Positions 1 through 64,000 of a stretch of DNA of 64,000 nucleotides are shown here, in pieces. The position numbers and the translations under genes are program-made. Every line of letters begins with the position of its first letter. Position 1 is the stretch's first letter. The notes beneath the pieces are model-generated. The model was not told the origin of the DNA and did no database searches. It worked only from the letters and a program-made list of their open reading frames with translations. Origin of the DNA: Nitrospirota bacterium (GTDB lineage: Bacteria; Nitrospirota; Nitrospiria; SBBL01; JAADHI01); assembly GCA_029261215.1 (NCBI GenBank), contig JAJDBT010000082.1:1-64000 (forward strand), in the 5' to 3' direction.

Positions 1-1
1 C

Positions 2-787
2 ATCCGCCAGCAACAGGATCACCACATTCAATCAGAGAAATTAATTGGGATAGGTGTCATGGCCGCTGGTATCGCTCATGAGGTCAATAATCCTCTTGCC
101 GCCATGCTCGGCAAAGCCGAAATGATCCTAGAGGAAGAAGATCCGGAACGGATTAAAAAATATGCCAAGGATATTATCCGGTTCGCAAAAAAGGCGTCCG
201 AGATTGTCAAAGGGATCACCTTATACTCGCGGTCAGCCACCACACCTCCCGATGAGAATGAGATATTCCTAAACGATCAACTTCAGGAGGCGATCAAGCT
301 TTCGGGTTATACAAACCTTTTTACCCACGTTGAGGTGATAACCGATTGCCAGGTCATCCCCCCAATCAGGGGAAATGCGGGAGAGATCGGACAAGTCTTC
401 CTTAACTTGATCAACAATGCGGTTCAAGCCATGAAGGGAAGAGGGCGCTTGATCGTTAAGTCTCGATATGAGGATGGTTTCGTCGTGGTCACAATCCAGG
501 ACACAGGTTCCGGGATAAAAAAGGAAGACCTCAAGCAAATTTTTACGCCGCTTTTTACCACAAAAGACCCCGGAGAGGGGACAGGTTTAGGATTAAATAT
601 TGTTCTCAATATTATCAAGAACCACAGAGGGACGGTCAGCGTCGAAAGTGAAGAGGGGCAGGGAGCCACATTTGTATTGAAATTTCCTTCATCAGATCAC
701 ACAGGAGGGCAAGGAGGAAAACCCGGATCGGGAAAGATCAGACAGTCCGTCAAGGGAACCATTAAAACCTGGATCTCCAGAATTTAA
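2..787 (+). CDS. Sensor histidine kinase, C-terminal part (gene starts before the window)
   Basis: This is the catalytic half of a two-component sensor kinase, and the reading frame is open from base 2, so the sensory part lies upstream. The visible 261 residues contain the H-box (GIAHEVNNP, phospho-accepting His), an N-box (LINNAVQAM), G1 (DTGSGI), an F-box (FTPLFTTK) and G2 (GTGLGLNI), which together form a complete HisKA plus HATPase_c module. The ATG at 59 lies inside the conserved H-box helix and cannot be the true start. The protein ends in a basic, glycine-rich tail of about 40 residues. A single-domain response regulator follows 69 bases downstream in the same direction and is the likely phosphotransfer partner. 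The signal sensed cannot be read from this fragment. Confidence 0.93.
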   Translation: MRQQQDHHIQSEKLIGIGVMAAGIAHEVNNPLAAMLGKAEMILEEEDPERIKKYAKDIIRFAKKASEIVKGITLYSRSATTPPDENEIFLNDQLQEAIKLSGYTNLFTHVEVITDCQVIPPIRGNAGEIGQVFLNLINNAVQAMKGRGRLIVKSRYEDGFVVVTIQDTGSGIKKEDLKQIFTPLFTTKDPGEGTGLGLNIVLNIIKNHRGTVSVESEEGQGATFVLKFPSSDHTGGQGGKPGSGKIRQSVKGTIKTWISRI

Positions 788-856
788 TGGTTACGCGCAA
801 TCGAGTGTGTATTTTCACAACCACAACATCACCATATAACAAGGAGGAACCACGCC

Positions 857-1246
857 ATGCCAAGAGTACTACTCATTGAAGACGAAAAAGAAATTCGAGA
901 GGTTGTCAAACATCACCTGGTCAAAGCAAACTACGAGGTTGTCGAGGCGAGTAATGGAGAAGAGGCGATCCGTAAGATTAACGAAGGGAGCAATCCGCTG
1001 GAAGTCGACGTTGCCATATGCGATATCCGAATGCCCAAAATCAATGGGATTGAGGCTACTAACTATTTTCAAGAGCAATTCCCTCACCTTCCCATTATTA
1101 TTATTACCGGCTACCCGGAAACTTCAATGGCGATAGACCTCTTGAAAAAAGGAGTTAAAGAATACTTGGTCAAACCCGTAGAAAAAGAAGTTTTGCTTGC
1201 GGCCGTCAAGAAAGCAGTTGCGGAGCGATCCTGGCCCACGGAGTAA
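857..1246 (+). CDS. Single-domain response regulator (CheY-like receiver)
   Basis: The 129-residue product is a bare receiver domain. Asp56 in the CDIRMP motif is the phospho-acceptor, Glu8/Asp9 form the acidic pocket, Thr84 and Lys106 (VKPV) are the switch residues. There is no DNA-binding or enzymatic output domain, so it must act by protein contact or pass the phosphate on. The start is supported by an AAGGAGG ribosome site 11 bases before ATG. It follows the partial histidine kinase in the same orientation, so the two form a likely pair. A perfect hairpin lies just after the stop. Confidence 0.93.
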   Translation: MPRVLLIEDEKEIREVVKHHLVKANYEVVEASNGEEAIRKINEGSNPLEVDVAICDIRMPKINGIEATNYFQEQFPHLPIIIITGYPETSMAIDLLKKGVKEYLVKPVEKEVLLAAVKKAVAERSWPTE

Positions 1247-1260
1247 TGTCCGTGAACTAG

Positions 1261-1294
1261 AGCCTTGCATCGCCTTTCGGGGCGATGCAAGGCT
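1261..1294. terminator. Perfect 14-bp hairpin between converging genes
   Basis: Bases 1261-1274 are the exact reverse complement of 1281-1294, with a 6-base loop. It sits 14 bases after the response regulator stop, between it and the converging pilus operon. No T-tract follows on either strand, so it is either a weak bidirectional terminator or an RNA 3'-end stabiliser. Confidence 0.55.
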
Positions 1295-1560
1295 ACGTAT
1301 GATTGTCTGGGTTCTTAACGCTTAAAATAAATCGAGACAATCCAAAACCTGAAAACAATTGAACATACAAAGTGTAGTTGAATTCATTTTGATACATCCT
1401 AAAATATAAGACAATAAACGCCAGCCCTTCACTAAAGTCGTATCACTTATAAGTAAAATCTTCTGTCAAAAAGAGGTAAAAAATTGTGACGGACTTTTCC
1501 TTATGCTTTATTTCTATTGCAATTCTATAAAATTCTTAGCCCAACCAAAAGTGAAGATTG
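1295..1560. other. Gene-free convergent intergenic stretch
   Basis: About 265 AT-rich bases separate the response regulator hairpin from the stop codon of the pilX-like gene. I see no ORF with a ribosome site, no tRNA and no clear promoter here. Confidence 0.6.
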
Positions 1561-2931
1561 TTAAGACGCATCAATCGGGACGGAAACCCAGGTGCCGATT
1601 AAGGGTGTGACGGTTCGGATGCCGGGATAGATTGATTGAGCAAAACGGGCGTTGTACCATACTTCAAGGTCGCTTGCGCCTTTGCCCTTAAACCCTTTTA
1701 ATCCGTATAAAGCACCATAGGCCGTGAAACGATCCTTGAGTTCAATAACGTCTTTTGCGGCAAACAGACCTTCAAGGTTGATGTTTGAAAGCTGGACTTC
1801 AAGTCCGTCGGGATAGCTCGCGACGGGTGGCGATTGGGCGGAGACCTCTCTGCCTTGCACCCCGCCTTCAATCACAATCGCCCCTGAAAAGTAAAAATAA
1901 CCCTTGAACTTTCCGCCGGAGATTTTTAAGGCGGGGGTGTTGTGATTGTCGATCCAGACCAGGTGGCTTCGTCCGGTTTCCCCGTTGTAAATGTCGTCGA
2001 AGTGGTCGATGTGATTGCCATCCTTGTCCAAAATATGGGCGCCATTTTTGAGTAAGTGCTGGCCGTCAGCCGAGACTGTGTAGTAGTCGCCCTGTTTTTT
2101 GATAAAAGATCGAAGTCCTTGGGTTTTCATCTGATCGAGTGTGAGACTGCTTCCCTTGTTTTGTGTGGCATTGGGTCTGCTGAGATAGGTGTCTTGGTTA
2201 TCCGGTATCGGGCTCAGGATTTTCCCCTGGACATTTAAGGTCATAAAGGGATCTTCCACTTGAATCGAATAGGGCTCTCCTGTGGGAAAGGCAGATGAAT
2301 CGAGGAGGGGGACTCTGGCAAGATCAGGCCCTAAGTGCACATTTTTTATATATCGGATTTCACCCCAGTGGACCCAAAGGGGGGAAGGGCTGTGTTCATT
2401 TCCGGCACCCTGGATGCCGGCTGTGATTTTTCCCAGGGGATTCAGGGCAATATTGACCCGGACTTTTGCGCGGGCTCCCGTGGCAGTTTCTGAGGTGACT
2501 TCAACAGTACAGATCCCCTCGGCGAGATGCGTGGGAGCATAAAGCCGAAGATCTACAATTTTTCCCAGGTTTTTAAAACTTGAAAAAGGGGCGGCGGCAC
2601 TCGTATTTTCCATGAAATCGCGATCGTTTTTGAATTCGGGTTTTGGAAAATCCGGGCTTTCCCTGTTTCCGGTGCAGTTGTTTTTTGAGAGTGAGGCAAA
2701 GAAAACGGGACGGGGAGAGCGGTTTGGGGATGTGGCCCAGGAGAGGACTTTTTCAATCCCGGATTCTGCCAGGTATTGCGCGGTGACTTCGTCTTCCCCA
2801 TAACGTGCGATTGCGAGTTCTGTCGAGGAAACCTGGAAAGCGAGCAGCGCAAAAGCCGAGCCAAGGGCGAGGATCATGATGACGACAAACATGGCAATGC
2901 CCTGCTGATTTTTGAAACAAGCGTGAGTCAA
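1561..2931 (-). CDS. pilX: PilX-like minor pilin / pilus assembly protein
   Basis: The 456-residue protein begins with a short polar stretch followed by a hydrophobic helix (residues about 12-32) with the QQGIAMFVVIM signature of the PilX N-terminal domain. The next segment contains the conserved E-x-A-x-x-L-A-E-S-G-IE pattern, typical of this family. The large remainder is a periplasmic domain without a recognised catalytic motif. It is the last gene of the run fimT-pilV-pilW-pilX, and its ATG lies one base past the pilW stop. The role, by family, is as a minor component priming type IV pilus assembly. The length is well above a classical PilX, mainly in the C-terminal domain, so the exact role may differ. 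No pilY1 gene follows. Confidence 0.8.
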   Translation of the reverse strand: MTHACFKNQQGIAMFVVIMILALGSAFALLAFQVSSTELAIARYGEDEVTAQYLAESGIEKVLSWATSPNRSPRPVFFASLSKNNCTGNRESPDFPKPEFKNDRDFMENTSAAAPFSSFKNLGKIVDLRLYAPTHLAEGICTVEVTSETATGARAKVRVNIALNPLGKITAGIQGAGNEHSPSPLWVHWGEIRYIKNVHLGPDLARVPLLDSSAFPTGEPYSIQVEDPFMTLNVQGKILSPIPDNQDTYLSRPNATQNKGSSLTLDQMKTQGLRSFIKKQGDYYTVSADGQHLLKNGAHILDKDGNHIDHFDDIYNGETGRSHLVWIDNHNTPALKISGGKFKGYFYFSGAIVIEGGVQGREVSAQSPPVASYPDGLEVQLSNINLEGLFAAKDVIELKDRFTAYGALYGLKGFKGKGASDLEVWYNARFAQSIYPGIRTVTPLIGTWVSVPIDAS

Positions 2932-2932
2932 T

Positions 2933-3664
2933 TCACAGGTTCCTTAGCCAGATTTCAGTCTGGATCTGTCGTTCTCCATACGCGTCGTTGAGAGGGTTTT
3001 CTGTTCGGGCGGTGAGTTGAATGACGACTCTTCGAATCTGTTCTCTCTCGCTCTGACTGAGAACGCCAGTGGGGAGCTGAATCCCGTCTTCATTAAAATA
3101 GCTCAGGTGAAAAGCCACGATAGATGAAGCGGCTTCACGCATCCCGTTGCCGCTGTCCCGGTACAGTGTGTATGAAGGGCGTTCGGTGCCACAGAGGTCT
3201 GGGTCGCTCCCTGTTTTGCCATCGGCGGCGCTGTCTCCCACCCACTCGTAATGGATTTGTTCTTCTGAGTCATCAGTCCGATTGACTTTGCCATTTTGGT
3301 TTAAATCGGCAATAAAGTGGAAAGCAGTGGGTGTGGCCACAAGGATTTTTTCGACGGGCTGTGCGCCGCGAACACAGCCTGGGCCGCGATACACTTTTCT
3401 ATGACTTTTGATCGTATTTAAATGGCCTGCGGCAAAGAGTGTCCCTGTGGGGTCTAGTCCCGTATTTCGTATTTCCTGCCAGAACAAGTCGATGGTCACA
3501 CGACCTTGCTGTTGTGTTTCCGCAATGGCCTCCTGGACTTCATAGTTGTGATAGAAAGAGGTTAATAATTGATAGAATGAGGCAGACATGAGCAATATGA
3601 TCCCCATGGCAAAGAGGGTTTCCAGGAGAGATATGCCTTTTTTATTTTGAGTGACAATCTGCAT
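2933..3664 (-). CDS. pilW: PilW-like minor pilin (type IV prepilin)
   Basis: The N-terminus carries a type IV prepilin leader, with KKG followed by ISLLE, so cleavage is predicted after Gly10 and Glu falls at mature position 5. A hydrophobic helix follows at about residues 11-32. The C-terminal part resembles PilW/GspJ-type minor pseudopilins, including a region with DLNQNGKVNR that looks like a calcium-loop-type Asp/Asn turn. It is packed between pilV and pilX with very short spacing, so it is part of the minor pilin operon. The prepilin peptidase that would process it is encoded at the start of the same operon. Confidence 0.82.
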   Translation of the reverse strand: MQIVTQNKKGISLLETLFAMGIILLMSASFYQLLTSFYHNYEVQEAIAETQQQGRVTIDLFWQEIRNTGLDPTGTLFAAGHLNTIKSHRKVYRGPGCVRGAQPVEKILVATPTAFHFIADLNQNGKVNRTDDSEEQIHYEWVGDSAADGKTGSDPDLCGTERPSYTLYRDSGNGMREAASSIVAFHLSYFNEDGIQLPTGVLSQSEREQIRRVVIQLTARTENPLNDAYGERQIQTEIWLRNL

Positions 3665-3715
3665 TCAGCATGTGTCCGTGTGCAAGGCGGTGTCTGTTAT
3701 TTTTCCTCTTGCTCT

Positions 3716-4093
3716 TTATGATGCACGAAAGCTTTTAATCTCGATTTCTCGCGTTTGTCCCTGAATGTTTTTCCAGGAGACACTCACGCGGATCATCCAT
3801 ATATTGGCATCCATAGGGTCTTTGAGAATTGTCCAGCTTTGTTTCATGCCGTTAGGAAGCATTGCTTCCTGTCGTGCCACAGGGCTTGGCGGTGTGGCAC
3901 GGAGTCGTTCCATTTGGTCTCGCGCGAGCTTTGCGGCAACGGTGCGCTGGTCTCCGGCATCCAGGGCTTTGTAGCCTGCGCCAAACATCCCGATAAATCC
4001 CAGCAATCCAACAGAGAGCACAGCGGAGGCGACAACCGTTTCAATCATCGAAAATCCGCGCTGGCTTTTTATTCCCATCGCCTGTTTTTCCAT
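3716..4093 (-). CDS. pilV: PilV-like minor pilin (type IV prepilin)
   Basis: The 125-residue product has a prepilin leader ending in QRG, then FSMIE, giving cleavage after Gly13 with Phe at +1 and Glu at +5. The hydrophobic stretch VVASAVLSVGLLGFIGMF forms the N-terminal helix. The ARDQMERLR segment after the helix is typical of PilV/GspI. The start overlaps the end of fimT by 25 bases. An in-frame ATG five codons on would still leave an overlap and a complete leader, so the exact start is not settled. It belongs to the minor pilin operon. Confidence 0.83.
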   Translation of the reverse strand: MEKQAMGIKSQRGFSMIETVVASAVLSVGLLGFIGMFGAGYKALDAGDQRTVAAKLARDQMERLRATPPSPVARQEAMLPNGMKQSWTILKDPMDANIWMIRVSVSWKNIQGQTREIEIKSFRAS

Positions 4094-4623
4094 TGATAGA
4101 GTTTGACATGTCCCGTGATGTTCACGGAAATGGCAACTGTCTGATATTGAGGGCCGGGAGGTTGTGTATCGGGGAAAGAGAGCGGGGCATTGGTTAAATA
4201 GATATATCCGCCCAGACCGCTTGCGGTGCCGTTCGGTTCGAAGGCGACCTGATTTCCGTTCAAAGAGATTCCGTCTTCTGAGCTTGCTGAAAGAGGCCCT
4301 GACTTCGGGGTTTGGTTTACTTCCGGGCTGTAGCCAAACCGGATATGGGCGGGGAGTTGTTTTTCTCCTGCATCCCAGAGCGCATACCGATTATCGGGAA
4401 GAGGATCTCCGTTGACGTGAAAATCCGCCGAAGTCCTTGTATTTCGGGTAATGGCTTTTTGTCGTAACTGTCTGAGGTGAGAGATGATTTGGCGGCTGGC
4501 CAATCGTAAGTTTTGTTGCGGAAGTTGTTTTGTGTGGTTCACAAGCGCGATTGTTGAGGTCAATCCGACCAAGGTCATTACAACCATCATTTCGATGGCG
4601 GTATATCCTCCATTCAACCGCAT
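4069..4623 (-). CDS. fimT: FimT/GspH-family pseudopilin
   Basis: The 184-residue product has a short prepilin leader (NGG, then YTAIE), with Glu at +5 and the unusual Tyr instead of Phe at +1. The hydrophobic N-terminal helix is followed by a segment with LRLASRQIISHLRQLRQKA, characteristic of FimT/GspH. Its 3' end overlaps pilV. It follows the NtrC-type regulator by 44 bases on the same strand. By family it is a minor tip pilin, and some FimT homologues bind DNA during uptake. The sequence alone does not show that activity. Confidence 0.82.
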   Translation of the reverse strand: MRLNGGYTAIEMMVVMTLVGLTSTIALVNHTKQLPQQNLRLASRQIISHLRQLRQKAITRNTRTSADFHVNGDPLPDNRYALWDAGEKQLPAHIRFGYSPEVNQTPKSGPLSASSEDGISLNGNQVAFEPNGTASGLGGYIYLTNAPLSFPDTQPPGPQYQTVAISVNITGHVKLYQWKNRRWE

Positions 4624-4667
4624 GAAAACCTCAGACTACTTATTGACTAATATTATAGAAAAATGAC

Positions 4668-6050
4668 CTAAGTTTGAGTGGGTTTTTCTATAGCATAGTC
4701 CTTTATTTTAGTCAATAAGGTTTTGTAGCTGACTTGGAGAATTTCTGCGGCGCGACTTTTGTTGCCGTCGGTTTTCATTAACACCTTCTTGATCATTCGG
4801 GTTTCAATCATGCGGCTTGCGGCGCTGCTGACTTCGTGGAGAGAGCCTTCCAGAGGGATTTCTTTGATGTGGGTGAGTTGATCTGCCCGGGTTCTCAGTG
4901 CGAGATGTTCGGGTAAAATCATGTTCCCGTCGCTGAGAATAGTGGCCCGCTCAATGGTGTTTTGTAATTCACGGACATTCCCTGTCCAGGGGTGTTCCAT
5001 TAAAAGGTTCAATGCGTTTTTTGAAAGTGGTTTGACTTCTTTATTCATCTCTCGTGCAAAGTGATCCACAAAATGCTGAACCATTGCGGGAATGTCTTCG
5101 GTTCTTTCGCGCAGCGCCGGGATGGATAACGGAAAAACATTCAGACGATAGTAGAGGTCTTCGCGGAACCTTTTTTGTTCAATGAGTTTCGGAAGTCCGC
5201 GATTTGTTGCTGCGACGACTCGGACATTTATCGGTATCCGGGTGGTGCCGCCCACCCGGATCAATGAGTTTTCTTCGAGCACACGAAGCAGCTTGGATTG
5301 AAGCGAAAGTTCCATGTCCCCGATTTCATCCAGAAAGATGGTCCCTTTGTCCGCCAATTCAAACTTTCCGATTTTTTTCCCAATGGCGCCGGTGAAGGCG
5401 CCTTTTTCGTGTCCGAATAACTCACTTTCAAGCAGATCATGCGGTATTGCGGCACAGTTAATGGTGATGAGGCTTTCATCTTTTCGAGGACTGAGCATGT
5501 GGACGGCACGGGCGAAGAGTTCTTTCCCTGTCCCGCTTTCACCGAGTAAAAGGACCGTTGTTTTTCCTTGTGCCACTTTACGGGCCTGTTCCAGAATGTT
5601 CAGCATCTCCGGGCTTTTTCCAATAATCTTTGGAAAAGCCAAGTGACTTGAAAAGGTTTCTCTGAGGACAAGATTTTCTTTAAGCAGCCGCTGTTTTTCA
5701 AGGGCTTTTTCAATCTGGAGCAAGAGATGGTCGGGTTCAAAGGGTTTTGCGATAAAATCGTAAGCGCCTTCCTTAACGGCTTTGACTGCGATATCAAAAC
5801 TGCCATGTGCAGTCATGATGATGACGGGCATCGCCGCATAATGTTCTTTTGCCGCATGAAGCACATCAATGCCGGTTTTATAAGGCAGCTTTAGATCGGT
5901 GACGACCAAGTCCAGGCGCTCTGTTTGTATGAAGGCAATGCCTTCCCGTCCGTCCTTTGCCCAAAGGACCTCGTAATGGGCATCCGAGAGCGCTTGAGTC
6001 AGCATTTTAGCAAGGCCTTCGTGGTCTTCGACGATTAAAATTGTTTCCAT
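4668..6050 (-). CDS. Sigma-54-dependent response regulator (NtrC/PilR type)
   Basis: The domain order is receiver (residues 1-120, phospho-acceptor Asp52 in VTDLKLP), AAA+ sigma-54 interaction domain (about 140-370) and a Fis-type helix-turn-helix (about 420-455, NKSRAAEILQVSYKTL). The Walker A is GESGTGKE, the GAFTGA loop that contacts sigma-54 is intact, and the Walker B is FLDEIGD. It overlaps the upstream sensor kinase by 16 bases, so the two are translationally coupled and surely a pair. Being placed inside the minor pilin operon, it probably controls pilus or surface genes. A second NtrC-type regulator at 19-20 kb is the better PilR candidate, so this one is a paralogue. Confidence 0.93.
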   Translation of the reverse strand: METILIVEDHEGLAKMLTQALSDAHYEVLWAKDGREGIAFIQTERLDLVVTDLKLPYKTGIDVLHAAKEHYAAMPVIIMTAHGSFDIAVKAVKEGAYDFIAKPFEPDHLLLQIEKALEKQRLLKENLVLRETFSSHLAFPKIIGKSPEMLNILEQARKVAQGKTTVLLLGESGTGKELFARAVHMLSPRKDESLITINCAAIPHDLLESELFGHEKGAFTGAIGKKIGKFELADKGTIFLDEIGDMELSLQSKLLRVLEENSLIRVGGTTRIPINVRVVAATNRGLPKLIEQKRFREDLYYRLNVFPLSIPALRERTEDIPAMVQHFVDHFAREMNKEVKPLSKNALNLLMEHPWTGNVRELQNTIERATILSDGNMILPEHLALRTRADQLTHIKEIPLEGSLHEVSSAASRMIETRMIKKVLMKTDGNKSRAAEILQVSYKTLLTKIKDYAIEKPTQT

Positions 6051-7510
6051 TCAGGCTCCTTTGTAATGACCTGTTGCCGGTTCACAGGAAGAATGATGGT
6101 AAAAAGGGTGCCGTTTTCTTTATTACTCTCGACCGTGATATGTCCGTTATGCGAAAGGATAATTTTGTGGACGAGCGCCAGGCCGAGACCGGTCCCTTTG
6201 TTTTTTGTGGTAAAAAAAGGCAGGAAGACTTTGTCGAGCGCATCTTCCGAAATGCCAGCCCCGGTGTCTGAAATTTCAATTTGTACCCGTCGTGCGGCCG
6301 GCCGTAAAAAGGCATAGATTTTGAGTTTTCCTGATTTGTTCATAGCATCCAGTGCGTTTTGAATCAAGTTTGTAAAGGCTTGCCGCATTAAGACTGCATC
6401 GAGTTTGATCTCCGGGAAGTCCTGTTCAAAAATGATTTCCCATGTGATTTTTGGGTATTGTCCGCTCTCTTGAAACTGGGCCGTGATGCGCCGGAGCATT
6501 TCGGTCAGGACGATCGGAGTTGCTTCGACCACTGTTTTTTTGCTGTAGGAAAGCAACTCTGAAATAAGGTGTTCCATTGATGAGAGTTCCTCGGTGATGG
6601 ATTGAATCATGGCTTGTCCCGGGTTGTCCGACGCCAGTTTTTTTTCAAGTAAACGAGAAAACCCTAAAATAGTGCCCATGTAACTTCTAAACTCGTGTGC
6701 GACCCAGGCGGACATTTCTCCCATCATGACTAATCGTTTTTTAAGTTCAACCTGCTCTTCCAGCATTTTTTTTTCGGTGAGATCGGTAAAAACAAGCGTT
6801 GCCCCAATCATTTCAGAGTTGCGGTCGCGAAGCAGAGAGGTGCTTAACCCTAACCAGACTTTTTTCCCGTCCGATTGTTCGATTGCGCAGTCCTGGCGAA
6901 GCATGTCTTTTTCTTCTTCAAGGGTACGGTTGAGCAGCTGGCGCATTTTGGCGTTTTGTTCAAATACGGTTTCATAGGATTTTCCTAAAGCGGATTCTGC
7001 GGGAAGGTCGAGAATCGTGCTCGCAGCCGTATTGAAGGTTGTGATTTTTTTTTCACGATTAAAGGTCAGCACCCCGCTTGGAACGCTCTGAAGAATGTTT
7101 TCGTTGTAACTTTCAATCCGTTTTGCCCGGTCTTCAGCTTCTTTTTTGAGTCTTTCCAGTTCTTCTTCTTTTGATTTGAGTTCCTGTATCAAGCCTTCAA
7201 AGGTATCGATGACAAAGCCCGTTTTGTCTCGATAATCCTCGTAATCGGTCATTTTGTTTTTTGAACGAGAAACCCGAACAAGGGAATACATAAAGAGCAG
7301 GGTGCCAGCGACACCAAAAATTTGAAGAAAACGAAGGAGAAAATCACTGCTGGTCGTGCCTTTGACCGGACTCGAAATGACCGAAATCTGAAAAAAAAGG
7401 GCTGTCAGGAGGACACAGACCAAACCGAGAAATATTCCCAGAGAAGTGGCAGTGAAAATCCGGGTTCGTAAGCTGGTTTTAGTTTGAAGGAGCATTTTAT
7501 TCCGATCCAT
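6035..7510 (-). CDS. Membrane sensor histidine kinase with PAS domain
   Basis: The 491-residue protein has two transmembrane helices (about residues 18-43 and 58-76) with a very short periplasmic loop, then a charged coiled coil (about 100-135), a PAS domain (about 140-255), HisKA and HATPase_c. The catalytic motifs are an N-box (LIQNALDAM), G1 (DTGAGI) and G2 (GTGLGLAL). The H-box reads WVAHEFRSYMG, in which the usual Asn-Pro after the His is replaced by Ser-Tyr. The gene is 27 bases after the prepilin peptidase and overlaps its NtrC-type partner by 16 bases. The minimal periplasmic part suggests it senses a membrane or cytoplasmic signal. Confidence 0.92.
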   Translation of the reverse strand: MDRNKMLLQTKTSLRTRIFTATSLGIFLGLVCVLLTALFFQISVISSPVKGTTSSDFLLRFLQIFGVAGTLLFMYSLVRVSRSKNKMTDYEDYRDKTGFVIDTFEGLIQELKSKEEELERLKKEAEDRAKRIESYNENILQSVPSGVLTFNREKKITTFNTAASTILDLPAESALGKSYETVFEQNAKMRQLLNRTLEEEKDMLRQDCAIEQSDGKKVWLGLSTSLLRDRNSEMIGATLVFTDLTEKKMLEEQVELKKRLVMMGEMSAWVAHEFRSYMGTILGFSRLLEKKLASDNPGQAMIQSITEELSSMEHLISELLSYSKKTVVEATPIVLTEMLRRITAQFQESGQYPKITWEIIFEQDFPEIKLDAVLMRQAFTNLIQNALDAMNKSGKLKIYAFLRPAARRVQIEISDTGAGISEDALDKVFLPFFTTKNKGTGLGLALVHKIILSHNGHITVESNKENGTLFTIILPVNRQQVITKEPEWKQF

Positions 7511-7537
7511 TTTTACAATGTTCGGCGCGATTGAGAC

Positions 7538-8302
7538 TTATAATCTGCCCAGGGAAAAGTACCAATGCAAGATGCCGCTGCCCCAAAAGAGGGAAGTGAC
7601 CGCGCCAAAGGCCAGGTAGGGTCCAAAGGGGATGAGGTCTGCCCGGCTTCTGCCACGCAGGAGGATCATTAAAATGCCGATAATCGCCCCGGACAGGGAT
7701 GCAAGAAAAATCGTAAGGAGTACGCCTTGCCAGCCGAGGAACGCGCCAATCATTGCGATGAGTTTGATATCTCCGCCCCCCATACCTTCTTTTTTGAGGA
7801 TTTTTAAAGATAAAATGGCAACGAGGTAGAAAATCCCGCCTCCCAAGAAAAGACCGATGATCGAATCAAGGGGGCCTGGAGGGAGAATGGTTGAGGCCGC
7901 AACAACACCAATGACTATGCCAGGAAGGGTGATGACATCGGGGATAATCTGATGGCTAAGGTCGATAAAAATGACCGCAACAAGTGATGAAAAAAAAGCC
8001 AGGTAAACGAGTGTTTGTGGCGAAGGGCCAAACTGTCTCAGTATAAAAAGAAAACCCAGCCCATGGAGCAGCTCGACCAGCGGATACCTCCATGAAATGC
8101 GAGATTCGCACGCCCGGCATTTTCCCATGAGCATCAAAAAACCAATGATTGGAATGTTATGCCAGGGACGAACAGGTGTTTTACAGTTTGGGCAGTGTGA
8201 GGCCGGAAAGGCAATCGATTCATGACGAGGAAGTCGGTAGATGCAGACATTGACAAAACTCCCAACAACAAGCCCAAAAAGAAAAATGGAAAGATCAAGC
8301 AT
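7538..8302 (-). CDS. pilD: Prepilin peptidase / N-methyltransferase
   Basis: This polytopic inner-membrane aspartyl protease cleaves prepilin leaders and methylates the new N-terminus. The N-terminal methylase part has the zinc tetracysteine (SHCPNCK, then KCRACES). The peptidase half has both catalytic aspartates, in FIDLSHQIIPD and in the GGGDIKL motif. Start choice: an in-frame ATG 30 bases upstream exists, but GGAGGAG lies 5 bases before the ATG at 8302, which also gives the expected MLDLSIFLFG membrane start. The resulting length is 254 residues, normal for the family. It heads the minor pilin operon and would process FimT, PilV and PilW as well as the major pilin encoded elsewhere. Confidence 0.94.
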   Translation of the reverse strand: MLDLSIFLFGLVVGSFVNVCIYRLPRHESIAFPASHCPNCKTPVRPWHNIPIIGFLMLMGKCRACESRISWRYPLVELLHGLGFLFILRQFGPSPQTLVYLAFFSSLVAVIFIDLSHQIIPDVITLPGIVIGVVAASTILPPGPLDSIIGLFLGGGIFYLVAILSLKILKKEGMGGGDIKLIAMIGAFLGWQGVLLTIFLASLSGAIIGILMILLRGRSRADLIPFGPYLAFGAVTSLFWGSGILHWYFSLGRL

Positions 8303-8400
8303 AGACACTCCTCCGCAAAAAAAGGATAGCATAAGAGGCTAGGCCCAGCAATGTAGTGGGATGGTTGCCGATTTTATGGGCCTTCAATATGTGTTTGTTT

Positions 8401-8430
8401 TTTTACTCAACCCCCCCCCCCGGCTGTCAA
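8401..8430 (-). promoter_or_regulatory. Possible promoter with a G11 spacer tract before pilD
   Basis: On the minus strand TTGACA (8430-8425) is followed by GCC, eleven G (8421-8411) and TTGAG, then TAAAAA (8405-8400). The present spacing is 19 bases, and a loss of two G would give the optimal 17. The -10 match is only moderate (4 of 6). It lies about 95 bases upstream of the pilD start. Confidence 0.35.
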
Positions 8431-8525
8431 ACTTTGAAAACGTTCAGCGCTCCTTGGTGTATGATTTTTCTTTTAATATAGCTCGCAACTGAATTATACT
8501 TTTTAAACTCTGCTAAAAAAACACG

Positions 8526-8975
8526 TTGAAGCTGTTTGAAACGTGTGGCGCTCGAATAGAGGGGCCTGTGTCTCAACTTGTTCCAAAAGAAAACCGGCTG
8601 CGAACCCGGTCTATTCCTTATGATCTCACCATTCTAGGTATTGTGATGATTGTTTCTGGGATTATGGACACCTACCTGATTATAGCCAACCCTGATTATC
8701 GGCTGCCCATTTTTGGAATGAAGTTGGAAGGACCCTTGGGCTGGTACCTGAACCTGCTTTTCCCTGTGATCCATTTTATTGTGGGTTATGGTGTTCTTTT
8801 GGCCCGGAGATGGTCTTATCTTCTTTTTATGGGATTTACCCTCTATGGCATTATCAGCGCTAGCGTGAATTTTTTGAGGCTTCCACCACCTCATAATATT
8901 AGAACAGTGTTCTTAATAGTGAGTTTCATTGTTCTGGGCTACTTATATGTGAGGCGGAGACAGTTTAAACATTGA
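8526..8975 (+). CDS. Small four-helix membrane protein of unknown function
   Basis: I do not recognise this 149-residue protein. It has four predicted membrane helices, at about residues 33-53, 71-92, 96-115 and 126-142, with a basic C-terminus (VRRRQFKH). The initiation codon given is a TTG without an obvious ribosome site. A GTG at 8568, preceded by AGAGGGG, is an equally good start and would remove the first 14 residues. The gene stands alone between the pilus operon (divergent) and a tRNA-Leu gene, so context gives no clue. The layout resembles small DoxX-like or DUF-type integral membrane proteins, but no motif supports a specific assignment. Confidence 0.65.
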   Translation: MKLFETCGARIEGPVSQLVPKENRLRTRSIPYDLTILGIVMIVSGIMDTYLIIANPDYRLPIFGMKLEGPLGWYLNLLFPVIHFIVGYGVLLARRWSYLLFMGFTLYGIISASVNFLRLPPPHNIRTVFLIVSFIVLGYLYVRRRQFKH

Positions 8976-9058
8976 ATTGACAGTTAATATTATTTCGCGA
9001 TTACAAGTCCCAAATTCTTGATTAAATGGGGGCGATATGATAGAAGTTGAGCCTCTTT

Positions 9059-9145
9059 GGGCGCGTGGCGGAATTGGTAGACGCAGCAGTCTCAAAAACT
9101 GCCGGGGGTAACCTCATGCCAGTTCGATTCTGGCCGCGCCCACCA
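9059..9145 (+). tRNA. tRNA-Leu (anticodon CAA)
   Basis: The acceptor stem GGGCGCG (9059-9065) pairs with CGCGCCC (9135-9141), followed by discriminator A and an encoded CCA. The anticodon arm GCAGT-CTCAAAA-ACTGC gives anticodon CAA, reading UUG. The T arm contains GTTCGATTC. The long variable arm is that of a class II tRNA, as expected for leucine. Confidence 0.97.
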
Positions 9146-9296
9146 TTAAATATAAGTCATATTGATATGCTGGTAAAAAGAATTTATTTTTTTAAAATAG
9201 TAAGAATTTTTAGTGAATAGTAGGTGTTTTGAGCCCCTTCTTGACACTAAAATACCTGCATGGTAGGGTTTTTGAGATAATATCCGGAGTATTAGA

Positions 9297-10196
9297 ATGG
9301 CGAAGTCTGGTGATTCATATACTGTAGTCGTTTTTTCGGGTTCTAATACTTCAGAGCCCCGTCGATTTTCACTGAAAAAAGGTTTTCTGAAGTTCTTCCT
9401 CGGAGCGACTATTTCCTTTTTCGTTGTTTTTGTTGTCATTTCTGTTCAATTTTACCAAGTAGCACAACAGGTCAAAGACCTCGGCCCGCTCCGCAAAGAA
9501 AACAAAGCACAAAAAATTCAGATACAGGGGTTTTCCGGTACGATTGAAGACCTTAAAAGTCAAGTACTGCGTTTGGTCGAGTTTGACCGAAAGTTACGTG
9601 TGATGACTGATATTGGTCCGCCAAAAGGGAGTATCAATTCTTTTGGCGTCGGAGGTTCCGAAGACGGAAGCGCTGCACAGTCTGGTATTTCGATGGAAGA
9701 CTCAATGCGTCGGGAGCTGGAATTGTTGCAGTCTAGGGTCATCGAACAGGAAAAAAGTTACCAGGAACTGGAAGAAGTTGTTCAAGATCGACAATCTCTT
9801 TGGGCGTCTACACCATCAATTTGGCCAACATCAGGTTGGTTAAGTTCTACTTTTGGTAAGCGGATCTCTCCTTTTTCCGGACGACTCCAGAATCATAACG
9901 GGATAGACATTGCGGCACGTCCTGGTACCCCTATTGTCGCGCCAGCGTCTGGGGTTGTCAGTTATTCTCGCTTTAATGGCGGGTTTGGACGTTTTCTGAA
10001 GATAGACCACGGGTACGGTATTAAAACTCACTATGGACATCTTTCTAAAATATCGGTTAAAGTCGGTCAACAAGTAAAACGAGGCGAAGTGATTGCTTAC
10101 GTTGGGAATACTGGCCTTTCGACTGGGCCGCATCTCCACTACGAAGTCTCCGTGAACAAAGTTACGATTGATCCAATGCGATATATCCTTAATTAG
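9297..10196 (+). CDS. M23 family metallopeptidase (LytM domain), membrane anchored
   Basis: The 299-residue protein has a basic cytoplasmic N-terminus, one membrane helix (about residues 33-53), a coiled coil (about 55-95), a second coiled segment near 145-165 and a C-terminal LytM/M23 domain (about 195-295). The zinc and catalytic residues are present: HNGID (His and Asp), HYGHL, and the HLH of GPHLHYEV. It is therefore predicted to be an active endopeptidase cutting peptidoglycan cross-links in the periplasm, rather than a degenerate activator. CGGAG seven bases before the ATG supports the start. It follows tRNA-Leu and stands alone transcriptionally. Similar proteins act in cell separation or in enlarging the mesh for envelope machines. 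Confidence 0.93.
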   Translation: MAKSGDSYTVVVFSGSNTSEPRRFSLKKGFLKFFLGATISFFVVFVVISVQFYQVAQQVKDLGPLRKENKAQKIQIQGFSGTIEDLKSQVLRLVEFDRKLRVMTDIGPPKGSINSFGVGGSEDGSAAQSGISMEDSMRRELELLQSRVIEQEKSYQELEEVVQDRQSLWASTPSIWPTSGWLSSTFGKRISPFSGRLQNHNGIDIAARPGTPIVAPASGVVSYSRFNGGFGRFLKIDHGYGIKTHYGHLSKISVKVGQQVKRGEVIAYVGNTGLSTGPHLHYEVSVNKVTIDPMRYILN

Positions 10197-10353
10197 GAGA
10201 GATCTTTTTTAAGGGTGGTAACTTCACCCTGGTGCAAAACAAGAAAAGGTGGATTAATCGAGTCTGAGTGCGCGCTTTTTCTTGGATTATCAACACTAGT
10301 ATGTCACATGTGAAAGTGTGTCGTATTTGGGGAAAAGGAGGTTTGTAGGGCAG

Positions 10354-10560
10354 ATGGCGGTCAAAGGAAAAGTAAAATGGTTTAATGAGAAAAAGGGGTT
10401 TGGATTTATTGAGAGAGAAGAAGGAGATGATGTCTTTGTTCATTTCTCTGCGATTCAAGGCGAGGGTTTTAAAACATTATCTGAAGGACAGGTGGTTGAG
10501 TTTGAGGTCATCCAAGGGGAGAAAGGACCACAAGCCTCCGATGTTGTTCCATCCGAATAG
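10354..10560 (+). CDS. Cold shock protein (CspA family)
   Basis: The 68-residue product is a single cold-shock domain with both nucleic-acid-binding motifs, KGFGFI (RNP1) and VFVHFSAI (RNP2), and the family start [11 protein letters not shown]. An in-frame GTG 36 bases upstream would add a non-conserved extension, so the ATG at 10354 is chosen. It has AGGG close by and a stronger AGGAGG further upstream. Binding single-stranded RNA as a chaperone is the family role. The gene is monocistronic: a strong intrinsic terminator follows its stop. Confidence 0.95.
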
Positions 10561-10583
10561 AAAAAATTAGAAGAGAATGATCA

Positions 10584-10622
10584 AGCCCCGGCAGGTATTC
10601 TTTTGCCGGGGCTTTTTTTTTA
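10584..10622 (+). terminator. Intrinsic terminator after the cold shock gene
   Basis: AGCCCCGGCA (10584-10593) pairs perfectly with TGCCGGGGCT (10604-10613) across a 10-base loop and is followed by a run of T. This is a textbook rho-independent terminator. Confidence 0.95.
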
Positions 10623-10703
10623 AAACAATGGCAAGAAAAAAAAGCCTATGCTAAAATAATCAGAAGTATTTTTGCTTATTTTTTGCTTTTTAAGGAGAAC
10701 ATC

Positions 10704-13394
10704 ATGTTAGGTGTCGGAAGCCTCGTTCGGAAGGTGATCGGGAGTAGAAATGAACGTGAATTAAAACGGCTTTGGCCTGTTGTTTCAAAGGTAAATGACT
10801 TGGAAGAGACCATTTCTAAGCTTTCGGATGAGGCGTTACGACAGAAAACTTCCGAATTTCGTAAAAGGCTGAATATTCCCGAAACAGGTGATTTGCCAGA
10901 AACGATGGATCTGAAAGCGCTCTCAGAAGGGCTGGATGCCATCATGCCTGAGGCATTTGCTGTTGTTCGTGAAGCTTCGAGGCGTGTACTGGGGATGCGT
11001 CATTTTGATGTCCAGATACTGGGGGGGGCTGTGCTTCATGAGGGGAAAATAGCCGAGATGAAGACGGGCGAAGGAAAAACGCTGGTCGCTACCTTACCTG
11101 TTTATCTGAACGCATTGACGCGCCGGGGTGTGCATGTGGTGACAGTCAATGATTATCTGGCGGGACGTGACTCTGAGTGGATGGGGCGGCTTTATCGTTT
11201 TTTAGGACTGACTGTGGGCATTATCCAGCATGATGAGGCAGATACAGACCGTCAGGCAGCCTATAATGCCGATGTGACTTACGGGACGAACAACGAGTAT
11301 GGTTTTGATTATCTTCGCGATAACATGAAATTTGATCCCAAGCAGTTTGTGCAGCGAAAACATTATTTTGCGATCATTGATGAAGTAGACAGTATTTTAA
11401 TTGACGAAGCGAGAACCCCGCTTATTATTTCCGGTCCTGCGGAAAACTCGACGGAGCTTTATTATCGAGTGAACCAGATTATTCCTCATTTGAAAAAAGA
11501 GGAAGATTATACGATTGAAGAGAAAACAAAAACAGCCACATTGACCGAAGAGGGCAACGCCAAGGTTGAGAAATTATTAGGAATAGAAAACCTGTATGAC
11601 CTATCGAATATCTCGCTGGTACATCATGTTTCTCAGGCTTTAAAAGCCCATGTCCTTTTTAGACGGGATGTTGATTACGTCGTAAAAGACGGTGAAGTTA
11701 TTATTGTCGATGAGTTTACGGGACGCATGATGCCGGGCCGACGCTGGAGCGATGGTCTTCATCAAGCAACTGAAGCCAAAGAAGGCGTGAAGATTGCGAA
11801 CGAAAACCAGACATTAGCTTCAATTACCTTTCAAAACTATTTTCGACATTATGAAAAATTAGGGGGGATGACTGGAACGGCGGATACCGAGGCGGCTGAA
11901 TTTCAAAAAATATACAACCTTGAAGTGATTGTGCTTCCCACAAATCGCCCCCTGACCCGAATAAATGAAGCGGACGTGATTTATCGGACGGAAAAAGAGA
12001 AATTTAATGCCATTGTCGAGCAAATCATTGAATACCACAAAATTGGACGGCCTGTACTCGTGGGAACGATTTCTATTGAGAAATCGGAGCAAATTGGCGC
12101 TCTTCTAAAGCGAAACGGGGTACCACATTCTGTATTGAATGCAAAATATCACGAGAAAGAGGCCGATATTATTTCTCAAGCTGGAAGAAAAGGTGCTGTG
12201 ACGATTGCGACCAATATGGCTGGACGTGGGACGGATATTCTTTTGGGAGGCAATGCGGACTTTTTGTTCAAGCAGTACGAACATCAGCATCCCGATGCAA
12301 CGCCGGAGGCCCTGGAAGCAGCACGACTCAGGATCGATCAGGAGATTGAAGCCGAGAGACAGGAAGTGCTCGAGTTGGGCGGCCTTCATATTATTGGGAC
12401 AGAACGCCATGAATCGCGGCGTGTCGATAATCAGTTGCGTGGCCGGGCAGGGCGACAGGGTGATCCCGGCTCGTCTCGCTTTTACCTCTCGCTTGAAGAT
12501 GATCTGCTCCGTATTTTTGGTTCTGAAAAAATTTCAAACCTCATGAGCCGTATGGGCATGGAAGAGGGGATTCCGATTGAGCACGGCATGGTGACAAAGG
12601 CCATTGAGAATGCACAAAAGCGGGTCGAAGGACATAACTTTGATATTCGAAAGCAGCTCCTGGAATATGACGATGTGATGAACAAGCAGAGAATGGTGAT
12701 CTATGATCGTCGACGGGATGTGCTTTCAAGGGACGAGATTAGTGAAGATATTCAGGAGATGATCGAGGAGGAAGTAGATGAATTACTGGATATTCATTGT
12801 CCCGAAGAGTCCTATTCCGAGGCCTGGAATGAAGAGGGTCTTTCTGAAGGACTGTTGCATCAGTTTGGGCTTGCCCTTGAAAAGGAAGTGTTCAACTTTT
12901 CAACGACCGGACGAGAAGCTTTACGGGAAGAGATTATGGAACGCGTCCGTACTTTATATGCAAAGAGGCATGCAACAATTGGCACGGAGCTTGTTCACAC
13001 ACTCGAAAAGCAAATTTTTCTGAGAATGATTGATACCCAATGGAAAGACCACCTTCTGGCGATGGATTCTCTGAAAGAGGGGATTGGGCTCCGGGGTTAT
13101 GGACAAAAAGAACCCTTGAGCGAATATAAAAAAGAAGGTTTTGACATGTTTGCAGGCATGATCGACCGGATTAAACGGGATACTGTCGAGCACCTTTTTC
13201 ATGTTCAGGTTGTGAATGAAGAGGAAAAAGTGGAGCAGCTTGCTTCTGTTTTCCAAAAAACGCAATCCATGCAAATGAACCGAGGCGAATTACCAGCCAA
13301 AAAGACGATTCACCGTGAAGAGAAAAAAGTGGGAAGAAATGATCCCTGTTCTTGCGGCAGTGGTAAAAAACATAAGAAGTGTTGTGGGAAATAG
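10704..13394 (+). CDS. secA: Protein translocase subunit SecA
   Basis: SecA is the ATPase that drives preproteins through SecYEG. The 896-residue protein has the Walker A (MKTGEGKT), the DEAD-type Walker B (IIDEVDS), the [10 protein letters not shown] helicase motif and the [13 protein letters not shown] arginine-finger motif. A C-terminal SEC-C zinc site ([13 protein letters not shown]) that binds SecB and ribosomes is intact. The ATG at 10704 is preceded by AAGGAG. An in-frame TTG 21 bases upstream is unlikely to be used. The length is typical. Its final codons overlap the alternative start of the following diguanylate cyclase gene, so the two may be co-transcribed. Confidence 0.98.
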
Positions 13395-14509
13395 GTGTGG
13401 AAGAAGAAATCCCCCCGAAGAATCGTAATCGTATCCCCCATTCGCAAACAAATCTCTCTCTACGCCAAGAAAATAGAGGTCTGAAGGCATTCTTACGACA
13501 AAAGAAATGGGAACTCGATTTCTTTGTCAAAACTGGAAAAGCACTCACTGCGGCGCTTGAATTTAAGAGTGTCCTCCGGGTGATCTTATCTGCGGCAAGA
13601 CGTTTGGTGCGTTGTGAAGATTGGTCTTTGTTGTTAATTGATGAACCTGTTCAGTCGCTTCATTACGTGCTTTCAAAAGGGGATACGATTCATGTACTTA
13701 AAAAAATATCGTACATGATGGGTGAAGGGCCTGCAGGTGAGGCTGCCCAAAAAGGCCTTCCGATCATTATTCCGGATTTTTCAAAACAAAAGACCTATGA
13801 TGCAAAGCAGTTTTACCCGCATCTTCAGGTGAAATCCGTGCTTTGTTTTCCAATTTTGTGTAAGAAGCAGGTGGTGGGAGTGATCCAATTGGTGAATGGG
13901 GCTCGGCGACCCGCGTTTTCCCAATATGATCTGTCTTTATTGGAGATGCTGGCAGACCAGGCCGGTCCGGCGATTGAGCGGTCTGATATTTATCGAAAAA
14001 TGTCTGACTTGGTGACGACCGACGATTTAACCCATCTTTATAATCTGAGGTATCTTGATCGAGTTTTGGAAGTGGAGATGAAACGAAGCCGTCGATACAA
14101 AAGCCTTCTTTCCCTTATTTTTATTGATCTTGATTTTTTCAAGCAAGTGAACGATACGCATGGACATCTGATGGGAAGTCAGGTGCTTGTGGAGATGGCC
14201 CGCATATTAATTGACAGTTTGCGCGCTGTTGATGTGATCGTTCGATATGGAGGGGATGAATTTGTTGTTCTCCTTCCGAATACAAATCTGAAAACGGCGA
14301 GACAGGTGGCCGAACGTGTCCGTACCGCGATTCGTGAGCATAAATTTTTAGAAAAAGAAGGCGTGTCTTGGCAGATTACGGCCAGCTTTGGTATTGCCAG
14401 TTATCCAGAACACGCCAATAATCGGAGGGATTTGATTCATCTTGCAGACCGGGCGATGTACGAATCAAAAACGAGAGGCCGTGACATGGTCTCGGTTGCC
14501 TCCAAATAA
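13379..14509 (+). CDS. Diguanylate cyclase with GAF sensor domain
   Basis: The domain order is a short helical leader, GAF (about residues 45-200) and GGDEF (about 210-372). The active site GGDEF at 291-295 is intact, as is the product-inhibition site RxxD (Arg282-Asp285). It should make cyclic di-GMP and be feedback-inhibited. There is no membrane helix, so the GAF domain senses a cytoplasmic ligand or protein. The start is uncertain: GTG at 13379 overlaps secA, and GTG at 13397 lies just past it. The PilB-type ATPases at 24.6 and 53 kb carry MshEN-like N-termini, the family of domains that can bind cyclic di-GMP. A regulatory link to pili is plausible but inferred. Confidence 0.93.
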
Positions 14510-14520
14510 TCTCATATTGT

Positions 14521-15978
14521 TCATTGCCGAATCACATCAATTCGGTTCTGTAGAATTTGATCGAGTCGTTTCGGCTCAATTTCAAGATAAAGTGTTTTTT
14601 CCTGTGAGCAAATCACGCTCCCGGTTTTCCCTTTTTTGGGTCGTTGAAGATATTTTTTAAAAGTGTACATGACCTCGCCTTTCCCTGATTTTTTGCAAGG
14701 GCTGAAATGTAATGCGAGATTTGCAGCTTCAAGAAGGGTGTGGTGCGGCACTTCTTTATGTCCTGCCATCTGGATAAGTACATGCGCTCCGGGAGCGCCA
14801 CGGGCATGCAGCCAAAGGTCGTTCCCCCGTGCCAGGCCAAAGGTGACTTTTTCATTTTCAAGGTCACTGCGCCCGACAATAATGCGGAACTTGTCAGACG
14901 AAAGGTAGGAGGGCGGCCCTTTCGCTCCTTTTTGAGCGGCCTGTTTTTGTCCGATGCGTTTCAAAGGAAAATCTGCCGGATCAAATATCTGTTTTTCCAA
15001 AAAATCTTGTTTCCCGTTCTCAAGCTGGAGGAGTGCTCTTTTCGTTTCCTGAAGGATCGGGTTCATGTTTGCAATTGCTTTCATGCCCTTTTTATAACGA
15101 TTAAAAAATCGCACCATGTTTTCTACTGGAGACAATGCTGGATCCAGTGCGACAGGTTGTATCGAAGGCACTGCTTTTTGTGCATCCAAGGAAGGATCGA
15201 GATATAAAAAATGATCGGCGCCGGTTTTAATTTCATGGAGATGGCATTTTAAAAACTCGCCATATTGCTGGTATTTTACCGATTTTTTCGCTTCTATGAA
15301 GCGTGCCGTCAGTCGATCCCGGCGTTTTTTGACTTGTCGTATGTTGTTTTCAAATCGCGCAAGGATTTCTTTTTTTGTCTGTTCCTCATTTTCTGCTTTT
15401 TCCAATGCTGCATAATAGATTTCGAGTGAGGCGTTGAAGGGGTATTGCTCAGCGCTAAATCTCGGAATGAGGGTTTCCTTGAACTGTGAGCTTTGAATGC
15501 CTGGGGGAGGAGAATAAGGCGATCCTTGGGCCAATTGTCGGCTCTGGTGAGGCGTGCTCAGCCAGCCGATAATATTCCCCTTTTCATTCAATAAGAACAA
15601 GTTGGAGGCGGGGCCGGTGAGTTCCGCGACGAAGGTCATCCGTATTTGATCATGATTTGACCAGGTGACAGCCACTTGAATGATACGGTCGTCTTTTATT
15701 TGTTTGATTGCGGCGATTTTTTTATAGCGAAGGTGTGCGCGCAATAATTGACAGAAATTAGGCGGTACTTTGGGGTTAGAGGGTTTTTGATGAACAATAT
15801 GAAAACGTGAAAATCTGGGATGGGCTGAAAAAAGGAGTCGGCGGCGTTGTCGGTGATGCTCTATTTCAAAAAGAATGGTTATTGGCGTGGGCTGATCAAT
15901 TTTTTTGATCATCCCACCGATGAATTCAGATGGAAATTCTGACAGTACTTCTGTTACTTGTGTGACGCTTAATCCCAA
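14521..15978 (-). CDS. rqcH: NFACT-family ribosome quality control protein (RqcH/FbpA)
   Basis: RqcH binds stalled 50S-peptidyl-tRNA complexes and recruits tRNA-Ala to add degradation tails. The N-terminal NFACT-N domain (GLSVTQVTEVLSEF start) carries the conserved DDR motif near KQIKDD, central coiled-coil arms follow, and the C-terminal NFACT-R domain has NDLWLHARGAPGAHVLI. Start choice: an upstream ATG would add 30 non-conserved residues, whereas a TTG at 15978 has AGAGGAC correctly placed before it and begins exactly at the conserved domain. I therefore prefer 485 residues. It is divergent from a stand-alone Smr protein 155 bases away, a domain also implicated in ribosome rescue. Confidence 0.88.
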   Translation of the reverse strand: MGLSVTQVTEVLSEFPSEFIGGMIKKIDQPTPITILFEIEHHRQRRRLLFSAHPRFSRFHIVHQKPSNPKVPPNFCQLLRAHLRYKKIAAIKQIKDDRIIQVAVTWSNHDQIRMTFVAELTGPASNLFLLNEKGNIIGWLSTPHQSRQLAQGSPYSPPPGIQSSQFKETLIPRFSAEQYPFNASLEIYYAALEKAENEEQTKKEILARFENNIRQVKKRRDRLTARFIEAKKSVKYQQYGEFLKCHLHEIKTGADHFLYLDPSLDAQKAVPSIQPVALDPALSPVENMVRFFNRYKKGMKAIANMNPILQETKRALLQLENGKQDFLEKQIFDPADFPLKRIGQKQAAQKGAKGPPSYLSSDKFRIIVGRSDLENEKVTFGLARGNDLWLHARGAPGAHVLIQMAGHKEVPHHTLLEAANLALHFSPCKKSGKGEVMYTFKKYLQRPKKGKTGSVICSQEKTLYLEIEPKRLDQILQNRIDVIRQ

Positions 15979-16132
15979 TGACTTGTCCTCTATCCCTGAA
16001 TCTGATATTGTCGAATTTGCTAACCAGGGCCAAAGCGTGAGTTTAACCATCAAGGAGGGATTCTGCAAGGCTCATCGCATGTTCTGTTTTTCTTGCAGGT
16101 CGAAAGAACGCTTTGAATTTAAAGGATAGAAG

Positions 16133-16399
16133 GTGGATTTTGATGACTTTGTTGCCACAATAGATTTGCATGGTGAGTTCGTTGAAGAAGGACTTGAACA
16201 ACTCGAACGCTTCTTGGATCGCGCCATACTTTCAATTGAAAATGAAGTGAAGGTGATTCACGGGCATGGGGATGGCCGTTTAAAAACTTCCGTCCGGATC
16301 TACCTCAAAACATCCCCCTATGTGTCTTCTTCCCGCCCCGGAGATCCTTGGGAAGGTGGAGATGCTGTGACGATCGTGACATTGAAGGTCGATCAGTAA
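16133..16399 (+). CDS. Stand-alone Smr-domain protein
   Basis: The 88-residue product is a single Smr domain, the nuclease/nicking module found at the C-terminus of MutS2. The DLHG motif (residues 11-14) and the HGHGDGRLK motif (about 43-51) are both present and form the family active site. It starts at GTG with AAAGGATAGAAG upstream. Smr domains cut or bind mRNA at collided ribosomes or act in DNA recombination, depending on the protein. Divergent placement beside rqcH favours a translation-quality role, but this is inference. There is no MutS2 ATPase part. Confidence 0.88.
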   Translation: MDFDDFVATIDLHGEFVEEGLEQLERFLDRAILSIENEVKVIHGHGDGRLKTSVRIYLKTSPYVSSSRPGDPWEGGDAVTIVTLKVDQ

Positions 16400-16464
16400 C
16401 ACAAAAATGCCCCTCGGATGGGGGGATTGACCCTGTGAGGGTCTGCCTGTTACCCTACGCTGAT

Positions 16465-17205
16465 ATGAATGACTTAAAAAACAAAAAGAAAAAGCAGCTC
16501 TTTATGGCAATTCTCTTGGGTTTCGGGTCACTGCTTACCCTCAATAATGACCTGGCCATTCCCGGTCAAATGCCATCTTCTCCAAGCAAGATGACCAAAA
16601 TTGAGATGAAGTCCAGAACGGGCAAACCCACGACCCGTTCTGATGAGGTTCATCTATTTCGTAAAGAAAACATGACGCAAATTCTATCCCGTTTCCATAC
16701 GGGCTTGCATCCTACCGAGGACAAAAAACTGGTTGCCTTTATTTCTCAGGAAAGCAGGAAGTACGGGTTTGAACCTGAACTTATTCTCGCCCTCATCTCC
16801 ACCGAAAGTTCCTTTTATAACTGGTCCGTATCAAACAAAGGTGCATTGGGTATGATGCAAATCATCCCTGAAACCGGAAAAGCGCTTGCAAAAATCAATC
16901 AAATCGCCTGGAACGAACAAAATCAGAGGTTGTTCGACCCTTATGTGAATATTCGTCTTGGCATTCATTATCTTCATTCTTTGAATGAACGATTTGGAGA
17001 TCTCCACGTGGCCTTGGCGGCGTATAACTTTGGCCCGACAAAGGTGCAGCGTTGGTTGAGACGTGGAAGACGCATTCCTACGCGATATGCAAACAAAGTG
17101 ATGCGGCACTATAAAGCCTACCTCGCTTCAAACGATAGCCACTTTAAAGAGCGAGAAGCGGCCGCAAAACCTATTGTTGAAATCCCGGTTCGAAGCGATA
17201 CCTAA
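16465..17205 (+). CDS. Lytic transglycosylase (SLT domain)
   Basis: The predicted enzyme cleaves the glycan strands of peptidoglycan in the periplasm. After a basic N-terminus there is a hydrophobic signal/anchor (about residues 12-27), a linker, and an SLT domain (about 85-225). The catalytic Glu114 lies in STESSF, followed by the GALGMMQI and AAYNFGP motifs of goose-type SLT enzymes. The ATG at 16465 gives a normal signal sequence. The frame stays open upstream into the Smr gene, but those codons do not look like signal peptide. The C-terminal tail is basic (RRGRRIP). It follows smr by 65 bases on the same strand. Confidence 0.9.
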   Translation: MNDLKNKKKKQLFMAILLGFGSLLTLNNDLAIPGQMPSSPSKMTKIEMKSRTGKPTTRSDEVHLFRKENMTQILSRFHTGLHPTEDKKLVAFISQESRKYGFEPELILALISTESSFYNWSVSNKGALGMMQIIPETGKALAKINQIAWNEQNQRLFDPYVNIRLGIHYLHSLNERFGDLHVALAAYNFGPTKVQRWLRRGRRIPTRYANKVMRHYKAYLASNDSHFKEREAAAKPIVEIPVRSDT

Positions 17206-17294
17206 AAAGCCGGATCGTCAGGCTACAACACACCACCCTTTTCTCTATATTTAACTCGTCCGTACAAGTTTTGTTATCGCAGAGCGCTATGTTC

Positions 17295-17328
17295 ATTCAG
17301 GGAGCTTCCAGATGGACGCTCCCTGAAT
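17295..17328. terminator. 11-bp hairpin between converging genes
   Basis: ATTCAGGGAGC (17295-17305) pairs with GCTCCCTGAAT (17318-17328) across a 12-base loop. It lies between the transglycosylase and FKBP genes, which converge. It lacks a T-tract, so bidirectional termination is likely but not certain. Confidence 0.5.
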
Positions 17329-17353
17329 GGGTGAAAACGGGTGAGCCAATGCC

Positions 17354-17818
17354 TCAGTGCGCGTGGCCGTGGGAGCGTTCTTCGGGACTGGCTTCCCGAA
17401 TGGATTCGATCGATACGTCAAAATGAAGGACTTTTCCTGCCATGGGATGGTTTCCATCAATAATGACGCCGTCCTTCCTCACTTCTTGAACGGTGATCAG
17501 TTGTTTCTGGTCTTTAGGGCCTTTTGCCTCGAACTGCATGCCGGGTTGGATGTTATCCATGCCTTCGAAGGCGCTGAGAGGAACTGTTTGAATCAAATCA
17601 GGATTTATGGCGCCATAACCGTTTTCAGGTTGTACGGTGACTTGAAGTTTGTCTCCGACGGTTTTTCCGGCCAGAGCTTGTTCCAGACCGGGAATAATGT
17701 TTTTTGTCCCGTGTAGATAGGTCAGCGGGTCTTTCCCTTCGGAGGAGTCAATGATTTCTCCGGCATCTCCTGTCAATTTATAATGAATGGATACGACATG
17801 GTTATCTGCGATGGTCAT
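17354..17818 (-). CDS. SlyD-type FKBP peptidyl-prolyl isomerase
   Basis: The 154-residue protein has the SlyD layout: an FKBP core split by an insert-in-flap chaperone domain (about residues 75-125). Core motifs are HYKLTGDAGEIIDSS and HGTKNIIPGLE. The tail is short with a few histidines (SHGHAH) rather than the long metal-binding tail of E. coli SlyD. AGGAGGAG just before the ATG supports the start. It catalyses proline isomerisation during folding. It lies directly downstream of tRNA-Gln and ispE on the same strand, separated by 114 bases. Confidence 0.93.
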   Translation of the reverse strand: MTIADNHVVSIHYKLTGDAGEIIDSSEGKDPLTYLHGTKNIIPGLEQALAGKTVGDKLQVTVQPENGYGAINPDLIQTVPLSAFEGMDNIQPGMQFEAKGPKDQKQLITVQEVRKDGVIIDGNHPMAGKVLHFDVSIESIREASPEERSHGHAH

Positions 17819-17932
17819 ATTCTCCTCCTATCGTGATCGCCTGATTTTTTTAAATAAAAGTTTTGGGGTGCGGAATTGATTTGTTTTTGATTGAAAATGA
17901 AGTGAGATCGTGTTTTGTGAGTAGAAGAAAAA

Positions 17933-18007
17933 TGGCTGGGGCGCCAGGGTTCGAACCTGGGAATGCGAGATCCAAAATCTCGTGACTTGCCACTTGTCGA
18001 CGCCCCA
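17933..18007 (-). tRNA. tRNA-Gln (anticodon TTG)
   Basis: Read on the minus strand, TGGGGCG pairs with CGCCCCA in the acceptor stem, followed by discriminator G and an encoded CCA. The anticodon arm CGAGA-TTTTGGA-TCTCG gives anticodon UUG. The T arm is CCAGG-TTCGAAC-CCTGG. It sits 13 bases after the ispE stop, an arrangement common to many bacteria. Confidence 0.97.
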
Positions 18008-18020
18008 GTCAATTTCTTAT

Positions 18021-18929
18021 TTAAAAAACCCATTCAAACGGTGTTTGCCGAAGTAAAGGAATGACCCAAAGTTTGAATGAAATCCCTTGTATCCCTTGCT
18101 CTACTTGTCTTGCGGCTTTTTCTGCTTTTTCCTGATCTCCAAAAAGGGCAAAGAGTGTTGGCCCGCTTCCAGACATCAAGGTCAATTGCCCATCCAGACT
18201 TTGAAGGAGATCTTTGATCACTTTAAGTATCGGAAAGCGGTCAAAGGTAACTAATTCAAGATCGTTTAACGCAGAGCGCAACACATCCTCTGAACTGAGC
18301 CCTCGTTCTTCTGGCCTGATATTAAGGGCTGTTCCCTGGTTTGTCAACCCGATTCGTTCGGAATAGGCCTTAAATGTGGATGCGGTTGAAACAGGTATTT
18401 GAGGATGCACTAAGACAATCCACCCCTTAATGTCACTTTGTATTGGTCTCACAATCTCTCCCCGGCCGGAGACCCAGGCTGTGGGGCCATCAAAAAAAAA
18501 GGGAACGTCACTCCCCAATGCTGCGCCAAGTGCCGCGAGTTTTTGTTTCGGCCAAAAAAGAGACCATAGCCGGTTGAGTCCGATTAATGTGGCTGCCGCA
18601 TCGCTACTCCCCCCCGCGAGCCCTGCCGCAAGCGGAATTTCTTTTTCCAGAATGATGGAAACGCCTTTTTTCGGGTAGCCTTCTTCATCCATTTTTTGCT
18701 GGAGAAGCTCTGTGGCTTGAATCACGAGGTTTGATCCATCCGATGGAAGTGGGCTGTTTGGAATGTGCAAGGCAATGCCTGACTCTTTTTCTTGAAAGGT
18801 GAGGCGATCATACAGGCCGACCATGTGCATCAACGAAGACAGGTTGTGGAAACCATCGGTCCTCTGCTTGAGTACTTTGAGGTAACTGTTAATTTTTGCA
18901 GGGGCCTGAAGCGTAAGATCCTGTTTCAT
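18021..18929 (-). CDS. ispE: 4-diphosphocytidyl-2-C-methyl-D-erythritol kinase
   Basis: IspE phosphorylates CDP-methylerythritol in the MEP route to isoprenoids. The 302-residue GHMP kinase has the substrate motif PAKINSYLKV, the ATP-binding glycine loop PLAAGLAGGSSDAAATL and the C-terminal MSGSGPTLFALF. The length is normal. The upstream sequence just before ATG is pyrimidine-rich with no evident ribosome site. tRNA-Gln follows immediately. The usual next gene, prs, is missing at this locus. Confidence 0.96.
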   Translation of the reverse strand: MKQDLTLQAPAKINSYLKVLKQRTDGFHNLSSLMHMVGLYDRLTFQEKESGIALHIPNSPLPSDGSNLVIQATELLQQKMDEEGYPKKGVSIILEKEIPLAAGLAGGSSDAAATLIGLNRLWSLFWPKQKLAALGAALGSDVPFFFDGPTAWVSGRGEIVRPIQSDIKGWIVLVHPQIPVSTASTFKAYSERIGLTNQGTALNIRPEERGLSSEDVLRSALNDLELVTFDRFPILKVIKDLLQSLDGQLTLMSGSGPTLFALFGDQEKAEKAARQVEQGIQGISFKLWVIPLLRQTPFEWVF

Positions 18930-18980
18930 AGGAGGAAGATCATATCATTGCGTGACTGAAAAAGCGATGGACTTTATGGC

Positions 18981-20387
18981 TTATGAGGCCAGCAGATTCG
19001 CATCACGGTTTTCCTTGCGGTGTCGTTTGATGTCATATTTAGCCAGCCGGTAGCGAAAGGAGCGGAAGTTGAGGTGAAGGCGCTTTGCCGCTTCTTTTTT
19101 GACCCAGTGTGTTTCGTGGAGGGCTTTTATGAGAAGTTCTTTTTCTATTTTTGAAATTAAGGCTTCCAGGTCGAGTCCTTCTTCCGGAATATCTGAAGGG
19201 AGTGGGATGCTTTGCGGCGCTTTCATTAAATTGCCACTGAAATCTTCAAGTGAAAGTGTTTTGTTCGTGGTGAGTGCCACGGCGCGTTCAAGTACATTTT
19301 CTAATTCGCGAACATTCCCTCTCCACTCATGTTGCATGAGCAGATGAAGGACTTCCGGGGCGATCCCCTCAATTGATTTCGCCAGGTTTTCATTGTATTT
19401 CTGAAGGAAAAAATGGGCCAAAAGCGGTACATCTTCAGGCCGATCACGAAGGGGGGGCAAATGAATTGGGATAACATCCAGGCGATAATAGAGATCTTCC
19501 CTGAACTTACCTTCAGCAATGAGGTCTTCAAGGTTTTTATTGGTGGCCGCAATGATGCGGATATCGACTTTGATGTCTTTTGTCCCGCCGACACGGCGGA
19601 GTTCCCGTTCCTGCAAAACGCGCAAGAGCTTGACCTGAATGGCCAAAGAGGTCTCCCCAATCTCATCAAGGAGAATGCTTCCGTTGTCAGCCGTTTCAAA
19701 AAGACCGGGTTTATTTGAAATTGCACCTGTAAACGAGCCTTTCATATGACCAAAAAGTTCACTTTCCAGCAGATTTTCGGGAAGGGCGCTACAGTTGACG
19801 GTGACAAAAGGATGGTCTTTTCTGCTGCTGTTGTAGTGGATTGCACGGGCAATCATCTCTTTACCGGTACCCGATTCTCCAGTGATGAGGACGTTGCTTT
19901 TGTTGTCAGCCACTTTTTCGACCAAGGCGAGCACCTGACGCATTTTATGGCTTTTACCAATGATTTGCGTGAAATCCGCATGTGATTTTAGTTCCCGCCG
20001 AAGCTGATTGTTCTCTTGGCGTAAGGTTTTTCGTTCCAGGACGTTTTTGATGATGAGCTTGACTTCGTCTATTTGAAAAGGTTTGGTCAAATAGTCGTAA
20101 GCCCCTTCTTTCATGGCTTCAATGGCCGTTTCGGTCGAGGCGAAGGCCGTCATCATGACCGTTGCGGTTTCCGGGGAAGACGCTTTTAAGGCTTTGAGCA
20201 GGCTGAGTCCGTCCATTTTTGGCATTTTGATGTCGGTAATGACAAGGTCGGCACCTTCATTTTCGACCATTTTCAGGGCCTGCTCGCCATCCTCTGCCGT
20301 TTTGCAGCGATAACCTTCTTTTTTTAGGACGATGGAGAGGAAGTCCCGCATACTTTTTTCATTATCGACAATCAAGATTTGGTTCAT
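18981..20387 (-). CDS. pilR: Sigma-54-dependent response regulator PilR
   Basis: The order is receiver (Asp52 in ITDIKMPKMDG), AAA+ domain (about residues 140-380) and a Fis-type helix-turn-helix (about 425-460). Walker A is GESGTGKE, the sigma-54 contact loop GSFTGA carries the Ser variant of GAFTGA, and Walker B is LLDEIGE. It follows a PilS-like kinase by 13 bases in the pilBTCSR gene order, which identifies it as PilR. PilR activates pilin transcription with sigma-54. No pilA gene or -24/-12 promoter was found within this window, so its target lies elsewhere. Confidence 0.95.
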   Translation of the reverse strand: MNQILIVDNEKSMRDFLSIVLKKEGYRCKTAEDGEQALKMVENEGADLVITDIKMPKMDGLSLLKALKASSPETATVMMTAFASTETAIEAMKEGAYDYLTKPFQIDEVKLIIKNVLERKTLRQENNQLRRELKSHADFTQIIGKSHKMRQVLALVEKVADNKSNVLITGESGTGKEMIARAIHYNSSRKDHPFVTVNCSALPENLLESELFGHMKGSFTGAISNKPGLFETADNGSILLDEIGETSLAIQVKLLRVLQERELRRVGGTKDIKVDIRIIAATNKNLEDLIAEGKFREDLYYRLDVIPIHLPPLRDRPEDVPLLAHFFLQKYNENLAKSIEGIAPEVLHLLMQHEWRGNVRELENVLERAVALTTNKTLSLEDFSGNLMKAPQSIPLPSDIPEEGLDLEALISKIEKELLIKALHETHWVKKEAAKRLHLNFRSFRYRLAKYDIKRHRKENRDANLLAS

Positions 20388-20400
20388 ATTTAAATGCCTG

Positions 20401-22143
20401 TCATTTCTCTATGGAAGTCAGATGGGGTTTTTTGCCATTCTCAATCGGGTCGCATTCGAAGAGGGCATGTTCATGATGAGCTATAAAGTCAGAATCGATC
20501 ATCGGAGGGGCTTCCGCAGATGAAAAGGGGAGACGGATTTGGAAAATCGTCTCTCCTGGTTGGCTTGAAACTGAAATTTCTCCGGAATGTTCTTCGATAA
20601 TCCGCTGAACGATGGCCAGCCCTAATCCGGAGCCAGCGCTTTTGGTGGTGAAAAAGGGTTCAAATATAGTGGATAAGTCTTCTTTTGTAATGCCTTTGCC
20701 CGTATCTTTACACAGAATTTCAATATAATCTTCTGCCATGTGACGTGTAATATGCTGCGTTGAGAGGGTGAGTGTGCCATTGCCTTGCATCGCTTGGTAC
20801 GCGTTATTCGCGAGGTTCCAAAAGACCTGTTTCATTTGGTCTGGGTCTACAAAGGCTAAGGTAGGCTCCAGAGCTTCTTCAAAAACAATTTCTACGTCGT
20901 GTGTATAGGCGGGATTGTTCTGTATTAAATGTGTGGTTTCGGATAAAAGGTGCTGCAGATTGACCCATTCCCTTTGAGGGGGAAGCGGTCTGGCATATTT
21001 CAGAAACTGCGTGACAAAGGCGTTAAGGCGTTCAGATTCCTTTATAGCGATCTCCATCAATTTTCGGTTTTCACCTTCGAGTTCCAGTTCGTTTTGCAGT
21101 ACTTGAATGGAACCGCTGAGAGAGGCGAGCGGGTTGCGAATTTCATGTGCCATGCCTGCGGCCATTTCCCCAATGGTGGCGAGCTGTTCCTTTCGATGAA
21201 CCACTTCTTCCAGGTTTCTGATTTCTGTGAGGTCCTGAAAAGTACCAATAATGCCGGTCTGCGTTCCCTGTTCATTCCGCAAAGCCGAGATTGTTACGCC
21301 GAGCAGGCAGGGTTCTCCGTGTTTGTTCCTGATTTTTCCTTCAAAGCGTTGAGGCATTCCGGTCTGTGCGAGCGCTTTAAACCGGTTTTGAATGTCTACC
21401 CATGAAAATTCTTCCCACCAGACTTTCCCGATAACTTCTTCCGAAGCATACGCTGTAATTTCTGTGGCTGATCGATTGAAGGAGGTGATTTTTCCTTCTA
21501 AATCGGTCGTAATGAGACCGCTCGGCATGCTATGGACGATATCTTCGTGAAAGATGCGAAGGTCTGAAAATCCGATTTCTTTTTCACGCAGTCGTCTTGC
21601 GAGGCGGCCACTTAAGATCCCGACGGTAAAAAAAGCGATTGTGTAAAGAAAGAACCCATAAAAAACCTCCTTGTCTCCTAAAATCAGGGCATTTTCAAAC
21701 GGCACAATGTGCGCACGTTGCGCCAGGGCCAATACGCCAAAAAACAGGCTTGAGCATCCGGCCATGAAAAAACCGCCCCGATGTTGAAAAAAAATCGCGG
21801 TCGAAACGATTGTAATGATAAATAAAAAGGGAAAGGGACTTCCGAGTCCTCCGGTCACCGCGACGAGTATGGTCTCAAGCAGGAGATCCATCGATAGTTG
21901 GAAGGCGGTGAAATAGAGCGAGGGGCCTTTCAGTTTGAGAAAAACCACATAGGCAAGACTGAGGACATACGTGGCCCCAATCAGGACATAAAAGGTCGCA
22001 ATGGACCAGGGGTTTTTTATGGTCTCTATCTGAAGCAAGAGGGGCAACCCGAGAAAAAGGGTGACCAATATGACCCGTATCGCCATCATGTAAAGGAGGC
22101 GTTTTTGGAGGGGACTTTCGCTTTGATTCATGACTTGTTTCAT
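20401..22143 (-). CDS. pilS: Sensor histidine kinase PilS
   Basis: The 580-residue protein has about six membrane helices in the first 190 residues, a PAS domain (about 205-325), HisKA with a canonical H-box (MAHEIRNPLA) and HATPase_c with NLANNAYQAM, DTGKGI and GSGLGLAI. The multi-helix membrane sensor without a periplasmic domain is the PilS layout; PilS is known to sense pilin in the membrane. It lies between pilC and pilR. A second, shorter membrane kinase-regulator pair sits in the minor pilin operon at 4.7-7.5 kb. Confidence 0.94.
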   Translation of the reverse strand: MKQVMNQSESPLQKRLLYMMAIRVILVTLFLGLPLLLQIETIKNPWSIATFYVLIGATYVLSLAYVVFLKLKGPSLYFTAFQLSMDLLLETILVAVTGGLGSPFPFLFIITIVSTAIFFQHRGGFFMAGCSSLFFGVLALAQRAHIVPFENALILGDKEVFYGFFLYTIAFFTVGILSGRLARRLREKEIGFSDLRIFHEDIVHSMPSGLITTDLEGKITSFNRSATEITAYASEEVIGKVWWEEFSWVDIQNRFKALAQTGMPQRFEGKIRNKHGEPCLLGVTISALRNEQGTQTGIIGTFQDLTEIRNLEEVVHRKEQLATIGEMAAGMAHEIRNPLASLSGSIQVLQNELELEGENRKLMEIAIKESERLNAFVTQFLKYARPLPPQREWVNLQHLLSETTHLIQNNPAYTHDVEIVFEEALEPTLAFVDPDQMKQVFWNLANNAYQAMQGNGTLTLSTQHITRHMAEDYIEILCKDTGKGITKEDLSTIFEPFFTTKSAGSGLGLAIVQRIIEEHSGEISVSSQPGETIFQIRLPFSSAEAPPMIDSDFIAHHEHALFECDPIENGKKPHLTSIEK

Positions 22144-22232
22144 TTCAATCCGTCAGGTTCCCTTCTGGAGGAAAGGCATTGCTCAATATGGCTCTGTTTT
22201 TTTAGGTTTTGCAAGTCGGGATTTACAAATCC

Positions 22233-23435
22233 TTAACCCACAATATTGGCCATTTCAAAGACTGGAAGATACATCGCGATCACAATCGTCCCAATCGTAA
22301 TCCCCAGAAAAACCATCATGGCCGGTTCAAGCATTGCGGTCAGTGTCGAGACGGCTGAATCAACTTCATCGTCATAAAAATCCGCAATTTTACCGAGCAT
22401 GCTGTCAATGGCGCCGGTGGTTTCTCCCACAGCGATCATTTGGACGACCATTGGCGGGAAGACGGATTCTTTTGACAAGGGGTCCGCAATCGTTTTTCCT
22501 TCACTGATACTTTGGCGTGAATTCATAATGGCCCGCTCAACCACCCGATTCCCGGATGTTTTTGCGACAATGCCCAGACCTTCAAGAATAGGGACGCCGC
22601 TGGTAATCAGCGTGCCCAGTGTACGTGTGAATTTGGCAATACTCGCTTTTTGAATGAGGTCACCGATGACGGGTGTTTTTAATGCCCATTTATCAATATT
22701 GAAGTTTCCCTGAGGTGTTTTGTAGTATCGCTTGATTGCCCACCAAATCCCCCAAGCGCTGGCGAGCATGTAAACAATATTACGCTGCGTAAAATGGCTG
22801 ATATCAATGACCATTTGCGTCAGACTCGGCAGCGTACCGCCAAAATCTGTAAACATTTTGGCAAAAATAGGGATGACAAAAACCATGAGAACGATAATCA
22901 CCGCCACAGCAACCGTTAAAATAGTGACCGGATAGACCATGGCCGACTTGATTTGTTTTTTGAGTTTCATGGACTTCTCGATGTGTTGGGAAAGTCGGTT
23001 TAAAATGGTGTCGAGGATACCGCCCGTTTCACCGGCTGCGACCATGTTGACGTAGAGCTCATCAAAAACCTTGGGATGTTTTCTCAGCGCATCCGCATAT
23101 GTTGAACCGGACTCCACATCTCCCCGTACTTCTTTAATGGCCTTGGCCAGCGTCGGATGTTCGGATTGGTTTCCTAGAATTTCGAGACACTGAACCAGGG
23201 GCAGACCTGCATCAATCATCGTTGCAAACTGCCGGGTAAAGATGACGATATCTTTGTCTTTAACCTTCTTTTCACCGAAAGAAAAATTGAACTCAGCGGC
23301 TTTCTTTTTTACAGAAGTGACAAGAATATGGTCTTTTTGAAGCAGAGTCATTGCCTCATCACGGTTTGCCGCGAGGACTTCTCCTTTTTTGATATTGCCT
23401 TGCCGCGTTTTTCCCGTCCATGCAAAAGTTGCCAT
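22233..23435 (-). CDS. pilC: Type IV pilus inner-membrane platform protein PilC
   Basis: PilC is the polytopic platform on which the PilB and PilT motors act. The 400-residue protein has two GspF domains (about residues 70-193 and 273-394), with hydrophobic segments near 170-192, 222 and 375-392, and the family motifs FTRQFATMIDAGLPL and GETTGAIDSML. GGAGGGT precedes the ATG by a few bases. It lies between pilT and pilS in a minus-strand operon with 30-base spacing. Confidence 0.97.
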   Translation of the reverse strand: MATFAWTGKTRQGNIKKGEVLAANRDEAMTLLQKDHILVTSVKKKAAEFNFSFGEKKVKDKDIVIFTRQFATMIDAGLPLVQCLEILGNQSEHPTLAKAIKEVRGDVESGSTYADALRKHPKVFDELYVNMVAAGETGGILDTILNRLSQHIEKSMKLKKQIKSAMVYPVTILTVAVAVIIVLMVFVIPIFAKMFTDFGGTLPSLTQMVIDISHFTQRNIVYMLASAWGIWWAIKRYYKTPQGNFNIDKWALKTPVIGDLIQKASIAKFTRTLGTLITSGVPILEGLGIVAKTSGNRVVERAIMNSRQSISEGKTIADPLSKESVFPPMVVQMIAVGETTGAIDSMLGKIADFYDDEVDSAVSTLTAMLEPAMMVFLGITIGTIVIAMYLPVFEMANIVG

Positions 23436-23465
23436 TACTGACCCTCCTTAATTGGGTACGTTTTT

Positions 23466-24605
23466 TTACTGATATTTAATGCTGCTTGACCGCCGGGGAA
23501 TGGGTTGCCCCGCTCCGGGAGGGCTTTGCATTCCGCCGTTTTGGCTCCGTTGAATCAGGGACGTCAGCTCATCCGTATGATCGGAGCGTCCCATGGCATC
23601 ATCGAGAGAAATTTTTCCTTTTTTGACCAGGTCGCACAGGGACTGATTCATGGTCTGCATGCCGTTTTGGCCTTGTCCTGTCTGCATGGAAGAGTAGATT
23701 TGATGGACCTTGTCTTCACGAATCAGGTTTCGGATGGCTGAGGTGGGAACCATGACCTCCAGGGCCATTTCCCGTCCTTGTGCGTTTTTCTTAGGGATCA
23801 GTTGTTGAGAAAGCACGCCTTCAAGCACAAGCGCAAGCTGTGCGCGGATCTGAGACTGTTGATGAGACGGGAAAACATCGATGATCCGATTAACGGTTTG
23901 AGCGGCAGAATTGGTATGGAGTGTTCCAAAAGTCAGATGTCCCGTCTCTGAAAGCGTCAACGCCGCTTCGATGGTTTCAAGATCTCGTAACTCCCCAATA
24001 AGAACCACATCAGGATCTTGTCTTAGGACGTATTTCAGCGCCGCTTTGAAGGACTTTGTATCCGAGGTGACTTCCCGTTGATTGACGATGCATTTTTTAT
24101 GCGGATGAAGAAATTCAATCGGATCTTCGATGGTAATAATGTGTTCATGTCTTGACTCATTGACGTGGTCAATCATTGAGGCGAGGGTGGTTGATTTTCC
24201 GCTGCCGGTCGGCCCGGTGACCAAAATGAGTCCGCGTGGTTTTTTTACCAGTTCTCTGACAACAGGCGGAAGCCCCAGTTCATCAAAAGACAACACTTTA
24301 AAGGGGATGGTCCGCATGGCACCGGCCACCGCACCGCGCTGCATGAAAATATTCCCTCTGAAGCGACTTAAACCTTTTAATCCAAAGGAAAAATCGAGTT
24401 CATTCTCTTCCTCAAAACGATGTTTCTGGGCATCGGTCAGAACACTGTAAAGGAGTTGTTTTGTCTCCGCAGGTCCAAGAGAAGCGGAATCGAGAGGGGT
24501 CAGGCTGCCGTTGATACGCGCCATGGGCGGAGATCCTGTTGTGATATGGAGATCAGAGGCTCCTTTTTCAATCATGGCTTGAAGCAGTTGGTGTAGATTA
24601 GGCAT
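23466..24605 (-). CDS. pilT: Pilus retraction ATPase PilT
   Basis: PilT is the hexameric ATPase that depolymerises the pilus and powers twitching and DNA uptake. Walker A is GPTGSGKST, the Walker B region is VLIGELRD and the PilT-specific AIRNLIRE motif is present. The length of 379 residues is slightly above usual because of a Gly/Pro-rich C-terminal tail. AGGAGA precedes the ATG. It is preceded by pilB with a 31-base gap. Confidence 0.97.
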   Translation of the reverse strand: MPNLHQLLQAMIEKGASDLHITTGSPPMARINGSLTPLDSASLGPAETKQLLYSVLTDAQKHRFEEENELDFSFGLKGLSRFRGNIFMQRGAVAGAMRTIPFKVLSFDELGLPPVVRELVKKPRGLILVTGPTGSGKSTTLASMIDHVNESRHEHIITIEDPIEFLHPHKKCIVNQREVTSDTKSFKAALKYVLRQDPDVVLIGELRDLETIEAALTLSETGHLTFGTLHTNSAAQTVNRIIDVFPSHQQSQIRAQLALVLEGVLSQQLIPKKNAQGREMALEVMVPTSAIRNLIREDKVHQIYSSMQTGQGQNGMQTMNQSLCDLVKKGKISLDDAMGRSDHTDELTSLIQRSQNGGMQSPPGAGQPIPRRSSSIKYQ

Positions 24606-24636
24606 ATATGGTGTCTCCTATGGACTGTGAATCTCT

Positions 24637-26493
24637 CTAGTCTCGGTCTGCCATGGTGTTGTTCAGCACTTCTTCAATCGTTGTGACGCCTTCAAGGATT
24701 TTTTCCAGTCCACTCATGCGGAGCGTCTTCATCCCTTCGCCGATTGCTGTTGTTTTGATTTCTTCAGTGGTGGCGCCTTGCAGGATCAGTTCCCGAATTT
24801 TGCTTTTAATGGGCATGACTTCATATAGGGCGACACGGCCTTTATAGCCTGTCTGGCTGCACTTGGGGCATCCTTTTCCCTTATAGACGACCAGGCCCTC
24901 TAGTTTGTTTTGGTCAAATCCTGCTTCGATCAATGCTTCTTCTGTCATCGAAAGGACTTCTTTGCAGTTTTGGCAGATCCGGCGGGCCAGGCGCTGGGCA
25001 AGAATTAAAACGACGGATGAGGCAACCAAAAAAGGTTCAATCCCCATGTTTAATAGTCGGTTAATAGTTCCAGGCGCGTCATTGGTATGGAGGGTGGATA
25101 AAACCAAATGGCCCGTGAGCGCCGCTTTGACCCCGATTTCGGCTGTTTCGTAATCCCGAATTTCACCCACCATGACGACGTCTGGATCCTGCCTCAAAAA
25201 AGACCGGAGCGCCGCCGCAAAATTAAGTCCAATTTCATCTTTCATCTGAACCTGGTTGATGCCCAGCAGGTTGTATTCAACCGGGTCTTCCGCTGTCATA
25301 ATGTTAATCTCTTGTGTATTAATGGTGCTGAGCGCGGAATAAAGCGTTGTTGTTTTTCCACTTCCTGTCGGTCCTGTGACCAGCACCATGCCATAAGGTG
25401 AATGTACTGCGGCGTTAAAGTTATCCAGGGCTTTGGGTTCAAATCCAAGCTTGGTTAAATCAAAGGTGAGGTTCCCTTTATCCAGAATACGCATCACGAC
25501 TTTTTCGCCAAAAAGACAAGGGAGTGTCGAGACGCGGAAATCGACTTCTTTCTTTTTGCCCAGTTTCAGTTTGATTCGTCCATCTTGCGGAAGACGTCGT
25601 TCCGCGATATCGAGTTTTGACATGATTTTCATTCGCGAGACCACGGCATTTTTAATTTTGGGCGGCAAGTTCATAATGGTTTTCAGGACGCCATCCACAC
25701 GCAGGCGAATTCTAAAGACGGTTTCGAAGGGTTCGATATGAATATCACTTGCGCCGACTTTAATGGCATTGACCAAGATGCCGTTGACGAGCTTCACAAT
25801 GGGCGCGGCGACATCCTGCATGCCGCCTTCTTCCTGCTCCTCTTCGACGACATCTACATTTTCAAGTGCATCGCCTACAACGGTGTCAAAGTCTTCAACA
25901 GAAACCAGGGGACCGTCTTGCCTGTCCTCAAGAAAGTCATCGTCGTCCATGTTATCTGCAAGCGTGTAATCTTTTGCTTCAAGCGAAAAAGATTCGTCTA
26001 CTTGCGGCGCAACGTCTTTCCCATAGAACTTTTGGATCGTTTCAATAACGGTTGACTCGGTCGCAATGACCGGTTCAATATTGTAGCCTGTCATGAACTT
26101 GATATCGTCGATGGCAAAGACATCGCTTGGGTCGATCATCGCGATGCAAAGGGTTGCCCCACGGCGTTTGATCGGCACAATTCGGTATTTTTTGACCAAG
26201 TCGAGCGGAACCAGTTTGATGACGTCAGGATCAATATCGGTTGTGGTGAGATCTACAGCGGGAAGTCCATATTGACGGCTTAAAAAATCGAGCAGTTTGA
26301 CTTCATCAATAAATCCAAGACGAATCAGAATACTGCCAATTCGTCCCCCCTGTTTTGTTTGGACAAGCAAGGCTTTTTGAGCCTCCTCTTCGGAGACCAG
26401 TTCGGCCTTGACAAGCATTGCCCCCAGCCTGTCTGTAACCAATGGCAAAACCCCATAAAAGAATAAAAAAACAGATAAAAATACCCCTATCAT
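24637..26493 (-). CDS. pilB: Pilus extension ATPase PilB
   Basis: PilB polymerises pilin. It has an MshEN-type N-terminal domain (RLGAMLVKAELVSEEEA), which in relatives can bind cyclic di-GMP, and a GspE ATPase domain with GPTGSGKTT and MVGEIRD. The zinc tetracysteine is present (CQNC, then CPKC). The ATG start gives 618 residues but adds a hydrophobic leader of about 17 residues that no PilB needs. A TTG at 26442 would begin just before the conserved RLG motif and is a credible alternative. It leads pilB-pilT-pilC-pilS-pilR. Confidence 0.95.
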   Translation of the reverse strand: MIGVFLSVFLFFYGVLPLVTDRLGAMLVKAELVSEEEAQKALLVQTKQGGRIGSILIRLGFIDEVKLLDFLSRQYGLPAVDLTTTDIDPDVIKLVPLDLVKKYRIVPIKRRGATLCIAMIDPSDVFAIDDIKFMTGYNIEPVIATESTVIETIQKFYGKDVAPQVDESFSLEAKDYTLADNMDDDDFLEDRQDGPLVSVEDFDTVVGDALENVDVVEEEQEEGGMQDVAAPIVKLVNGILVNAIKVGASDIHIEPFETVFRIRLRVDGVLKTIMNLPPKIKNAVVSRMKIMSKLDIAERRLPQDGRIKLKLGKKKEVDFRVSTLPCLFGEKVVMRILDKGNLTFDLTKLGFEPKALDNFNAAVHSPYGMVLVTGPTGSGKTTTLYSALSTINTQEINIMTAEDPVEYNLLGINQVQMKDEIGLNFAAALRSFLRQDPDVVMVGEIRDYETAEIGVKAALTGHLVLSTLHTNDAPGTINRLLNMGIEPFLVASSVVLILAQRLARRICQNCKEVLSMTEEALIEAGFDQNKLEGLVVYKGKGCPKCSQTGYKGRVALYEVMPIKSKIRELILQGATTEEIKTTAIGEGMKTLRMSGLEKILEGVTTIEEVLNNTMADRD

Positions 26494-26623
26494 TAAGCCT
26501 GTGAGGTTCTCGTCACGTGCTCTGGGGATGAAAAAAGCCTGTTAGTGCTGAAAAAAGCTTATCCGATGTCCTGTGTACTGTCAAACAAATCGGAGGCCAA
26601 TGAAGTGCTCTAATTTGAGGGGT

Positions 26624-27490
26624 TTAGCCTTTGGAAAAGGCTGTGATGAGGGCTTGACGCATGACTTGAACAGGGGCTTTTTGTGAAGTCCAAATTTCAA
26701 AAGCACGGGCGCCTTGATGAAGAAGCATCCCTAGGCCGGAAACGGGCTTTGCCCCCACTTTTTTGGCGGCCAGGAGCAGCGGGGTTTCAAAGGGACGATA
26801 AATAAGATCCGAAACGACCCAGTCCGGTTTGATGAGAGAAGCGGGAAAAGGGAGCGTATCGTCAGGACTCATGCCCAAAGGCGTGGTATTGATAAGCAGT
26901 ATGGGGTGATCTGTGTTGATCCATTCTTCGGGATAAAAAGGCGATACTGTAATCGGGATGTGTCCACTGATATGATCGAGGTGTTTAGCCAAAGCCGCTC
27001 CCGCTTCGGCGCGTCTGGCCTGAATGATGATTTCATGTACTCCGGCCCCGATCAGGGAGACGGCGACTCCTTTTGCGGCACCCCCTGCTCCGAGCAGTAT
27101 GACCGTTTTCCCTGCGGGCTCTACGCCTGCTTCGCGTAATGAGTCTATATAGCCCTTTCCATCCGTATTGTAGCCGATTAAGCGTCCGGCATCGTTTTTA
27201 ATGGTGTTGACTGCCCCAATTTTCTCTGCTTCGGGGTCAATGTCATCAAGGAAGGGGATGACATTTTGTTTGTGGGGGATCGTGATATTCAGCCCTTGAA
27301 TACCCAGGGGCATGATTGATTCGAGGGCTTTTTGCAGTTGACTCGGATGAACTTCGAAGGGAAGGTAACTTGCCTCTAAGCCAATGGCCTCAAATGCGGC
27401 GTTTTGCATTTGAGGGGAGAGCGTATGGCGGACCGGGTACCCAAAGATCCCAAAAACCTGGGTGTTCCCAGAAATTTGGGGGCGGGTCAT
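26624..27490 (-). CDS. aroE: Shikimate dehydrogenase
   Basis: AroE reduces 3-dehydroshikimate with NADPH in aromatic amino-acid synthesis. The substrate loop RHTLSPQMQN, the catalytic-lysine motif NITIPHK, YNTDGKG and the dinucleotide-binding loop GAGGAAKGV are all present. The length of 288 residues is normal. Its ATG overlaps the stop of the upstream radical SAM gene in an ATGA arrangement, so translation is coupled. Confidence 0.97.
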   Translation of the reverse strand: MTRPQISGNTQVFGIFGYPVRHTLSPQMQNAAFEAIGLEASYLPFEVHPSQLQKALESIMPLGIQGLNITIPHKQNVIPFLDDIDPEAEKIGAVNTIKNDAGRLIGYNTDGKGYIDSLREAGVEPAGKTVILLGAGGAAKGVAVSLIGAGVHEIIIQARRAEAGAALAKHLDHISGHIPITVSPFYPEEWINTDHPILLINTTPLGMSPDDTLPFPASLIKPDWVVSDLIYRPFETPLLLAAKKVGAKPVSGLGMLLHQGARAFEIWTSQKAPVQVMRQALITAFSKG

Positions 27491-28902
27491 GAGACCATTC
27501 CGAGCCCCTGATCCATGAATTTATGCACAGGAGGGCTATCCTCCAAAAATAATTGGGCGAGATTGCGTTCAAGGGGGAACTCTGCCAGGAGTTTCAGTGC
27601 TTGGATAAAGCCTGAAGCATCGGTCGGGACGATATAGGTTGGCATGTTTAACGCTTCTTCGATTCCTTCTCTCGTACTGGCATCCAGGAAATCTGTTTTT
27701 GTTTCTGCAAGCATAACATCAGGGATGAGCAGTATTTTTTGATCCGGGTTCTGGGATTGATCCACCTCTTTTTTAACCGCATTAATGATATCGCCACCGG
27801 TCACGAGGCCCGCTACTGTGATGGAGTCTCCAAAAAAATGATTCACAATGGTCAGCACCTTAAGGGACATGTTTTTACAGGAGATCAGTTTCAGGCATTT
27901 TGTGAGATAGGCTGAAAAAGAGGTTCCGGTCACGAGAATAAACTGGGTCGCAACCGGCGTCTGAAATGGTTCTGAAAAGTCGGTTGTTTCAAAGGTTTCC
28001 ATAAACAGCGGCAGCATTCCCACCCCATTTTCAAGTTGTCGAAGAGGGCCGTAGGCTTCAAGGGGTGGAAAAGGCACGTCGCCGATGACATACCATTCAT
28101 CGGCGGCGAAAACAAAAGGGTCTCCCAGTTCTTTTTTAAATCGCTCCTGCCAGGTATCGACCAGTGTGATGGCTGCTCGGGCATAATCTGCATCAATGGT
28201 TTTGACGGGCGGGAGTCCTTCACGGTGACGGGTCAGTCCGACGGGGACAACCGCGAGAGATTCGACGCCTGGGTAACGTTCCGACAATTCCAAAATACTT
28301 TTTTCAAGGTAGTGGCCGTCATTTAAATCAGGACAAAGGACGATTTGCGTGTGCAGAACAATGTTGTGTTCTATCATTTCGTCAATCTCACCCAGGATCG
28401 GCCGTGCCTTTGGGTTTTCCAGTAAATCTTGGCGAAGCGCAATGTCAGTCGTGTGGACTGAAATGTACAAAGGACTCATTTTTTGCTCAAAGATGCGCTC
28501 TTTGTCTTTTCGGGAAAGATTCGTGAGGGTAATGTAGTTGCCGAATAGAAAGGAAAATCGATAATCTTCATCGCGGATATAAAGGGCTTTTCGCTGTCCT
28601 TCCGGCATTTGATCTACAAAGCAAAAGAGGCATTTGTTGGGGCATTGGCGAATTTTCATTTCCGCTGGATCAATGCCGAGATCCTCGTCCAATTCTTTTT
28701 CGATGTCCACTTCCCATACTTCGCCGTTGGGTTTTGCGATCTCAAGAAGCAAGGCTTCTTCCCCGACATGAAAACGGTAATCAAGCAGGTCTTTAATGAC
28801 ATGCCCATTCAGGCTCAACAATCGGTCGCCAGGCTGTATCCCGATCTCCGCTGCAATACTTTCAGCTTCGACCGATTCTATTTCTAATCCTCTTTGCGCC
28901 AC
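27487..28902 (-). CDS. PDZ / radical SAM / DUF512 protein
   Basis: The 471-residue protein begins with a PDZ-like domain (about residues 1-70), then a radical SAM core with the CxxxCxxC cluster motif at Cys87, Cys91 and Cys94 (CPNKCLFC), and a C-terminal DUF512 domain. This is a widely conserved family whose reaction is not established. Start choice: an in-frame TTG at 28917 exists, but GAGGAAA lies 6 bases before GTG 28902, which begins at the PDZ domain. The gene is translationally coupled to aroE by a 4-base overlap. Confidence 0.88.
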   Translation of the reverse strand: MAQRGLEIESVEAESIAAEIGIQPGDRLLSLNGHVIKDLLDYRFHVGEEALLLEIAKPNGEVWEVDIEKELDEDLGIDPAEMKIRQCPNKCLFCFVDQMPEGQRKALYIRDEDYRFSFLFGNYITLTNLSRKDKERIFEQKMSPLYISVHTTDIALRQDLLENPKARPILGEIDEMIEHNIVLHTQIVLCPDLNDGHYLEKSILELSERYPGVESLAVVPVGLTRHREGLPPVKTIDADYARAAITLVDTWQERFKKELGDPFVFAADEWYVIGDVPFPPLEAYGPLRQLENGVGMLPLFMETFETTDFSEPFQTPVATQFILVTGTSFSAYLTKCLKLISCKNMSLKVLTIVNHFFGDSITVAGLVTGGDIINAVKKEVDQSQNPDQKILLIPDVMLAETKTDFLDASTREGIEEALNMPTYIVPTDASGFIQALKLLAEFPLERNLAQLFLEDSPPVHKFMDQGLGMVS

Positions 28903-29228
28903 AGTGTGTTTCCTCAATGAAATGATTTGATTTAAAAAAAGATGAATTATAGGGAGTCTCTCTCTTCGAAGTCAACGAAAGCCCCACATGCGTATTCTGA
29001 GGTTTTGAAATTGAGGGGTCTTAAATAGGGTCTCTAGCCGGAGTTTTCAACATAAAGCGTGGAAAAGCTGTGGAGAAGTTGGTGGTTAATCAAACAGGTA
29101 TTCATTTTTTCAGGCCGGAAAGCAAAATGCCCAAAAGAAGGGCAGGCTAATGAATTCCAAAAAAAAAGTACTTCCCCAATGTTTCTAAATGGCTCTTTTC
29201 AGGGCAGGCTTGAATCGCGGACAGTCAG
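28903..29228. other. Gene-free divergent intergenic region
   Basis: About 325 bases without a supported ORF. The 10-base word AGGGCAGGCT occurs twice (29139-29148 and 29201-29210), the first copy overlapping a small TGCCC/GGGCA hairpin. These could be operator-like, but nothing else supports that. Confidence 0.4.
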
Positions 29229-29258
29229 TTGACATATTTTTCATCCGGGTGGTAGCAT
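29229..29258 (+). promoter_or_regulatory. Candidate sigma-70 promoter of the M48 peptidase gene
   Basis: TTGACA at 29229-29234 is followed, after 18 bases, by TAGCAT at 29253-29258. The -35 is perfect and the -10 matches 4 of 6. It lies about 75 bases before the ATG at 29334. Confidence 0.5.
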
Positions 29259-29333
29259 GAATACACCTCATGGATTACCGATGAAAAAAGCCTGTCTTGG
29301 CGCTTATCCCCTACGAAACGGTGGTTTGGAATC

Positions 29334-30770
29334 ATGAAAAAGTTGATTTTAGTGGGTCTTGTTTTTCTGACGGCTTGTGCCGGGGGTGCCCCTGTTTCAA
29401 AATCCCCTGTGCACAGATCTGAAACGAGCAAAGCCGCCGAGTTGCCGACCGCCCCTCCTATGAGCCGGGAAAAGGCCCTTGGGCGGCAATTTATTCAAGC
29501 GGCCTTAAAGGAATTTACCTTTGTAACAGATTATGAAGTGCTGACGCAGGTGAACGAGGTCAGCAGCCGTATTTTGGAGGGCATTGGAGAGGACCCATCG
29601 AAATTTCATTTTTTTGTGGTACGGCAAAATCAACTGAACGCTTTTGCCGTTCCCGGTGGGTACATCTTTCTTTTTGATGGTTTGCTGAAAGAGTTAAAAA
29701 CGGTGGATGCCTTAGCTGGCGTGCTGGCGCACGAAATCGCCCATGTGCAGCGGAACCATTTTTTTAAGGATGAAAAAAAGATGACGGCGATGAGCCTGGC
29801 CACGATTGCCTCGATTATTTTGGCAGGCATAACCGGGCAGGAAATCGGGGCGACTGGAACGATTGCCGCAGCGGCCAACATTTCAATGCAATTAAAATTT
29901 AGCCGTGAAAATGAGGAAGATGCGGATATTCATGCGATAGAGTACCTCAAAAGAACATCTTACGATCCCTCGGGGCTTTCTGAATTTTTTGAAACCCTGT
30001 CTTTCTACGCCGGATTCACACGCGGGGTCGAACCGCCTTATTTTTCGACCCATCCCGGATTAGGTGATCGACGATTTATGGTCGAAGCCCTCATGAAGGA
30101 TGTTCCTAAAAAACAACGGCAGGATGCTGAGCCGACAAAAAATTGGGAGAGGGATTGGCAGCGCCTGGTCGCCATATTAAAGGGTGAGAATGGGGCAAAG
30201 CAGTCTCCGAAATTAACAGACGAGGCTGTTTTGGGTGAAGCGTCTGACGCCTTGCGGCAGCTTTATTTGAGCGCTTTATCGATGTCCCGTGCGGGTCAAT
30301 TGCAGGAAGCGGCAAAGCAGTATCAGGAAGTTATTCGCCGTGATCCGGATCAAGCGATTTATCATGCGGATCTTTCCTATGTTTGGATGCGGTTGCAAGA
30401 AGCGGCTCTGGCCAAAGCATCTGCCCTGGAAAGTCTCCGGCTTTCTAAGGAAAATCCTGTCCCCTACCTGGTTTTGGGGATGATTGCCCAGTCTGAGAAT
30501 GACCATAAAAATGCGCTGGAGTATCTTGAGACGGCGAATAAGCGTGCCCCGGATTACGCGTTTGTTCATCTCCAGTTGGCCCGCTCCTATCATGCGGTGG
30601 CGATGGCGGAAAAAGAGAAGTTCCATCTCGGCCGGTATCACAGATTGAATCTTGAACCGATCAAGTCCATTGCTCAGTTTCAGAGTGCCTTGGCTTTGCT
30701 TGATCCGAACAGCCCTCTTGCGCTTCGCGCAAAACAGGAGATAGAAGCCATCACGCGTGATGGGGTTTAA
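29334..30770 (+). CDS. M48 metalloprotease lipoprotein with TPR repeats (BepA-like)
   Basis: A lipoprotein signal peptide ends in the lipobox LTAC (Cys15). The M48 peptidase domain has the zinc motif HEIAH at residues 133-137 and the third-ligand Glu region in RENEEDAD near 191-198. TPR-like helical repeats fill residues about 300-470. This combination matches BepA/YfgC-type periplasmic proteases, which degrade stalled outer-membrane proteins and help LptD assembly. The window encodes at least one outer-membrane barrel. The gene is monocistronic and convergent with the M29-like gene. Confidence 0.9.
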   Translation: MKKLILVGLVFLTACAGGAPVSKSPVHRSETSKAAELPTAPPMSREKALGRQFIQAALKEFTFVTDYEVLTQVNEVSSRILEGIGEDPSKFHFFVVRQNQLNAFAVPGGYIFLFDGLLKELKTVDALAGVLAHEIAHVQRNHFFKDEKKMTAMSLATIASIILAGITGQEIGATGTIAAAANISMQLKFSRENEEDADIHAIEYLKRTSYDPSGLSEFFETLSFYAGFTRGVEPPYFSTHPGLGDRRFMVEALMKDVPKKQRQDAEPTKNWERDWQRLVAILKGENGAKQSPKLTDEAVLGEASDALRQLYLSALSMSRAGQLQEAAKQYQEVIRRDPDQAIYHADLSYVWMRLQEAALAKASALESLRLSKENPVPYLVLGMIAQSENDHKNALEYLETANKRAPDYAFVHLQLARSYHAVAMAEKEKFHLGRYHRLNLEPIKSIAQFQSALALLDPNSPLALRAKQEIEAITRDGV

Positions 30771-30783
30771 GGAAGCATTGTTT

Positions 30784-31788
30784 TTAGAGGTAGCGTCCCT
30801 CTTCGTAAACACAGACGCCATCAATTTCCGCGCGTTTGGTTACAAGGAAAACGTCGACGTGAAACCCTCCTTTGTTCGGAAATTCCGGTTTTTTGTATTG
30901 CAGGTGTTTGCTGCCTAAAGAAAGGTGGACACCGCACATCCGTTCGTAGGCTCCGATGTCTGTGAGGTGCTGTTCACGGGTCATGGCGCGATTTAATCCA
31001 AAACCTAATTCACGGACCCAGACGACTTCTTCCTTTTCGCTCATATTCTGAAGCACTTCCTGAAAAGCCCTGGGCGCATCAGGGCAGGACACCAGCTGCC
31101 CGTTTTCTATGACTGCCGAGAAGGGCTTTTCAGGGAAATCCACGCTAAAGCTGGCATCACCAAAGGCAAAAATCTCCACGGTTCCGCTTGATCGGGTGTG
31201 AAAGGCTGGCTCAGTAAAGACCTCGCCGATCGGGAATTGTCCCCCCATATTGTTCATATTGCTGTAGTCCCCGATATTGAGTTTTGCCCCCAAAAAAGGC
31301 GTATCGTACAGCAACTCGGCATTCTCCCCGATAATCTTGATTTGCTGAGCCTGGTCGATGTGTTCTTTTAATCGAGGCCCGATCGTGCGGTAATAGCCGG
31401 GATCGTAAGCGAGAGCCGCAACATAGGTCTTGTATTCTTCCTCCCGGATACGGGCAAGATGGGGGTGTTCGATTACCTTCAGATTTCGGTGGAAGAGTTC
31501 CAGTCTAATTCTGAACTTGCTTAAGCGAAAACTGGATGATTGAATGAGAATAACCAAGTCTTCGGGTTTTAAGGTCTCAAACTGGCTGAAAATGATATCC
31601 GGCTCTGTTTGATCAAAATGAATTACCGTCGCCTCGGGCAAAATGCTTCGATAGGCTTGGGTGAGTATTTGAGAAAGAGGGGAACGTTCGTCATAAACAA
31701 TCATGGCGCGATGCCCAGCAGTATGCCCAAATATCAGGGTTGTGATGTCTTGAAGGTTTTGTGTGGCTGTGTTTTGTAATGTATCCAA
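30784..31788 (-). CDS. M29-like metallo-aminopeptidase
   Basis: The 334-residue protein resembles the M29 (AmpS/PepS) family in its metal-ligand blocks: IGEVFTEP, ELGFGLN, GVHLSLGS and a His-Asp near residue 316 (GFHVDV). The N-terminal half is less conserved. M29 enzymes remove N-terminal residues using two metal ions. It is cytoplasmic, with no signal sequence. It starts at TTG, preceded by AGGATAACG. The fit in the C-terminal half is good but overall similarity looks remote, so substrate and activity remain open. Confidence 0.68.
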   Translation of the reverse strand: MDTLQNTATQNLQDITTLIFGHTAGHRAMIVYDERSPLSQILTQAYRSILPEATVIHFDQTEPDIIFSQFETLKPEDLVILIQSSSFRLSKFRIRLELFHRNLKVIEHPHLARIREEEYKTYVAALAYDPGYYRTIGPRLKEHIDQAQQIKIIGENAELLYDTPFLGAKLNIGDYSNMNNMGGQFPIGEVFTEPAFHTRSSGTVEIFAFGDASFSVDFPEKPFSAVIENGQLVSCPDAPRAFQEVLQNMSEKEEVVWVRELGFGLNRAMTREQHLTDIGAYERMCGVHLSLGSKHLQYKKPEFPNKGGFHVDVFLVTKRAEIDGVCVYEEGRYL

Positions 31789-31821
31789 CGTTATCCTGTT
31801 TTGTTGCGTTTTAGGGTTTGT

Positions 31822-32631
31822 TTAATCTTTTGAAGTGCTCCGACCCTCACAGTGGAGTGTTTCCCCGGATTGTTCAAGCGGCCAGGTTGTTTTTGAGGGG
31901 ACGGCCTGTGGTTCTGATTCGAGCAGAAACGGCATCTCAGGCATAAAATTGACAGCAGCCTTGAGCTTGTCTAGGGTGATTAAGTATTGATCCATTTTGG
32001 AGTCCTTTGCAGACCAATGATTTGGAAAAAGCCAGGCAAGATATTCTTTTTTATCTTCACGGTAAATCAGTTTCCATAAAAAATCGGGGGTTTTGATCCC
32101 GTGGGTAACAGTAAAAAAATCATTGTCCCTATTTTTTCCCCAGATTACGCCGCCCCATATTTTTAAGGGAGTGATTTCTCGATAACACTCTGAAATGCGC
32201 ATGGTTGTATCCCAGGCACCGCCTTCCTGGTTGAAGATCGCATTCAAGGGTAGGGTGTTGCTTAGATAGAATGTTTCTTTCAAGGCCGTTCGATGGCCGT
32301 CCATATGATTACTTGGAATGAGCTGGCCCCGGTCCCAGGTGCCCTCGGAGGGGTTCACGGTTGTTGTATTGTAAGAGCGCCAGGTTTGAGGTTGGCAGGT
32401 TTCCGGGACTTTGGGGTCAAATCGAAATGGCTTTCCCTTAAGGTCAAGGTTTCCCTTGTCTTTTCCCAGTTCATAATAAAAAGCGATTGCGCCATGGTGT
32501 ATATCACAATCCAGCCAAAGCGTGAACCCATAATGATCTTTTTTGAGAGGGGTGGATGTGGTTTGAGCGCTGCTGTTACCCGATTGAAGCGAAAGAAACA
32601 GGATGCCGAGGATGTAAAGGGATCTCTTCAT
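31822..32631 (-). CDS. Secreted DNA/RNA non-specific endonuclease-like protein, altered active site
   Basis: A signal peptide ends near residue 22 (SSA|QT). The body matches the Serratia nuclease / EndoG fold: the active-site block at 100-110 reads DRGQLIPSNHM, and the metal-binding Asn lies in FNQEGGAW (about Asn134). In active members the first block is DRGH, and its His is the general base. Here it is Gln103. The protein could be inactive, use a neighbouring His (His109), or belong to a variant subfamily. It sits between the M29-like gene and tRNA-Ala with no nuclease-inhibitor gene nearby. Confidence 0.82.
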   Translation of the reverse strand: MKRSLYILGILFLSLQSGNSSAQTTSTPLKKDHYGFTLWLDCDIHHGAIAFYYELGKDKGNLDLKGKPFRFDPKVPETCQPQTWRSYNTTTVNPSEGTWDRGQLIPSNHMDGHRTALKETFYLSNTLPLNAIFNQEGGAWDTTMRISECYREITPLKIWGGVIWGKNRDNDFFTVTHGIKTPDFLWKLIYREDKKEYLAWLFPNHWSAKDSKMDQYLITLDKLKAAVNFMPEMPFLLESEPQAVPSKTTWPLEQSGETLHCEGRSTSKD

Positions 32632-32739
32632 ATAAGGCTTATTATATCGAATGATGAAAAAATATGAACAAAAGAAAAGACTTTAAAGGTCAAAACAGTC
32701 ATTTTGAAAAAAGAGGTGTGAGGAGACTGACACAAAGAT

Positions 32740-32815
32740 TGGTGGAGCTGAGGGGGATCGAACCCCTGACCCCAAGACTGCCAGCCTTGTGCTCTCCCAG
32801 CTGAGCTACAGCCCC
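32740..32815 (-). tRNA. tRNA-Ala (anticodon GGC)
   Basis: On the minus strand GGGGCTG pairs with CAGCTCC (one G-U) and is followed by A and an encoded CCA. The anticodon arm CAAGG-CTGGCAG-TCTTG gives anticodon GGC. The T arm is AGGGG-TTCGATC-CCCCT. Confidence 0.97.
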
Positions 32816-32910
32816 ATCGAACCTTGTGTGGAGGGGAGGATATCATCGAGCCCATTTGATGTCAAGAAAAGCCAATGGGCAGTGAATCATCAGGAATCGT
32901 CCTTCACAAT

Positions 32911-34098
32911 CTAATCTCGTTTTGAGGCGCTGCTGGGTTTTTTAGGACCCGAAACGCTTTCTTCTTTGCCCGCATTTTCGTCCAGCTCCAAGAGGAAATT
33001 AGCCAATTTGTTGAGCGCACCCACAGTAAATTTCATCCCGTAATCCGTCGGCATCCCGTCGCCATCGCCATATCCGGGCACGACAAATGCCGCCGGATCC
33101 AGTATGGATTCGAGGATGTATTCTTTGGGGGTGACGGCTCTGGCACGATTCATTTCGACGGCTTTGAGATATTCCGGAGAATTGATACGTTGTATCGCCT
33201 TGTTTTTCATGGTGAGTTCTGGGCCAATGAGTCCCGTTGTGGCAATGGGAACCGTTGGGATTTTGTGGCAGACAAAACACCCCATTTTTTCGATCATGAC
33301 CTCCGGGCTATCTTCAAGAAGTGCTGTTTTTGTGAGGTTTTCTTTGGGTAAGGCAACTGGTCTTTTGTTCTCTCCCAATTCAAGTTTTTTATTGAAGTAA
33401 CGTTCCCAATCGGCTTTTGCGGTAACTTTTGAATAATCTCCCGGCGTATCCATGGCTTGCAGGTAAGCGACGGTGGCGACGATTTCATAATCATTGAGCA
33501 TCATGGGCATTTCAGAAACAAAGGGCATTTGGCTTTCTGGATGTTCTCCACTACCTTCTTTCTCATAACCCTCCACAATATAACAACTGGGGCAATAGAG
33601 TGATTCGATTAAATATTCTCCTCCGGTCGTGGCCTGGGGTTTGAGCTGTGAGCTTGGTTCGGGCACTTTGGCATAACGTGCTGAAAATTCAGCATAACGA
33701 GGGTCGTTGATTCTCTCCTGAGCGCGTTTTTCGACATTTCTGAGGTCGGGACAACGTGCTAGTTTTTGTTCGTCTGCAAAAAGGTGGCAAAAAGCACATT
33801 GTCCTTTCCCGACGGGAAAGCGTCCCATGCTGTTCATTGTTCGTCCATCACTTGTGAAGATGAGTTCTTCTCCCGCTTTAACAAGGGCTTCCGGCGTCAT
33901 CAATGTGGCAGGGTCAAGCGAAGGGGCCGCAACCTGTTGGGGAATCGGCTCTTTTTTATCTTTGATGATCATGGGCTTCTGTTTTTTTGCCGTTGGTTTT
34001 TCCTGTTTAAAAAAAACGACGGCCACGACCAGAATTGTGAGAATGATTGCCGACCATTTCCAGAGTGTGAGCAATTTTTGTGTACGTGGTGTATTCAT
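32911..34098 (-). CDS. Membrane-anchored diheme cytochrome c (oxidase-associated, paralogue 1)
   Basis: A single N-terminal membrane helix (about residues 12-30) anchors two periplasmic cytochrome c modules with CAFCH at 101-105 and CFVCH at about 268. Methionines in SQMPF and DGMPTD are likely distal ligands. A further CPSCY in the first module has no His, so it is not a heme site, yet it is kept in the paralogue at 44.7 kb. The ATG at 34098 is preferred over an in-frame TTG nine bases upstream. Its paralogue lies beside a bd-like oxidase, so this one probably serves the other oxidase at 38.9-40.8 kb, on the same strand but about 4.8 kb away. Confidence 0.9.
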   Translation of the reverse strand: MNTPRTQKLLTLWKWSAIILTILVVAVVFFKQEKPTAKKQKPMIIKDKKEPIPQQVAAPSLDPATLMTPEALVKAGEELIFTSDGRTMNSMGRFPVGKGQCAFCHLFADEQKLARCPDLRNVEKRAQERINDPRYAEFSARYAKVPEPSSQLKPQATTGGEYLIESLYCPSCYIVEGYEKEGSGEHPESQMPFVSEMPMMLNDYEIVATVAYLQAMDTPGDYSKVTAKADWERYFNKKLELGENKRPVALPKENLTKTALLEDSPEVMIEKMGCFVCHKIPTVPIATTGLIGPELTMKNKAIQRINSPEYLKAVEMNRARAVTPKEYILESILDPAAFVVPGYGDGDGMPTDYGMKFTVGALNKLANFLLELDENAGKEESVSGPKKPSSASKRD

Positions 34099-34263
34099 AC
34101 AAATCAATCCTTAATCAATAAAAGAGAGCCGATGATCATAAAAGCCCTCAACTAAACAGCATCTGAAGGACTCCTGTCAAGTCATTCTTGTGTGAGATTG
34201 ATCTCAGGAGTGAATTGTGGGTTAAGGGTTTTGTATTTGGGAGATTGAATGACGAAGTCAGGA

Positions 34264-34304
34264 TTTTTTTAGGGGGACATCCCTGAAGATGTCCCCCTAA
34301 AAAA
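34264..34304. other. Hairpin downstream of the peroxiredoxin gene
   Basis: AGGGGGACATC (34271-34281) pairs with GATGTCCCCCT (34288-34298), and flanking T7 and A6 extend the stem. The T-tract precedes rather than follows the stem on both strands, so it is not a canonical terminator. It may protect the 3' end of the peroxiredoxin mRNA. Confidence 0.5.
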
Positions 34305-34308
34305 TGGA

Positions 34309-34890
34309 TTATTCTGAGAAATATTCTTTTAAGCCGCTTTCGGTTGGTTTCATGGATTTATCGCCTTCTTTCCAATCCGCAGGGCATACTTCGCCGTGTT
34401 TTTCTGTAAACTGGAGTGCGTCCACCATACGAAGGGCTTCATTGATGCTCCGGCCCAAAGGCAGGTTGTTCACAACCTGATGTTGCACAATCCCGGCTTT
34501 GTCGATTAAAAACAGACCGCGATAGGCCGCGCCGAGTCCTTCAAAAAGCACATCGTAGTCCCGCGCGATGGTTTTATTAAAATCAGAAACCAGGGGATAG
34601 GTGACGCCTTGAATGCCGCCCTGGTTTTTGGGTGTGTTCAACCAGGCATGGTGGGAAAACCATGAGTCGGTTGAGACGCCGATCACCTCGACATTGCGCT
34701 TTTTGAATTCTTCCAGCTTGTTCTGAAAAGCGTGCAGCTCGGTTGGACAAACAAATGTGAAATCAAGCGGGTAGAAAAAAAGAACGACATACTTGCCCCG
34801 TTGATCCGAGAGCTTAAAATCTTCAATGGTTTTACCGCCGATAACGGCTTTCGCAGTAAAATCGGGTGCTTCCTGGTTAACTAATACCAT
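34309..34890 (-). CDS. Typical 2-Cys peroxiredoxin (AhpC/Prx1 group)
   Basis: The enzyme reduces hydrogen peroxide and organic peroxides. The peroxidatic Cys48 is in DFTFVCPTE and the resolving Cys169 in GEVCPADW. The length of 193 residues is normal, and the protein ends in KEYFSE, the YF motif associated with sensitivity to over-oxidation. AGGAGG precedes the ATG. No AhpF gene is adjacent. Lying within an oxidase-rich region, it may protect against oxygen by-products. Confidence 0.95.
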   Translation of the reverse strand: MVLVNQEAPDFTAKAVIGGKTIEDFKLSDQRGKYVVLFFYPLDFTFVCPTELHAFQNKLEEFKKRNVEVIGVSTDSWFSHHAWLNTPKNQGGIQGVTYPLVSDFNKTIARDYDVLFEGLGAAYRGLFLIDKAGIVQHQVVNNLPLGRSINEALRMVDALQFTEKHGEVCPADWKEGDKSMKPTESGLKEYFSE

Positions 34891-35091
34891 TTGTTTCTAT
34901 CCTCCTGTCAAAGTGTTTGAGATGATTTGGATTATTGAATGGCTCCAAAATGGTAACGGAGCCGTCCTATATCGAAATCTATCTGATCGTTCTTCCCCTT
35001 GTCAATTAAAAGATTTCAAATGATCTGGAACAGGCTATGTGCTTGAAGCCGAGCTGTATGGCATGGTAGTTTAATGACCTTTGAGGAAAAG

Positions 35092-36666
35092 ATGAGAAAA
35101 AAAGCAGTCCTTTACGTCTTCTTGCCCTGTAAAAAGGTCTACCCTTTGGGTGTGACTTATCTTGCGCATTTTCTGCATCAGCACCATCCTGATGCACCAC
35201 AGCATATTTTAGATTTATCCCTTATTCCATCGTCGAAGCGTCATGCTGTTTTACTTGAAACCGTTGAACGCTTTAAACCCGACCTGATCGCTTTTTCGTG
35301 GCGTGATATCCAGATGTTCGCACCACATGAAGGCGATGGTTCGCTTCAATATGCCTTTGATTTCTATTATTCATTAAACCCCCTTAAAAAAGCGGTTGCC
35401 GCGGTTCAGGGGCTTCGTGCCCTATGGTTGTATTACAACAATTTGCGGGAGCATTTTACGTACTTTAATCTAATTGCCAAAAAACACCCGAATCTTCAAA
35501 TGCTCGTCGGTGGCGGGGCGTTTTCTGTTTTTTCAAAAGAGGTGATCCGACGACTTCCGGAAGGGGTGATCGGGATTATCGGAGAGGGTGAAGACGCCTT
35601 GCTTCATCTTTATGAGGGCCAGTCCGTCATGCAGGATCGCTGTATCTACCGTAAAGGAGATGAGATCATTACGGGGACGCAGGCGGGGCCAGTCAAATTG
35701 GATACTTCAGTGCAGGATCCGGCATACATCGAATCTATTTTTCCTCAGTATGCGGCCTATAAAGGAGAAGCGATCGGTATTCAGACGAAACGTGGCTGTC
35801 CTTACGATTGCCAGTTTTGCCTTTACACCTACATCGAAGGAAAACGGGTCTATACCCGGCCCGCTGAAAATGTCGTGGACGAAATGAAGGCTTTTTATGA
35901 TCAGTGGGGCGTTCGTCGTTTTTGGTTTGCGGATGCCCAATGGATTCCCGGTTCGAAATACTATCCGCACTGCACAGAAACCCTGGAACGCATCATCAAG
36001 AGCGGCATGGATATCGAGTGGGGCGGGTATATTCGAACCAGTCTGATTACGCCAGAATTGGCAGATTTGATGGTGAAATCGGGCTTGGGTGATACTGAAG
36101 TTGCGATTACCTCAGGTTCTCAAGAGGTTCTGGATGGGATGAAGATGGGCTTTCGACTCGACAAGCTCTACGAAGGCTGTCGTTACCTGAAAGAAGCGGG
36201 GTATAAGGGCCGTATTATTCTCAATTATTCCTTAAATTCCCCAGGGGATACCGAAGAGACCTTGTTGGAAAGTGTGGCCTCCTATAAAAAAATTGTGGGC
36301 ATCATGGGCGAATCCCAGGTGTATCCAGCCCTTTTTTTCTTGGGAATTCAGCCGAACACAGGGCTTTCTGAACGACTGATTGAAACAGGCTATCTTCCTA
36401 AAGATTATGATCCCCTGTCGATGAACCCCTTGATGATCAAAAAACTCTTGTATAATCCTCCGCCCCTGGGGCAAATGATCACCAAGGCTTGTCTCAAGGC
36501 CTGGAAGGATAAATCAGGGCCTGTACGCGATCCCATGAAAAAAATGGAAAATGCGACTTATGCCGATGATTCCATTGCGAATATTTTTGAAGGAAATACG
36601 GGCCGTGATGCCTTGATGAATCTTGAGGTCGCTCTGCTTGAACGTGGATTTAAGGCCAAGTTCTAA
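35092..36666 (+). CDS. B12-binding-type radical SAM protein
   Basis: An N-terminal Rossmann-like region (about residues 1-200) with VGGGAFSVF and GEGEDALL matches the cobalamin-binding half of class B radical SAM enzymes, but I see no DxHxxG cobalamin-ligand motif. The radical SAM core has CPYDCQFC (Cys236, Cys240, Cys243). ATG 35092 has GAGGAAAAG before it and is preferred to an ATG 18 bases upstream. The substrate is unknown. The ferredoxin gene 105 bases downstream on the same strand could supply its electrons. Confidence 0.85.
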   Translation: MRKKAVLYVFLPCKKVYPLGVTYLAHFLHQHHPDAPQHILDLSLIPSSKRHAVLLETVERFKPDLIAFSWRDIQMFAPHEGDGSLQYAFDFYYSLNPLKKAVAAVQGLRALWLYYNNLREHFTYFNLIAKKHPNLQMLVGGGAFSVFSKEVIRRLPEGVIGIIGEGEDALLHLYEGQSVMQDRCIYRKGDEIITGTQAGPVKLDTSVQDPAYIESIFPQYAAYKGEAIGIQTKRGCPYDCQFCLYTYIEGKRVYTRPAENVVDEMKAFYDQWGVRRFWFADAQWIPGSKYYPHCTETLERIIKSGMDIEWGGYIRTSLITPELADLMVKSGLGDTEVAITSGSQEVLDGMKMGFRLDKLYEGCRYLKEAGYKGRIILNYSLNSPGDTEETLLESVASYKKIVGIMGESQVYPALFFLGIQPNTGLSERLIETGYLPKDYDPLSMNPLMIKKLLYNPPPLGQMITKACLKAWKDKSGPVRDPMKKMENATYADDSIANIFEGNTGRDALMNLEVALLERGFKAKF

Positions 36667-36771
36667 TCATTCGTCCTCTGCGGATGTGTGAGGTGTGCTT
36701 TGCGGTCCATGTCTTGAACTGGGTCGAGACGTCCGTTATAATCGTCTTATTTTTTGGAGGGAAGTTAATCA

Positions 36772-37287
36772 ATGCCAAAGGTGTCATTTTATCCAGCGGA
36801 TAAATATGGTGATGTCCCGGAAGGGATGTCTGTTCTTGATGCGTCGGAGAAACTGGGTTTGGAACTTCGGCACGACTGCGGGGGATTTGCAACATGCAGT
36901 ACCTGTCGGGTCATGATCGTGGACGGAGTTGAAAACCTGTCGGAAATCGACCTTGATGAGGAAAATATGCTGGAAGAGGCAGAGCTGCCGACGCCTTTTC
37001 GTTTGTCTTGCCAAACGATGATTCAGGGAGATGCCGTCTTCCTTATTCCCGAACCCGAGATGGATTGGAGCAAGGGAGCCCTTCGAGAACTGAATGCCCT
37101 GACCCCGATGTCCCGCGCTGTGATTCGGGTCATTGTGGAAGCGCGTGCACGGAAGGCTGGAGAATCGGTCATTTTGCCCGACACCGCGATTCCGGCTGTT
37201 GAAAAAGCGAAAGCAGAACTCGAGGAGATGGGCGGAGATAAAGCCGCCGTTTCGGCCTTGATTAAGCGTGTTTGTGAACTACCTTAA
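36772..37287 (+). CDS. 2Fe-2S ferredoxin with C-terminal PCP_red-like domain
   Basis: Residues 1-95 form a plant-type 2Fe-2S ferredoxin with ligands Cys36, Cys42, Cys45 and Cys80. The remaining 75 residues (MDWSKGALRELNALTP, then AVIRVIVEARARKAGE) resemble the small PCP_red helical domain named from protochlorophyllide reductase. That domain also occurs in non-photosynthetic proteins, so it is not evidence for photosynthesis. GGAGGG precedes the ATG. The neighbours are a B12-type radical SAM gene and a DUF3105 gene in the same direction, suggesting a small redox operon. Confidence 0.85.
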   Translation: MPKVSFYPADKYGDVPEGMSVLDASEKLGLELRHDCGGFATCSTCRVMIVDGVENLSEIDLDEENMLEEAELPTPFRLSCQTMIQGDAVFLIPEPEMDWSKGALRELNALTPMSRAVIRVIVEARARKAGESVILPDTAIPAVEKAKAELEEMGGDKAAVSALIKRVCELP

Positions 37288-37330
37288 AATATAGAAAAAA
37301 TAGATGCTTTTGGATTGAGAGGACGTGAAG

Positions 37331-37894
37331 ATGCGTAAATGGACGAGCATGGATAGTGTAGATCTGAATAAAGGCCGGAATGTTTTTTTGATCGTCATGA
37401 CGGTGGTTTCTGTCCTGTTTTTTTCTGATGTGCAGGCTCAAAAGGAGCAGCCTGTTCCGCCAGATGTTCCCGAAGGGGTTGAGTTTTACGAAAATGAAGG
37501 CCATGAACATCATCCCGAAGGGACACGCTCCTTTTATAAAACAGATCCCCCCACTTCCGGTCCGCACGATCCACGCTGGCTGCCACCGAGTGTTTACGAG
37601 GCGAGTGAGACACGTCCGGAGCTGCTGGTCCATAACTTGGAACATGGCAATATCGTGATCTATTTTGATCGTTCACGTTTGTCAAAAGAAGACCTGAAAT
37701 GGATGAAGGATTTAACCCAAAAATATCTCGGCCAGTGGGATGGCATGTTGATGGTGACCCGCGAAGATAAGGAATACCCTGTTATCGTCACTGCCTGGCG
37801 TGCGATTCTTCGGCTCGAAAGTCTTGAAAAGGAAAAAGTCCTTCAGTTTGTGGATGCCTTCCGGGGGCGTGGACCTGAAAATCCAGTACGCTGA
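37331..37894 (+). CDS. DUF3105 family secreted protein
   Basis: A signal peptide or anchor (about residues 18-36) precedes a single DUF3105 domain, recognised from PPTSGPHDPRW and VHNLEHGNIVIYF. The domain is rich in histidines that could bind metal. ATG 37331 is better spaced from AGAGGA than the GTG six bases upstream. Function is unknown for the family. It follows the ferredoxin gene by 43 bases in the same direction. Confidence 0.82.
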   Translation: MRKWTSMDSVDLNKGRNVFLIVMTVVSVLFFSDVQAQKEQPVPPDVPEGVEFYENEGHEHHPEGTRSFYKTDPPTSGPHDPRWLPPSVYEASETRPELLVHNLEHGNIVIYFDRSRLSKEDLKWMKDLTQKYLGQWDGMLMVTREDKEYPVIVTAWRAILRLESLEKEKVLQFVDAFRGRGPENPVR

Positions 37895-37961
37895 ATCGAG
37901 CGCTTGTCTTGCTGTTAATCTGTTCCTTTTTTTAGACGTTTCTTCTTTAACAATGTGTAAC

Positions 37962-37997
37962 AAAAAGCCCCCTCCAGTCTGCTGTTCTGAAGGGGGC
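37962..37997 (-). terminator. Hairpin with U-tract on the minus strand
   Basis: GCCCCCT (37967-37973) pairs with AGGGGGC (37991-37997), with three further pairs inside. On the minus strand TTTTT follows the stem, giving a terminator shape. The nearest minus-strand transcript would have to read through from the oxidase gene at 38.9 kb, antisense to the sirtuin. On the plus strand it closes the DUF3105 gene without a T-tract. Confidence 0.5.
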
Positions 37998-38039
37998 CGG
38001 TGTCTGCTTTTGTTCAATAATAGTTAAGGAGAATTAACC

Positions 38040-38138
38040 ATGAACATAGAAATAGTACCACCAGATTTGTTTCTGTCAAATCCAGCCTTAAACGCCTTCG
38101 TGTTTAAAATAGATTGCGTTTTAAAAATTACTTTTTAA
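38040..38138 (+). CDS. Possible 32-residue small protein
   Basis: An ORF of 32 codons starts at ATG 38040 with AAGGAG exactly 8 bases before it, among the better ribosome sites in the area. The peptide (start MNIEIVPPDLF, one Cys near the end) resembles no family I know. It follows the DUF3105 gene and a hairpin, and precedes the sirtuin gene. It could be a genuine small protein or leader peptide, or chance. Confidence 0.35.
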   Translation: MNIEIVPPDLFLSNPALNAFVFKIDCVLKITF

Positions 38139-38189
38139 AAACGATTACAAATTTGTTTTTCATTACGAGGTCAGTCTCTGGAAGAGCAA

Positions 38190-38897
38190 GTGGCAAGCCT
38201 GCGTCAAAAAATTTCAGCCTCGAAGTTTGTCCTTGTTTTAAGCGGGGCAGGGATTTCCGCTGAAAGTGGGATTCCGACATTTCGGGGAAAAGAAGGGCTC
38301 TGGAAAAACCATCGCGCGGAAGATTTGGCAAGCCCTGCGGCTTTTCAGCGTGACCCCAAGCTGGTTTGGGCCTGGTATCGGTGGCGACGGGCCTTAATTG
38401 CCTCAAAAAAAACCAATGCGGCTCATGAGGGACTGGTGCGGCTTGAAGCGCGCATGCCCAGATATCAGTTAATTACCCAAAATGTGGATGGTTTTCATGG
38501 ATTGGCTGGCAGCCGAAAAATGATCGAGCTGCATGGGAATATCTGGAGGATGCGTTGTACGTCTTGCGGAGAAAAAATAGAAAATCATGACCCGGATTTA
38601 CCTGAGCTTCCCAGATGTTTAAAGTGCGAGGCCCTTTTGAGACCCGATATTGTCTGGTTTGGAGAAGGAATCAATGCGAATGATTTAGAGCAAAGTATCC
38701 AGAGTTGCCGAGCCTGTGATTTGATGCTGGTGATTGGAACCTCTGCGGTGGTGCAACCTGCCGCTTCGTTTGCCTCAATCGCTAAAGAAGCGGGCGCCTA
38801 CCTCGTGGAAATCAATCCAGTACCTTCTCTTTCAGGCTTGTCGGATGTCACGCTGGTCGGAAAAGCGGCCGAGATTGTTCCGAAAATCGTTGATTAG
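38190..38897 (+). CDS. cobB: NAD-dependent protein deacylase (sirtuin, SIRT5-like class)
   Basis: The 235-residue sirtuin has the NAD motif GAGISAESGIPTFRG, TQNVDGFH, the catalytic His115 (HGN) and a zinc site of Cys123, Cys126, Cys143 and Cys146. Tyr63 and Arg66 form the YxxR pair that in SIRT5 and CobB recognises succinyl or malonyl groups, so desuccinylase activity is likely besides deacetylation. It starts at GTG with a weak ribosome site. Its 3' end overlaps the convergent oxidase gene by 4 bases. Confidence 0.93.
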   Translation: MASLRQKISASKFVLVLSGAGISAESGIPTFRGKEGLWKNHRAEDLASPAAFQRDPKLVWAWYRWRRALIASKKTNAAHEGLVRLEARMPRYQLITQNVDGFHGLAGSRKMIELHGNIWRMRCTSCGEKIENHDPDLPELPRCLKCEALLRPDIVWFGEGINANDLEQSIQSCRACDLMLVIGTSAVVQPAASFASIAKEAGAYLVEINPVPSLSGLSDVTLVGKAAEIVPKIVD

Positions 38898-40792
38898 GGT
38901 AAGGACGATTTTTCGGCTGAGGGACTTGTACTCCCTGAAGTGACGGGCTGGGTTTTCATTGCATAGGTTTTTGTTGTTCTTCGATTACTGAGCCAAAAGA
39001 TCGCCGTGGTAATCATCCAAAAAACCACCACATTAAAAATGACCATTCCAACCGCATAAGTGAGGGAAGGGGTTTCGGCCCAGGGCGTCACATCCTTGAG
39101 TATCTCAGTCACATGCCAATCCAGTCGAACCGAGGAACGAATATATCCCATTAAAACCATCGTAGTGGAAATAAAGACGGCGAGCGCAAACAGGGCAAAC
39201 GCGCCAGAGCTGGGCAGTTTTCCCCACTGAATTGGCCCGATCATTTTTGATTTCCTTAGCATCAGAATATTGAGGATCATCCCTCCGGCCAAGGCCCCGA
39301 TAGCGGCCATAAATTGAGGAAAGGCCAGGTTCACCCGGACATTGGCTGGAATGAAAAAACCGTAAACGCCAATAAAGATGACAAAAGCCTCCGCCCCGAT
39401 AAACATCAGCGCCATCGCCCAGTTTCCCCATCGGGCCCATGACACCGTGATTTCTTTATTGCAGCGATGAAAGATGATGTAACAAAGCCCGAAACTAAGA
39501 ATCATGGTATTGATGGCCGTATTTTTTGCCGCCATTGTTCCGTAGTACCCGACGATGGGGTGCTGGGTTCCGCCCATCGCTGCAAATTCACCCCGGCTGG
39601 CGGGGAGGGTATGCGGGGTGGCCCAAATCAGAAAGGCGGCGGCGAGGATAAACATCGTGTATTTGACCAGATGCTGGTAGCGCTCGGACCCTAGCATACG
39701 GGTTGTACCCTGCCAGAGATAATAAGTAACCGTCATAAAAATCAGTCCAATCAGCATCGCCTGCATGATGAAGGGCCAGCTCAGCTGGCCTCCCATTAAA
39801 GTAACCCCCATCCGTTGCCGGTAAATAAAAATTTCTTTTGCAAACCAGTAGCCGGCAAAAGGAAGAATAAACAGATTGACGATGGCGATCATAATCGAGA
39901 CATGCCCCATCCAGTCGTAATGTGCGCGTTTTTCAGGGTCGCGGGTGGTTAGCATTTGAAACGCGGCGTATGCCGCAATGACCGCCCCGCTAAACATGAT
40001 GCTGGCCAATATGCGATGAATGTTTAAGGGATTCCAAAGGGGGGTGTTGACCGCATTCCAGAGATTTCCAAGGTAGCGACCCTCGGAATCGACCCCGGCG
40101 GGCGACATCATAAAAGCCATTAGGGCATTGGCCAGATAGATAATCGCGAGGCCATTGAAGCAGGTCGCGGCGCCCAAAGCCAAATGCCGCCATTTTGCAG
40201 AGCCTGTTTTCCAGCGATCCCATGTTTTTGTGTAGGCATAGAGCAGTACATTTTCTAGAAAAAAGACAAGCACATAAAGGTAAAGCACAGGTTTGAAAAC
40301 AGAAGACATATATCTCGAAAATTCGCTATACAAGAAAATAAATGCGCCGAGCAAGGCGCATCCGAAAACAATGGTGAGCGGGTAAAAAGGCAGTCCAATT
40401 CGCATGAATTCATGGGCCAGGGCATCATGTTTACTGGCTTGGGATGGATCTGCTTTTCGACGGAAAAAGCTGAAAATTTCGAGCATCCATGCGATCATCG
40501 GGACACCCAAAATAAAGCTTCCGAGAAAAAAGTGTTGTTGAATAAGCACCCAAAGGATGGAACGGTTGTCGAGCTTGCCTCCCCGATCATAACTTTGCGG
40601 ATAGCTGAGCTTAGGTGCGGGAGGCCCTGATATGGTGCCCGGCGTTTTAAAGTAGATATCCTCAGCCACTTCAGCCGCGCTGGCTTGCGAAGGATTCTCT
40701 TTCGCAAAAATGAATGTTGTTGAAAGCAGTACCAATGCTGGCAGTAGAAAAGAAAGAGAGAGTCCCATCCAAGTTTGGCGACGAATCATCAT
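38894..40792 (-). CDS. Cytochrome bd-like oxidase subunit (CydA-like, paralogue 1)
   Basis: This 632-residue polytopic membrane protein has a signal-like N-terminus and about fourteen membrane helices. It matches the bd-like oxidase of Nitrospira and relatives rather than classical CydA, and it has no CydB partner. His residues shared with the 42.7 kb paralogue lie in QQH of the first core helix, LAHE, HRI, AHYDWM, TPHTL, QHP and WHV. These are the candidate heme b ligands. By homology it is a membrane heme protein thought to reduce oxygen, but its mechanism is unproven. Its likely partner cytochrome c is at 32.9-34.1 kb. Its 3' end overlaps the sirtuin gene. Confidence 0.88.
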   Translation of the reverse strand: MMIRRQTWMGLSLSFLLPALVLLSTTFIFAKENPSQASAAEVAEDIYFKTPGTISGPPAPKLSYPQSYDRGGKLDNRSILWVLIQQHFFLGSFILGVPMIAWMLEIFSFFRRKADPSQASKHDALAHEFMRIGLPFYPLTIVFGCALLGAFIFLYSEFSRYMSSVFKPVLYLYVLVFFLENVLLYAYTKTWDRWKTGSAKWRHLALGAATCFNGLAIIYLANALMAFMMSPAGVDSEGRYLGNLWNAVNTPLWNPLNIHRILASIMFSGAVIAAYAAFQMLTTRDPEKRAHYDWMGHVSIMIAIVNLFILPFAGYWFAKEIFIYRQRMGVTLMGGQLSWPFIMQAMLIGLIFMTVTYYLWQGTTRMLGSERYQHLVKYTMFILAAAFLIWATPHTLPASRGEFAAMGGTQHPIVGYYGTMAAKNTAINTMILSFGLCYIIFHRCNKEITVSWARWGNWAMALMFIGAEAFVIFIGVYGFFIPANVRVNLAFPQFMAAIGALAGGMILNILMLRKSKMIGPIQWGKLPSSGAFALFALAVFISTTMVLMGYIRSSVRLDWHVTEILKDVTPWAETPSLTYAVGMVIFNVVVFWMITTAIFWLSNRRTTKTYAMKTQPVTSGSTSPSAEKSSLP

Positions 40793-40970
40793 TAAAAGTC
40801 CAAGTATGAAATTTCTAAGTTAAGAATAGTGGGGATAATAGCGGGTGCCCACGTAGCTGTCAAGCTGAAGAAAGGGGTTATCTTCCTGTAGGGATCGAGG
40901 TAACTTTGCTTCCATTTCTTGCTTTATGCTAACCTGATTTCAAAATAATTGTGAGGTCTAAAAAAAAAAT

Positions 40971-41801
40971 ATGGATAAGATCTTTGTCAGGGTGTACACG
41001 CTTTTTATTCTGTTTTTTGTCGGTATCGGGGTCTTTATGATTATAAAGTCGAGACCAGGGGACAAGACCGATGCCGTGGCCAAAAACCCCATTAACTTCA
41101 CCGAACCGATAATAGAAAATCCGATGATTCTGATACCGGCAGGTGAATTTATTATGGGAGCAAATGACGGTGGTATCGATGAGCAGCCCCAGCGTGTGGT
41201 TTATCTCGATGCTTTTGCCATACATCAATATGAAGTGACGATATATCAATACAATGAGTTTGTTGTTGCGACTGGTCACAGACAGCCTTTAAACCGCTAT
41301 GTGAAAGACATCCATTTTTTTAATAACGCAAATCAGCCTGCTATATATGTCAGTTGGCTGGATGCCTATGATTATTGTCAATGGGCCGGATTACGTTTGC
41401 CAACGGAAGCAGAGTGGGAAAAAGCGGCGAGAGGCACAGAAGGCCTGTCCTGGCCCTGGGTCGAAAAATATCAGCCAACATTTGCAAACTTTAAAGGGGA
41501 AGAGGATCACGGGGTATTTACAACGGCCGTTGGATCATACGAAAAAGATAAAAGTCCATACGGGGTTTATGATATGGCGGGCAATGTTAAAGAATGGGTC
41601 CAGGATTGGTATGATGATCGATATTATGCCAATGCCCCGCTAAAAAACCCTCAAGGTCCAGAGCGCGGCGAAATGAAGGTCATGAGAGGTTCCTCGTGGA
41701 GGGATTCTCTCTATTCGGGGAGAGCAACGGGACGCTTGCAAATGGTTCCCGGTTATCGATATGAAGCGGTCGGATTTAGATGCGCGAAGAGTGCAGGGTA
41801 A
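40971..41801 (+). CDS. FGE-sulfatase-domain protein, membrane anchored, no catalytic Cys
   Basis: One N-terminal membrane helix (about residues 7-26) precedes a formylglycine-generating-enzyme-type domain (about 50-276), recognised from IPAGEFIMG, LRLPTEAEWEKAARG, YDMAGNVKEWVQDWY and RGSSWRDS. The C-terminal block where active enzymes carry cysteines reads SLYSGRATGRLQM, without any. It is therefore not a sulfatase activator and probably a structural or maturation factor, as in NirV-like proteins next to respiratory enzymes. A run of ten A separates the GAGG ribosome site from the ATG by an unusually long 14 bases. It lies between the two oxidase genes, divergent from the first. Confidence 0.88.
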   Translation: MDKIFVRVYTLFILFFVGIGVFMIIKSRPGDKTDAVAKNPINFTEPIIENPMILIPAGEFIMGANDGGIDEQPQRVVYLDAFAIHQYEVTIYQYNEFVVATGHRQPLNRYVKDIHFFNNANQPAIYVSWLDAYDYCQWAGLRLPTEAEWEKAARGTEGLSWPWVEKYQPTFANFKGEEDHGVFTTAVGSYEKDKSPYGVYDMAGNVKEWVQDWYDDRYYANAPLKNPQGPERGEMKVMRGSSWRDSLYSGRATGRLQMVPGYRYEAVGFRCAKSAG

Positions 41802-41859
41802 AAAAATAAGATTATGCAAAAACCTATAGGATGTCAGAGAAAACTGTAAATATCCTTAA

Positions 41860-42003
41860 TTAAATAAGGTCTAACCAGTAAAGCAGAAAGAAAATAACCA
41901 TCAAGACATTGAAAATAAGGCCTATGATAATAAACATGTCGTAAAGAGGCGAGTTTTTATGCGAATAATAGGCGGCATCTTCGTGTTTTTCAGGTAATTT
42001 CAT
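41860..42003 (-). CDS. 47-residue single-helix membrane protein
   Basis: The start ATG at 42003 has GAGGAGG eight bases before it. The peptide has a charged, Tyr-rich N-terminus (MKLPEKHEDAAYYSHKNSP) and one membrane helix (about residues 23-44, FIIIGLIFNVLMVIFFLLYW). This is the layout of small accessory subunits of respiratory complexes. It is divergent from the two small proteins and second oxidase gene that follow. It resembles no family that I can name. Confidence 0.68.
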   Translation of the reverse strand: MKLPEKHEDAAYYSHKNSPLYDMFIIIGLIFNVLMVIFFLLYWLDLI

Positions 42004-42096
42004 GTGTATTCCTCCTCAAATCAATAGTGTAGCAAATAACCATAAATCCATAAATAAAGTCAAGTCTCAATGGAAAAATAAATGCTGTATTTGAAC

Positions 42097-42125
42097 TTGA
42101 CAAGGGCTGTTATTTGGTCTATAGT
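42097..42125 (+). promoter_or_regulatory. Strong sigma-70-type promoter of the second oxidase operon
   Basis: TTGACA (42097-42102), a 17-base spacer and TATAGT (42120-42125) give a nearly consensus promoter. Transcription would begin near 42132, about 50 bases before the first small gene. Confidence 0.82.
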
Positions 42126-42181
42126 CCCGTCATTTCAAGGCCAAAAAAACTGTATTCACATTCTTAAAGGGGGGTCTAGAC

Positions 42182-42298
42182 ATGGCAGAAGGTACGCCAA
42201 AGGCAAATATCGGGAAAAAGCTCTTTTGGCTATCCGTAGCGTTTTTGTGCTGGGTTAGCTGGTATTCAATGCATGCACCACCTGGGTTTATCCATTAA
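42182..42298 (+). CDS. 38-residue single-helix membrane protein
   Basis: The ORF starts at ATG 42182, with AAAGGGGGG upstream, and encodes a peptide with a basic start (PKANIGKK), a membrane helix (about residues 13-28, rich in Trp) and a short tail ending GFIH. It is the first gene after the promoter at 42097. Its pattern, charged start, G-K-K/Q-K, then a single helix, is shared with the next ORF, so the two may be duplicated small subunits of the oxidase, comparable in position and size to CydX. No sequence similarity to CydX is claimed. Confidence 0.68.
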   Translation: MAEGTPKANIGKKLFWLSVAFLCWVSWYSMHAPPGFIH

Positions 42299-42391
42299 AT
42301 CCAGATGAATTTGGGTTTTTACAGGAGATTAAGGTTAATAAAGAGAGCAAGTCAAAGAACAAAAATATTTTATCAAAGAGGGGCATAGAAA

Positions 42392-42538
42392 ATGTCAGAT
42401 AACAAAGAAGAGGCAAAAGTAGGTCTTGGTCAAAAAATTGTCTTCGGATTGGCGATGTTTGTTGCATCGGGCCTTTATTACATTGTTTTTTTGAATAAGT
42501 CGCTCATGGTGTTGCAAAACCTCGCGTATCCCTATTAA
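42392..42538 (+). CDS. 48-residue single-helix membrane protein
   Basis: ATG 42392 is preceded by AGAGGGG. The peptide has an acidic-basic start (MSDNKEEAKVGLGQK), a membrane helix at about residues 16-35 (FGLAMFVASGLYYIVFL) and ends in YPY. It lies 94 bases after the 38-residue gene and 133 bases before the oxidase gene on the same strand, downstream of the same promoter. The likely role is as a small structural subunit of the oxidase complex, inferred only from position, size and topology. Confidence 0.68.
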   Translation: MSDNKEEAKVGLGQKIVFGLAMFVASGLYYIVFLNKSLMVLQNLAYPY

Positions 42539-42670
42539 TGCATTGAGGCGCTCAATTTAGGCGCATGTACAGGTAGAAGCAGCACAGTTCGAGATCGTTA
42601 GGTTTTAATAGTGAAGCGGGCAGAAGTGGGTCGGTTAGCTTTTCCCGAATTTCCTTGAGGAGGAAAATTG

Positions 42671-44605
42671 ATGTTAAATCTAAGTGGCGAGAAAAAAAAG
42701 AAGGTAGGAGCTTGGCTCTTACTGAGCATGATCGGCATGCTCGTTCTTCTCCCATTTGCCCCGGCTGTCGTTATGGCAGCAGAAGAGGCGGCAGTGGAAG
42801 AGGCGAAGGAGCCGGAAAAAGCAAAAGACGTTTTTTATAAAGAAGAGGGTGAGTTTGGTATTGTTTCAGGTCCTCCAGCCGGAGAGCTTGTGTATCCAGA
42901 TGATTATGGTTCTTATGGCGACTTTCAGAGTCGTACGATAATCTGGATTTCAAACCAGCAGCATCTGTATTTTGGAAGTTTTGTTTTGGCTGTGCCTATG
43001 TTTGTATGGGTTATGGAGCTGATCGGGATTCTTCAATATGAAAAGAACCCGAAGGTGGGTAAAAAGTTTGATGATCTTGCGCACGAAATGATGAAGATTA
43101 GTTTGACCGCTTATTCCGTGACCGCTATTTTGGGCGGAATTTTGATTTTTTCGTTTCTCGCTTTGTATCCAGGTTTCTTCCGCTATCTTTCCGGAATCTT
43201 TAAACCTGTAATGCACATTTATGCACTGCTTTTTATTTTGGAAAGTGGTGTTTTATATGTCTATTACTACGGATGGGATAGCATGAATGACGGAAATGGT
43301 GACTGGAAATGGAGTCATCTTTCTCTCGGAACCATTTTAAATGCCGTCGGTATTGTTTTGATGGTGATGGCCAACACCTGGGTGAGTTTTATGATGTCAC
43401 CCGCCGGGGTTGATGCGGAAGGGCGTTTTCTTGGAGATATCTGGAAGGTCATGCATAACCCCTTGATGGTGCCGGTTGTGGTGCATCGTATCCTTGGGAA
43501 TGCCGCCTTTGGTGGTGGTGTTGTTGCCGCTTATGCGTCCTTTAAGTTTCTTTCAGCTAAAACACTTGAAGAAAAAGCGCATTATGACTGGATGAGCTAT
43601 ATCGCCATGTTTATGGGGATTCTTGCGCTGATCCCGCTTCCATTTGCGGGTTATTGGTTGATGAGAGAAATTTATGCTTATCGTCAGCAGATGGGGATTA
43701 CCCTGATGGGTGGATTGTTGGCTTGGGTGTTTATTATGCAGGCGACAATGATTGCAACCCTGTTCATTACAGTGAACTATTATCTTTTTCAGGCCATGGG
43801 TCGTATGCCGGGTTCCGAACGGTATTACAAGTACTTCAAGGTCTTGTTGGCTATTTTGGTGGTGGCCACCATTGCCTGGTTGACTCCTCATACGCTCGTG
43901 ATGACACCTGCAGAATTGAAAGCCATGGGTGGCGCACAGCATCCGGTTGTCGGAAACTATGGGGTGATGTCGGCAAAGAATACAGCCATCAATACCATGA
44001 TTACGACGACGGTGGTCAGTTTTATTATCTATCAACGATCAAACTTTAAACTTACAGTGCCGTGGGCCTGGAAGGGAAACATCTTTCTTGCCATGCTGAT
44101 CTTAGGAGCGGAAGTCAATATCCTGTTCCTGGGCGTATACGGATACTTTATTCCGGCAAACGTCCGTATTGGACTGTCTGTTCCCCAGGTGGCTTCAACC
44201 TTGAGCGTGCTGTTTATAGGTGTCGCCGTTAATACGAAGATGTTGAAAGGCGCTGAGTCTATCGGAGAGATCCGTTGGGGGAAAATGTCTGTGCGGGGAG
44301 CCTATGCGCTTTTTATGCTCGCTGTGGCATTTACCTGGACTATGGCTGTGATGGGTTATCTTCGCTCCTCTGTCCGCCTTCACTGGCATGTCAATGAGAT
44401 TCTTCGAGATAACTCCCCTTGGGCGTTTACAAACCCGCTCGGTTATGCAGGGAATATTAACTCGTTGAATGTTCTTCTATTCTGGACGATGTTGCTCTTT
44501 GTCTTCTGGTTAAGCGCCCTTGCTGGTGCAGGTAAGAAGAAAGTTGAGGCTGAAGAGGCAGCGGCTGCGGCAGTTGGAAAGGCCGTCCCGGCTGGAAGTC
44601 ACTGA
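42671..44605 (+). CDS. Cytochrome bd-like oxidase subunit (CydA-like, paralogue 2)
   Basis: This 644-residue polytopic protein is a clear full-length paralogue of the minus-strand gene at 38.9-40.8 kb. It has a cleavable-looking N-terminus (VVMAAEE), then about fourteen helices. QQH near residue 98 starts the core, and the shared histidines are in LAHE, VHRI, AHYDWM, TPHTL, QHP and WHV. GAGGAGG lies 7 bases before ATG 42671. The overlapping TTG start three bases earlier is less well spaced. The C-terminus is Ala/Glu-rich. It heads the run of three cytochrome genes that ends at 48.8 kb, and is presumably the oxygen- or quinone-reacting core of that complex. Confidence 0.9.
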   Translation: MLNLSGEKKKKVGAWLLLSMIGMLVLLPFAPAVVMAAEEAAVEEAKEPEKAKDVFYKEEGEFGIVSGPPAGELVYPDDYGSYGDFQSRTIIWISNQQHLYFGSFVLAVPMFVWVMELIGILQYEKNPKVGKKFDDLAHEMMKISLTAYSVTAILGGILIFSFLALYPGFFRYLSGIFKPVMHIYALLFILESGVLYVYYYGWDSMNDGNGDWKWSHLSLGTILNAVGIVLMVMANTWVSFMMSPAGVDAEGRFLGDIWKVMHNPLMVPVVVHRILGNAAFGGGVVAAYASFKFLSAKTLEEKAHYDWMSYIAMFMGILALIPLPFAGYWLMREIYAYRQQMGITLMGGLLAWVFIMQATMIATLFITVNYYLFQAMGRMPGSERYYKYFKVLLAILVVATIAWLTPHTLVMTPAELKAMGGAQHPVVGNYGVMSAKNTAINTMITTTVVSFIIYQRSNFKLTVPWAWKGNIFLAMLILGAEVNILFLGVYGYFIPANVRIGLSVPQVASTLSVLFIGVAVNTKMLKGAESIGEIRWGKMSVRGAYALFMLAVAFTWTMAVMGYLRSSVRLHWHVNEILRDNSPWAFTNPLGYAGNINSLNVLLFWTMLLFVFWLSALAGAGKKKVEAEEAAAAAVGKAVPAGSH

Positions 44606-44619
44606 CGGGGATTTAGTTT

Positions 44620-44650
44620 AATAAAGGGGGCCAAGTTGGCCCCCTTTATT
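44620..44650 (+). other. 13-bp hairpin inside the oxidase operon
   Basis: AATAAAGGGGGCC (44620-44632) pairs with GGCCCCCTTTATT (44638-44650) over a 5-base loop. It lies between the oxidase gene and the diheme cytochrome gene. It could act as an attenuator lowering expression of the cytochromes, or as a processing/stability element. Confidence 0.65.
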
Positions 44651-44681
44651 AGAGATAGAAGAAAGGAATAGAGGAGAAGGT

Positions 44682-45959
44682 ATGGCTAAGAAAAAGGGTT
44701 CAGGAGTCATAGTAGTAAAGGTTGCGCTTTGGTACATCACCATTTTGAGTATTTTTGCAGCGTATACCAACTGGCTGCCACAGATTCGAGGAGATGCCCC
44801 GGAAGCCGCTGAAGCAATTGATGTTTCAGCGATTACGCCTGAAGGCTTGCAGGAAATGGGCGGGATGATTATTTTCGGGACGGATGATCCCCTCGGTACA
44901 CTCGCGAGAGGAGAAGGTCCGATTGGAAAAGGTCAGTGTCCGCTCTGTCATCGTTTTTTTATGGAGCAAAAAGCGGATCGTTGTCCGAACCTGATCGCAT
45001 TAAAAACAGAGCCTCAATTGCTGCTTCAGGTTAGCGAAGAGGAACGTTCACATGAACGTGTCAAAGAACCGCGTTATGAAGAATTTAAGAAACTGCATGC
45101 GGATGGTGAAAAGAACTCCGGGCATGTTCCTCACGCGGAAACGGGTGGACAGTACTTGATCGAATCTGAGTACTGCCCGAACTGTTTTGTGGTCGAGGGT
45201 TTTGGCTTGAAGGGAACAAATGATACCGAAAGCCCAATGCCGATTATCAATAAACCTCCAATTTTGCTGGTCGATACCGAGATTGTCGCTGTCGTAAGCT
45301 TCCTGCAGATGAGGGATGATCCTACCAAATGGACCGCAAAGGATGACTGGGAAGCCTATTTTGGTAAGGATTTGGCTTCCGAAGGTGGAGATGAAGCACC
45401 TGCAGAAGTTAAACCTGCCGGACCGCCTGTTGCCTTAGGCTCTGAAACACCGGAAGAAATTGTGACAAAAATGACTTGTTATGCTTGTCATAAAATTCCG
45501 GGGATCTCAGTGGCCAAAACCGGAGCGATTGGTCCTCTTTTGATTGAGGGAACAAATGCGCCAAATCGGATTAAGTCACCTGAATACAAGGCCGCGATGA
45601 AGGCGGGTACCGCCCATGCGACGACAGCACGTGAATATATCATTGAATCAATTATGGATCCGGGAGCCTTTATTGTTCCTGGTTTTGCCGACGACATGAT
45701 GAAGGATTTTAAGCATAAATTCACTGTGTCTGGTCTGGACGTGCTTGTAGATCATTTGATTGCTCAGGATGAAGCGGCGGCGCTTGCCGATGGTTTAGAC
45801 CGTCTTGCAAATGAAAAAGAAGGCCCAATCAAAAAACCGGAAGCAAAAGTCGAGACAGGTGAAGCATTCGCCAAAAATCAGTCGAAAACAAATGAGATGA
45901 CGATCCAGGTTTCAAACAAAAAGCTGATCGAAAACTCAACGTTTATCGGCTTGAATTAA
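44682..45959 (+). CDS. Membrane-anchored diheme cytochrome c (oxidase-associated, paralogue 2)
   Basis: A single N-terminal membrane helix (about residues 9-28) anchors two cytochrome c modules with CPLCH at 86-90 and CYACH at 266-270. Candidate Met ligands lie in SPMPI and DDMMKDF. Each module ends in a similar block (YLIESEYCPNCFVVEG and EYIIESIMDPGAFIVPG), so the protein arose by internal duplication. The CPNCF in the first block is not a heme motif. AGAGGAGAAG supports the start. It follows the bd-like oxidase and a hairpin, and is a paralogue of the gene at 32.9 kb. It probably passes electrons to the oxidase. Confidence 0.91.
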   Translation: MAKKKGSGVIVVKVALWYITILSIFAAYTNWLPQIRGDAPEAAEAIDVSAITPEGLQEMGGMIIFGTDDPLGTLARGEGPIGKGQCPLCHRFFMEQKADRCPNLIALKTEPQLLLQVSEEERSHERVKEPRYEEFKKLHADGEKNSGHVPHAETGGQYLIESEYCPNCFVVEGFGLKGTNDTESPMPIINKPPILLVDTEIVAVVSFLQMRDDPTKWTAKDDWEAYFGKDLASEGGDEAPAEVKPAGPPVALGSETPEEIVTKMTCYACHKIPGISVAKTGAIGPLLIEGTNAPNRIKSPEYKAAMKAGTAHATTAREYIIESIMDPGAFIVPGFADDMMKDFKHKFTVSGLDVLVDHLIAQDEAAALADGLDRLANEKEGPIKKPEAKVETGEAFAKNQSKTNEMTIQVSNKKLIENSTFIGLN

Positions 45960-45990
45960 GCAATTGAACGATAAAGGAGGCAAATTAGTT

Positions 45991-46992
45991 ATGAGTAAGT
46001 TTAAAATAAAGGCTTTCTTTGCCCAGCTCCTGGCGCTGATCCTGGCTGCACCGATGATCGCCTGGGCCGGTGGTGGAGGTGGCCCTTTTGATGCCGGTAC
46101 ATTCTCCGCCATTAAAGTGGGCTTGGTGGTATTTGCAATTTTTTCCGCGTGGTTGATTAAAGATAAAATGGGACTTCCGCTCCCCAAGTTAATCCAGGCG
46201 CCATTGTTATGGATTATCTGTTACATCGGGTTTCGAGTGATCCTGCAGCCGCCCATCCCATTTTCATTGCTTGCAATGTACATGGGGGTTTGTACGGTGT
46301 GTATCTTTCTGTACTGCTCCCTCACGCGGCCTTCATGGGAGGAATTTTCACACCCCATCGCAGTGATGTTGAGAGAAGATCACGCAACAGCAAAGATGTC
46401 TCGTTATGCGACATTTTTGATTATCCCGGGCTTGATTGCCGCTCAAACATACAATCAAATGCTTCCGAAATTTGGAGAGCCGATTGAGTTGAGAACGGTT
46501 CATCCCGCACCACCAGCAAGCATTAATGTTCATAAAAAGTTGGTGACACTCCAAACAGCGGAAAACCCTTTTCGTATTGGAGATGATGGCAACTACCTGA
46601 AGGTTGGAGACGAACAGAAATATTTTGGTGGCAACGCCTGGACAGGTGATGTGCCAAAATTTCTTCAAGAAGTTCAGCAGGGTGGTGTTGTTTTCTTTGG
46701 AACAGCCGGTTGTTTCTTTTGCCATGGTGATAACTTGGATGGTAAAGGGCCCTTCTCGTTTGCCTTTAATCCGATTCCCGCAAACTTCGCGGATCCTGGG
46801 ACGATTTCTCAGTTACAGGAAACATTCGTGTTCTGGCGCGTCGCTAAAGGTGGCCCGGATCTTTCTCGGGAAGCTTTTCCTTGGGCCTCAGCAATGCCGC
46901 CATGGGAAAAACATTTGACGACAAACGAGATCTGGAAAGTGATTATCTTTGAATACTGGCACACAGGATTCTTTCCAAGAACTTGGGGATAA
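45991..46992 (+). CDS. Integral membrane monoheme cytochrome c
   Basis: The 333-residue protein has a signal-like helix followed by three or four membrane helices within residues 10-152 and a C-terminal periplasmic cytochrome c domain with CFFCH at 241-245. The Met in SAMPPWE is the likely distal ligand. ATG 45991 is preceded by GGAGG, while an in-frame TTG 27 bases upstream is unlikely. The combination of a multi-helix membrane part and cytochrome c suits a subunit tethering electron transfer to the oxidase. It lies between the diheme cytochrome and the cytochrome/EB_dh fusion, separated from each by short gaps. Confidence 0.88.
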   Translation: MSKFKIKAFFAQLLALILAAPMIAWAGGGGGPFDAGTFSAIKVGLVVFAIFSAWLIKDKMGLPLPKLIQAPLLWIICYIGFRVILQPPIPFSLLAMYMGVCTVCIFLYCSLTRPSWEEFSHPIAVMLREDHATAKMSRYATFLIIPGLIAAQTYNQMLPKFGEPIELRTVHPAPPASINVHKKLVTLQTAENPFRIGDDGNYLKVGDEQKYFGGNAWTGDVPKFLQEVQQGGVVFFGTAGCFFCHGDNLDGKGPFSFAFNPIPANFADPGTISQLQETFVFWRVAKGGPDLSREAFPWASAMPPWEKHLTTNEIWKVIIFEYWHTGFFPRTWG

Positions 46993-47057
46993 TCTCTTTT
47001 TGGACGATTTGTTATCCCTTTTGAACGGGATGAGATTTGATAGGGGGAATTAGAAAA

Positions 47058-48830
47058 ATGATAGAAAAGATAGAAGAAAAAGGCGGCCTGAAAGGGGCAA
47101 TCTTGGGGATGGGGGCTGTTATTGCGACAACCTTGGTCTTTGGATTGGCAATCCCCGGACAAGCACAGGTATTTAGAGTGGATCCAGCACCCATGGAACC
47201 ATCTCCAGGAAAATATACGACAGGTACCTTCTCCGGCAATCCGGAGTCTGGTAAAGGCGTGTATTTCAGGAAATGTGTCTGGTGTCACGGGCCGGATGGT
47301 GCTGGCGATGGGCCTTCAGCGATTCGCTTGGTGACCAAACCGAGGAATTTTAATCAGGGAACCTTTAAAATTCGTCATACAGCAAGTGGTGAATTGCCGA
47401 CGGATGAAGACCTTTTTAACTCGGTGACTCATGGTCTTCCAGGTTCAGTGATGCCCGCTTGGGGAAGTATTCTTTCGGTCAATGAGCGAAAAGATGTTAT
47501 CGCGTTTATCAAAAAAGAGTTGGTGAAAGATCGACAATTTGATGACCCGGATGAAGAAATAACCGTCATTGACTATGGTACTCAGATCCCATCTTCTCCA
47601 GAAAGCATTGAGCTCGGACGTGACATTTTTATGAACAAGGCCAAATGTGTAGAATGTCATGGTGTCGAAGGTCGTGGAAATGGTAACTTGACCCAGAGAG
47701 ATGACTGGGGTTTTCCCATCTTCCCGGCGAACCTTCAGAAGCCCTGGAATTTGAGGGGAAATCGACGTGATCCTTACAATCCAAGAAATATTTTTCGTGA
47801 GGTTTCCACTGGATTGAATGGTACTCCGATGCCTTCCTTTAGGGATGAGCTTTCGGAAGAAGAAAGATGGCATGTCGCGAACTTTGTCATTTCATTGACA
47901 GAGGTCAAACGGCCAATTGACCCTGAAACGAGTCGTCCGATGATTGGATTTGTCATTAAATCCCGATATGTCCCAGATTCGGGTATCGTGCCAGATACAC
48001 CAACAGATGAAAAATGGTTGACGGTTCCTGCCCAGTTTGTGGGAATGGCAAGCCAGATTATTCAGCCGCCACGTCATTTTATCCGAACAGTGGATGATAT
48101 CCGTATTCGCTCACTTTACAACGATACGGAAATGGCACTTTTATTTGAGTGGGATGATCGGACTGAAAGTCATTTGAATCCGGATGCTGAAGCCAAATAC
48201 GACTTCAAACGTCTCTCTTCAGAGTCTTTTCCTGCAATCAACACGACACAGTACACGCATGAAAATGACGGCGAAAGAGGACCTTTGAAAGACGTGAATC
48301 CAGAGCCCGTTGGTGTCTATAATGATGGCATTGCGGTTCAGTTTCCTCAGGTTTGGGAAACACTCGCTCCGCCATTAAAACCATATTTTGTGCATGGTGA
48401 TGAGAAACATGGCGTGGATATCTGGAAATGGCAGGCGGATGGGACCGTGGAAGAAATCGAAGGTCACGGCATTGATGCCTTGCAAGTGAGAGAGGATAAA
48501 AACGTCAAAGTCACTTATGCCAAATGGGAAAATGGTCGTTGGCAAGTGATTATGAAACGGACTTTGTTGACAGAAGATAAAGAAAAGTCAGCACAGCTTG
48601 TGAATGGTACAAACATCCCAATGACTTTTTTTGCCTGGGATGGAGATGCCGGTGAAGTCGGTGGTCGTATGGCGCTTTCCACATTTTATTACTTAATGAT
48701 GGAGCCACCGATTCCAACTACAGTTTACATTTATCCTCCGATTGTCTTCTTTGTCTTGATTGGTTTGTTGAGCTGGGCGCGAGCTGCAGCGATTCAATTC
48801 AAGAAAGATCATGAAGGAGAAGAAGGTTAA
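47058..48830 (+). CDS. Diheme cytochrome c fused to an ethylbenzene-dehydrogenase-like heme b domain
   Basis: The order is a signal peptide or anchor (to about residue 36, PGQAQ), two cytochrome c domains with CVWCH at 73-77 and CVECH at 197-201, an EB_dh-type beta-sandwich domain (about 320-560) related to heme b subunits of DMSO-reductase-family enzymes, and a C-terminal membrane helix (about 566-584). GGGGGA precedes ATG 47058. The gamma-like subunit normally takes electrons from a molybdoenzyme such as nitrite oxidoreductase, and no molybdoenzyme gene is in the window. It may pass electrons from a periplasmic donor to the oxidase. It is the last gene before a strong terminator. Confidence 0.88.
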   Translation: MIEKIEEKGGLKGAILGMGAVIATTLVFGLAIPGQAQVFRVDPAPMEPSPGKYTTGTFSGNPESGKGVYFRKCVWCHGPDGAGDGPSAIRLVTKPRNFNQGTFKIRHTASGELPTDEDLFNSVTHGLPGSVMPAWGSILSVNERKDVIAFIKKELVKDRQFDDPDEEITVIDYGTQIPSSPESIELGRDIFMNKAKCVECHGVEGRGNGNLTQRDDWGFPIFPANLQKPWNLRGNRRDPYNPRNIFREVSTGLNGTPMPSFRDELSEEERWHVANFVISLTEVKRPIDPETSRPMIGFVIKSRYVPDSGIVPDTPTDEKWLTVPAQFVGMASQIIQPPRHFIRTVDDIRIRSLYNDTEMALLFEWDDRTESHLNPDAEAKYDFKRLSSESFPAINTTQYTHENDGERGPLKDVNPEPVGVYNDGIAVQFPQVWETLAPPLKPYFVHGDEKHGVDIWKWQADGTVEEIEGHGIDALQVREDKNVKVTYAKWENGRWQVIMKRTLLTEDKEKSAQLVNGTNIPMTFFAWDGDAGEVGGRMALSTFYYLMMEPPIPTTVYIYPPIVFFVLIGLLSWARAAAIQFKKDHEGEEG

Positions 48831-48850
48831 ATAAAACAGTAACGTAGTTT

Positions 48851-48900
48851 AAAACAAAAGGGTGGCTACCGAGTATTTAGGTAGCCACCCTTTTGTTTTG
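48851..48900 (+). terminator. Strong intrinsic terminator closing the oxidase operon
   Basis: Bases 48851-48870 and 48880-48899 are perfect reverse complements, giving a 20-bp stem with a 9-base loop. The T-rich side forms the tail. It lies 20 bases after the last cytochrome gene. Confidence 0.92.
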
Positions 48901-48931
48901 CCAGTAAGCGGGTGAAAATTACATCCCAGTG

Positions 48932-48960
48932 CTGAAGTTTTTTTGAAAAATAGGTATAAT
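48932..48960 (+). promoter_or_regulatory. Candidate promoter of metK
   Basis: A perfect -10 (TATAAT, 48955-48960) lies 56 bases before the metK ATG. The best -35 at 17-base spacing (CTGAAG, 48932-48937) is poor, so an activator may be involved. Confidence 0.5.
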
Positions 48961-49015
48961 GTTTTACTCATTTCAAGAGTGACTGAAACAAAAGATCATC
49001 CCTATAGGAGGTATA

Positions 49016-50167
49016 ATGACCCGAGATAATTTTTTATTTACTTCAGAATCAGTGACAGAAGGGCACCCTGATAAAATCGCTGATCAAATATCCGATGCTG
49101 TTTTGGATGCCATTATTAAGGATGATCCAGAATGTCGAGTGGCTTGTGAGTCCTTTGTGACGACAGGTATCGCATTTGTCGCCGGGGAAATTACAACATC
49201 TGTATATGTTGAAATACCGGATATTGTGCGTGAGACAATCAAAGGGATTGGCTATACAAGAGCAAAGTTTGGTTTTGACTATGAAACATGCGCTGTACTC
49301 ACCTCAATTCATAATCAATCTCCCGACATTGCGATGGGCGTCGATCCGGGAGGCGCAGGTGACCAAGGGCTGATGTTTGGTTATGCGACCAATGAAACAG
49401 AAGAACTCATGCCCATGCCGATTATGTTTGCGCATAAATTAACAAAGCAACTCACACAGGTGAGAAAAGATGATATTTTACCCTATTTGAGACCCGATGG
49501 AAAATCACAGGTGACGATTGAATATCGTAACGGAAAACCAGTGCGAGTCTCTACGATTGTCATTTCAAGTCAGCACAGTCCGGATATCACATTAAAAGAG
49601 CTTAGAGAAGATATTATCGAAAAAGTGATTAAACCTGTCATCCCAAGTGAGATGATTGATCAAGAAAGTATCATTTACCACATTAATCCAACGGGTCGTT
49701 TTGTCATTGGGGGCCCTCAGGGGGACGCAGGACTTACCGGCAGAAAAATCATTGTGGATACTTACGGTGGTGTCGGCAGTCACGGTGGCGGCGCTTTTTC
49801 AGGTAAAGATCCTTCTAAAGTCGATCGTTCGGCGTCTTATATGGCAAGATATATTGCAAAAAATATCGTGGCCGCAGAACTGGCAGATCGTTGTGAAGTG
49901 CAACTCGCCTATGCCATTGGTGTGGCTGAGCCGGTCTCTATTTTAATCGATACGCAGGGGAGCGGTAAAGTTGCACAGGAAAAACTGGTCAAGTTGGTTC
50001 GGGAGTTTTTCCCCATGTCTCCACGAGGCATTATAGACCATTTAAACCTGAAAAGACCGATCTACAAAAAAACGGCTGCTTATGGCCATTTTGGAAGAAA
50101 TGACCCGGATTTTACTTGGGAAAATACAGATATTTCGAAAGAATTAAAGAGCGCTGCGGGTCTGTAA
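49016..50167 (+). CDS. metK: S-adenosylmethionine synthetase
   Basis: MetK makes SAM from methionine and ATP. The 383-residue protein has the start motif [20 protein letters not shown], the GEITT loop and the phosphate-binding GGGAFSGKD. The length is normal. AGGAGG precedes the ATG. It is followed by ahcY on the same strand, so SAM synthesis and SAH removal are encoded together. Two radical SAM enzymes in this window are among its users. Confidence 0.98.
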
Positions 50168-50244
50168 TCCTATAGTCGAAATGTAATGGTAAACTGCTAG
50201 GGCTAATCCTAAATTTATCCGGTTTATTTAACAGAGGGAAAAAG

Positions 50245-51663
50245 ATGACTGATACGACTGTTACAGAAAAAGATTATAAAGTAAAAGATCTGTCTCTGGC
50301 TCAATGGGGTCACAAGGAAATCGCGTTGGCAGAAGCCGAAATGCCGGGTTTGATGTCACTACAAAGCAAGTATGGCAAGGAAAAACCGCTTTCCGGCGCT
50401 CGAATTACCGGGTCACTACATATGACGATTCAGACTGCTGTTTTGATCAAAACCCTGGTGGCTTTGGGCGCGGATGTCAGATGGGCCAGTTGTAATATTT
50501 TTTCAACACAGGATCATGCGGCGGCCGCCATTGCAGATCTTGGCGTGCCTGTTTATGCCTGGAAAGGTGAGAGCCTGGAAGAATATTGGTGGTGTACAAA
50601 ACAAGCCCTGCTTTTTCCTGGCGGCAAAGGACCTAATCTTATTGTCGATGATGGGGGAGACGCGACCATGATGGTTCACATTGGTCGTGATGCGGAGGAT
50701 AACCCCTCAATTCTGGATAAAAAAGATGCGACAGAGGACGAAATTGAATTATTTCGATCACTCAAAAAATCCTATCAAGAGGATAAAACCCGGTGGCACC
50801 GGATTGCTAAAGAAATCAAGGGCGTTTCTGAAGAGACGACAACGGGAGTGCATCGCCTTTATCATATGAAAGAGCAGGGGAAACTGCTTTTCCCCGCGTT
50901 TAATGTCAATGATTCTGTGACCAAGTCTAAGTTTGACAACCTTTATGGATGCAGAGAATCCTTGGCCGATGGCATTAAACGTGCGACAGATATTATGATT
51001 GCAGGAAAAGTGGTTGTGGTCGCAGGTTATGGCGATGTGGGAAAAGGATGTGCCCATTCTATGAAGACATATGGCGCTCGTGTCATCATTACGGAAATTG
51101 ATCCCATTTGTGCACTACAAGCGGCAATGGAAGGTTTTGAAGTGAAGACGATGGAAGAAACCTTGTCGGAAGGCAATATCTACATTACGACCACCGGCAA
51201 TTTTGATGTGATCACTGCGGATCATATGCTGAAAATGAACGACAAAGCCATTGTTTGTAATATTGGTCATTTTGACAATGAAATCCAGGTTTCAAAATTG
51301 AACAAGATTGCGGGGATTAAAAAAATCAATATTAAAGAGCAGGTGGATGAGTATGTTTTCCCGGATGGACATTCCATTATTTTGCTTGCGGAAGGACGAC
51401 TCGTAAATTTGGGGTGTGCGACAGGGCATCCGTCGTTTGTGATGAGTAATTCTTTCACAAATCAAACGCTTGCTCAAATAGAGCTCTGGAAAAATGAGTA
51501 CAAAACAGATGTGTATCGTTTGCCAAAAGAGCTTGATGAAGAGGTTGCCCGTCTTCATTTAGCACATGTCGGTGCAAAATTGACGCGGCTGACTCCAGAG
51601 CAGGCGAAATACCTTGGTATTTCTGAGAATGGACCATATAAAGCAGATCATTATCGATATTAG
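50245..51663 (+). CDS. ahcY: Adenosylhomocysteinase
   Basis: AhcY hydrolyses S-adenosylhomocysteine to adenosine and homocysteine with bound NAD. The 472-residue protein has the GYGDVGKG dinucleotide loop, TTTGNFD and the C-terminal KADHYRY. The length is of the longer bacterial type with an insertion near residue 150-190. GAGGG precedes the ATG. It follows metK by 77 bases in the same direction. Confidence 0.98.
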
Positions 51664-51716
51664 CTTGTTTTATCATTTTTACAGGATCTAGGGTTTTAAA
51701 AAAAAAGGAACGCTGC

Positions 51717-52550
51717 GTGCCCTGGTTTAAAAAAGAAAGACATCTACTAACAGATCCCAGGAAAGTAAAATTTCCTGAGGGTCTTTGGGTCAAATGTAAT
51801 AATTGTCGGGGCATTATCTACCGAAAGGAACTGGTTCGCTCCGACAAGGTTTGCCCGAAGTGTGACTATCATTTTCCCATTTCAGTGAATGAACGGATCT
51901 CAATGATCGCCGATGAAGGTTCGTTTCATGAGTGGAATGCGGATCTTTCCCCTAAAGATCCCCTGAAATTCAAAGATACGATGCGGTATGCGGATCGATT
52001 AGTCAAAAACAAAGAAAAAACCGGGTATCCGGACGCGCTCGTGATTGGGGGTGCAAAAATGAATTGTCAGCCGCTGGCACTTGCCATTTTAAATTTTAGT
52101 TTCATGGCGGGCAGCATGGGCTCTGTCGTGGGTGAAAAATTGACTCGGGGGCTTGAACGTGCAAAAGATGAAAAGATCCCATTTGTGCTTTTTTCTGCAT
52201 CCGGTGGGGCAAGAATGCAGGAGGGGGTTCTCTCTCTCATGCAGATGGCGAAAACTTCTGCAGCGGTTGCGCGTTTTCAGTCAGAGAAAGGTTTGTTTAT
52301 TTCGGTTCTGACCGACCCGACTTTCGGTGGTGTAACGGCGAGCTTCGCAATGCTGGGCGATATCATCATTGCCGAACCCAAGTCTTTGATCGGGTTTGCT
52401 GGACCTCGTGTGATTCAACAAACGATAAAAACGCAGCTGCCGAAAGGTTTCCAGCGTGCAGAGTTTCTATTGGAGCACGGCATGATTGATATGATCGTGG
52501 AAAGAAAATCCATGCGAGATACACTGATCCAGTTGCTGTCTTTTTTTTAG
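51717..52550 (+). CDS. accD: Acetyl-CoA carboxylase carboxyltransferase beta subunit
   Basis: AccD pairs with AccA to make malonyl-CoA for fatty acid synthesis. The zinc finger (CNNCRG, then CPKCDYHF) and the crotonase core with SGGARMQEGV and DPTFGGVTASFA are present. The length of 277 residues is normal. It starts at GTG, preceded by AAGGAA. No accA or folC gene lies next to it. It follows ahcY on the same strand and converges with queD. Confidence 0.97.
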   Translation: MPWFKKERHLLTDPRKVKFPEGLWVKCNNCRGIIYRKELVRSDKVCPKCDYHFPISVNERISMIADEGSFHEWNADLSPKDPLKFKDTMRYADRLVKNKEKTGYPDALVIGGAKMNCQPLALAILNFSFMAGSMGSVVGEKLTRGLERAKDEKIPFVLFSASGGARMQEGVLSLMQMAKTSAAVARFQSEKGLFISVLTDPTFGGVTASFAMLGDIIIAEPKSLIGFAGPRVIQQTIKTQLPKGFQRAEFLLEHGMIDMIVERKSMRDTLIQLLSFF

Positions 52551-52570
52551 AAGAAATCTCCCCTTTCTTC

Positions 52571-52972
52571 CTATTTTCGATAACTTGCACAGGATCGATC
52601 ATTTTCCCACAGCCGAACCTCTGAGACAGGCAGGTTTTGAAGGCAGGCATAATCGTAAATCATCTTTGCAATGATTTCAGCCGTGGGATTTTCGTCGATA
52701 ATGAACATCCTTTCGTTCAAAACTTGCAAGGCAGGAATAACCGGATCTTCTTTACATAAGATCATTTTATGATCCATGTGCTCATCAATCCATAGTTGCA
52801 TAATTTGTTTGATTTCTTCAAAGTCCCGAACCATGCCCATCTCGTCCAGTTTTTCTGCATAAATTTCTATTTCCACTTTTCCGTTATGCCCGTGTAAATG
52901 ACGGCACTTACCTGGGTAGTTTAAAAGCCGATGTCCATAACAAAAAGTGATTTCACGGGTCACAGTAAACAT
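52571..52972 (-). CDS. queD: 6-carboxy-5,6,7,8-tetrahydropterin synthase
   Basis: QueD acts in 7-deazaguanine (queuosine) synthesis, converting dihydroneopterin triphosphate. The zinc ligands His14, His27 and His29 and the Cys23 of the CxxxHGH motif (CRHLHGH) are all present, which separates QueD from simple PTPS proteins. The length of 133 residues is normal. No other que gene is in the window. It is convergent with accD. Confidence 0.9.
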   Translation of the reverse strand: MFTVTREITFCYGHRLLNYPGKCRHLHGHNGKVEIEIYAEKLDEMGMVRDFEEIKQIMQLWIDEHMDHKMILCKEDPVIPALQVLNERMFIIDENPTAEIIAKMIYDYACLQNLPVSEVRLWENDRSCASYRK

Positions 52973-53029
52973 TGAGTCGTCTTCCGATCTTTGGTTTAGG
53001 GCCTTGATGGCCTTGGTAGAATTGAGCGG

Positions 53030-54913
53030 TTAATTTTTGTGGCTTGAATGACGGCAGTAAGGGCATGCCGCCCAGTCGGGCTGAAGCAGTTTACCACAGG
53101 CCGCACAAACATATGGAGAGGCTTCACTACAATAGGGGCAAATTAAAAAATCAATACGGATAGACCGCTGACATGTGGGACAAGCGCTTTTAAAAACGTC
53201 TTCTTTTTCGACCACCCGCTCAAGCTCTTCAGAGGTGGTGAGCCCTGACTTGACCTTGAGAAGGCCATCGTCTTCCATCGAGGTCATCCCCAAGGTGGCG
53301 CTTGCGATCCGAATTTCTTCGTCAGTTGCGCCCGATGAAATGAGTTCGCGTATTTTGGGGGTGATGGGCATGACTTCAAATGCCCCGGTTCTGCCGCTAA
53401 ATCCGGTATGGTTACACAAGGCGCACCCGATTTCGTGATCCTGGCTAAGCGCGTCTTTATTCTGAAGGAGCTCCATACAACGCCTGCAACGTTTTCTAAT
53501 AAGGCGTTGCGCGATGATTCCAATGAGACTGGAGGAGACCAGGTATGGCGGGATGCCGATATCGAGTAAGCGCGTAATCGTGGATGGGGCGTCATTCGTA
53601 TGGACTGTTGAAAGAACCAGATGGCCCGTCATGGCGGCCCGAAAAGCAATTTCTGCCGTTTCTTTATCCCGAATTTCTCCCACAAAAATGATGTTGGGGT
53701 CTTGCCTGAGGATGGATCGAAGGCATTTTGCAAAGGTCAGTCCGACCTCATTGTTGATCTGGATTTGATTGATCCCGTCTATCGTGTATTCGACAGGGTC
53801 TTCTACGGTCGTTAAATTATTCGTGACGGATTTAAGTTCCTGGATGAGGGCATAGAGTGTGGTGGTTTTCCCGCTGCCCGTTGGCCCTGTAACAAGAATC
53901 ATCCCTTTTTGTTTCCGGATCATTTTCCGAACGATTTCCGCATCTTTGTCTTGAAGCCCGATTTGGTCGAGATCAATCAGGACTTTGGACTGATCCAGAA
54001 TCCTGAGGACCACTTTTTCCCCATGATGGGTGGGCAGGGTTGAAACCCGAAGGTCTACGGGTTTTCCTTCCGCCATGACCCGCACGGCCCCATCTTGCGG
54101 GAGCCGCCGCTCGGAAATATCGAGGGTGGCGAGAATCTTGATGCGCGAAACAAGGGGATTTTGTACCCATTTGGGCAGCCGCATTTCCTCTCTGAGCAAC
54201 CCATCAATACGGTACCTCACGCGAAATTCTTTATGTGCGGGCTCTATATGGATATCACTGGCTCGCATTTTGATCGCTTTTCCGATGATGACATTTGTCA
54301 GCTGGACGACTGGCCCTAATTGGCTTTTTTCTTCAAGCGCGCGGGTGTCGGTGTGGAGCAGGTTCGCTTCTGACATTTCCGGAATCACTTGCAAGGCACC
54401 TTCAGCGAAATCTTTTGCAGAGGCCTGGACGATTTTTTCTACAGAAGAGGTGTCGAAATGATAGTTTTGCTCAATCGTTTCCAGAATATTTTTTCGGGTT
54501 GCGATGAAGGGGCGGATGGCCATGCCTGCATAAAAACGCAGGTCATTCAGCGTTTCATAGTTCAATGGATCTGCCATTGCGACGACGAATTCTTTTTCCT
54601 GAATTTTGACCGGCACGGAGAGGTGACGGCGGGCAAGCCATTCTGGAATCATTAAAAACAGGTCGGGATCTATGGACAGTGTATGTGGGGTAATATAAGG
54701 GATATCGTTGAGCGTACCGATGGACTGGGCAACCAGGTCTTCGGAGACCATTTTAAGTGTGCTGAGTATTTCTCCGAGCCGTTTCCCTGTTTTTTTCTGC
54801 TCTTGGAGCGCCCAGAGGACTTGCCCTTCGTTGAGGTGCCCTTGTTGAGATAGAAATTCTCCGAGTCGAAGCGGGTTGCTCAAATTTTCCTGAGATTGGG
54901 TAAGAGATGCCAC
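53030..54913 (-). CDS. Orphan GspE/PilB-family ATPase with C-terminal zinc ribbons
   Basis: The 627-residue protein has an MshEN-like N-terminal domain (RLGEFLSQQGHLNEGQ), a GspE ATPase core with GPTGSGKTT and FVGEIRD, and the family zinc site (CRRC, then CALC). Unusually, it adds two further zinc-ribbon units at the C-terminus (CPTC/CPYC and CAAC/CPYC, residues about 575-620). It is a paralogue of PilB at 24.6 kb but has no platform or pilin genes beside it. It may power a second type II or type IV machine encoded elsewhere. It starts at GTG preceded by AGAGGTC. Confidence 0.9.
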   Translation of the reverse strand: MASLTQSQENLSNPLRLGEFLSQQGHLNEGQVLWALQEQKKTGKRLGEILSTLKMVSEDLVAQSIGTLNDIPYITPHTLSIDPDLFLMIPEWLARRHLSVPVKIQEKEFVVAMADPLNYETLNDLRFYAGMAIRPFIATRKNILETIEQNYHFDTSSVEKIVQASAKDFAEGALQVIPEMSEANLLHTDTRALEEKSQLGPVVQLTNVIIGKAIKMRASDIHIEPAHKEFRVRYRIDGLLREEMRLPKWVQNPLVSRIKILATLDISERRLPQDGAVRVMAEGKPVDLRVSTLPTHHGEKVVLRILDQSKVLIDLDQIGLQDKDAEIVRKMIRKQKGMILVTGPTGSGKTTTLYALIQELKSVTNNLTTVEDPVEYTIDGINQIQINNEVGLTFAKCLRSILRQDPNIIFVGEIRDKETAEIAFRAAMTGHLVLSTVHTNDAPSTITRLLDIGIPPYLVSSSLIGIIAQRLIRKRCRRCMELLQNKDALSQDHEIGCALCNHTGFSGRTGAFEVMPITPKIRELISSGATDEEIRIASATLGMTSMEDDGLLKVKSGLTTSEELERVVEKEDVFKSACPTCQRSIRIDFLICPYCSEASPYVCAACGKLLQPDWAACPYCRHSSHKN

Positions 54914-55060
54914 GATGACCTCTAATCATTTTAAGGCATTTTAACTTTCCAATAAATCGATGTCAATGAAGAGGGGTTCTTTCGAATAATGCATGGAGGG
55001 GCGTAATTGTCTATCTGCATAAGATATGTTACCATGCCAGTGGTATTTTTTAGGGCTAAA

Positions 55061-56044
55061 ATGACACCATTTTACCGTTACTTTCGGATGATTTCTGTCC
55101 TGCTTTTTTTTGCCTTGACGGCTTGTGAGCAGCGGGTGAATATTTTTTCGATCGGGTTTAGCTATCATAAACCTGAAATTGTGTATGTTGGAACGTCGGG
55201 CGGTGGCTTTTATAAAAGCATTGATGGCGGGGACACTTTTAACAAGCTAACCGAGGGCTTAACGAGTTACAATATTGCTTCTATTGCTGTAAATCCCTCC
55301 CTTTCCTCCTTGATTTATGTTGGGTCTTACGGAGACAGTGTCTACCGGAGTGTCGATAGCGGAGGCCACTGGAGTGTCAGCCGAAATGGCCTGGCCGATA
55401 ATGTCGGGACGCAGGCTGTGAACGCGGTTATTGTGGATCCCGTCGAATCTAAACGGGTGTATATCGGGACAAATCACGGTGTATACCTCACAACAGATGG
55501 CGGCGGGGAGTGGGTCGATGTCAATATCGGGATGGCCAACCGATTTGTTATTTCACTCACATTTCATCCAAAAAACAGAGCAATTATCTTGGCGGGAACC
55601 AATGAAGGCATTTTTATTACAACCAATTCGGCGAAACAATGGCGCATTATTGCAAAGGCAACAAAAGGCTGGGCTGTGAACAATATTCAGTTTGACCCCA
55701 TTAATCCTGATATTATTTATGCAGGAACGAGCCATGGCATTTTGAAATCAACAGATGGGGGCGCGAACTGGGAAGAGCGAAACAAGGGCTTGTCCACCTC
55801 TTTTGCCTCATCGATTGTTGTTGATCGAGAGGATGCCAATATTGTTTATGCGGGAAATAATGATGGGGTTTATCAAACAAAGGACGGTGGTGAATCGTGG
55901 CGCTTACTCTCAACATCACCCTCTTCTGTCTTGACCCTTGTTGCCCACCCTTTAAAAAAGAAGACCCTGTTTGCGGGAACGATGAGGGGATTATTTAAAA
56001 ATGAAAACGAAGAAGACGTTTGGACAGGGTTAAAAGTAAAATGA
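55061..56044 (+). CDS. Beta-propeller lipoprotein with BNR-type repeats
   Basis: A lipoprotein signal ends in LTAC, so the protein is lipidated and periplasmic. The rest is seven repeats of about 42-45 residues, each ending in a pattern like VYVGTSGGGFYKSIDGG or IYAGTSHGILKSTDGG followed by W or F. This is the BNR/sortilin-type seven-blade propeller. ATG 55061 has AGGG nearby, while the earlier in-frame ATGs at 55007 and 55034 would put extra residues before the signal. The next gene starts inside its stop (ATGA overlap). No catalytic motif is seen; a binding or assembly role is likely. Confidence 0.82.
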   Translation: MTPFYRYFRMISVLLFFALTACEQRVNIFSIGFSYHKPEIVYVGTSGGGFYKSIDGGDTFNKLTEGLTSYNIASIAVNPSLSSLIYVGSYGDSVYRSVDSGGHWSVSRNGLADNVGTQAVNAVIVDPVESKRVYIGTNHGVYLTTDGGGEWVDVNIGMANRFVISLTFHPKNRAIILAGTNEGIFITTNSAKQWRIIAKATKGWAVNNIQFDPINPDIIYAGTSHGILKSTDGGANWEERNKGLSTSFASSIVVDREDANIVYAGNNDGVYQTKDGGESWRLLSTSPSSVLTLVAHPLKKKTLFAGTMRGLFKNENEEDVWTGLKVK

Positions 56045-57087
56045 ATGTATGTGCAGCATTTGGGTCGATGAAAACCAAAGGGCCTCTCCGACGCTTGGCG
56101 TCTCCTTTCTTTTTATTTATGATTTTAAGCATTTTTATTCTGGGCTGTCCAAGACAACCTAAAATGCCGGATCGTTCCGAAATATCAACCGGATGGGATA
56201 TCCAGTCTGTCCCGGTCGATACCTCGCTGGGCGGGATCTTTTTTTTAAATGACAAAAAAGGCTGGGTCACAGGAAATAAAGGCGTGATTCTCCATACTGA
56301 AAACGGCGGTAAAGAATGGTTTATTCAGGAAACCGGGACAAAAGTGCTTATCGTCTCGATCTATTTTTTGAATGACCAGCTTGGCTGGGCGGTTGGAGAT
56401 AAAGGGCTCATTGCGCATACGACGGATGGCGGAAAAACCTGGGGGCCTCAGGCCAGTGGCGTAAAAAAAGATCTCACAGATATTTATTTTATCGATGAAA
56501 AACATGGCTGGGTTACGGGCGTGAAAGGAAACCTCCTTTCAACCGATGACGGCGGCCTGCATTGGCAAAAGGCCGGGGGCGAATCACGCCTGACAATGAA
56601 CTCTGTTCGGTTTACGGATCCAGATCATGGATGGATTCCAGCCCAGAAAGGCAGTTTGCTCTTCACCGAAAATGGCGGAAAAAATTGGTCCATGAGGGCG
56701 ACCGGCACGAAAAAAGACTTGCTTCAAATCTTTTTTGTGAACCAAAAAACAGGCTGGATTGTGGGAAGCATGGGTTTGATTTTAAAGACCCAGGATGGTG
56801 GAAATACGTGGATCCCTCAAGAAAGTGGATTAACGTCCTTATTTGCTGATGTTTCCTTTGTGGATGAAATGCATGGCTGGGTGGTCGGCGCGGGCGGGGC
56901 TGTCTTGCAAACAAAAGACGGGGGCACAAGCTGGGAGCAGCAGACGACGGGGACTTTGCAGTTTTTGACGGGTGTTCATTTTACCAATAAGACCGTCGGT
57001 TGGGTCACGGGTACCAAACAGACGATTCTTTATACAGAAACAGGCGGTGAGGTCGCGACAGAACCGGTCGCCTCTCCTTCTTCATGA
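56041..57087 (+). CDS. Ycf48-like beta-propeller lipoprotein
   Basis: A lipobox (FILGC) after a hydrophobic segment marks a lipoprotein. Seven repeats follow with the pattern GWVTGNKGVILHTENGG or GWAVGDKGLIAHTTDGG followed by W, matching the Ycf48/HCF136 propeller. In cyanobacteria this family helps photosystem II assembly, but relatives occur widely in non-photosynthetic bacteria and no photosynthesis gene is present here. The start at 56041 overlaps the upstream stop by ATGA, giving translational coupling. The two propeller proteins differ in repeat type, so they are probably partners rather than a recent duplicate pair. Confidence 0.83.
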   Translation: MNVCAAFGSMKTKGPLRRLASPFFLFMILSIFILGCPRQPKMPDRSEISTGWDIQSVPVDTSLGGIFFLNDKKGWVTGNKGVILHTENGGKEWFIQETGTKVLIVSIYFLNDQLGWAVGDKGLIAHTTDGGKTWGPQASGVKKDLTDIYFIDEKHGWVTGVKGNLLSTDDGGLHWQKAGGESRLTMNSVRFTDPDHGWIPAQKGSLLFTENGGKNWSMRATGTKKDLLQIFFVNQKTGWIVGSMGLILKTQDGGNTWIPQESGLTSLFADVSFVDEMHGWVVGAGGAVLQTKDGGTSWEQQTTGTLQFLTGVHFTNKTVGWVTGTKQTILYTETGGEVATEPVASPSS

Positions 57088-57118
57088 GTTCCTTTCTTTA
57101 AGTACGAGAAAATAATTT

Positions 57119-58126
57119 TTGAATCAACCCTTTCTCAAAAAAATCACGCTTGAATCCGAGATAAACAAGCTCGCCCTTTTTGGGAGCTACGACCAGCATA
57201 TCAAGATGATTGAGGATGCCTTTTCAGTGGAGATGACGGCACGAGGTGAAGAAATCCGTGTTGTGGGGGTTCTCGATCAGGTTGAGCAAGCAGAGCAAGC
57301 CATTTCTCAGTTGATCCAGCTTACAAAAAAGGAACATCACCTCACGACAGAGGACGTGAATCATGTGATCCAGTCCATTCTTTCTGAGGGCAATGGGGAT
57401 GAGTCCTTAACGCCTTCCGAGTCCCAGGAATGCCGGATTGTCGTTTCAGGTAAAAAACGTTCTGTCGTGCCAAAATCGCTTGCGCAGAAACGATATATTG
57501 ACCATATCCGAAACTTTGATGTGGTTGTCGGCATTGGCCCTGCCGGAACAGGAAAGACGTATCTTGCGATGGCGATGGCTGTTTCGGCCTATTTAAAAAA
57601 GGAGGTCGAGCGCATTATTCTGGTTCGTCCGGCGGTGGAGGCCGGAGAAAGTCTTGGTTTTCTCCCCGGCACCCTCGTTGAAAAGGTTAATCCCTATCTC
57701 CGTCCTCTTTACGACGCGCTCTACGACATGATGGAAGTGGATCACGTAAACCGGCTTTTAGAGCGGGGAGATATTGAAATTGCTCCGCTTGCTTTTATGC
57801 GGGGGAGAACATTAAGCGATGCGTTTATTATTCTGGATGAAGCGCAAAATACCACTTCGATGCAGATGAAGATGTTTTTAACCCGATTGGGCTTTCGATC
57901 CAAAGCCGTTATGACCGGAGATGTCACTCAAATTGATTTGCCCAAGGGGGTGGCCTCCGGATTGGTTGAGATTCAAAAAGTTTTAGAAGAAGTGCGCGGC
58001 ATTCAATTCACCTACTTCACCGGAAAGGATGTGGTTCGGCATCACCTCGTACAAGAAATTATCAATGCCTACGAAAAATATAAAGAAGGAAGACGGGATG
58101 CGAACAAGATAAACCCTCCCAAATAG
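57119..58126 (+). CDS. phoH: PhoH family ATPase
   Basis: The 335-residue protein has an N-terminal KH-like region (about residues 1-80) and a PhoH ATPase domain with Walker A GPAGTGKTY and Walker B IILDEAQNTT. It starts at TTG with a weak ribosome site. It is followed by ybeY with an 8-base gap, the arrangement found across bacteria, and is thought to act in RNA metabolism or ribosome maturation together with YbeY. Confidence 0.94.
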   Translation: MNQPFLKKITLESEINKLALFGSYDQHIKMIEDAFSVEMTARGEEIRVVGVLDQVEQAEQAISQLIQLTKKEHHLTTEDVNHVIQSILSEGNGDESLTPSESQECRIVVSGKKRSVVPKSLAQKRYIDHIRNFDVVVGIGPAGTGKTYLAMAMAVSAYLKKEVERIILVRPAVEAGESLGFLPGTLVEKVNPYLRPLYDALYDMMEVDHVNRLLERGDIEIAPLAFMRGRTLSDAFIILDEAQNTTSMQMKMFLTRLGFRSKAVMTGDVTQIDLPKGVASGLVEIQKVLEEVRGIQFTYFTGKDVVRHHLVQEIINAYEKYKEGRRDANKINPPK

Positions 58127-58134
58127 ATTGCCTC

Positions 58135-58572
58135 ATGCAGATCTCTATATTAAACAGACAAAGAAAATACCCCATTGATGAAGATCGGCTGTATGGCTGG
58201 ATTCGACAGATTCTTTTGCTGCAAAAAGTAGAAAATGGAGAAGTGTCTGTTGTCTTTGTCAATAATCGGCGTATCCGTATCTATAACCGCGATTTCCGAA
58301 AAATCGATCGTCCGACGGATGTCTTGTCTTTTTCGATGCGGGAAGGCATTGGAGGCGAGCTGCACCCCTCTTTTCTGGGGGATGTTATGATATCGCTTGA
58401 AATGACAGCCACTGAAGCAAGGCTTTATCAACGAGACATGGATGAGCAACTCTTGATTTTAATGATTCATGGCATCTTGCATCTATTGGGATATGATCAT
58501 GAGCGTTCTCTTGAAGAGGAAAGAAAAATGACCCGCCGAGAGCAATTTATTTTAAAAAAGATCAAGAGGTAG
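58135..58572 (+). CDS. ybeY: Endoribonuclease YbeY
   Basis: YbeY is a zinc-dependent endoribonuclease in 16S rRNA 3'-end maturation and ribosome quality control. The zinc motif HGILHLLGYDH is intact. The length of 145 residues is normal. It lies 8 bases after phoH and 5 bases before ftsY, so the three are an operon. Confidence 0.97.
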   Translation: MQISILNRQRKYPIDEDRLYGWIRQILLLQKVENGEVSVVFVNNRRIRIYNRDFRKIDRPTDVLSFSMREGIGGELHPSFLGDVMISLEMTATEARLYQRDMDEQLLILMIHGILHLLGYDHERSLEEERKMTRREQFILKKIKR

Positions 58573-58577
58573 GCTGA

Positions 58578-59507
58578 ATGTCCGGTGGATTTTGGAAAAA
58601 GACAGGGTCGGCGCTTTCGAAAACGCGTTCTTATTTTTCTTCGGGTTTTGACAGCCTTTTTGCCCGAAAAAAACAAATTGATGACGAGATGCTCGAAGCA
58701 CTCGAAGGATTGTTGCTGGGTGCTGATCTCGGCGTGAGCGTGACTCAGCGTCTTATTGCAGATTTGAAAGAATCCGTGAATCGAAAAGAGGTGAAAGATT
58801 TAGCGGCCTTAAAGGAAAATCTTCGCAAGTCCCTTTCTGAAATTTTAAGTAAGGTTTCGACTGAAGAAGTGGTTTTTTCTGCCCCGATCGTCACCCTTTT
58901 TGTGGGAGTAAACGGCGTGGGAAAAACGACGTCTATTGGTAAAATTGCGAGTGCATTGAAGGCAGACGGGAAAAAGGTTCTCCTGGCCGCGGCCGACACC
59001 TTTAGAGCAGGTGCAGCGAACCAGCTTTCAATCTGGGGGGAGCGTGTTGGTGTTGATGTGATTCGTCATCATGGGGATGCTGATCCTTCTGCGGTGGCAT
59101 ATGATGCAGTCAGTGCGGGTTTAGCGCGTAAAGTCGACCATATTTTAATTGATACGGCGGGGCGTCTTCAAACGAAGCATAATCTGATGGAAGAACTGAA
59201 AAAAATGACACGGGTCATTTCAAAGCAGATTCCGGATGCGCCTCATCGAAAAATTTTAGTGCTTGACGCAACAACAGGGCAAAATGCGCTTTCGCAGGCC
59301 GAGCATTTTCAAAAAGCAATTGGACTTACAGGCATTGTTCTGACAAAACTTGATGGAACCGGAAAGGGGGGGATTGTTGTGCCGATTGTGGAAACCCTGG
59401 CTGTCCCTGTTTTATATGTTGGTATTGGCGAAGGCCTGCAAGACCTTATCCCCTTTAACCCTGAGGCCTTTATCTCAGGGCTTTTTAGCGAAACGACAGA
59501 TCCTTGA
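58578..59507 (+). CDS. ftsY: Signal recognition particle receptor FtsY
   Basis: FtsY docks the signal recognition particle at the membrane. The 309-residue protein is the NG domain with only a short N-terminal extension: the GTP motifs are GVNGVGKTTSIGKIA, DTAGR and TKLDGTGKGG. It lacks the long acidic A domain of E. coli FtsY. AGAGG precedes the ATG. Confidence 0.97.
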   Translation: MSGGFWKKTGSALSKTRSYFSSGFDSLFARKKQIDDEMLEALEGLLLGADLGVSVTQRLIADLKESVNRKEVKDLAALKENLRKSLSEILSKVSTEEVVFSAPIVTLFVGVNGVGKTTSIGKIASALKADGKKVLLAAADTFRAGAANQLSIWGERVGVDVIRHHGDADPSAVAYDAVSAGLARKVDHILIDTAGRLQTKHNLMEELKKMTRVISKQIPDAPHRKILVLDATTGQNALSQAEHFQKAIGLTGIVLTKLDGTGKGGIVVPIVETLAVPVLYVGIGEGLQDLIPFNPEAFISGLFSETTDP

Positions 59508-59657
59508 ACCTGTCGTAAACAGGTCGTATTTGATTTTTTAGAAAGAAAAAAGATAGACTTGAGCAGTGGGGAGCCCTGTTTTTATTTAAACAAGTTGAAT
59601 TGGTAGGCCTCAAGGTTTATGGGTAATTTTTTTATGTTACTTTATTCCCAATGAACC

Positions 59658-59686
59658 TTGACAGATCTTGTTTTCTAGAATAGAAT
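59658..59686 (+). promoter_or_regulatory. Strong sigma-70-type promoter of the secreted-protein locus
   Basis: TTGACA (59658-59663), a 17-base spacer and TAGAAT (59681-59686) match consensus at 11 of 12 positions. The resulting leader of about 115 bases contains an inverted pair AGTAATA/TATTACT that ends just before the ribosome site. Confidence 0.8.
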
Positions 59687-59806
59687 ACATACATGATTAT
59701 CTAAAAATAGTTATTTATGTTGTATATTCGTACTATTTTGACGCAGTAATAAAAACTTGTATTCGCAGTACTCACAATAACCTCTCTGTATTACTAGGGG
59801 GTAAAA

Positions 59807-60916
59807 ATGTTTGTAGAGCATACTTTACGATTCCAGAGCAAGTCTATTTCTGTTGAAGGCCGCGTCCTTGCCTTAGCTGTTGTTTTTTCTGCTCTTTTCC
59901 TCATCTTTCCTTCCTCCGTTAAGGCTCAATTTGGCGGTGGCGGTGGTGGTGGTAGTATTTCCAGGACACTCCCTTCTGCAACTGTTACCCCCCTTGCTTC
60001 AGATGCCCCGGCCCCTTGGGGTACTGACCCCGCGACTGTCTCGGGACTTATTGTGGAAGAAGTTATGCAAAGCCCCGGCTTTTTGCAGGAAAAAGTGACG
60101 AATGGCAGTGGCGAAAGTTTCTTTTTGCAGAGCATGACGTCATCGGATTTTTCAATGGAGAGTTATGCAAAGTTTGTGAATGGCAGCACCAATGACCCTG
60201 AAGGAAATGTAATTTTTAAACAGGAAATCTCCGACCCTGCTTTTGGTCTGCATGAAACAACGAAAATGGACAGCTTTAGGCAGCCCATCAGCATTCATTC
60301 TGATATCACAGAGAGAAAGGTTGCGGCGCTTACGGGCGGTTTAAATCAAATGGATATGCATTTTAGTCAAGTGCCTTTTTTTGACAGCAGCGCAGGGAAA
60401 GTTCTGGTGCGTCAGGATATCGGGATCTGGATGACCAGTTTCGCAGGTATTATGCCGCTTGATATTACGAGAAGTGAAAACTTTACTTTGTCGGCTGGAG
60501 ATCTCCTTCATGAGGTGGCGACCAGTATTCCCAGTGGTGGCGGCGGCGGTTTTGGTGGTGGCGGTGCGAGTAATGGTACGATTGATTGGTGGAATGATTT
60601 AGAGGCCGTGAAGATTATTGATCCTTCCAACAACCAGCTGCTCAATTTTAGCCGATGTAATGATTTTGGTGATCCGTCAGGAAGGAATAGTTTGTCTTTT
60701 AACAGTAATCAGGGATCACGTGGCGGATGTTTTGGCGGAGGAGCCTCAAGTTCTACAAGGCCATCTATTCCTACTCATGATGGTGACAATTTTCAGTTAA
60801 CCCCCATCAATTGGGAAAGATGGGGTGGAAATGGAAGTGATTCGTTTTCGAGTGGGTTGTCTACTAATTTCCCTGACGGAAGCGGTGGCGGTGGCGGTGG
60901 TTTTGGTGGTTTTTAG
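59807..60916 (+). CDS. Secreted phi-x-Q family protein A, glycine-rich
   Basis: I do not recognise this 369-residue protein. A signal peptide ends in SVKA|Q near residue 40. The mature part has Gly-rich runs near its N-terminus, middle and C-terminus (GGGGGFGGF end), and between them short strands of the form hydrophobic-x-Gln: FLQEKV, FFLQSM, FKQEIS, FRQPIS, FSQVPF and VRQDIG. Two Cys lie in the C-terminal third. It shares the strand motif and the A|Q cleavage site with the next two genes. GGGGGT precedes the ATG. A fibrous or surface-matrix protein is plausible, but no function can be stated. Confidence 0.82.
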   Translation: MFVEHTLRFQSKSISVEGRVLALAVVFSALFLIFPSSVKAQFGGGGGGGSISRTLPSATVTPLASDAPAPWGTDPATVSGLIVEEVMQSPGFLQEKVTNGSGESFFLQSMTSSDFSMESYAKFVNGSTNDPEGNVIFKQEISDPAFGLHETTKMDSFRQPISIHSDITERKVAALTGGLNQMDMHFSQVPFFDSSAGKVLVRQDIGIWMTSFAGIMPLDITRSENFTLSAGDLLHEVATSIPSGGGGGFGGGGASNGTIDWWNDLEAVKIIDPSNNQLLNFSRCNDFGDPSGRNSLSFNSNQGSRGGCFGGGASSSTRPSIPTHDGDNFQLTPINWERWGGNGSDSFSSGLSTNFPDGSGGGGGGFGGF

Positions 60917-60996
60917 CTTTTAGTTGGTGTTTGGTGTCAGTGAAAATGTTTTTATTGTACGGTAAGTGGGTTTCTTAATATATAAGGAGGTATGGT

Positions 60997-61728
60997 ATGA
61001 TTTTAAAAAAAGCAAGTTTTTTCCTCTTCATAACCGGCATTCTGATGACTGCGGGTATTGGAATGGCTGAGGCACAGGTGGGGACGCCATCTTTTACAGA
61101 TAATCCCTCGCCATTCCCTTTTGTCCATTCAGGGGTAGATGGGAGTGGTGTTCCACTTTCAGGGACTTTGGTGACCTCGGAAGGGTCAATCGGAAGCGGT
61201 AGCTTTTTTACCCAAGAATTTGTGAATGTTGACATTGGGGCAGGACCCCAGCTCGCCATTCATTCCGTTTTAGAAGCCTCTGCGATAGGGACTTCTTTTA
61301 TTCAGGAAGCCTTTGTTTTGATGGGAAGCCAACGGAGCCCCACAAACCAGAACAATACGACATCCCCGGTTGTTCCAGCTCCAAATCAGACCAGCATTGC
61401 TTTTAGACAAACAATGACAGGCCCCGGTTTCTCGACGACTTCCAGTTTGGATCCTGGCCAGGACATTCACATTCATCAACAAGTGGATGGGTCGGCTGCC
61501 GTTTCTGGTCAAGCAGGAGGTCTAAGTTTCACTAACGTTGACATTCTTCCTAATTTTGTAGTCAAAGGACAAGAATCAACAGACCCGTCTTGCGGTGCAA
61601 CCGCGTCTTTCTGTACCACTATTTCCCAGGAAGTGGATGTGGTTGATGGCGGTGGTGCCACCATTTTTAGTCAGAACATGGACTTTACCACTGGTGGTTT
61701 ACCTGTGATCGTCCAGGACATCCCGTAA
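60997..61728 (+). CDS. Secreted phi-x-Q family protein B
   Basis: A signal peptide ends in AEA|Q (residue 26). The mature 217 residues hold seven hydrophobic-x-Gln strands, FFTQEF, FIQEAF, FRQTMT, IHQQVD, ISQEVD, FSQNMD and VQDIP, separated by Gly/Pro/Asn/Ser-rich turns, plus two Cys (SCGATASFC). The block from FFTQE to FIQE aligns with the same region of protein C, so the two are diverged copies. AAGGAGG precedes the ATG. The recurrent Gln at a fixed place in strands recalls stacked-strand fibres such as curli, though the spacing is not curlin-like. Confidence 0.82.
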   Translation: MILKKASFFLFITGILMTAGIGMAEAQVGTPSFTDNPSPFPFVHSGVDGSGVPLSGTLVTSEGSIGSGSFFTQEFVNVDIGAGPQLAIHSVLEASAIGTSFIQEAFVLMGSQRSPTNQNNTTSPVVPAPNQTSIAFRQTMTGPGFSTTSSLDPGQDIHIHQQVDGSAAVSGQAGGLSFTNVDILPNFVVKGQESTDPSCGATASFCTTISQEVDVVDGGGATIFSQNMDFTTGGLPVIVQDIP

Positions 61729-61781
61729 TCCATAGTATATAAATATAGTGGGAAAACGCATTGATTAAGGAGGCATACAAC

Positions 61782-62432
61782 ATGAAAACAAAAATTAAAA
61801 TCCTGGGTGCCATGACCTTGGGTGTTCTCTTGTCTGCAGGAATGGCGGAAGCACAGACAACGACATTTAATGATGGAACCTGTAACAGTCAGGCCACTTG
61901 TGGGGTTACGGGCGGCACAAACCGTCTATTTGAAAACACCGGTGATAATGTCTTTTTTCAAGAGCAGGTCTCCATTGGTGGCCAGCTTTTGAATCATATG
62001 ATTATTCGTAGCAAACCGGACGGCTCGGCAGGTTCTGAATTTATTCAAGAAACCTTCACGCCGGGTGGTGCTGTAACTGGAGCAACGACCACGACTTCAA
62101 CAAATAACATTACCTTTAAACAAAGTTTGAAGGCTGCAACGGATGGTGCTGGTGTTCCTTCTGTGGATGTGTTGGTTCGTATGGATAATCTTAATATTAT
62201 CGCACGAACTGGGACAGAGGCGGACTTGGTTGGAACAAATATTAATGTCACCCAGAATATCGTGGATGCAAGTCAAGGTTTAGTTCGAAATGAATTAACC
62301 TTGACTCCGGATGGTACGGGTGGATTTAATACGAGTATTGACCAGCTTGTGAATGATCCTGCCCTGCCAGGCTTTAGTTCCAGTATCCTGTTTGATACGG
62401 GGTCACCTGCTGTTGTAGATCAGAGCTTCTAA
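61782..62432 (+). CDS. Secreted phi-x-Q family protein C
   Basis: The ATG at 61782 has TAAGGAGG upstream and yields a normal signal peptide ending in AEA|Q. An in-frame start 21 bases earlier overlaps the ribosome site and is rejected. The 216-residue protein has a two-Cys start (TCNSQATCG) and strands FFQEQV, FIQETF, FKQSLK, VTQNIV, IDQLVN and VDQSF. It is the last of the three tandem genes, followed by a strong terminator. Confidence 0.82.
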   Translation: MKTKIKILGAMTLGVLLSAGMAEAQTTTFNDGTCNSQATCGVTGGTNRLFENTGDNVFFQEQVSIGGQLLNHMIIRSKPDGSAGSEFIQETFTPGGAVTGATTTTSTNNITFKQSLKAATDGAGVPSVDVLVRMDNLNIIARTGTEADLVGTNINVTQNIVDASQGLVRNELTLTPDGTGGFNTSIDQLVNDPALPGFSSSILFDTGSPAVVDQSF

Positions 62433-62455
62433 TATCTGATCTATGTTTGCCCTCT

Positions 62456-62513
62456 AGAGGGGTCTATGGAAGGGAACCGCTTTTTGGGTTCCATCCATAG
62501 ACCCCTCTTTTTT
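62456..62513 (+). terminator. Strong intrinsic terminator after the secreted-protein genes
   Basis: AGAGGGGTCTATGGA (62456-62470) pairs with TCCATAGACCCCTCT (62494-62508), with a further inner GGAACC/GGTTCC pairing, and is followed by T6. It separates the tandem genes from the porin gene. Confidence 0.93.
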
Positions 62514-62639
62514 CTCCAATTTTCTGTGATTAACTTCATTTTTTCATTAGATAAAGACAAAAAAGTTGAAGAGATCTCTCCTGTCTGGTTCCTCTATTCC
62601 AAATGTTTTCTGTTAAAATGAACAAGGGTAGGGAAATGA

Positions 62640-64000
62640 ATGCGTTTATTGTATTCATGTTTTGCGATTATTGTTTTTTTTTTATCACCCCTAATCACGA
62701 CACTATCTGCTGCTGAACCCGAGGGTTCTAAGTGGTTTAGTTGGGGGGGGTATCTAAAAAATGAGACAGCCTTTCGATTTAGAGAGCCCGTCTCATTTAC
62801 AAAAATTCGGAACATCATTTATTTGGAAGCCAGTGCTGACCTTTCGCCGGGACTCCATTTTTATGCGTCGGGTTGGGGGTGGCTTGATGCTGTATACCTT
62901 TTTGCCGATTACGATACCGTCAATCCTCCAAATGACCCGAACCTGCCCCTGGCATTTGTTTCACAAAGAGCGGAAACGGATAACCGCACCTTTGCCGAAT
63001 ATCGTGAGCTCTATTTTGATTGGTCCCTGGAAAAACTCGACCTTCGCATTGGAAGGCAGATTATTGTGTGGGAACAGCTCCTGGGGTTTCGGATCCTCGA
63101 TGAAGTCAATCCACTCGATTTTAGAGAATTCATTCTTCCTGATCTCATTGATTTCAGGATTCCTTTATGGACATTAAAAGCCAATTATTATGCGGGCCCC
63201 TATCAGGTGGAGGCCTTGTGGATACCCGAGCTTGTGCCGCACAAACCTGCCCCGCCAGGGTCTGAATGGGAATTATTTCAGAGTCTTCCAGGGCAGGAAA
63301 CCCCAGCGCAAAACTTCAGAAATTCAGAAGCCGGTTTGCGTGTTTCTCGGGTGCTGCAAGGTGTTGATTTGGCTTTTAGTTATTTCTACACCTGGGATGA
63401 TTTTCCAACACCCTTTCGAGAATATACCGGCTTTCGGTTTGCGACCCCTCCTGGAAAATGTATTCCGACATCACTGCAATTTGACCAACCCGTTACAGAT
63501 CCTGATTGTGGTCCTGTTTTTCATCCAGAGTTTAAACGAATGCATATTTTTGGTGCAGCAATGATGTTTAATTTAAATCGCTTTATCTTGAAAGGGGAAG
63601 CCTCTTACATTGTGGGGAAATATTTTGGCACCCGCTTGGCGGATTTAGATGGCGATAATCAACTGGATCATAACGGCGCGTTGAAGCGGGATCATGCACG
63701 CTGGGGGATAGAGGTCGATAGTCATTTTTTTGGGGCTGAGTTTTCTGTAGCCATTTCACAATGGATTATTTTTGGTCATCGCCCCGTTTTTTTCCAGGAT
63801 GAATATGATACTTTCATTAGTTTTTTTACACGACGTGTCTTCTTCTCGGGGTCCTTAACAGGACAGTTTTTCTTTTTATATCTGATTAATAATGAGGAAG
63901 TATTGGTCAAACCGAAGGCAACTTACCGCATAACAGATAATATTCAATTGGGTGTGGGGGCAGATTTATTCTATGGGCACACAGAAACCTTATTGCCTGA
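62640..64000 (+). CDS. Outer-membrane beta-barrel (DUF1302-like porin), 5' part
   Basis: The frame is open from ATG 62640 to the window end, about 453 codons, with a signal peptide ending near SAA|EP. The body is rich in alternating aromatic strands and carries motifs such as LRIGRQIIVWEQ, LDEVNPLDFREF and LWIPELVP, which match the DUF1302 family of outer-membrane proteins often near secretion or respiration genes. GTAGGG lies upstream of the start. T10 (62674-62683) lies in the signal-peptide codons and G8 (62743-62750) near codon 36, so slippage would switch the frame. The 3' end is beyond the window. Confidence 0.85.
   Translation, partial: MRLLYSCFAIIVFFLSPLITTLSAAEPEGSKWFSWGGYLKNETAFRFREPVSFTKIRNIIYLEASADLSPGLHFYASGWGWLDAVYLFADYDTVNPPNDPNLPLAFVSQRAETDNRTFAEYRELYFDWSLEKLDLRIGRQIIVWEQLLGFRILDEVNPLDFREFILPDLIDFRIPLWTLKANYYAGPYQVEALWIPELVPHKPAPPGSEWELFQSLPGQETPAQNFRNSEAGLRVSRVLQGVDLAFSYFYTWDDFPTPFREYTGFRFATPPGKCIPTSLQFDQPVTDPDCGPVFHPEFKRMHIFGAAMMFNLNRFILKGEASYIVGKYFGTRLADLDGDNQLDHNGALKRDHARWGIEVDSHFFGAEFSVAISQWIIFGHRPVFFQDEYDTFISFFTRRVFFSGSLTGQFFFLYLINNEEVLVKPKATYRITDNIQLGVGADLFYGHTETLLP

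Follow-up and report, generated by a model that had tools for sequence, protein, structure and literature searches.

In canonical bd oxidases, a tiny single-helix protein (CydX, CydS or AppX) is encoded with the CydA-type oxidase, and a role as a clamp or in assembly has been proposed for it. In E. coli, CydX acts as a clamp on the bundles that bear the hemes, and assembly depends on it (PMC6853902, PMC8951039); its N-terminus is in the membrane and its C-terminus in the cytoplasm (PMC6853902). The fourth subunit of E. coli bd-I, CydY/CydH (YnhF), is a single helix of ~3 kDa located on CydA, with a gene that lies outside the cyd operon (PMC6853902). The bacterial aa3 cytochrome c oxidases also have a short single-helix subunit, subunit IV (PF07835, COX4_pro_2).

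The bd-like proteins are described as being without the quinol-binding Q-loop residues (PMC3578206). Among them, the OR-N type CydAA' probably oxidises cytochrome c, and experiments have yet to confirm exactly which subunits it contains (PMC10839748). For most Nitrospirales the terminal oxidase is probably the NIDE0901-like OR-N2 CydA together with an OR-N1 CydA (PMC12342949), and the bd-like oxidase is regarded as the principal terminal oxidase by which Nitrospirales oxidise cytochrome c (PMC10579370); in N. moscoviensis the corresponding bd-like_2 region shows strong expression and has been put forward as complex IV (PMC6606698). In the portions of the literature accessible to us no mention was found of small subunits of the OR-N oxidase. 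The survey of Murali et al. 2021 was outside our search, and we do not claim that such subunits are absent from print. In contrast to the OR-N CydAA' as published in those portions, the oxidase described here is adjoined by three small genes.

A probable OR-N oxidase locus with three small genes

The window analysed here is a stretch of 64,000 nucleotides of Nitrospirota DNA, from a genome of 3.37 Mb with three bd-like genes. A first-pass annotation had pointed out three ORFs of 47, 38 and 48 codons (hereafter m47, m38 and m48) ahead of an oxidase gene, two of them behind a near-consensus promoter and the third divergent, and had suggested that they are equivalents of CydX and CydH in a bd-like complex. 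All three ORFs are present exactly where they had been placed, as is the promoter (Table 1). The genome has one clear copy of each; annotated plasmid copies of the small genes were looked for and none was found.

Table 1. The oxidase cluster and its surroundings, in window coordinates
Feature	Coordinates	Strand	Basis and remarks
Second bd-like protein, inferred OR-N1-type partner	38894..40792	-	PF01654; not placed by tree
FGE-sulfatase (SUMF1-like) protein	40971..41801	+	PF03781; adjoins the cassette in most class loci
m47, 47-aa single-helix protein gene	41860..42003	-	Divergent; ORF list, pN/pS, single copy in class
Promoter, sigma-70-like, TTGACA-17-TATAGT	42097..42125	+	For m38-m48-oxidase; 11/12 match
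m38, 38-aa single-helix protein gene	42182..42298	+	Predicted N-in/C-out; tail ends in His
m48, 48-aa single-helix protein gene	42392..42538	+	M..Q(G/N)L motif
bd-like oxidase, inferred NIDE0901-like OR-N2 CydA	42671..44605	+	PF01654
Membrane-anchored cytochrome c, two CXXCH	44682..45959	+	CXXCH counted in homologues; weak cytochrome c matches
Membrane cytochrome c, one CXXCH	45991..46992	+	Domain searches, homologue CXXCH count
Diheme cytochrome c with ethylbenzene-dehydrogenase/DMSO-reductase-type-II gamma-like domain (alt_NxrC-like)	47058..48830	+	PF09459, PF13442; TIGR03477 match below family cut-off

The AlphaFold2 model of the oxidase (pLDDT 83.5, pTM 0.84) has CydA-type chains as its best PDB matches (best E 2.3e-7). 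In a profile comparison, residues 87-280 align to E. coli CydA, with H98 opposite H19 and E191 opposite E107, and neither H98 nor E191 varies among 58 oxidase rows. The H19 of E. coli CydA is a heme b595 ligand. Two features expected of an OR-N CydAA' cluster are a CydA-like N-terminal half with the heme-ligand His and a surrounding region that also encodes cytochromes c and another CydA-like protein; the former is met by the PF01654 match and H98, and the latter by the neighbourhood, so that on both grounds the oxidase fits the NIDE0901-like type. That the gene at 42671 is OR-N2 and the one at 38894 OR-N1 is inferred from the neighbourhood and from PMC12342949 and PMC6606698, with no tree behind it. 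The term "bd-like complex" has to be narrowed to the cytochrome c-linked OR-N/CydAA' family (PMC10839748, PMC12342949), which is no quinol bd oxidase.

The SUMF1/FGE-sulfatase-like protein at 40971-41801 is membrane-anchored. Most Nitrospirota loci have it ahead of the cassette, in some cases as two copies, and its role beside the oxidase is unexplained.

The small ORFs are genuine protein genes

Among seven genomes of the family (21 pairs), pN/pS was 0.17 for m47, 0.39 for m38 and 0.36 for m48, in a set where synonymous sites are near saturation. The other frames of the same DNA gave values of 0.87 to 4.05, with the exception of one antisense frame (0.38-0.46), in which the codon phase is taken to mirror that of the true frame. 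Loss of the reading frame or of the synonymous bias would have refuted the original claim, and both are kept. The sequences 5' of the m47, m38 and m48 starts (GAGGAGGAATACAC, AAAGGGGGGTCTAGAC and AGAGGGGCATAGAAA, respectively) are purine/G-rich and resemble ribosome sites, and each ORF has one hydrophobic stretch, which agrees with the ribosome site and single membrane helix initially assigned to each. A Shine-Dalgarno match of 5 or 6 of 6 was found for 18/33 m47, 21/33 m38 and 18/32 m48 homologues versus 4.7% of random positions, an enrichment of ~10-fold; four alignment rows in this count begin one or two codons off the start codon. The promoter lies 53-62 nt 5' of the m38 start in 10 of the 11 loci compared, the Nitrospira-like G029 being without it. 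Taken with the conserved gene order and oxidase linkage documented below, m47, m38 and m48 are genuine protein genes under purifying selection.

Single-sequence statistics are weak on their own. Under a strict rule (ATG, a substring of AGGAGGT and a helix) only two ORFs of the window sequence pass, namely m47 and an unrelated one in antisense, and two strict-rule ORFs were seen in 1 of 2000 shuffles. As a separate observation, nearly all order-level relatives compared have a conserved CCCG(T/A)-like start after the promoter (42097-42135), possibly a sign of shared oxidase regulation.

Each family has its own conserved residues. In m47 a Gly-x3-Asn lies inside the helix, both residues being present in 100% of 66 unique sequences. 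In m38 a Gly (100%), a Trp (97%) and a Phe (93%) are conserved, and His or Cys occurs within the last six residues in 64 of the 87 sequences; the remaining 23 have neither there, which is the case for most alphaproteobacterial members. In m48 the conserved residues are Gln and Leu (100% each), Met (92%) and Asp (85%), with the window's own m48 carrying Asn in place of the usual Asp and also in place of the Gly of QGL. Lys and Arg are found only on the N-side of the helix in all rows of m47 (33/33) and m38 (33/33), and both proteins are therefore predicted to be N-in/C-out; the topology of m48 is ambiguous by charge. In two marine loci, L146 and L159, which probably represent a single lineage, the helix of m38 runs C-terminally into a cytochrome c domain (PF13442, 7.7e-12). 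Domains that carry c-type heme must be periplasmic, and the fusion links m38 to electron entry.

No family in Pfam, NCBIfam or the PDB matched m47, m38 or m48, the best E in PDB profile searches with the small proteins being only 0.17. The weak labels that came up (TUNAR, YmiA-like, SecE, CCC_membrane, COX4_pro_2, MmdE) were rejected, none being above the cut-off where one was shown. No CydX model was among the Pfam/NCBIfam matches at E<=0.1 of the 33, 33 and 32 members, and hhalign against E. coli CydX gave a probability below 1% for each protein. CydX membership is accordingly ruled out by sequence for all three, and for m47 and m38 also by predicted topology, which is opposite to that of CydX (for m38 the C-terminal cytochrome c fusion says the same). 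CydH gave no family match in the Pfam/NCBIfam searches, a negative with no direct comparison to the CydH sequence behind it. At E<=0.1, PF07835 matched weakly in 2 of 33 m47 members (best E 0.0014), with no match reported for the window's m47; we rejected this identity, the match being weak and the neighbour being a CydA-type bd-like oxidase, not a heme-copper one.

Linkage to the oxidase within and beyond Nitrospiria

Single-sequence queries at E<=1 gave matches in 15 (m48), 23 (m38) and 37 (m47) of 41 genomes. After removal of near-duplicates and the like, 33 of 37 m47, 33 of 36 m38 and 32 of 35 m48 matches were kept as alignments A1, A2 and A3; other dropped rows include one cut by a contig end and one partly unreadable. 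Profile searches then placed m48 in 126 and m38 in 128 of the 136 genomes of the class, every one of which (136/136) has some bd-like protein. The m47 profile matched in 142 of 345 genomes of the phylum, comprising 133 in the class, where it is single copy and five misses are listed, and nine weak matches outside.

An oxidase orthologue, defined as a match at E<1e-200, is found in 128 Nitrospiria-class genomes, and in 124 of these m48 and m38 each lie directly upstream of it on the same strand. In each of the four exceptions (G313, G276, G124 and G030) a contig end falls at the oxidase or at the small genes, and class genomes without m48 are also missing the orthologue at this threshold, or have the locus cut by contig ends. 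m47 is on the strand opposite to the oxidase in 109 of 109 same-contig cases, within ~1 kb in 102 and at 2.3-2.9 kb in 7. In this m47 linkage table, genomes unsampled in the phylum search count as "no hit", and some "no hit" genomes (e.g. G001, G013, G014, G016 and G017) did match in the single-sequence search.

Conservation upstream of bd-like oxidases in other Nitrospirota, which had been put forward as a check on the three ORFs, was found, and it extends further, to Proteobacteria. In the other Nitrospirota loci L111 and L114, and in the more distant L113, the order is m47-m38-m48-oxidase-cytochromes c with all genes co-directional. This operon is evidence for a link between m47 and the oxidase that does not depend on the inverted arrangement seen in the window, and the divergent m47 of Nitrospiria is thus a rearranged member of the same set. 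In a further locus, L116, an m47-like ORF lies 3' of the cluster, next to a 749-aa protein (8421-10877) in which cyt2 and an EB_dh cytochrome are fused. The survey of these four loci used an iterated m48 profile that had drifted into m38, and for later locus counts the profiles were rebuilt from alignments A1-A3.

A contig scan with a bd-like alignment gave 80 loci, mostly labelled Alpha-, Gamma- or Deltaproteobacteria, with some Nitrospirota and Nitrospinota, of which 68 had at least 900 nt upstream of the oxidase and were usable. With refined profiles, m48 was found in 67 of the 68, m38 in 53 and m47 (within 1.6 kb) in 29. As the refined profiles contain matches from the counted loci, the independent counts are those of the class-only profiles, with 54, 49 and 22, respectively. 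Dinucleotide-shuffled upstream DNA gave 0/68 profile matches per family in each of three repeats, and control stretches taken far upstream in these loci (n=53, class-only profiles) gave 6 for m47, 1 for m38 and 0 for m48. With the refined profiles, none of the nine loci labelled Deltaproteobacteria showed m38 beside the oxidase, and the Nitrospinae locus L140 showed none of the three. Given the former absence and the presence of m47 in only 29 of 68 loci, neither m38 nor m47 is obligatory in every lineage. The link is specific in that the window genome has a single clear copy of each small gene for its three bd-like genes, and in that five bd-like paralogues elsewhere (L124-L127 and L129) had no small-ORF matches; three of them adjoin NxrA-like genes, a label that is our reading of ~1150-aa neighbours with no family search behind it.

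Several neighbourhoods had features of their own. Four Nitrospira-like genomes carry orphan second m38-like genes apart from the oxidase (L120:3954-4103, minus strand; L121:7704-7925, plus; L122:7638-7835, minus; L123:7954-8250, minus), the products of which end in ...FYWLNGIQCPC or ...FYWFNGIQCPC, with no bd-like oxidase in the stretch seen. In the gammaproteobacterial locus L196 (1588-5100), and also in L188, an m47-like ORF ~4 kb upstream adjoins a ~243-aa carboxypeptidase-regulatory-like and a ~830-aa HEAT-repeat protein. A 689-aa protein with universal-stress and several PCP_red domains is encoded 3' of an alphaproteobacterial cluster (L147:11158-13227).

Subunits, assembly partners and other possibilities

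With considerable confidence, we interpret m47, m38 and m48 as single-helix proteins of the inner membrane, from three families unrelated to one another, that serve the OR-N-type oxidase as dedicated small subunits or lasting assembly partners. Their presence in the complex, the packing of their helices and their roles in assembly or electron entry are inferred, with no proteomic, ribosome-profiling or structural data at hand. Counting against this interpretation are the lineages in which m38 or m47 is missing, the L140 locus, the orphan m38-like genes, the m47 matches in control stretches, the ambiguous topology of m48 and the m38 members with no His or Cys at the end. The initial comparison with CydX and CydH therefore stands as a tiny-subunit reading, supported by conservation and linkage, and fails if it is taken to mean CydX itself. 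Like CydX, CydS and AppX, m48 and m38 are encoded beside a cydA-type gene; the differences are that here there are three proteins instead of one and that the cluster has no CydB. E. coli CydX serves as a functional model for the small helices by analogy, without family membership.

Under this interpretation, the three helices would most likely pack on the large subunit of CydA type, which has no CydB partner in the cluster, and would steady its heme-binding bundle as CydX does in canonical bd oxidases. They would also give form to the periplasmic side at which electrons arrive from the cytochromes c of the cluster. The QGL protein m48 would be the near-universal core partner, m38, with its N-terminus inside, would have its C-terminus placed at the electron-entry side, and m47 would supply the intramembrane Gly-x3-Asn.

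Conserved linkage cannot tell a subunit from an assembly factor, and it also fits the main rival explanation, in which the small proteins are assembly or maturation factors (for heme or metal insertion, or for membrane insertion) with only a passing contact to the oxidase. The frequent His or CPC ending of m38, which could pass on a metal, and the fact that m38 or m47 is not kept in every lineage speak for such factors. However, the occurrence of m48 ahead of the oxidase in 67/68 outside loci suits a subunit, and the small subunits of canonical bd oxidases remain in the enzyme (PMC6853902, PMC8951039); we regard this rival as unlikely. Another improbable alternative is that the small proteins belong not to the oxidase core but to a neighbouring module, be it the cytochromes c, the SUMF1-like protein or a supercomplex of complexes III and IV. 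Such a module is suggested by the m38-cytochrome c fusion of L146 and L159 and by the supercomplex proposed for the N. moscoviensis region (PMC6606698), yet m48 and m38 adjoin the oxidase even where the SUMF1-like gene is missing and the cytochrome genes are rearranged.

Short ORFs between a promoter and the oxidase could also be leader peptides or regulatory elements, the translation of which matters and the product of which does not. It is very doubtful that this applies here, considering the protein-level conservation in distant lineages, the pN/pS values well below 1, the separate helix motifs, the fusion of m38 to a c-type cytochrome and the divergent orientation of m47. Chance ORFs, to which the weakness of single-sequence statistics might point, are effectively ruled out by all comparative results, namely frame-specific selection, class-wide conservation and linkage to the oxidase, and by the absence of any profile match in shuffled DNA.

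Starting from the reading as small subunits or permanent partners, one may speculate further, with only a limited chance of being right, that the set are signature intrinsic subunits of a separate kind of cytochrome c oxidase, of the CydA type, in which CydB and the quinol site are replaced by three helices and cytochromes c. According to this speculation, the periplasmic tail of m38 (His, or Cys-Pro-Cys in Nitrospira-like genomes) would offer a docking point, or a ligand for a metal or heme, where electrons enter, the intramembrane Asn of m47 and the Gln that never varies in m48 would line a proton or oxygen path, and the arrangement would be common to nitrite oxidisers, relatives of the Mn-oxidiser and Proteobacteria of the sulfur-oxidiser type.

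Single-helix oxidase subunits are already known; what is new is three families without a database relative found, in an oxidase class of open composition. The three conserved small proteins provide a concrete and testable list for a subunit composition that is still unconfirmed, and extra helices to expect in an oxidase purification, a complexome profile or a cryo-EM map. m48 is also usable as a marker that sets cytochrome c-linked bd-like clusters apart from the paralogues beside NXR. m47, m38 and m48 look like hidden parts of the respiratory enzyme on which nitrite-oxidising Nitrospira are thought to depend.

Follow-up and report, generated by a model that had tools for sequence, protein, structure and literature searches.

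We identified three tandem secreted proteins, here called A, B, and C, at the head of a conserved eight-gene island in a Nitrospirota genome, and we give a rough probability of 0.45 to the reading that they are subunits of an extracellular matrix or fiber with outer-membrane partners of their own. The window, that is, the whole 64,000-nucleotide stretch of DNA analyzed here, is part of a 140-kb contig, and the genome comprises 3.4 Mb in 125 contigs. A, B, and C have no usable match in Pfam, NCBIfam, PADLOC, or PDB sequences and fall into no enzyme or ligand-binding family, in agreement with the preliminary description, which knew of no named family with their pattern of short strands of the form hydrophobic-x-Gln (phi-x-Gln). 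The B/C family and the multicopy A family are thus a previously unnamed protein set in a conserved island.

Gene organization and expression signals

The three genes lie head to tail on the plus strand, with the order, Shine-Dalgarno sites, and coordinates as first described. Gene A (59807..60916; 369 aa) encodes a predicted signal peptide ending in VKA|Q (59807-59926), a glycine tract, a conserved domain of about 300 aa whose first half carries seven conserved phi-x-Gln motifs, and a glycine-rich tail; its conserved cysteine pair is at residues 284 and 308. Gene B (60997..61728; 243 aa), preceded by the Shine-Dalgarno sequence AAGGAGG at 60984..60990, has a predicted signal peptide ending in AEA|Q (60997-61074), seven invariant motifs, a cysteine pair at 199 and 206, and a pI of 4.05. 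Its paralogue, gene C (61782..62432; 216 aa), has the same Shine-Dalgarno sequence at 61767..61773, a predicted signal peptide with the same AEA|Q end (61782-61853), six invariant motifs, cysteines at 34 and 40, and a pI of 4.1. B and C are each single copy in this genome, and both lack tryptophan and tyrosine. The A|Q end of the signal peptide, noted at the outset for all three proteins, proved invariant in A, B, and C across the aligned orthologues.

A sigma-70-type promoter (59658..59686, plus strand; TTGACA-17-TAGAAT) matches the consensus at 11 of 12 positions. In each of the seven orthologous loci, TTGACA followed by a 17-base spacer is again found 87-155 bases upstream of A, although the surrounding sequence has diverged; the -10 element is a perfect TATAAT in genome G001 (12/12) and TAGAAT, TAGAGT, or TAAGCT elsewhere. 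Downstream of C, on the same strand, a 53-nt hairpin followed by a T run forms an intrinsic terminator (62456-62508; -40.5 kcal/mol, z -6.0), and strong hairpins are also found 3' of C in the orthologues, with a T run that is poor or unclear in three Manganitrophus loci. The near-consensus promoter and strong terminator first reported from this one locus are therefore borne out by its relatives, and A-B-C is a probable single transcription unit. In codon adaptation, C ranks highest of the 47 genes of the window, at the level of ribosomal proteins, while A falls in the upper fifth and B is average.

The outer-membrane barrel reported directly downstream is a member of the DUF1302 family (484 aa; 62640..64000 on the plus strand within the window, ending at contig position 64094), with a PF06980 match of E = 4e-14 and 52.9 bits against a gathering cutoff of 23.2. 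It is the fourth gene of the island, and four more follow on the contig, to about position 74403. These encode a 270-290-aa secreted probable outer-membrane protein (OMP), a TPR protein whose long C-terminal part would form a barrel, an Ig-like protein carrying CarboxypepD_reg, and, in stretches long enough to include it, a PKD/laminin-G/kelch/fn3 protein. The locus had been called self-contained; this suits the trio as a probable transcription unit, but the trio heads a longer conserved block.

Distribution of the island and the family of protein A

B is present in 8 of 270 genomes of the class, three from the genus of the window and five from a second genus that we infer to be Candidatus Manganitrophus (including Candidatus Manganitrophus sp. 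GAC4, CP114561), and nowhere else among the 270. The relatives in the window genus include the metagenome-assembled genomes (MAGs) FO_M_Nitrospirota_01.1 and OFTM336, the latter presumably, judging by its name, from a study of the Oslofjord tunnel, whose main text does not name this MAG. When C was searched against 396 genomes of the phylum, a single further match, weak and with internal stops, was gained, and a pattern scan with A over 84,980 species returned this lineage only. No plasmid-borne copies of B were found, and none of the three proteins matched anything in four draft genomes (G003-G006).

The gene order of the island is kept in both genera, and the trio-bearing genomes have orthologues of the DUF1302 barrel with at least 64% identity. 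A third genus is represented by genome G007, where the gene series is kept from the DUF1302 barrel onward; its contig opens with the final 46 codons of a C-like gene (...FDTHISQ...QQNF), which score 11 bits when compared with the C profile. The upstream neighbor of the island is ftsY in the window genus, and in Manganitrophus it is an rlmN-like gene together with a Big_5 Ig-like protein; the ftsY-to-uvrB stretch of G004, G006, and G007 holds no such block. With these differing neighbors and empty stretches, the block behaves as one unit, gained, lost, or moved in its entirety. Farther upstream in the window, two adjacent secreted beta-propeller proteins of the BNR/YCF48 type (55007-57087), conserved in two close relatives, lie just before phoH-ybeY-ftsY.

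Profile comparison over the mature regions matches B to C with a probability of 97% (hhalign, E 1e-10), and the mature-only score of 63 far exceeds the maximum of 22 from 60 column shuffles; by sequence, then, B and C are true paralogues of one family. The case of A is different. Its profile score of 34 against B/C is above 100 column shuffles (maximum 30) and below the maximum of 38 from shuffles in 15-column blocks, so only the short motif is common to A and B/C, and homology is not established. Nor is A merely a glycine-rich partner, as it had been portrayed, since between its glycine tracts lies the conserved domain of roughly 300 residues, and A is a multicopy family of its own. The window genome has four copies, and relatives have up to six matches plus broken remnants. 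In a tree, the copies from the Manganitrophus islands and those from the islands of the window genus form separate groups, each with local duplicates. A-paralogue remnants split over several frames, such as those at G002:C7:39051-39729 and G001:C62:6461-6911, show continuing birth and death of A copies.

Two further features of the A family were observed. In Ca. Manganitrophus GAC4 (L012:6304-7620), the A gene enters another frame at its 3' end, giving a 438-aa product with a basic tail; this is probably an assembly error, as several neighboring long genes also look frameshifted. Moreover, a lipoprotein of about 560-610 aa often lies 5' of A paralogues or of the island (L115:672-2501, L114:717-2600, L011:4324-6003); it carries repeated, propeller-like 'HISYRD ... 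LKYA.C' units and, in L011, a Big_5 domain, and it may be a second partner of this family.

Glutamine motif, composition, and predicted structure

The recurring phi-x-Gln strands were the main claim of the preliminary description, and that observation is confirmed. There are eight motifs in A, seven in B, and six in C, with shuffle P values of 0.002, 0.12, and 0.04, respectively; these single-sequence counts are modest, and not significant for B, and we rejected them as stand-alone proof. Across aligned orthologues 51-85% identical to the B and C of the window, however, the phi-x-Gln glutamine is invariant at 20 of 21 positions, whereas this is true of 5 of the 15 glutamines outside the motif (Fisher p = 1e-4), and at the level of sequence this invariance is strong evidence for the motif. 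The residues around the motif glutamine alternate, with a hydrophobic residue at -2 by definition, at +2 in 61% of cases, and at +1 in 18%, so that the glutamine would lie on the hydrophobic face of the predicted strand, as expected for stacked strands. The spacing from motif to motif is irregular.

The composition of the proteins is also distinctive. All three are acidic in mature form in the window genome (pI 4.0-4.5), and B and C are low in lysine and arginine, with 33-41% QNST. A cysteine pair is conserved in all aligned orthologues of each protein (A in G001 has two cysteines more), which suggests one disulfide per protein. Tryptophan is absent from all B and C orthologues, which have one tyrosine or none. 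Among sampled genes for proteins of at least 180 aa, which average 7.9 tryptophan and tyrosine residues per 200 aa, B is the only one without either, joined by C once C is read from its own ATG.

AlphaFold2 (AF2) yielded no usable fold for B and a partial one for A. The model of B, from an eight-row alignment, has a pLDDT of 34, with strands drawn centered on the phi-x-Gln motifs. The A domain, modeled from 16 sequences, reaches a pLDDT of 47 overall, with values of 77-87 for residues 11-70 and under 50 over most of the remainder; the partial model is an all-beta meander, reliable at residues 11-70, with a few further strands drawn with confidence. A Foldseek search of the PDB with the B and A-domain models returned nothing below E 0.07.

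Comparison with known surface-fiber systems

Curli subunits are secreted through CsgG, are low in lysine and arginine, and consist of phi-x-Gln strands with the glutamine on the inner face. The trio resembles CsgA/CsgB in being secreted, in its low lysine and arginine, in its phi-x-Gln strands, in the tandem paralogues B and C, and in the outer-membrane protein nearby. Unlike in curli, its glutamine is followed by E/S-phi rather than x-G, each protein carries a cysteine pair, and the motif spacing lacks the regularity of curlin or solenoid repeats. None of the three proteins matches the curlin family PF07012 at E<=1, and the family is absent from the window genome and from every trio-bearing genome. 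The CsgG-domain proteins of the window genome are weaker ones only (best 104.5 bits), and none is near the A-B-C locus. The suggested likeness to curli, taken as membership, was thus rejected by both the curlin and the CsgG searches. The one relative that bears curli (G005) lacks the trio and has a CsgG of 208 bits beside its curlin genes, and this single genome hints that curli and the trio may be alternative surface-fiber systems. Its locus (G005:C43:38603-41325) combines the strong CsgG with several curlin-repeat genes, in a member of the same family that lacks the island. In the window genome, a cluster of several CsgG-domain proteins (G000:C104:17201-26883) recurs in most relatives, away from A-B-C.

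The Fap amyloid of Pseudomonas consists of secreted tandem subunits (FapB/FapC) with a dedicated outer-membrane barrel, FapF, in the same gene block. The trio shares this arrangement of tandem secreted proteins with a barrel in the block, but the neighboring barrel is a DUF1302 protein rather than FapF, and searches of Pfam and NCBIfam matched none of A, B, and C to a Fap family model. As to the DUF1302 family itself, DUF1329 is a partner known from other DUF1302 loci; in contrast, the island barrel is accompanied by A-B-C and the TPR-barrel protein, and no DUF1329 partner was found among the Pfam-scanned island genes.

Possible roles of the three proteins

We favor the reading that A, B, and C form an extracellular matrix or fiber. 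They would be exported through Sec, as their signal peptides predict, and may then reach the cell exterior as acidic, putatively disulfide-bearing beta-repeat proteins that assemble into a fiber, sheath, or matrix. The strands may stack, bringing the invariant glutamines into register along the hydrophobic face. B and C would be paired paralogous subunits of the assembly, and A, with its glycine-rich linkers and several copies, might serve as a larger subunit in an accessory or linking role. The barrels inherited with the trio (DUF1302, the second small OMP, and the TPR-barrel) could export or anchor A-B-C, and the Ig-like and kelch/fn3/PKD proteins might decorate the surface.

Several lines of evidence point to this reading: the conserved A|Q signal peptides; the invariance of the motif glutamines and their place on the hydrophobic side; the motif-centered strand predictions and the lack of an enzyme or ligand-binding family; the low lysine and arginine and high QNST of B and C; the conserved promoter, terminator hairpins, and high codon adaptation of C; the conserved order alongside outer-membrane barrels and adhesin-like proteins despite differing genomic surroundings; and the absence of curli repeats from trio genomes, together with the absence of the trio from the sole relative with curli repeats and a strong CsgG. 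Against it stand the low confidence of the predicted models of B and of most of A, the irregular motif spacing, a ribosomal level of codon bias in C only, and a curli complementarity seen in one genome. The cysteine pair and the many proline and loop insertions would equally suit a globular beta-sandwich.

A rival possibility, somewhat unlikely in our estimation, is that the three build no structure and are instead globular beta proteins, sandwiches or meanders, soluble in the periplasm or secreted, whose task would be to bind a ligand or metal for the DUF1302/OMP transport machinery next to them. The constant neighborhood with three outer-membrane barrels would be natural for such proteins, as would the conserved cysteine pair of each protein, the fact that whole domains and not motifs alone are strongly conserved, and the beta-meander of the partial A model. 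However, none matches any binding-protein family or solved structure, the repeated glutamine motif has no obvious binding-site logic, and there are few conserved histidines and no conserved cysteines beyond the pair.

S-layer proteins, too, are acidic and low in lysine and arginine, and the same composition in the trio, its three proteins under their own strong promoter and terminator, and the surface-adhesin-like genes of the island would fit a regular, non-amyloid surface layer or sheath on the outer membrane, held by the Ig-like and kelch proteins. We consider this improbable, as the three are on the small side for an S-layer lattice, Pfam revealed no S-layer domain, and the codon use of B gives no sign of very high expression. 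It is less probable still that B and C are small outer-membrane beta-barrels: C ends in phenylalanine and several short strands are predicted, but B ends in proline, neither protein matches an OMP family, and the near-lack of tryptophan and tyrosine in every orthologue leaves no aromatic girdle.

The manganese-oxidizing lineage

The island supplies small, testable candidates found only in a manganese-oxidizer lineage, with a conserved promoter and co-inherited outer-membrane partners. If A, B, and C are fiber subunits, they would represent a glutamine-motif fiber family separate from curli and possibly a protein scaffold for biogenic manganese oxide. A published genome comparison of Candidatus Manganitrophaceae centers on electron-transfer and carbon genes, its main text dealing with Cyc2, PCC, terminal oxidases, and complex I, and text searches of that main text gave no mention of A-B-C-type secreted proteins and no named structural matrix protein (PMC9040806). 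The open literature yielded nothing on Manganitrophus matrix proteins. Manganitrophus-like MAGs with Cyc2 and PCC homologues have also been reported in the Oslofjord tunnel study (PMC11442690). Nodule formation is described for the manganese-oxidizing lineage in the text of PMC9040806, and this, with the lineage and composition of the proteins, makes a role for the trio in manganese-oxide biofilm or nodules an attractive idea. A more specific version, which we regard as a long shot, is that the island encodes a dedicated extracellular scaffold of the manganese-oxidizing lineage, in which B and C, free of tyrosine and tryptophan, would form an oxidation-resistant stacked-glutamine fiber, and Mn(III/IV) oxide nodules would be deposited on it, keeping the mineral off the cell.

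Elsewhere in the window, two cytochrome bd-like oxidase subunits (645 and 632 aa; 42668-48830 and 38894-40792) were observed, with no MrpD-like gene seen near them. Their neighbors are cytochrome c proteins and a cytochrome c/ethylbenzene-dehydrogenase-type subunit, and the region resembles the Manganitrophaceae TO_1 terminal oxidase complex as presented in the text of PMC9040806.
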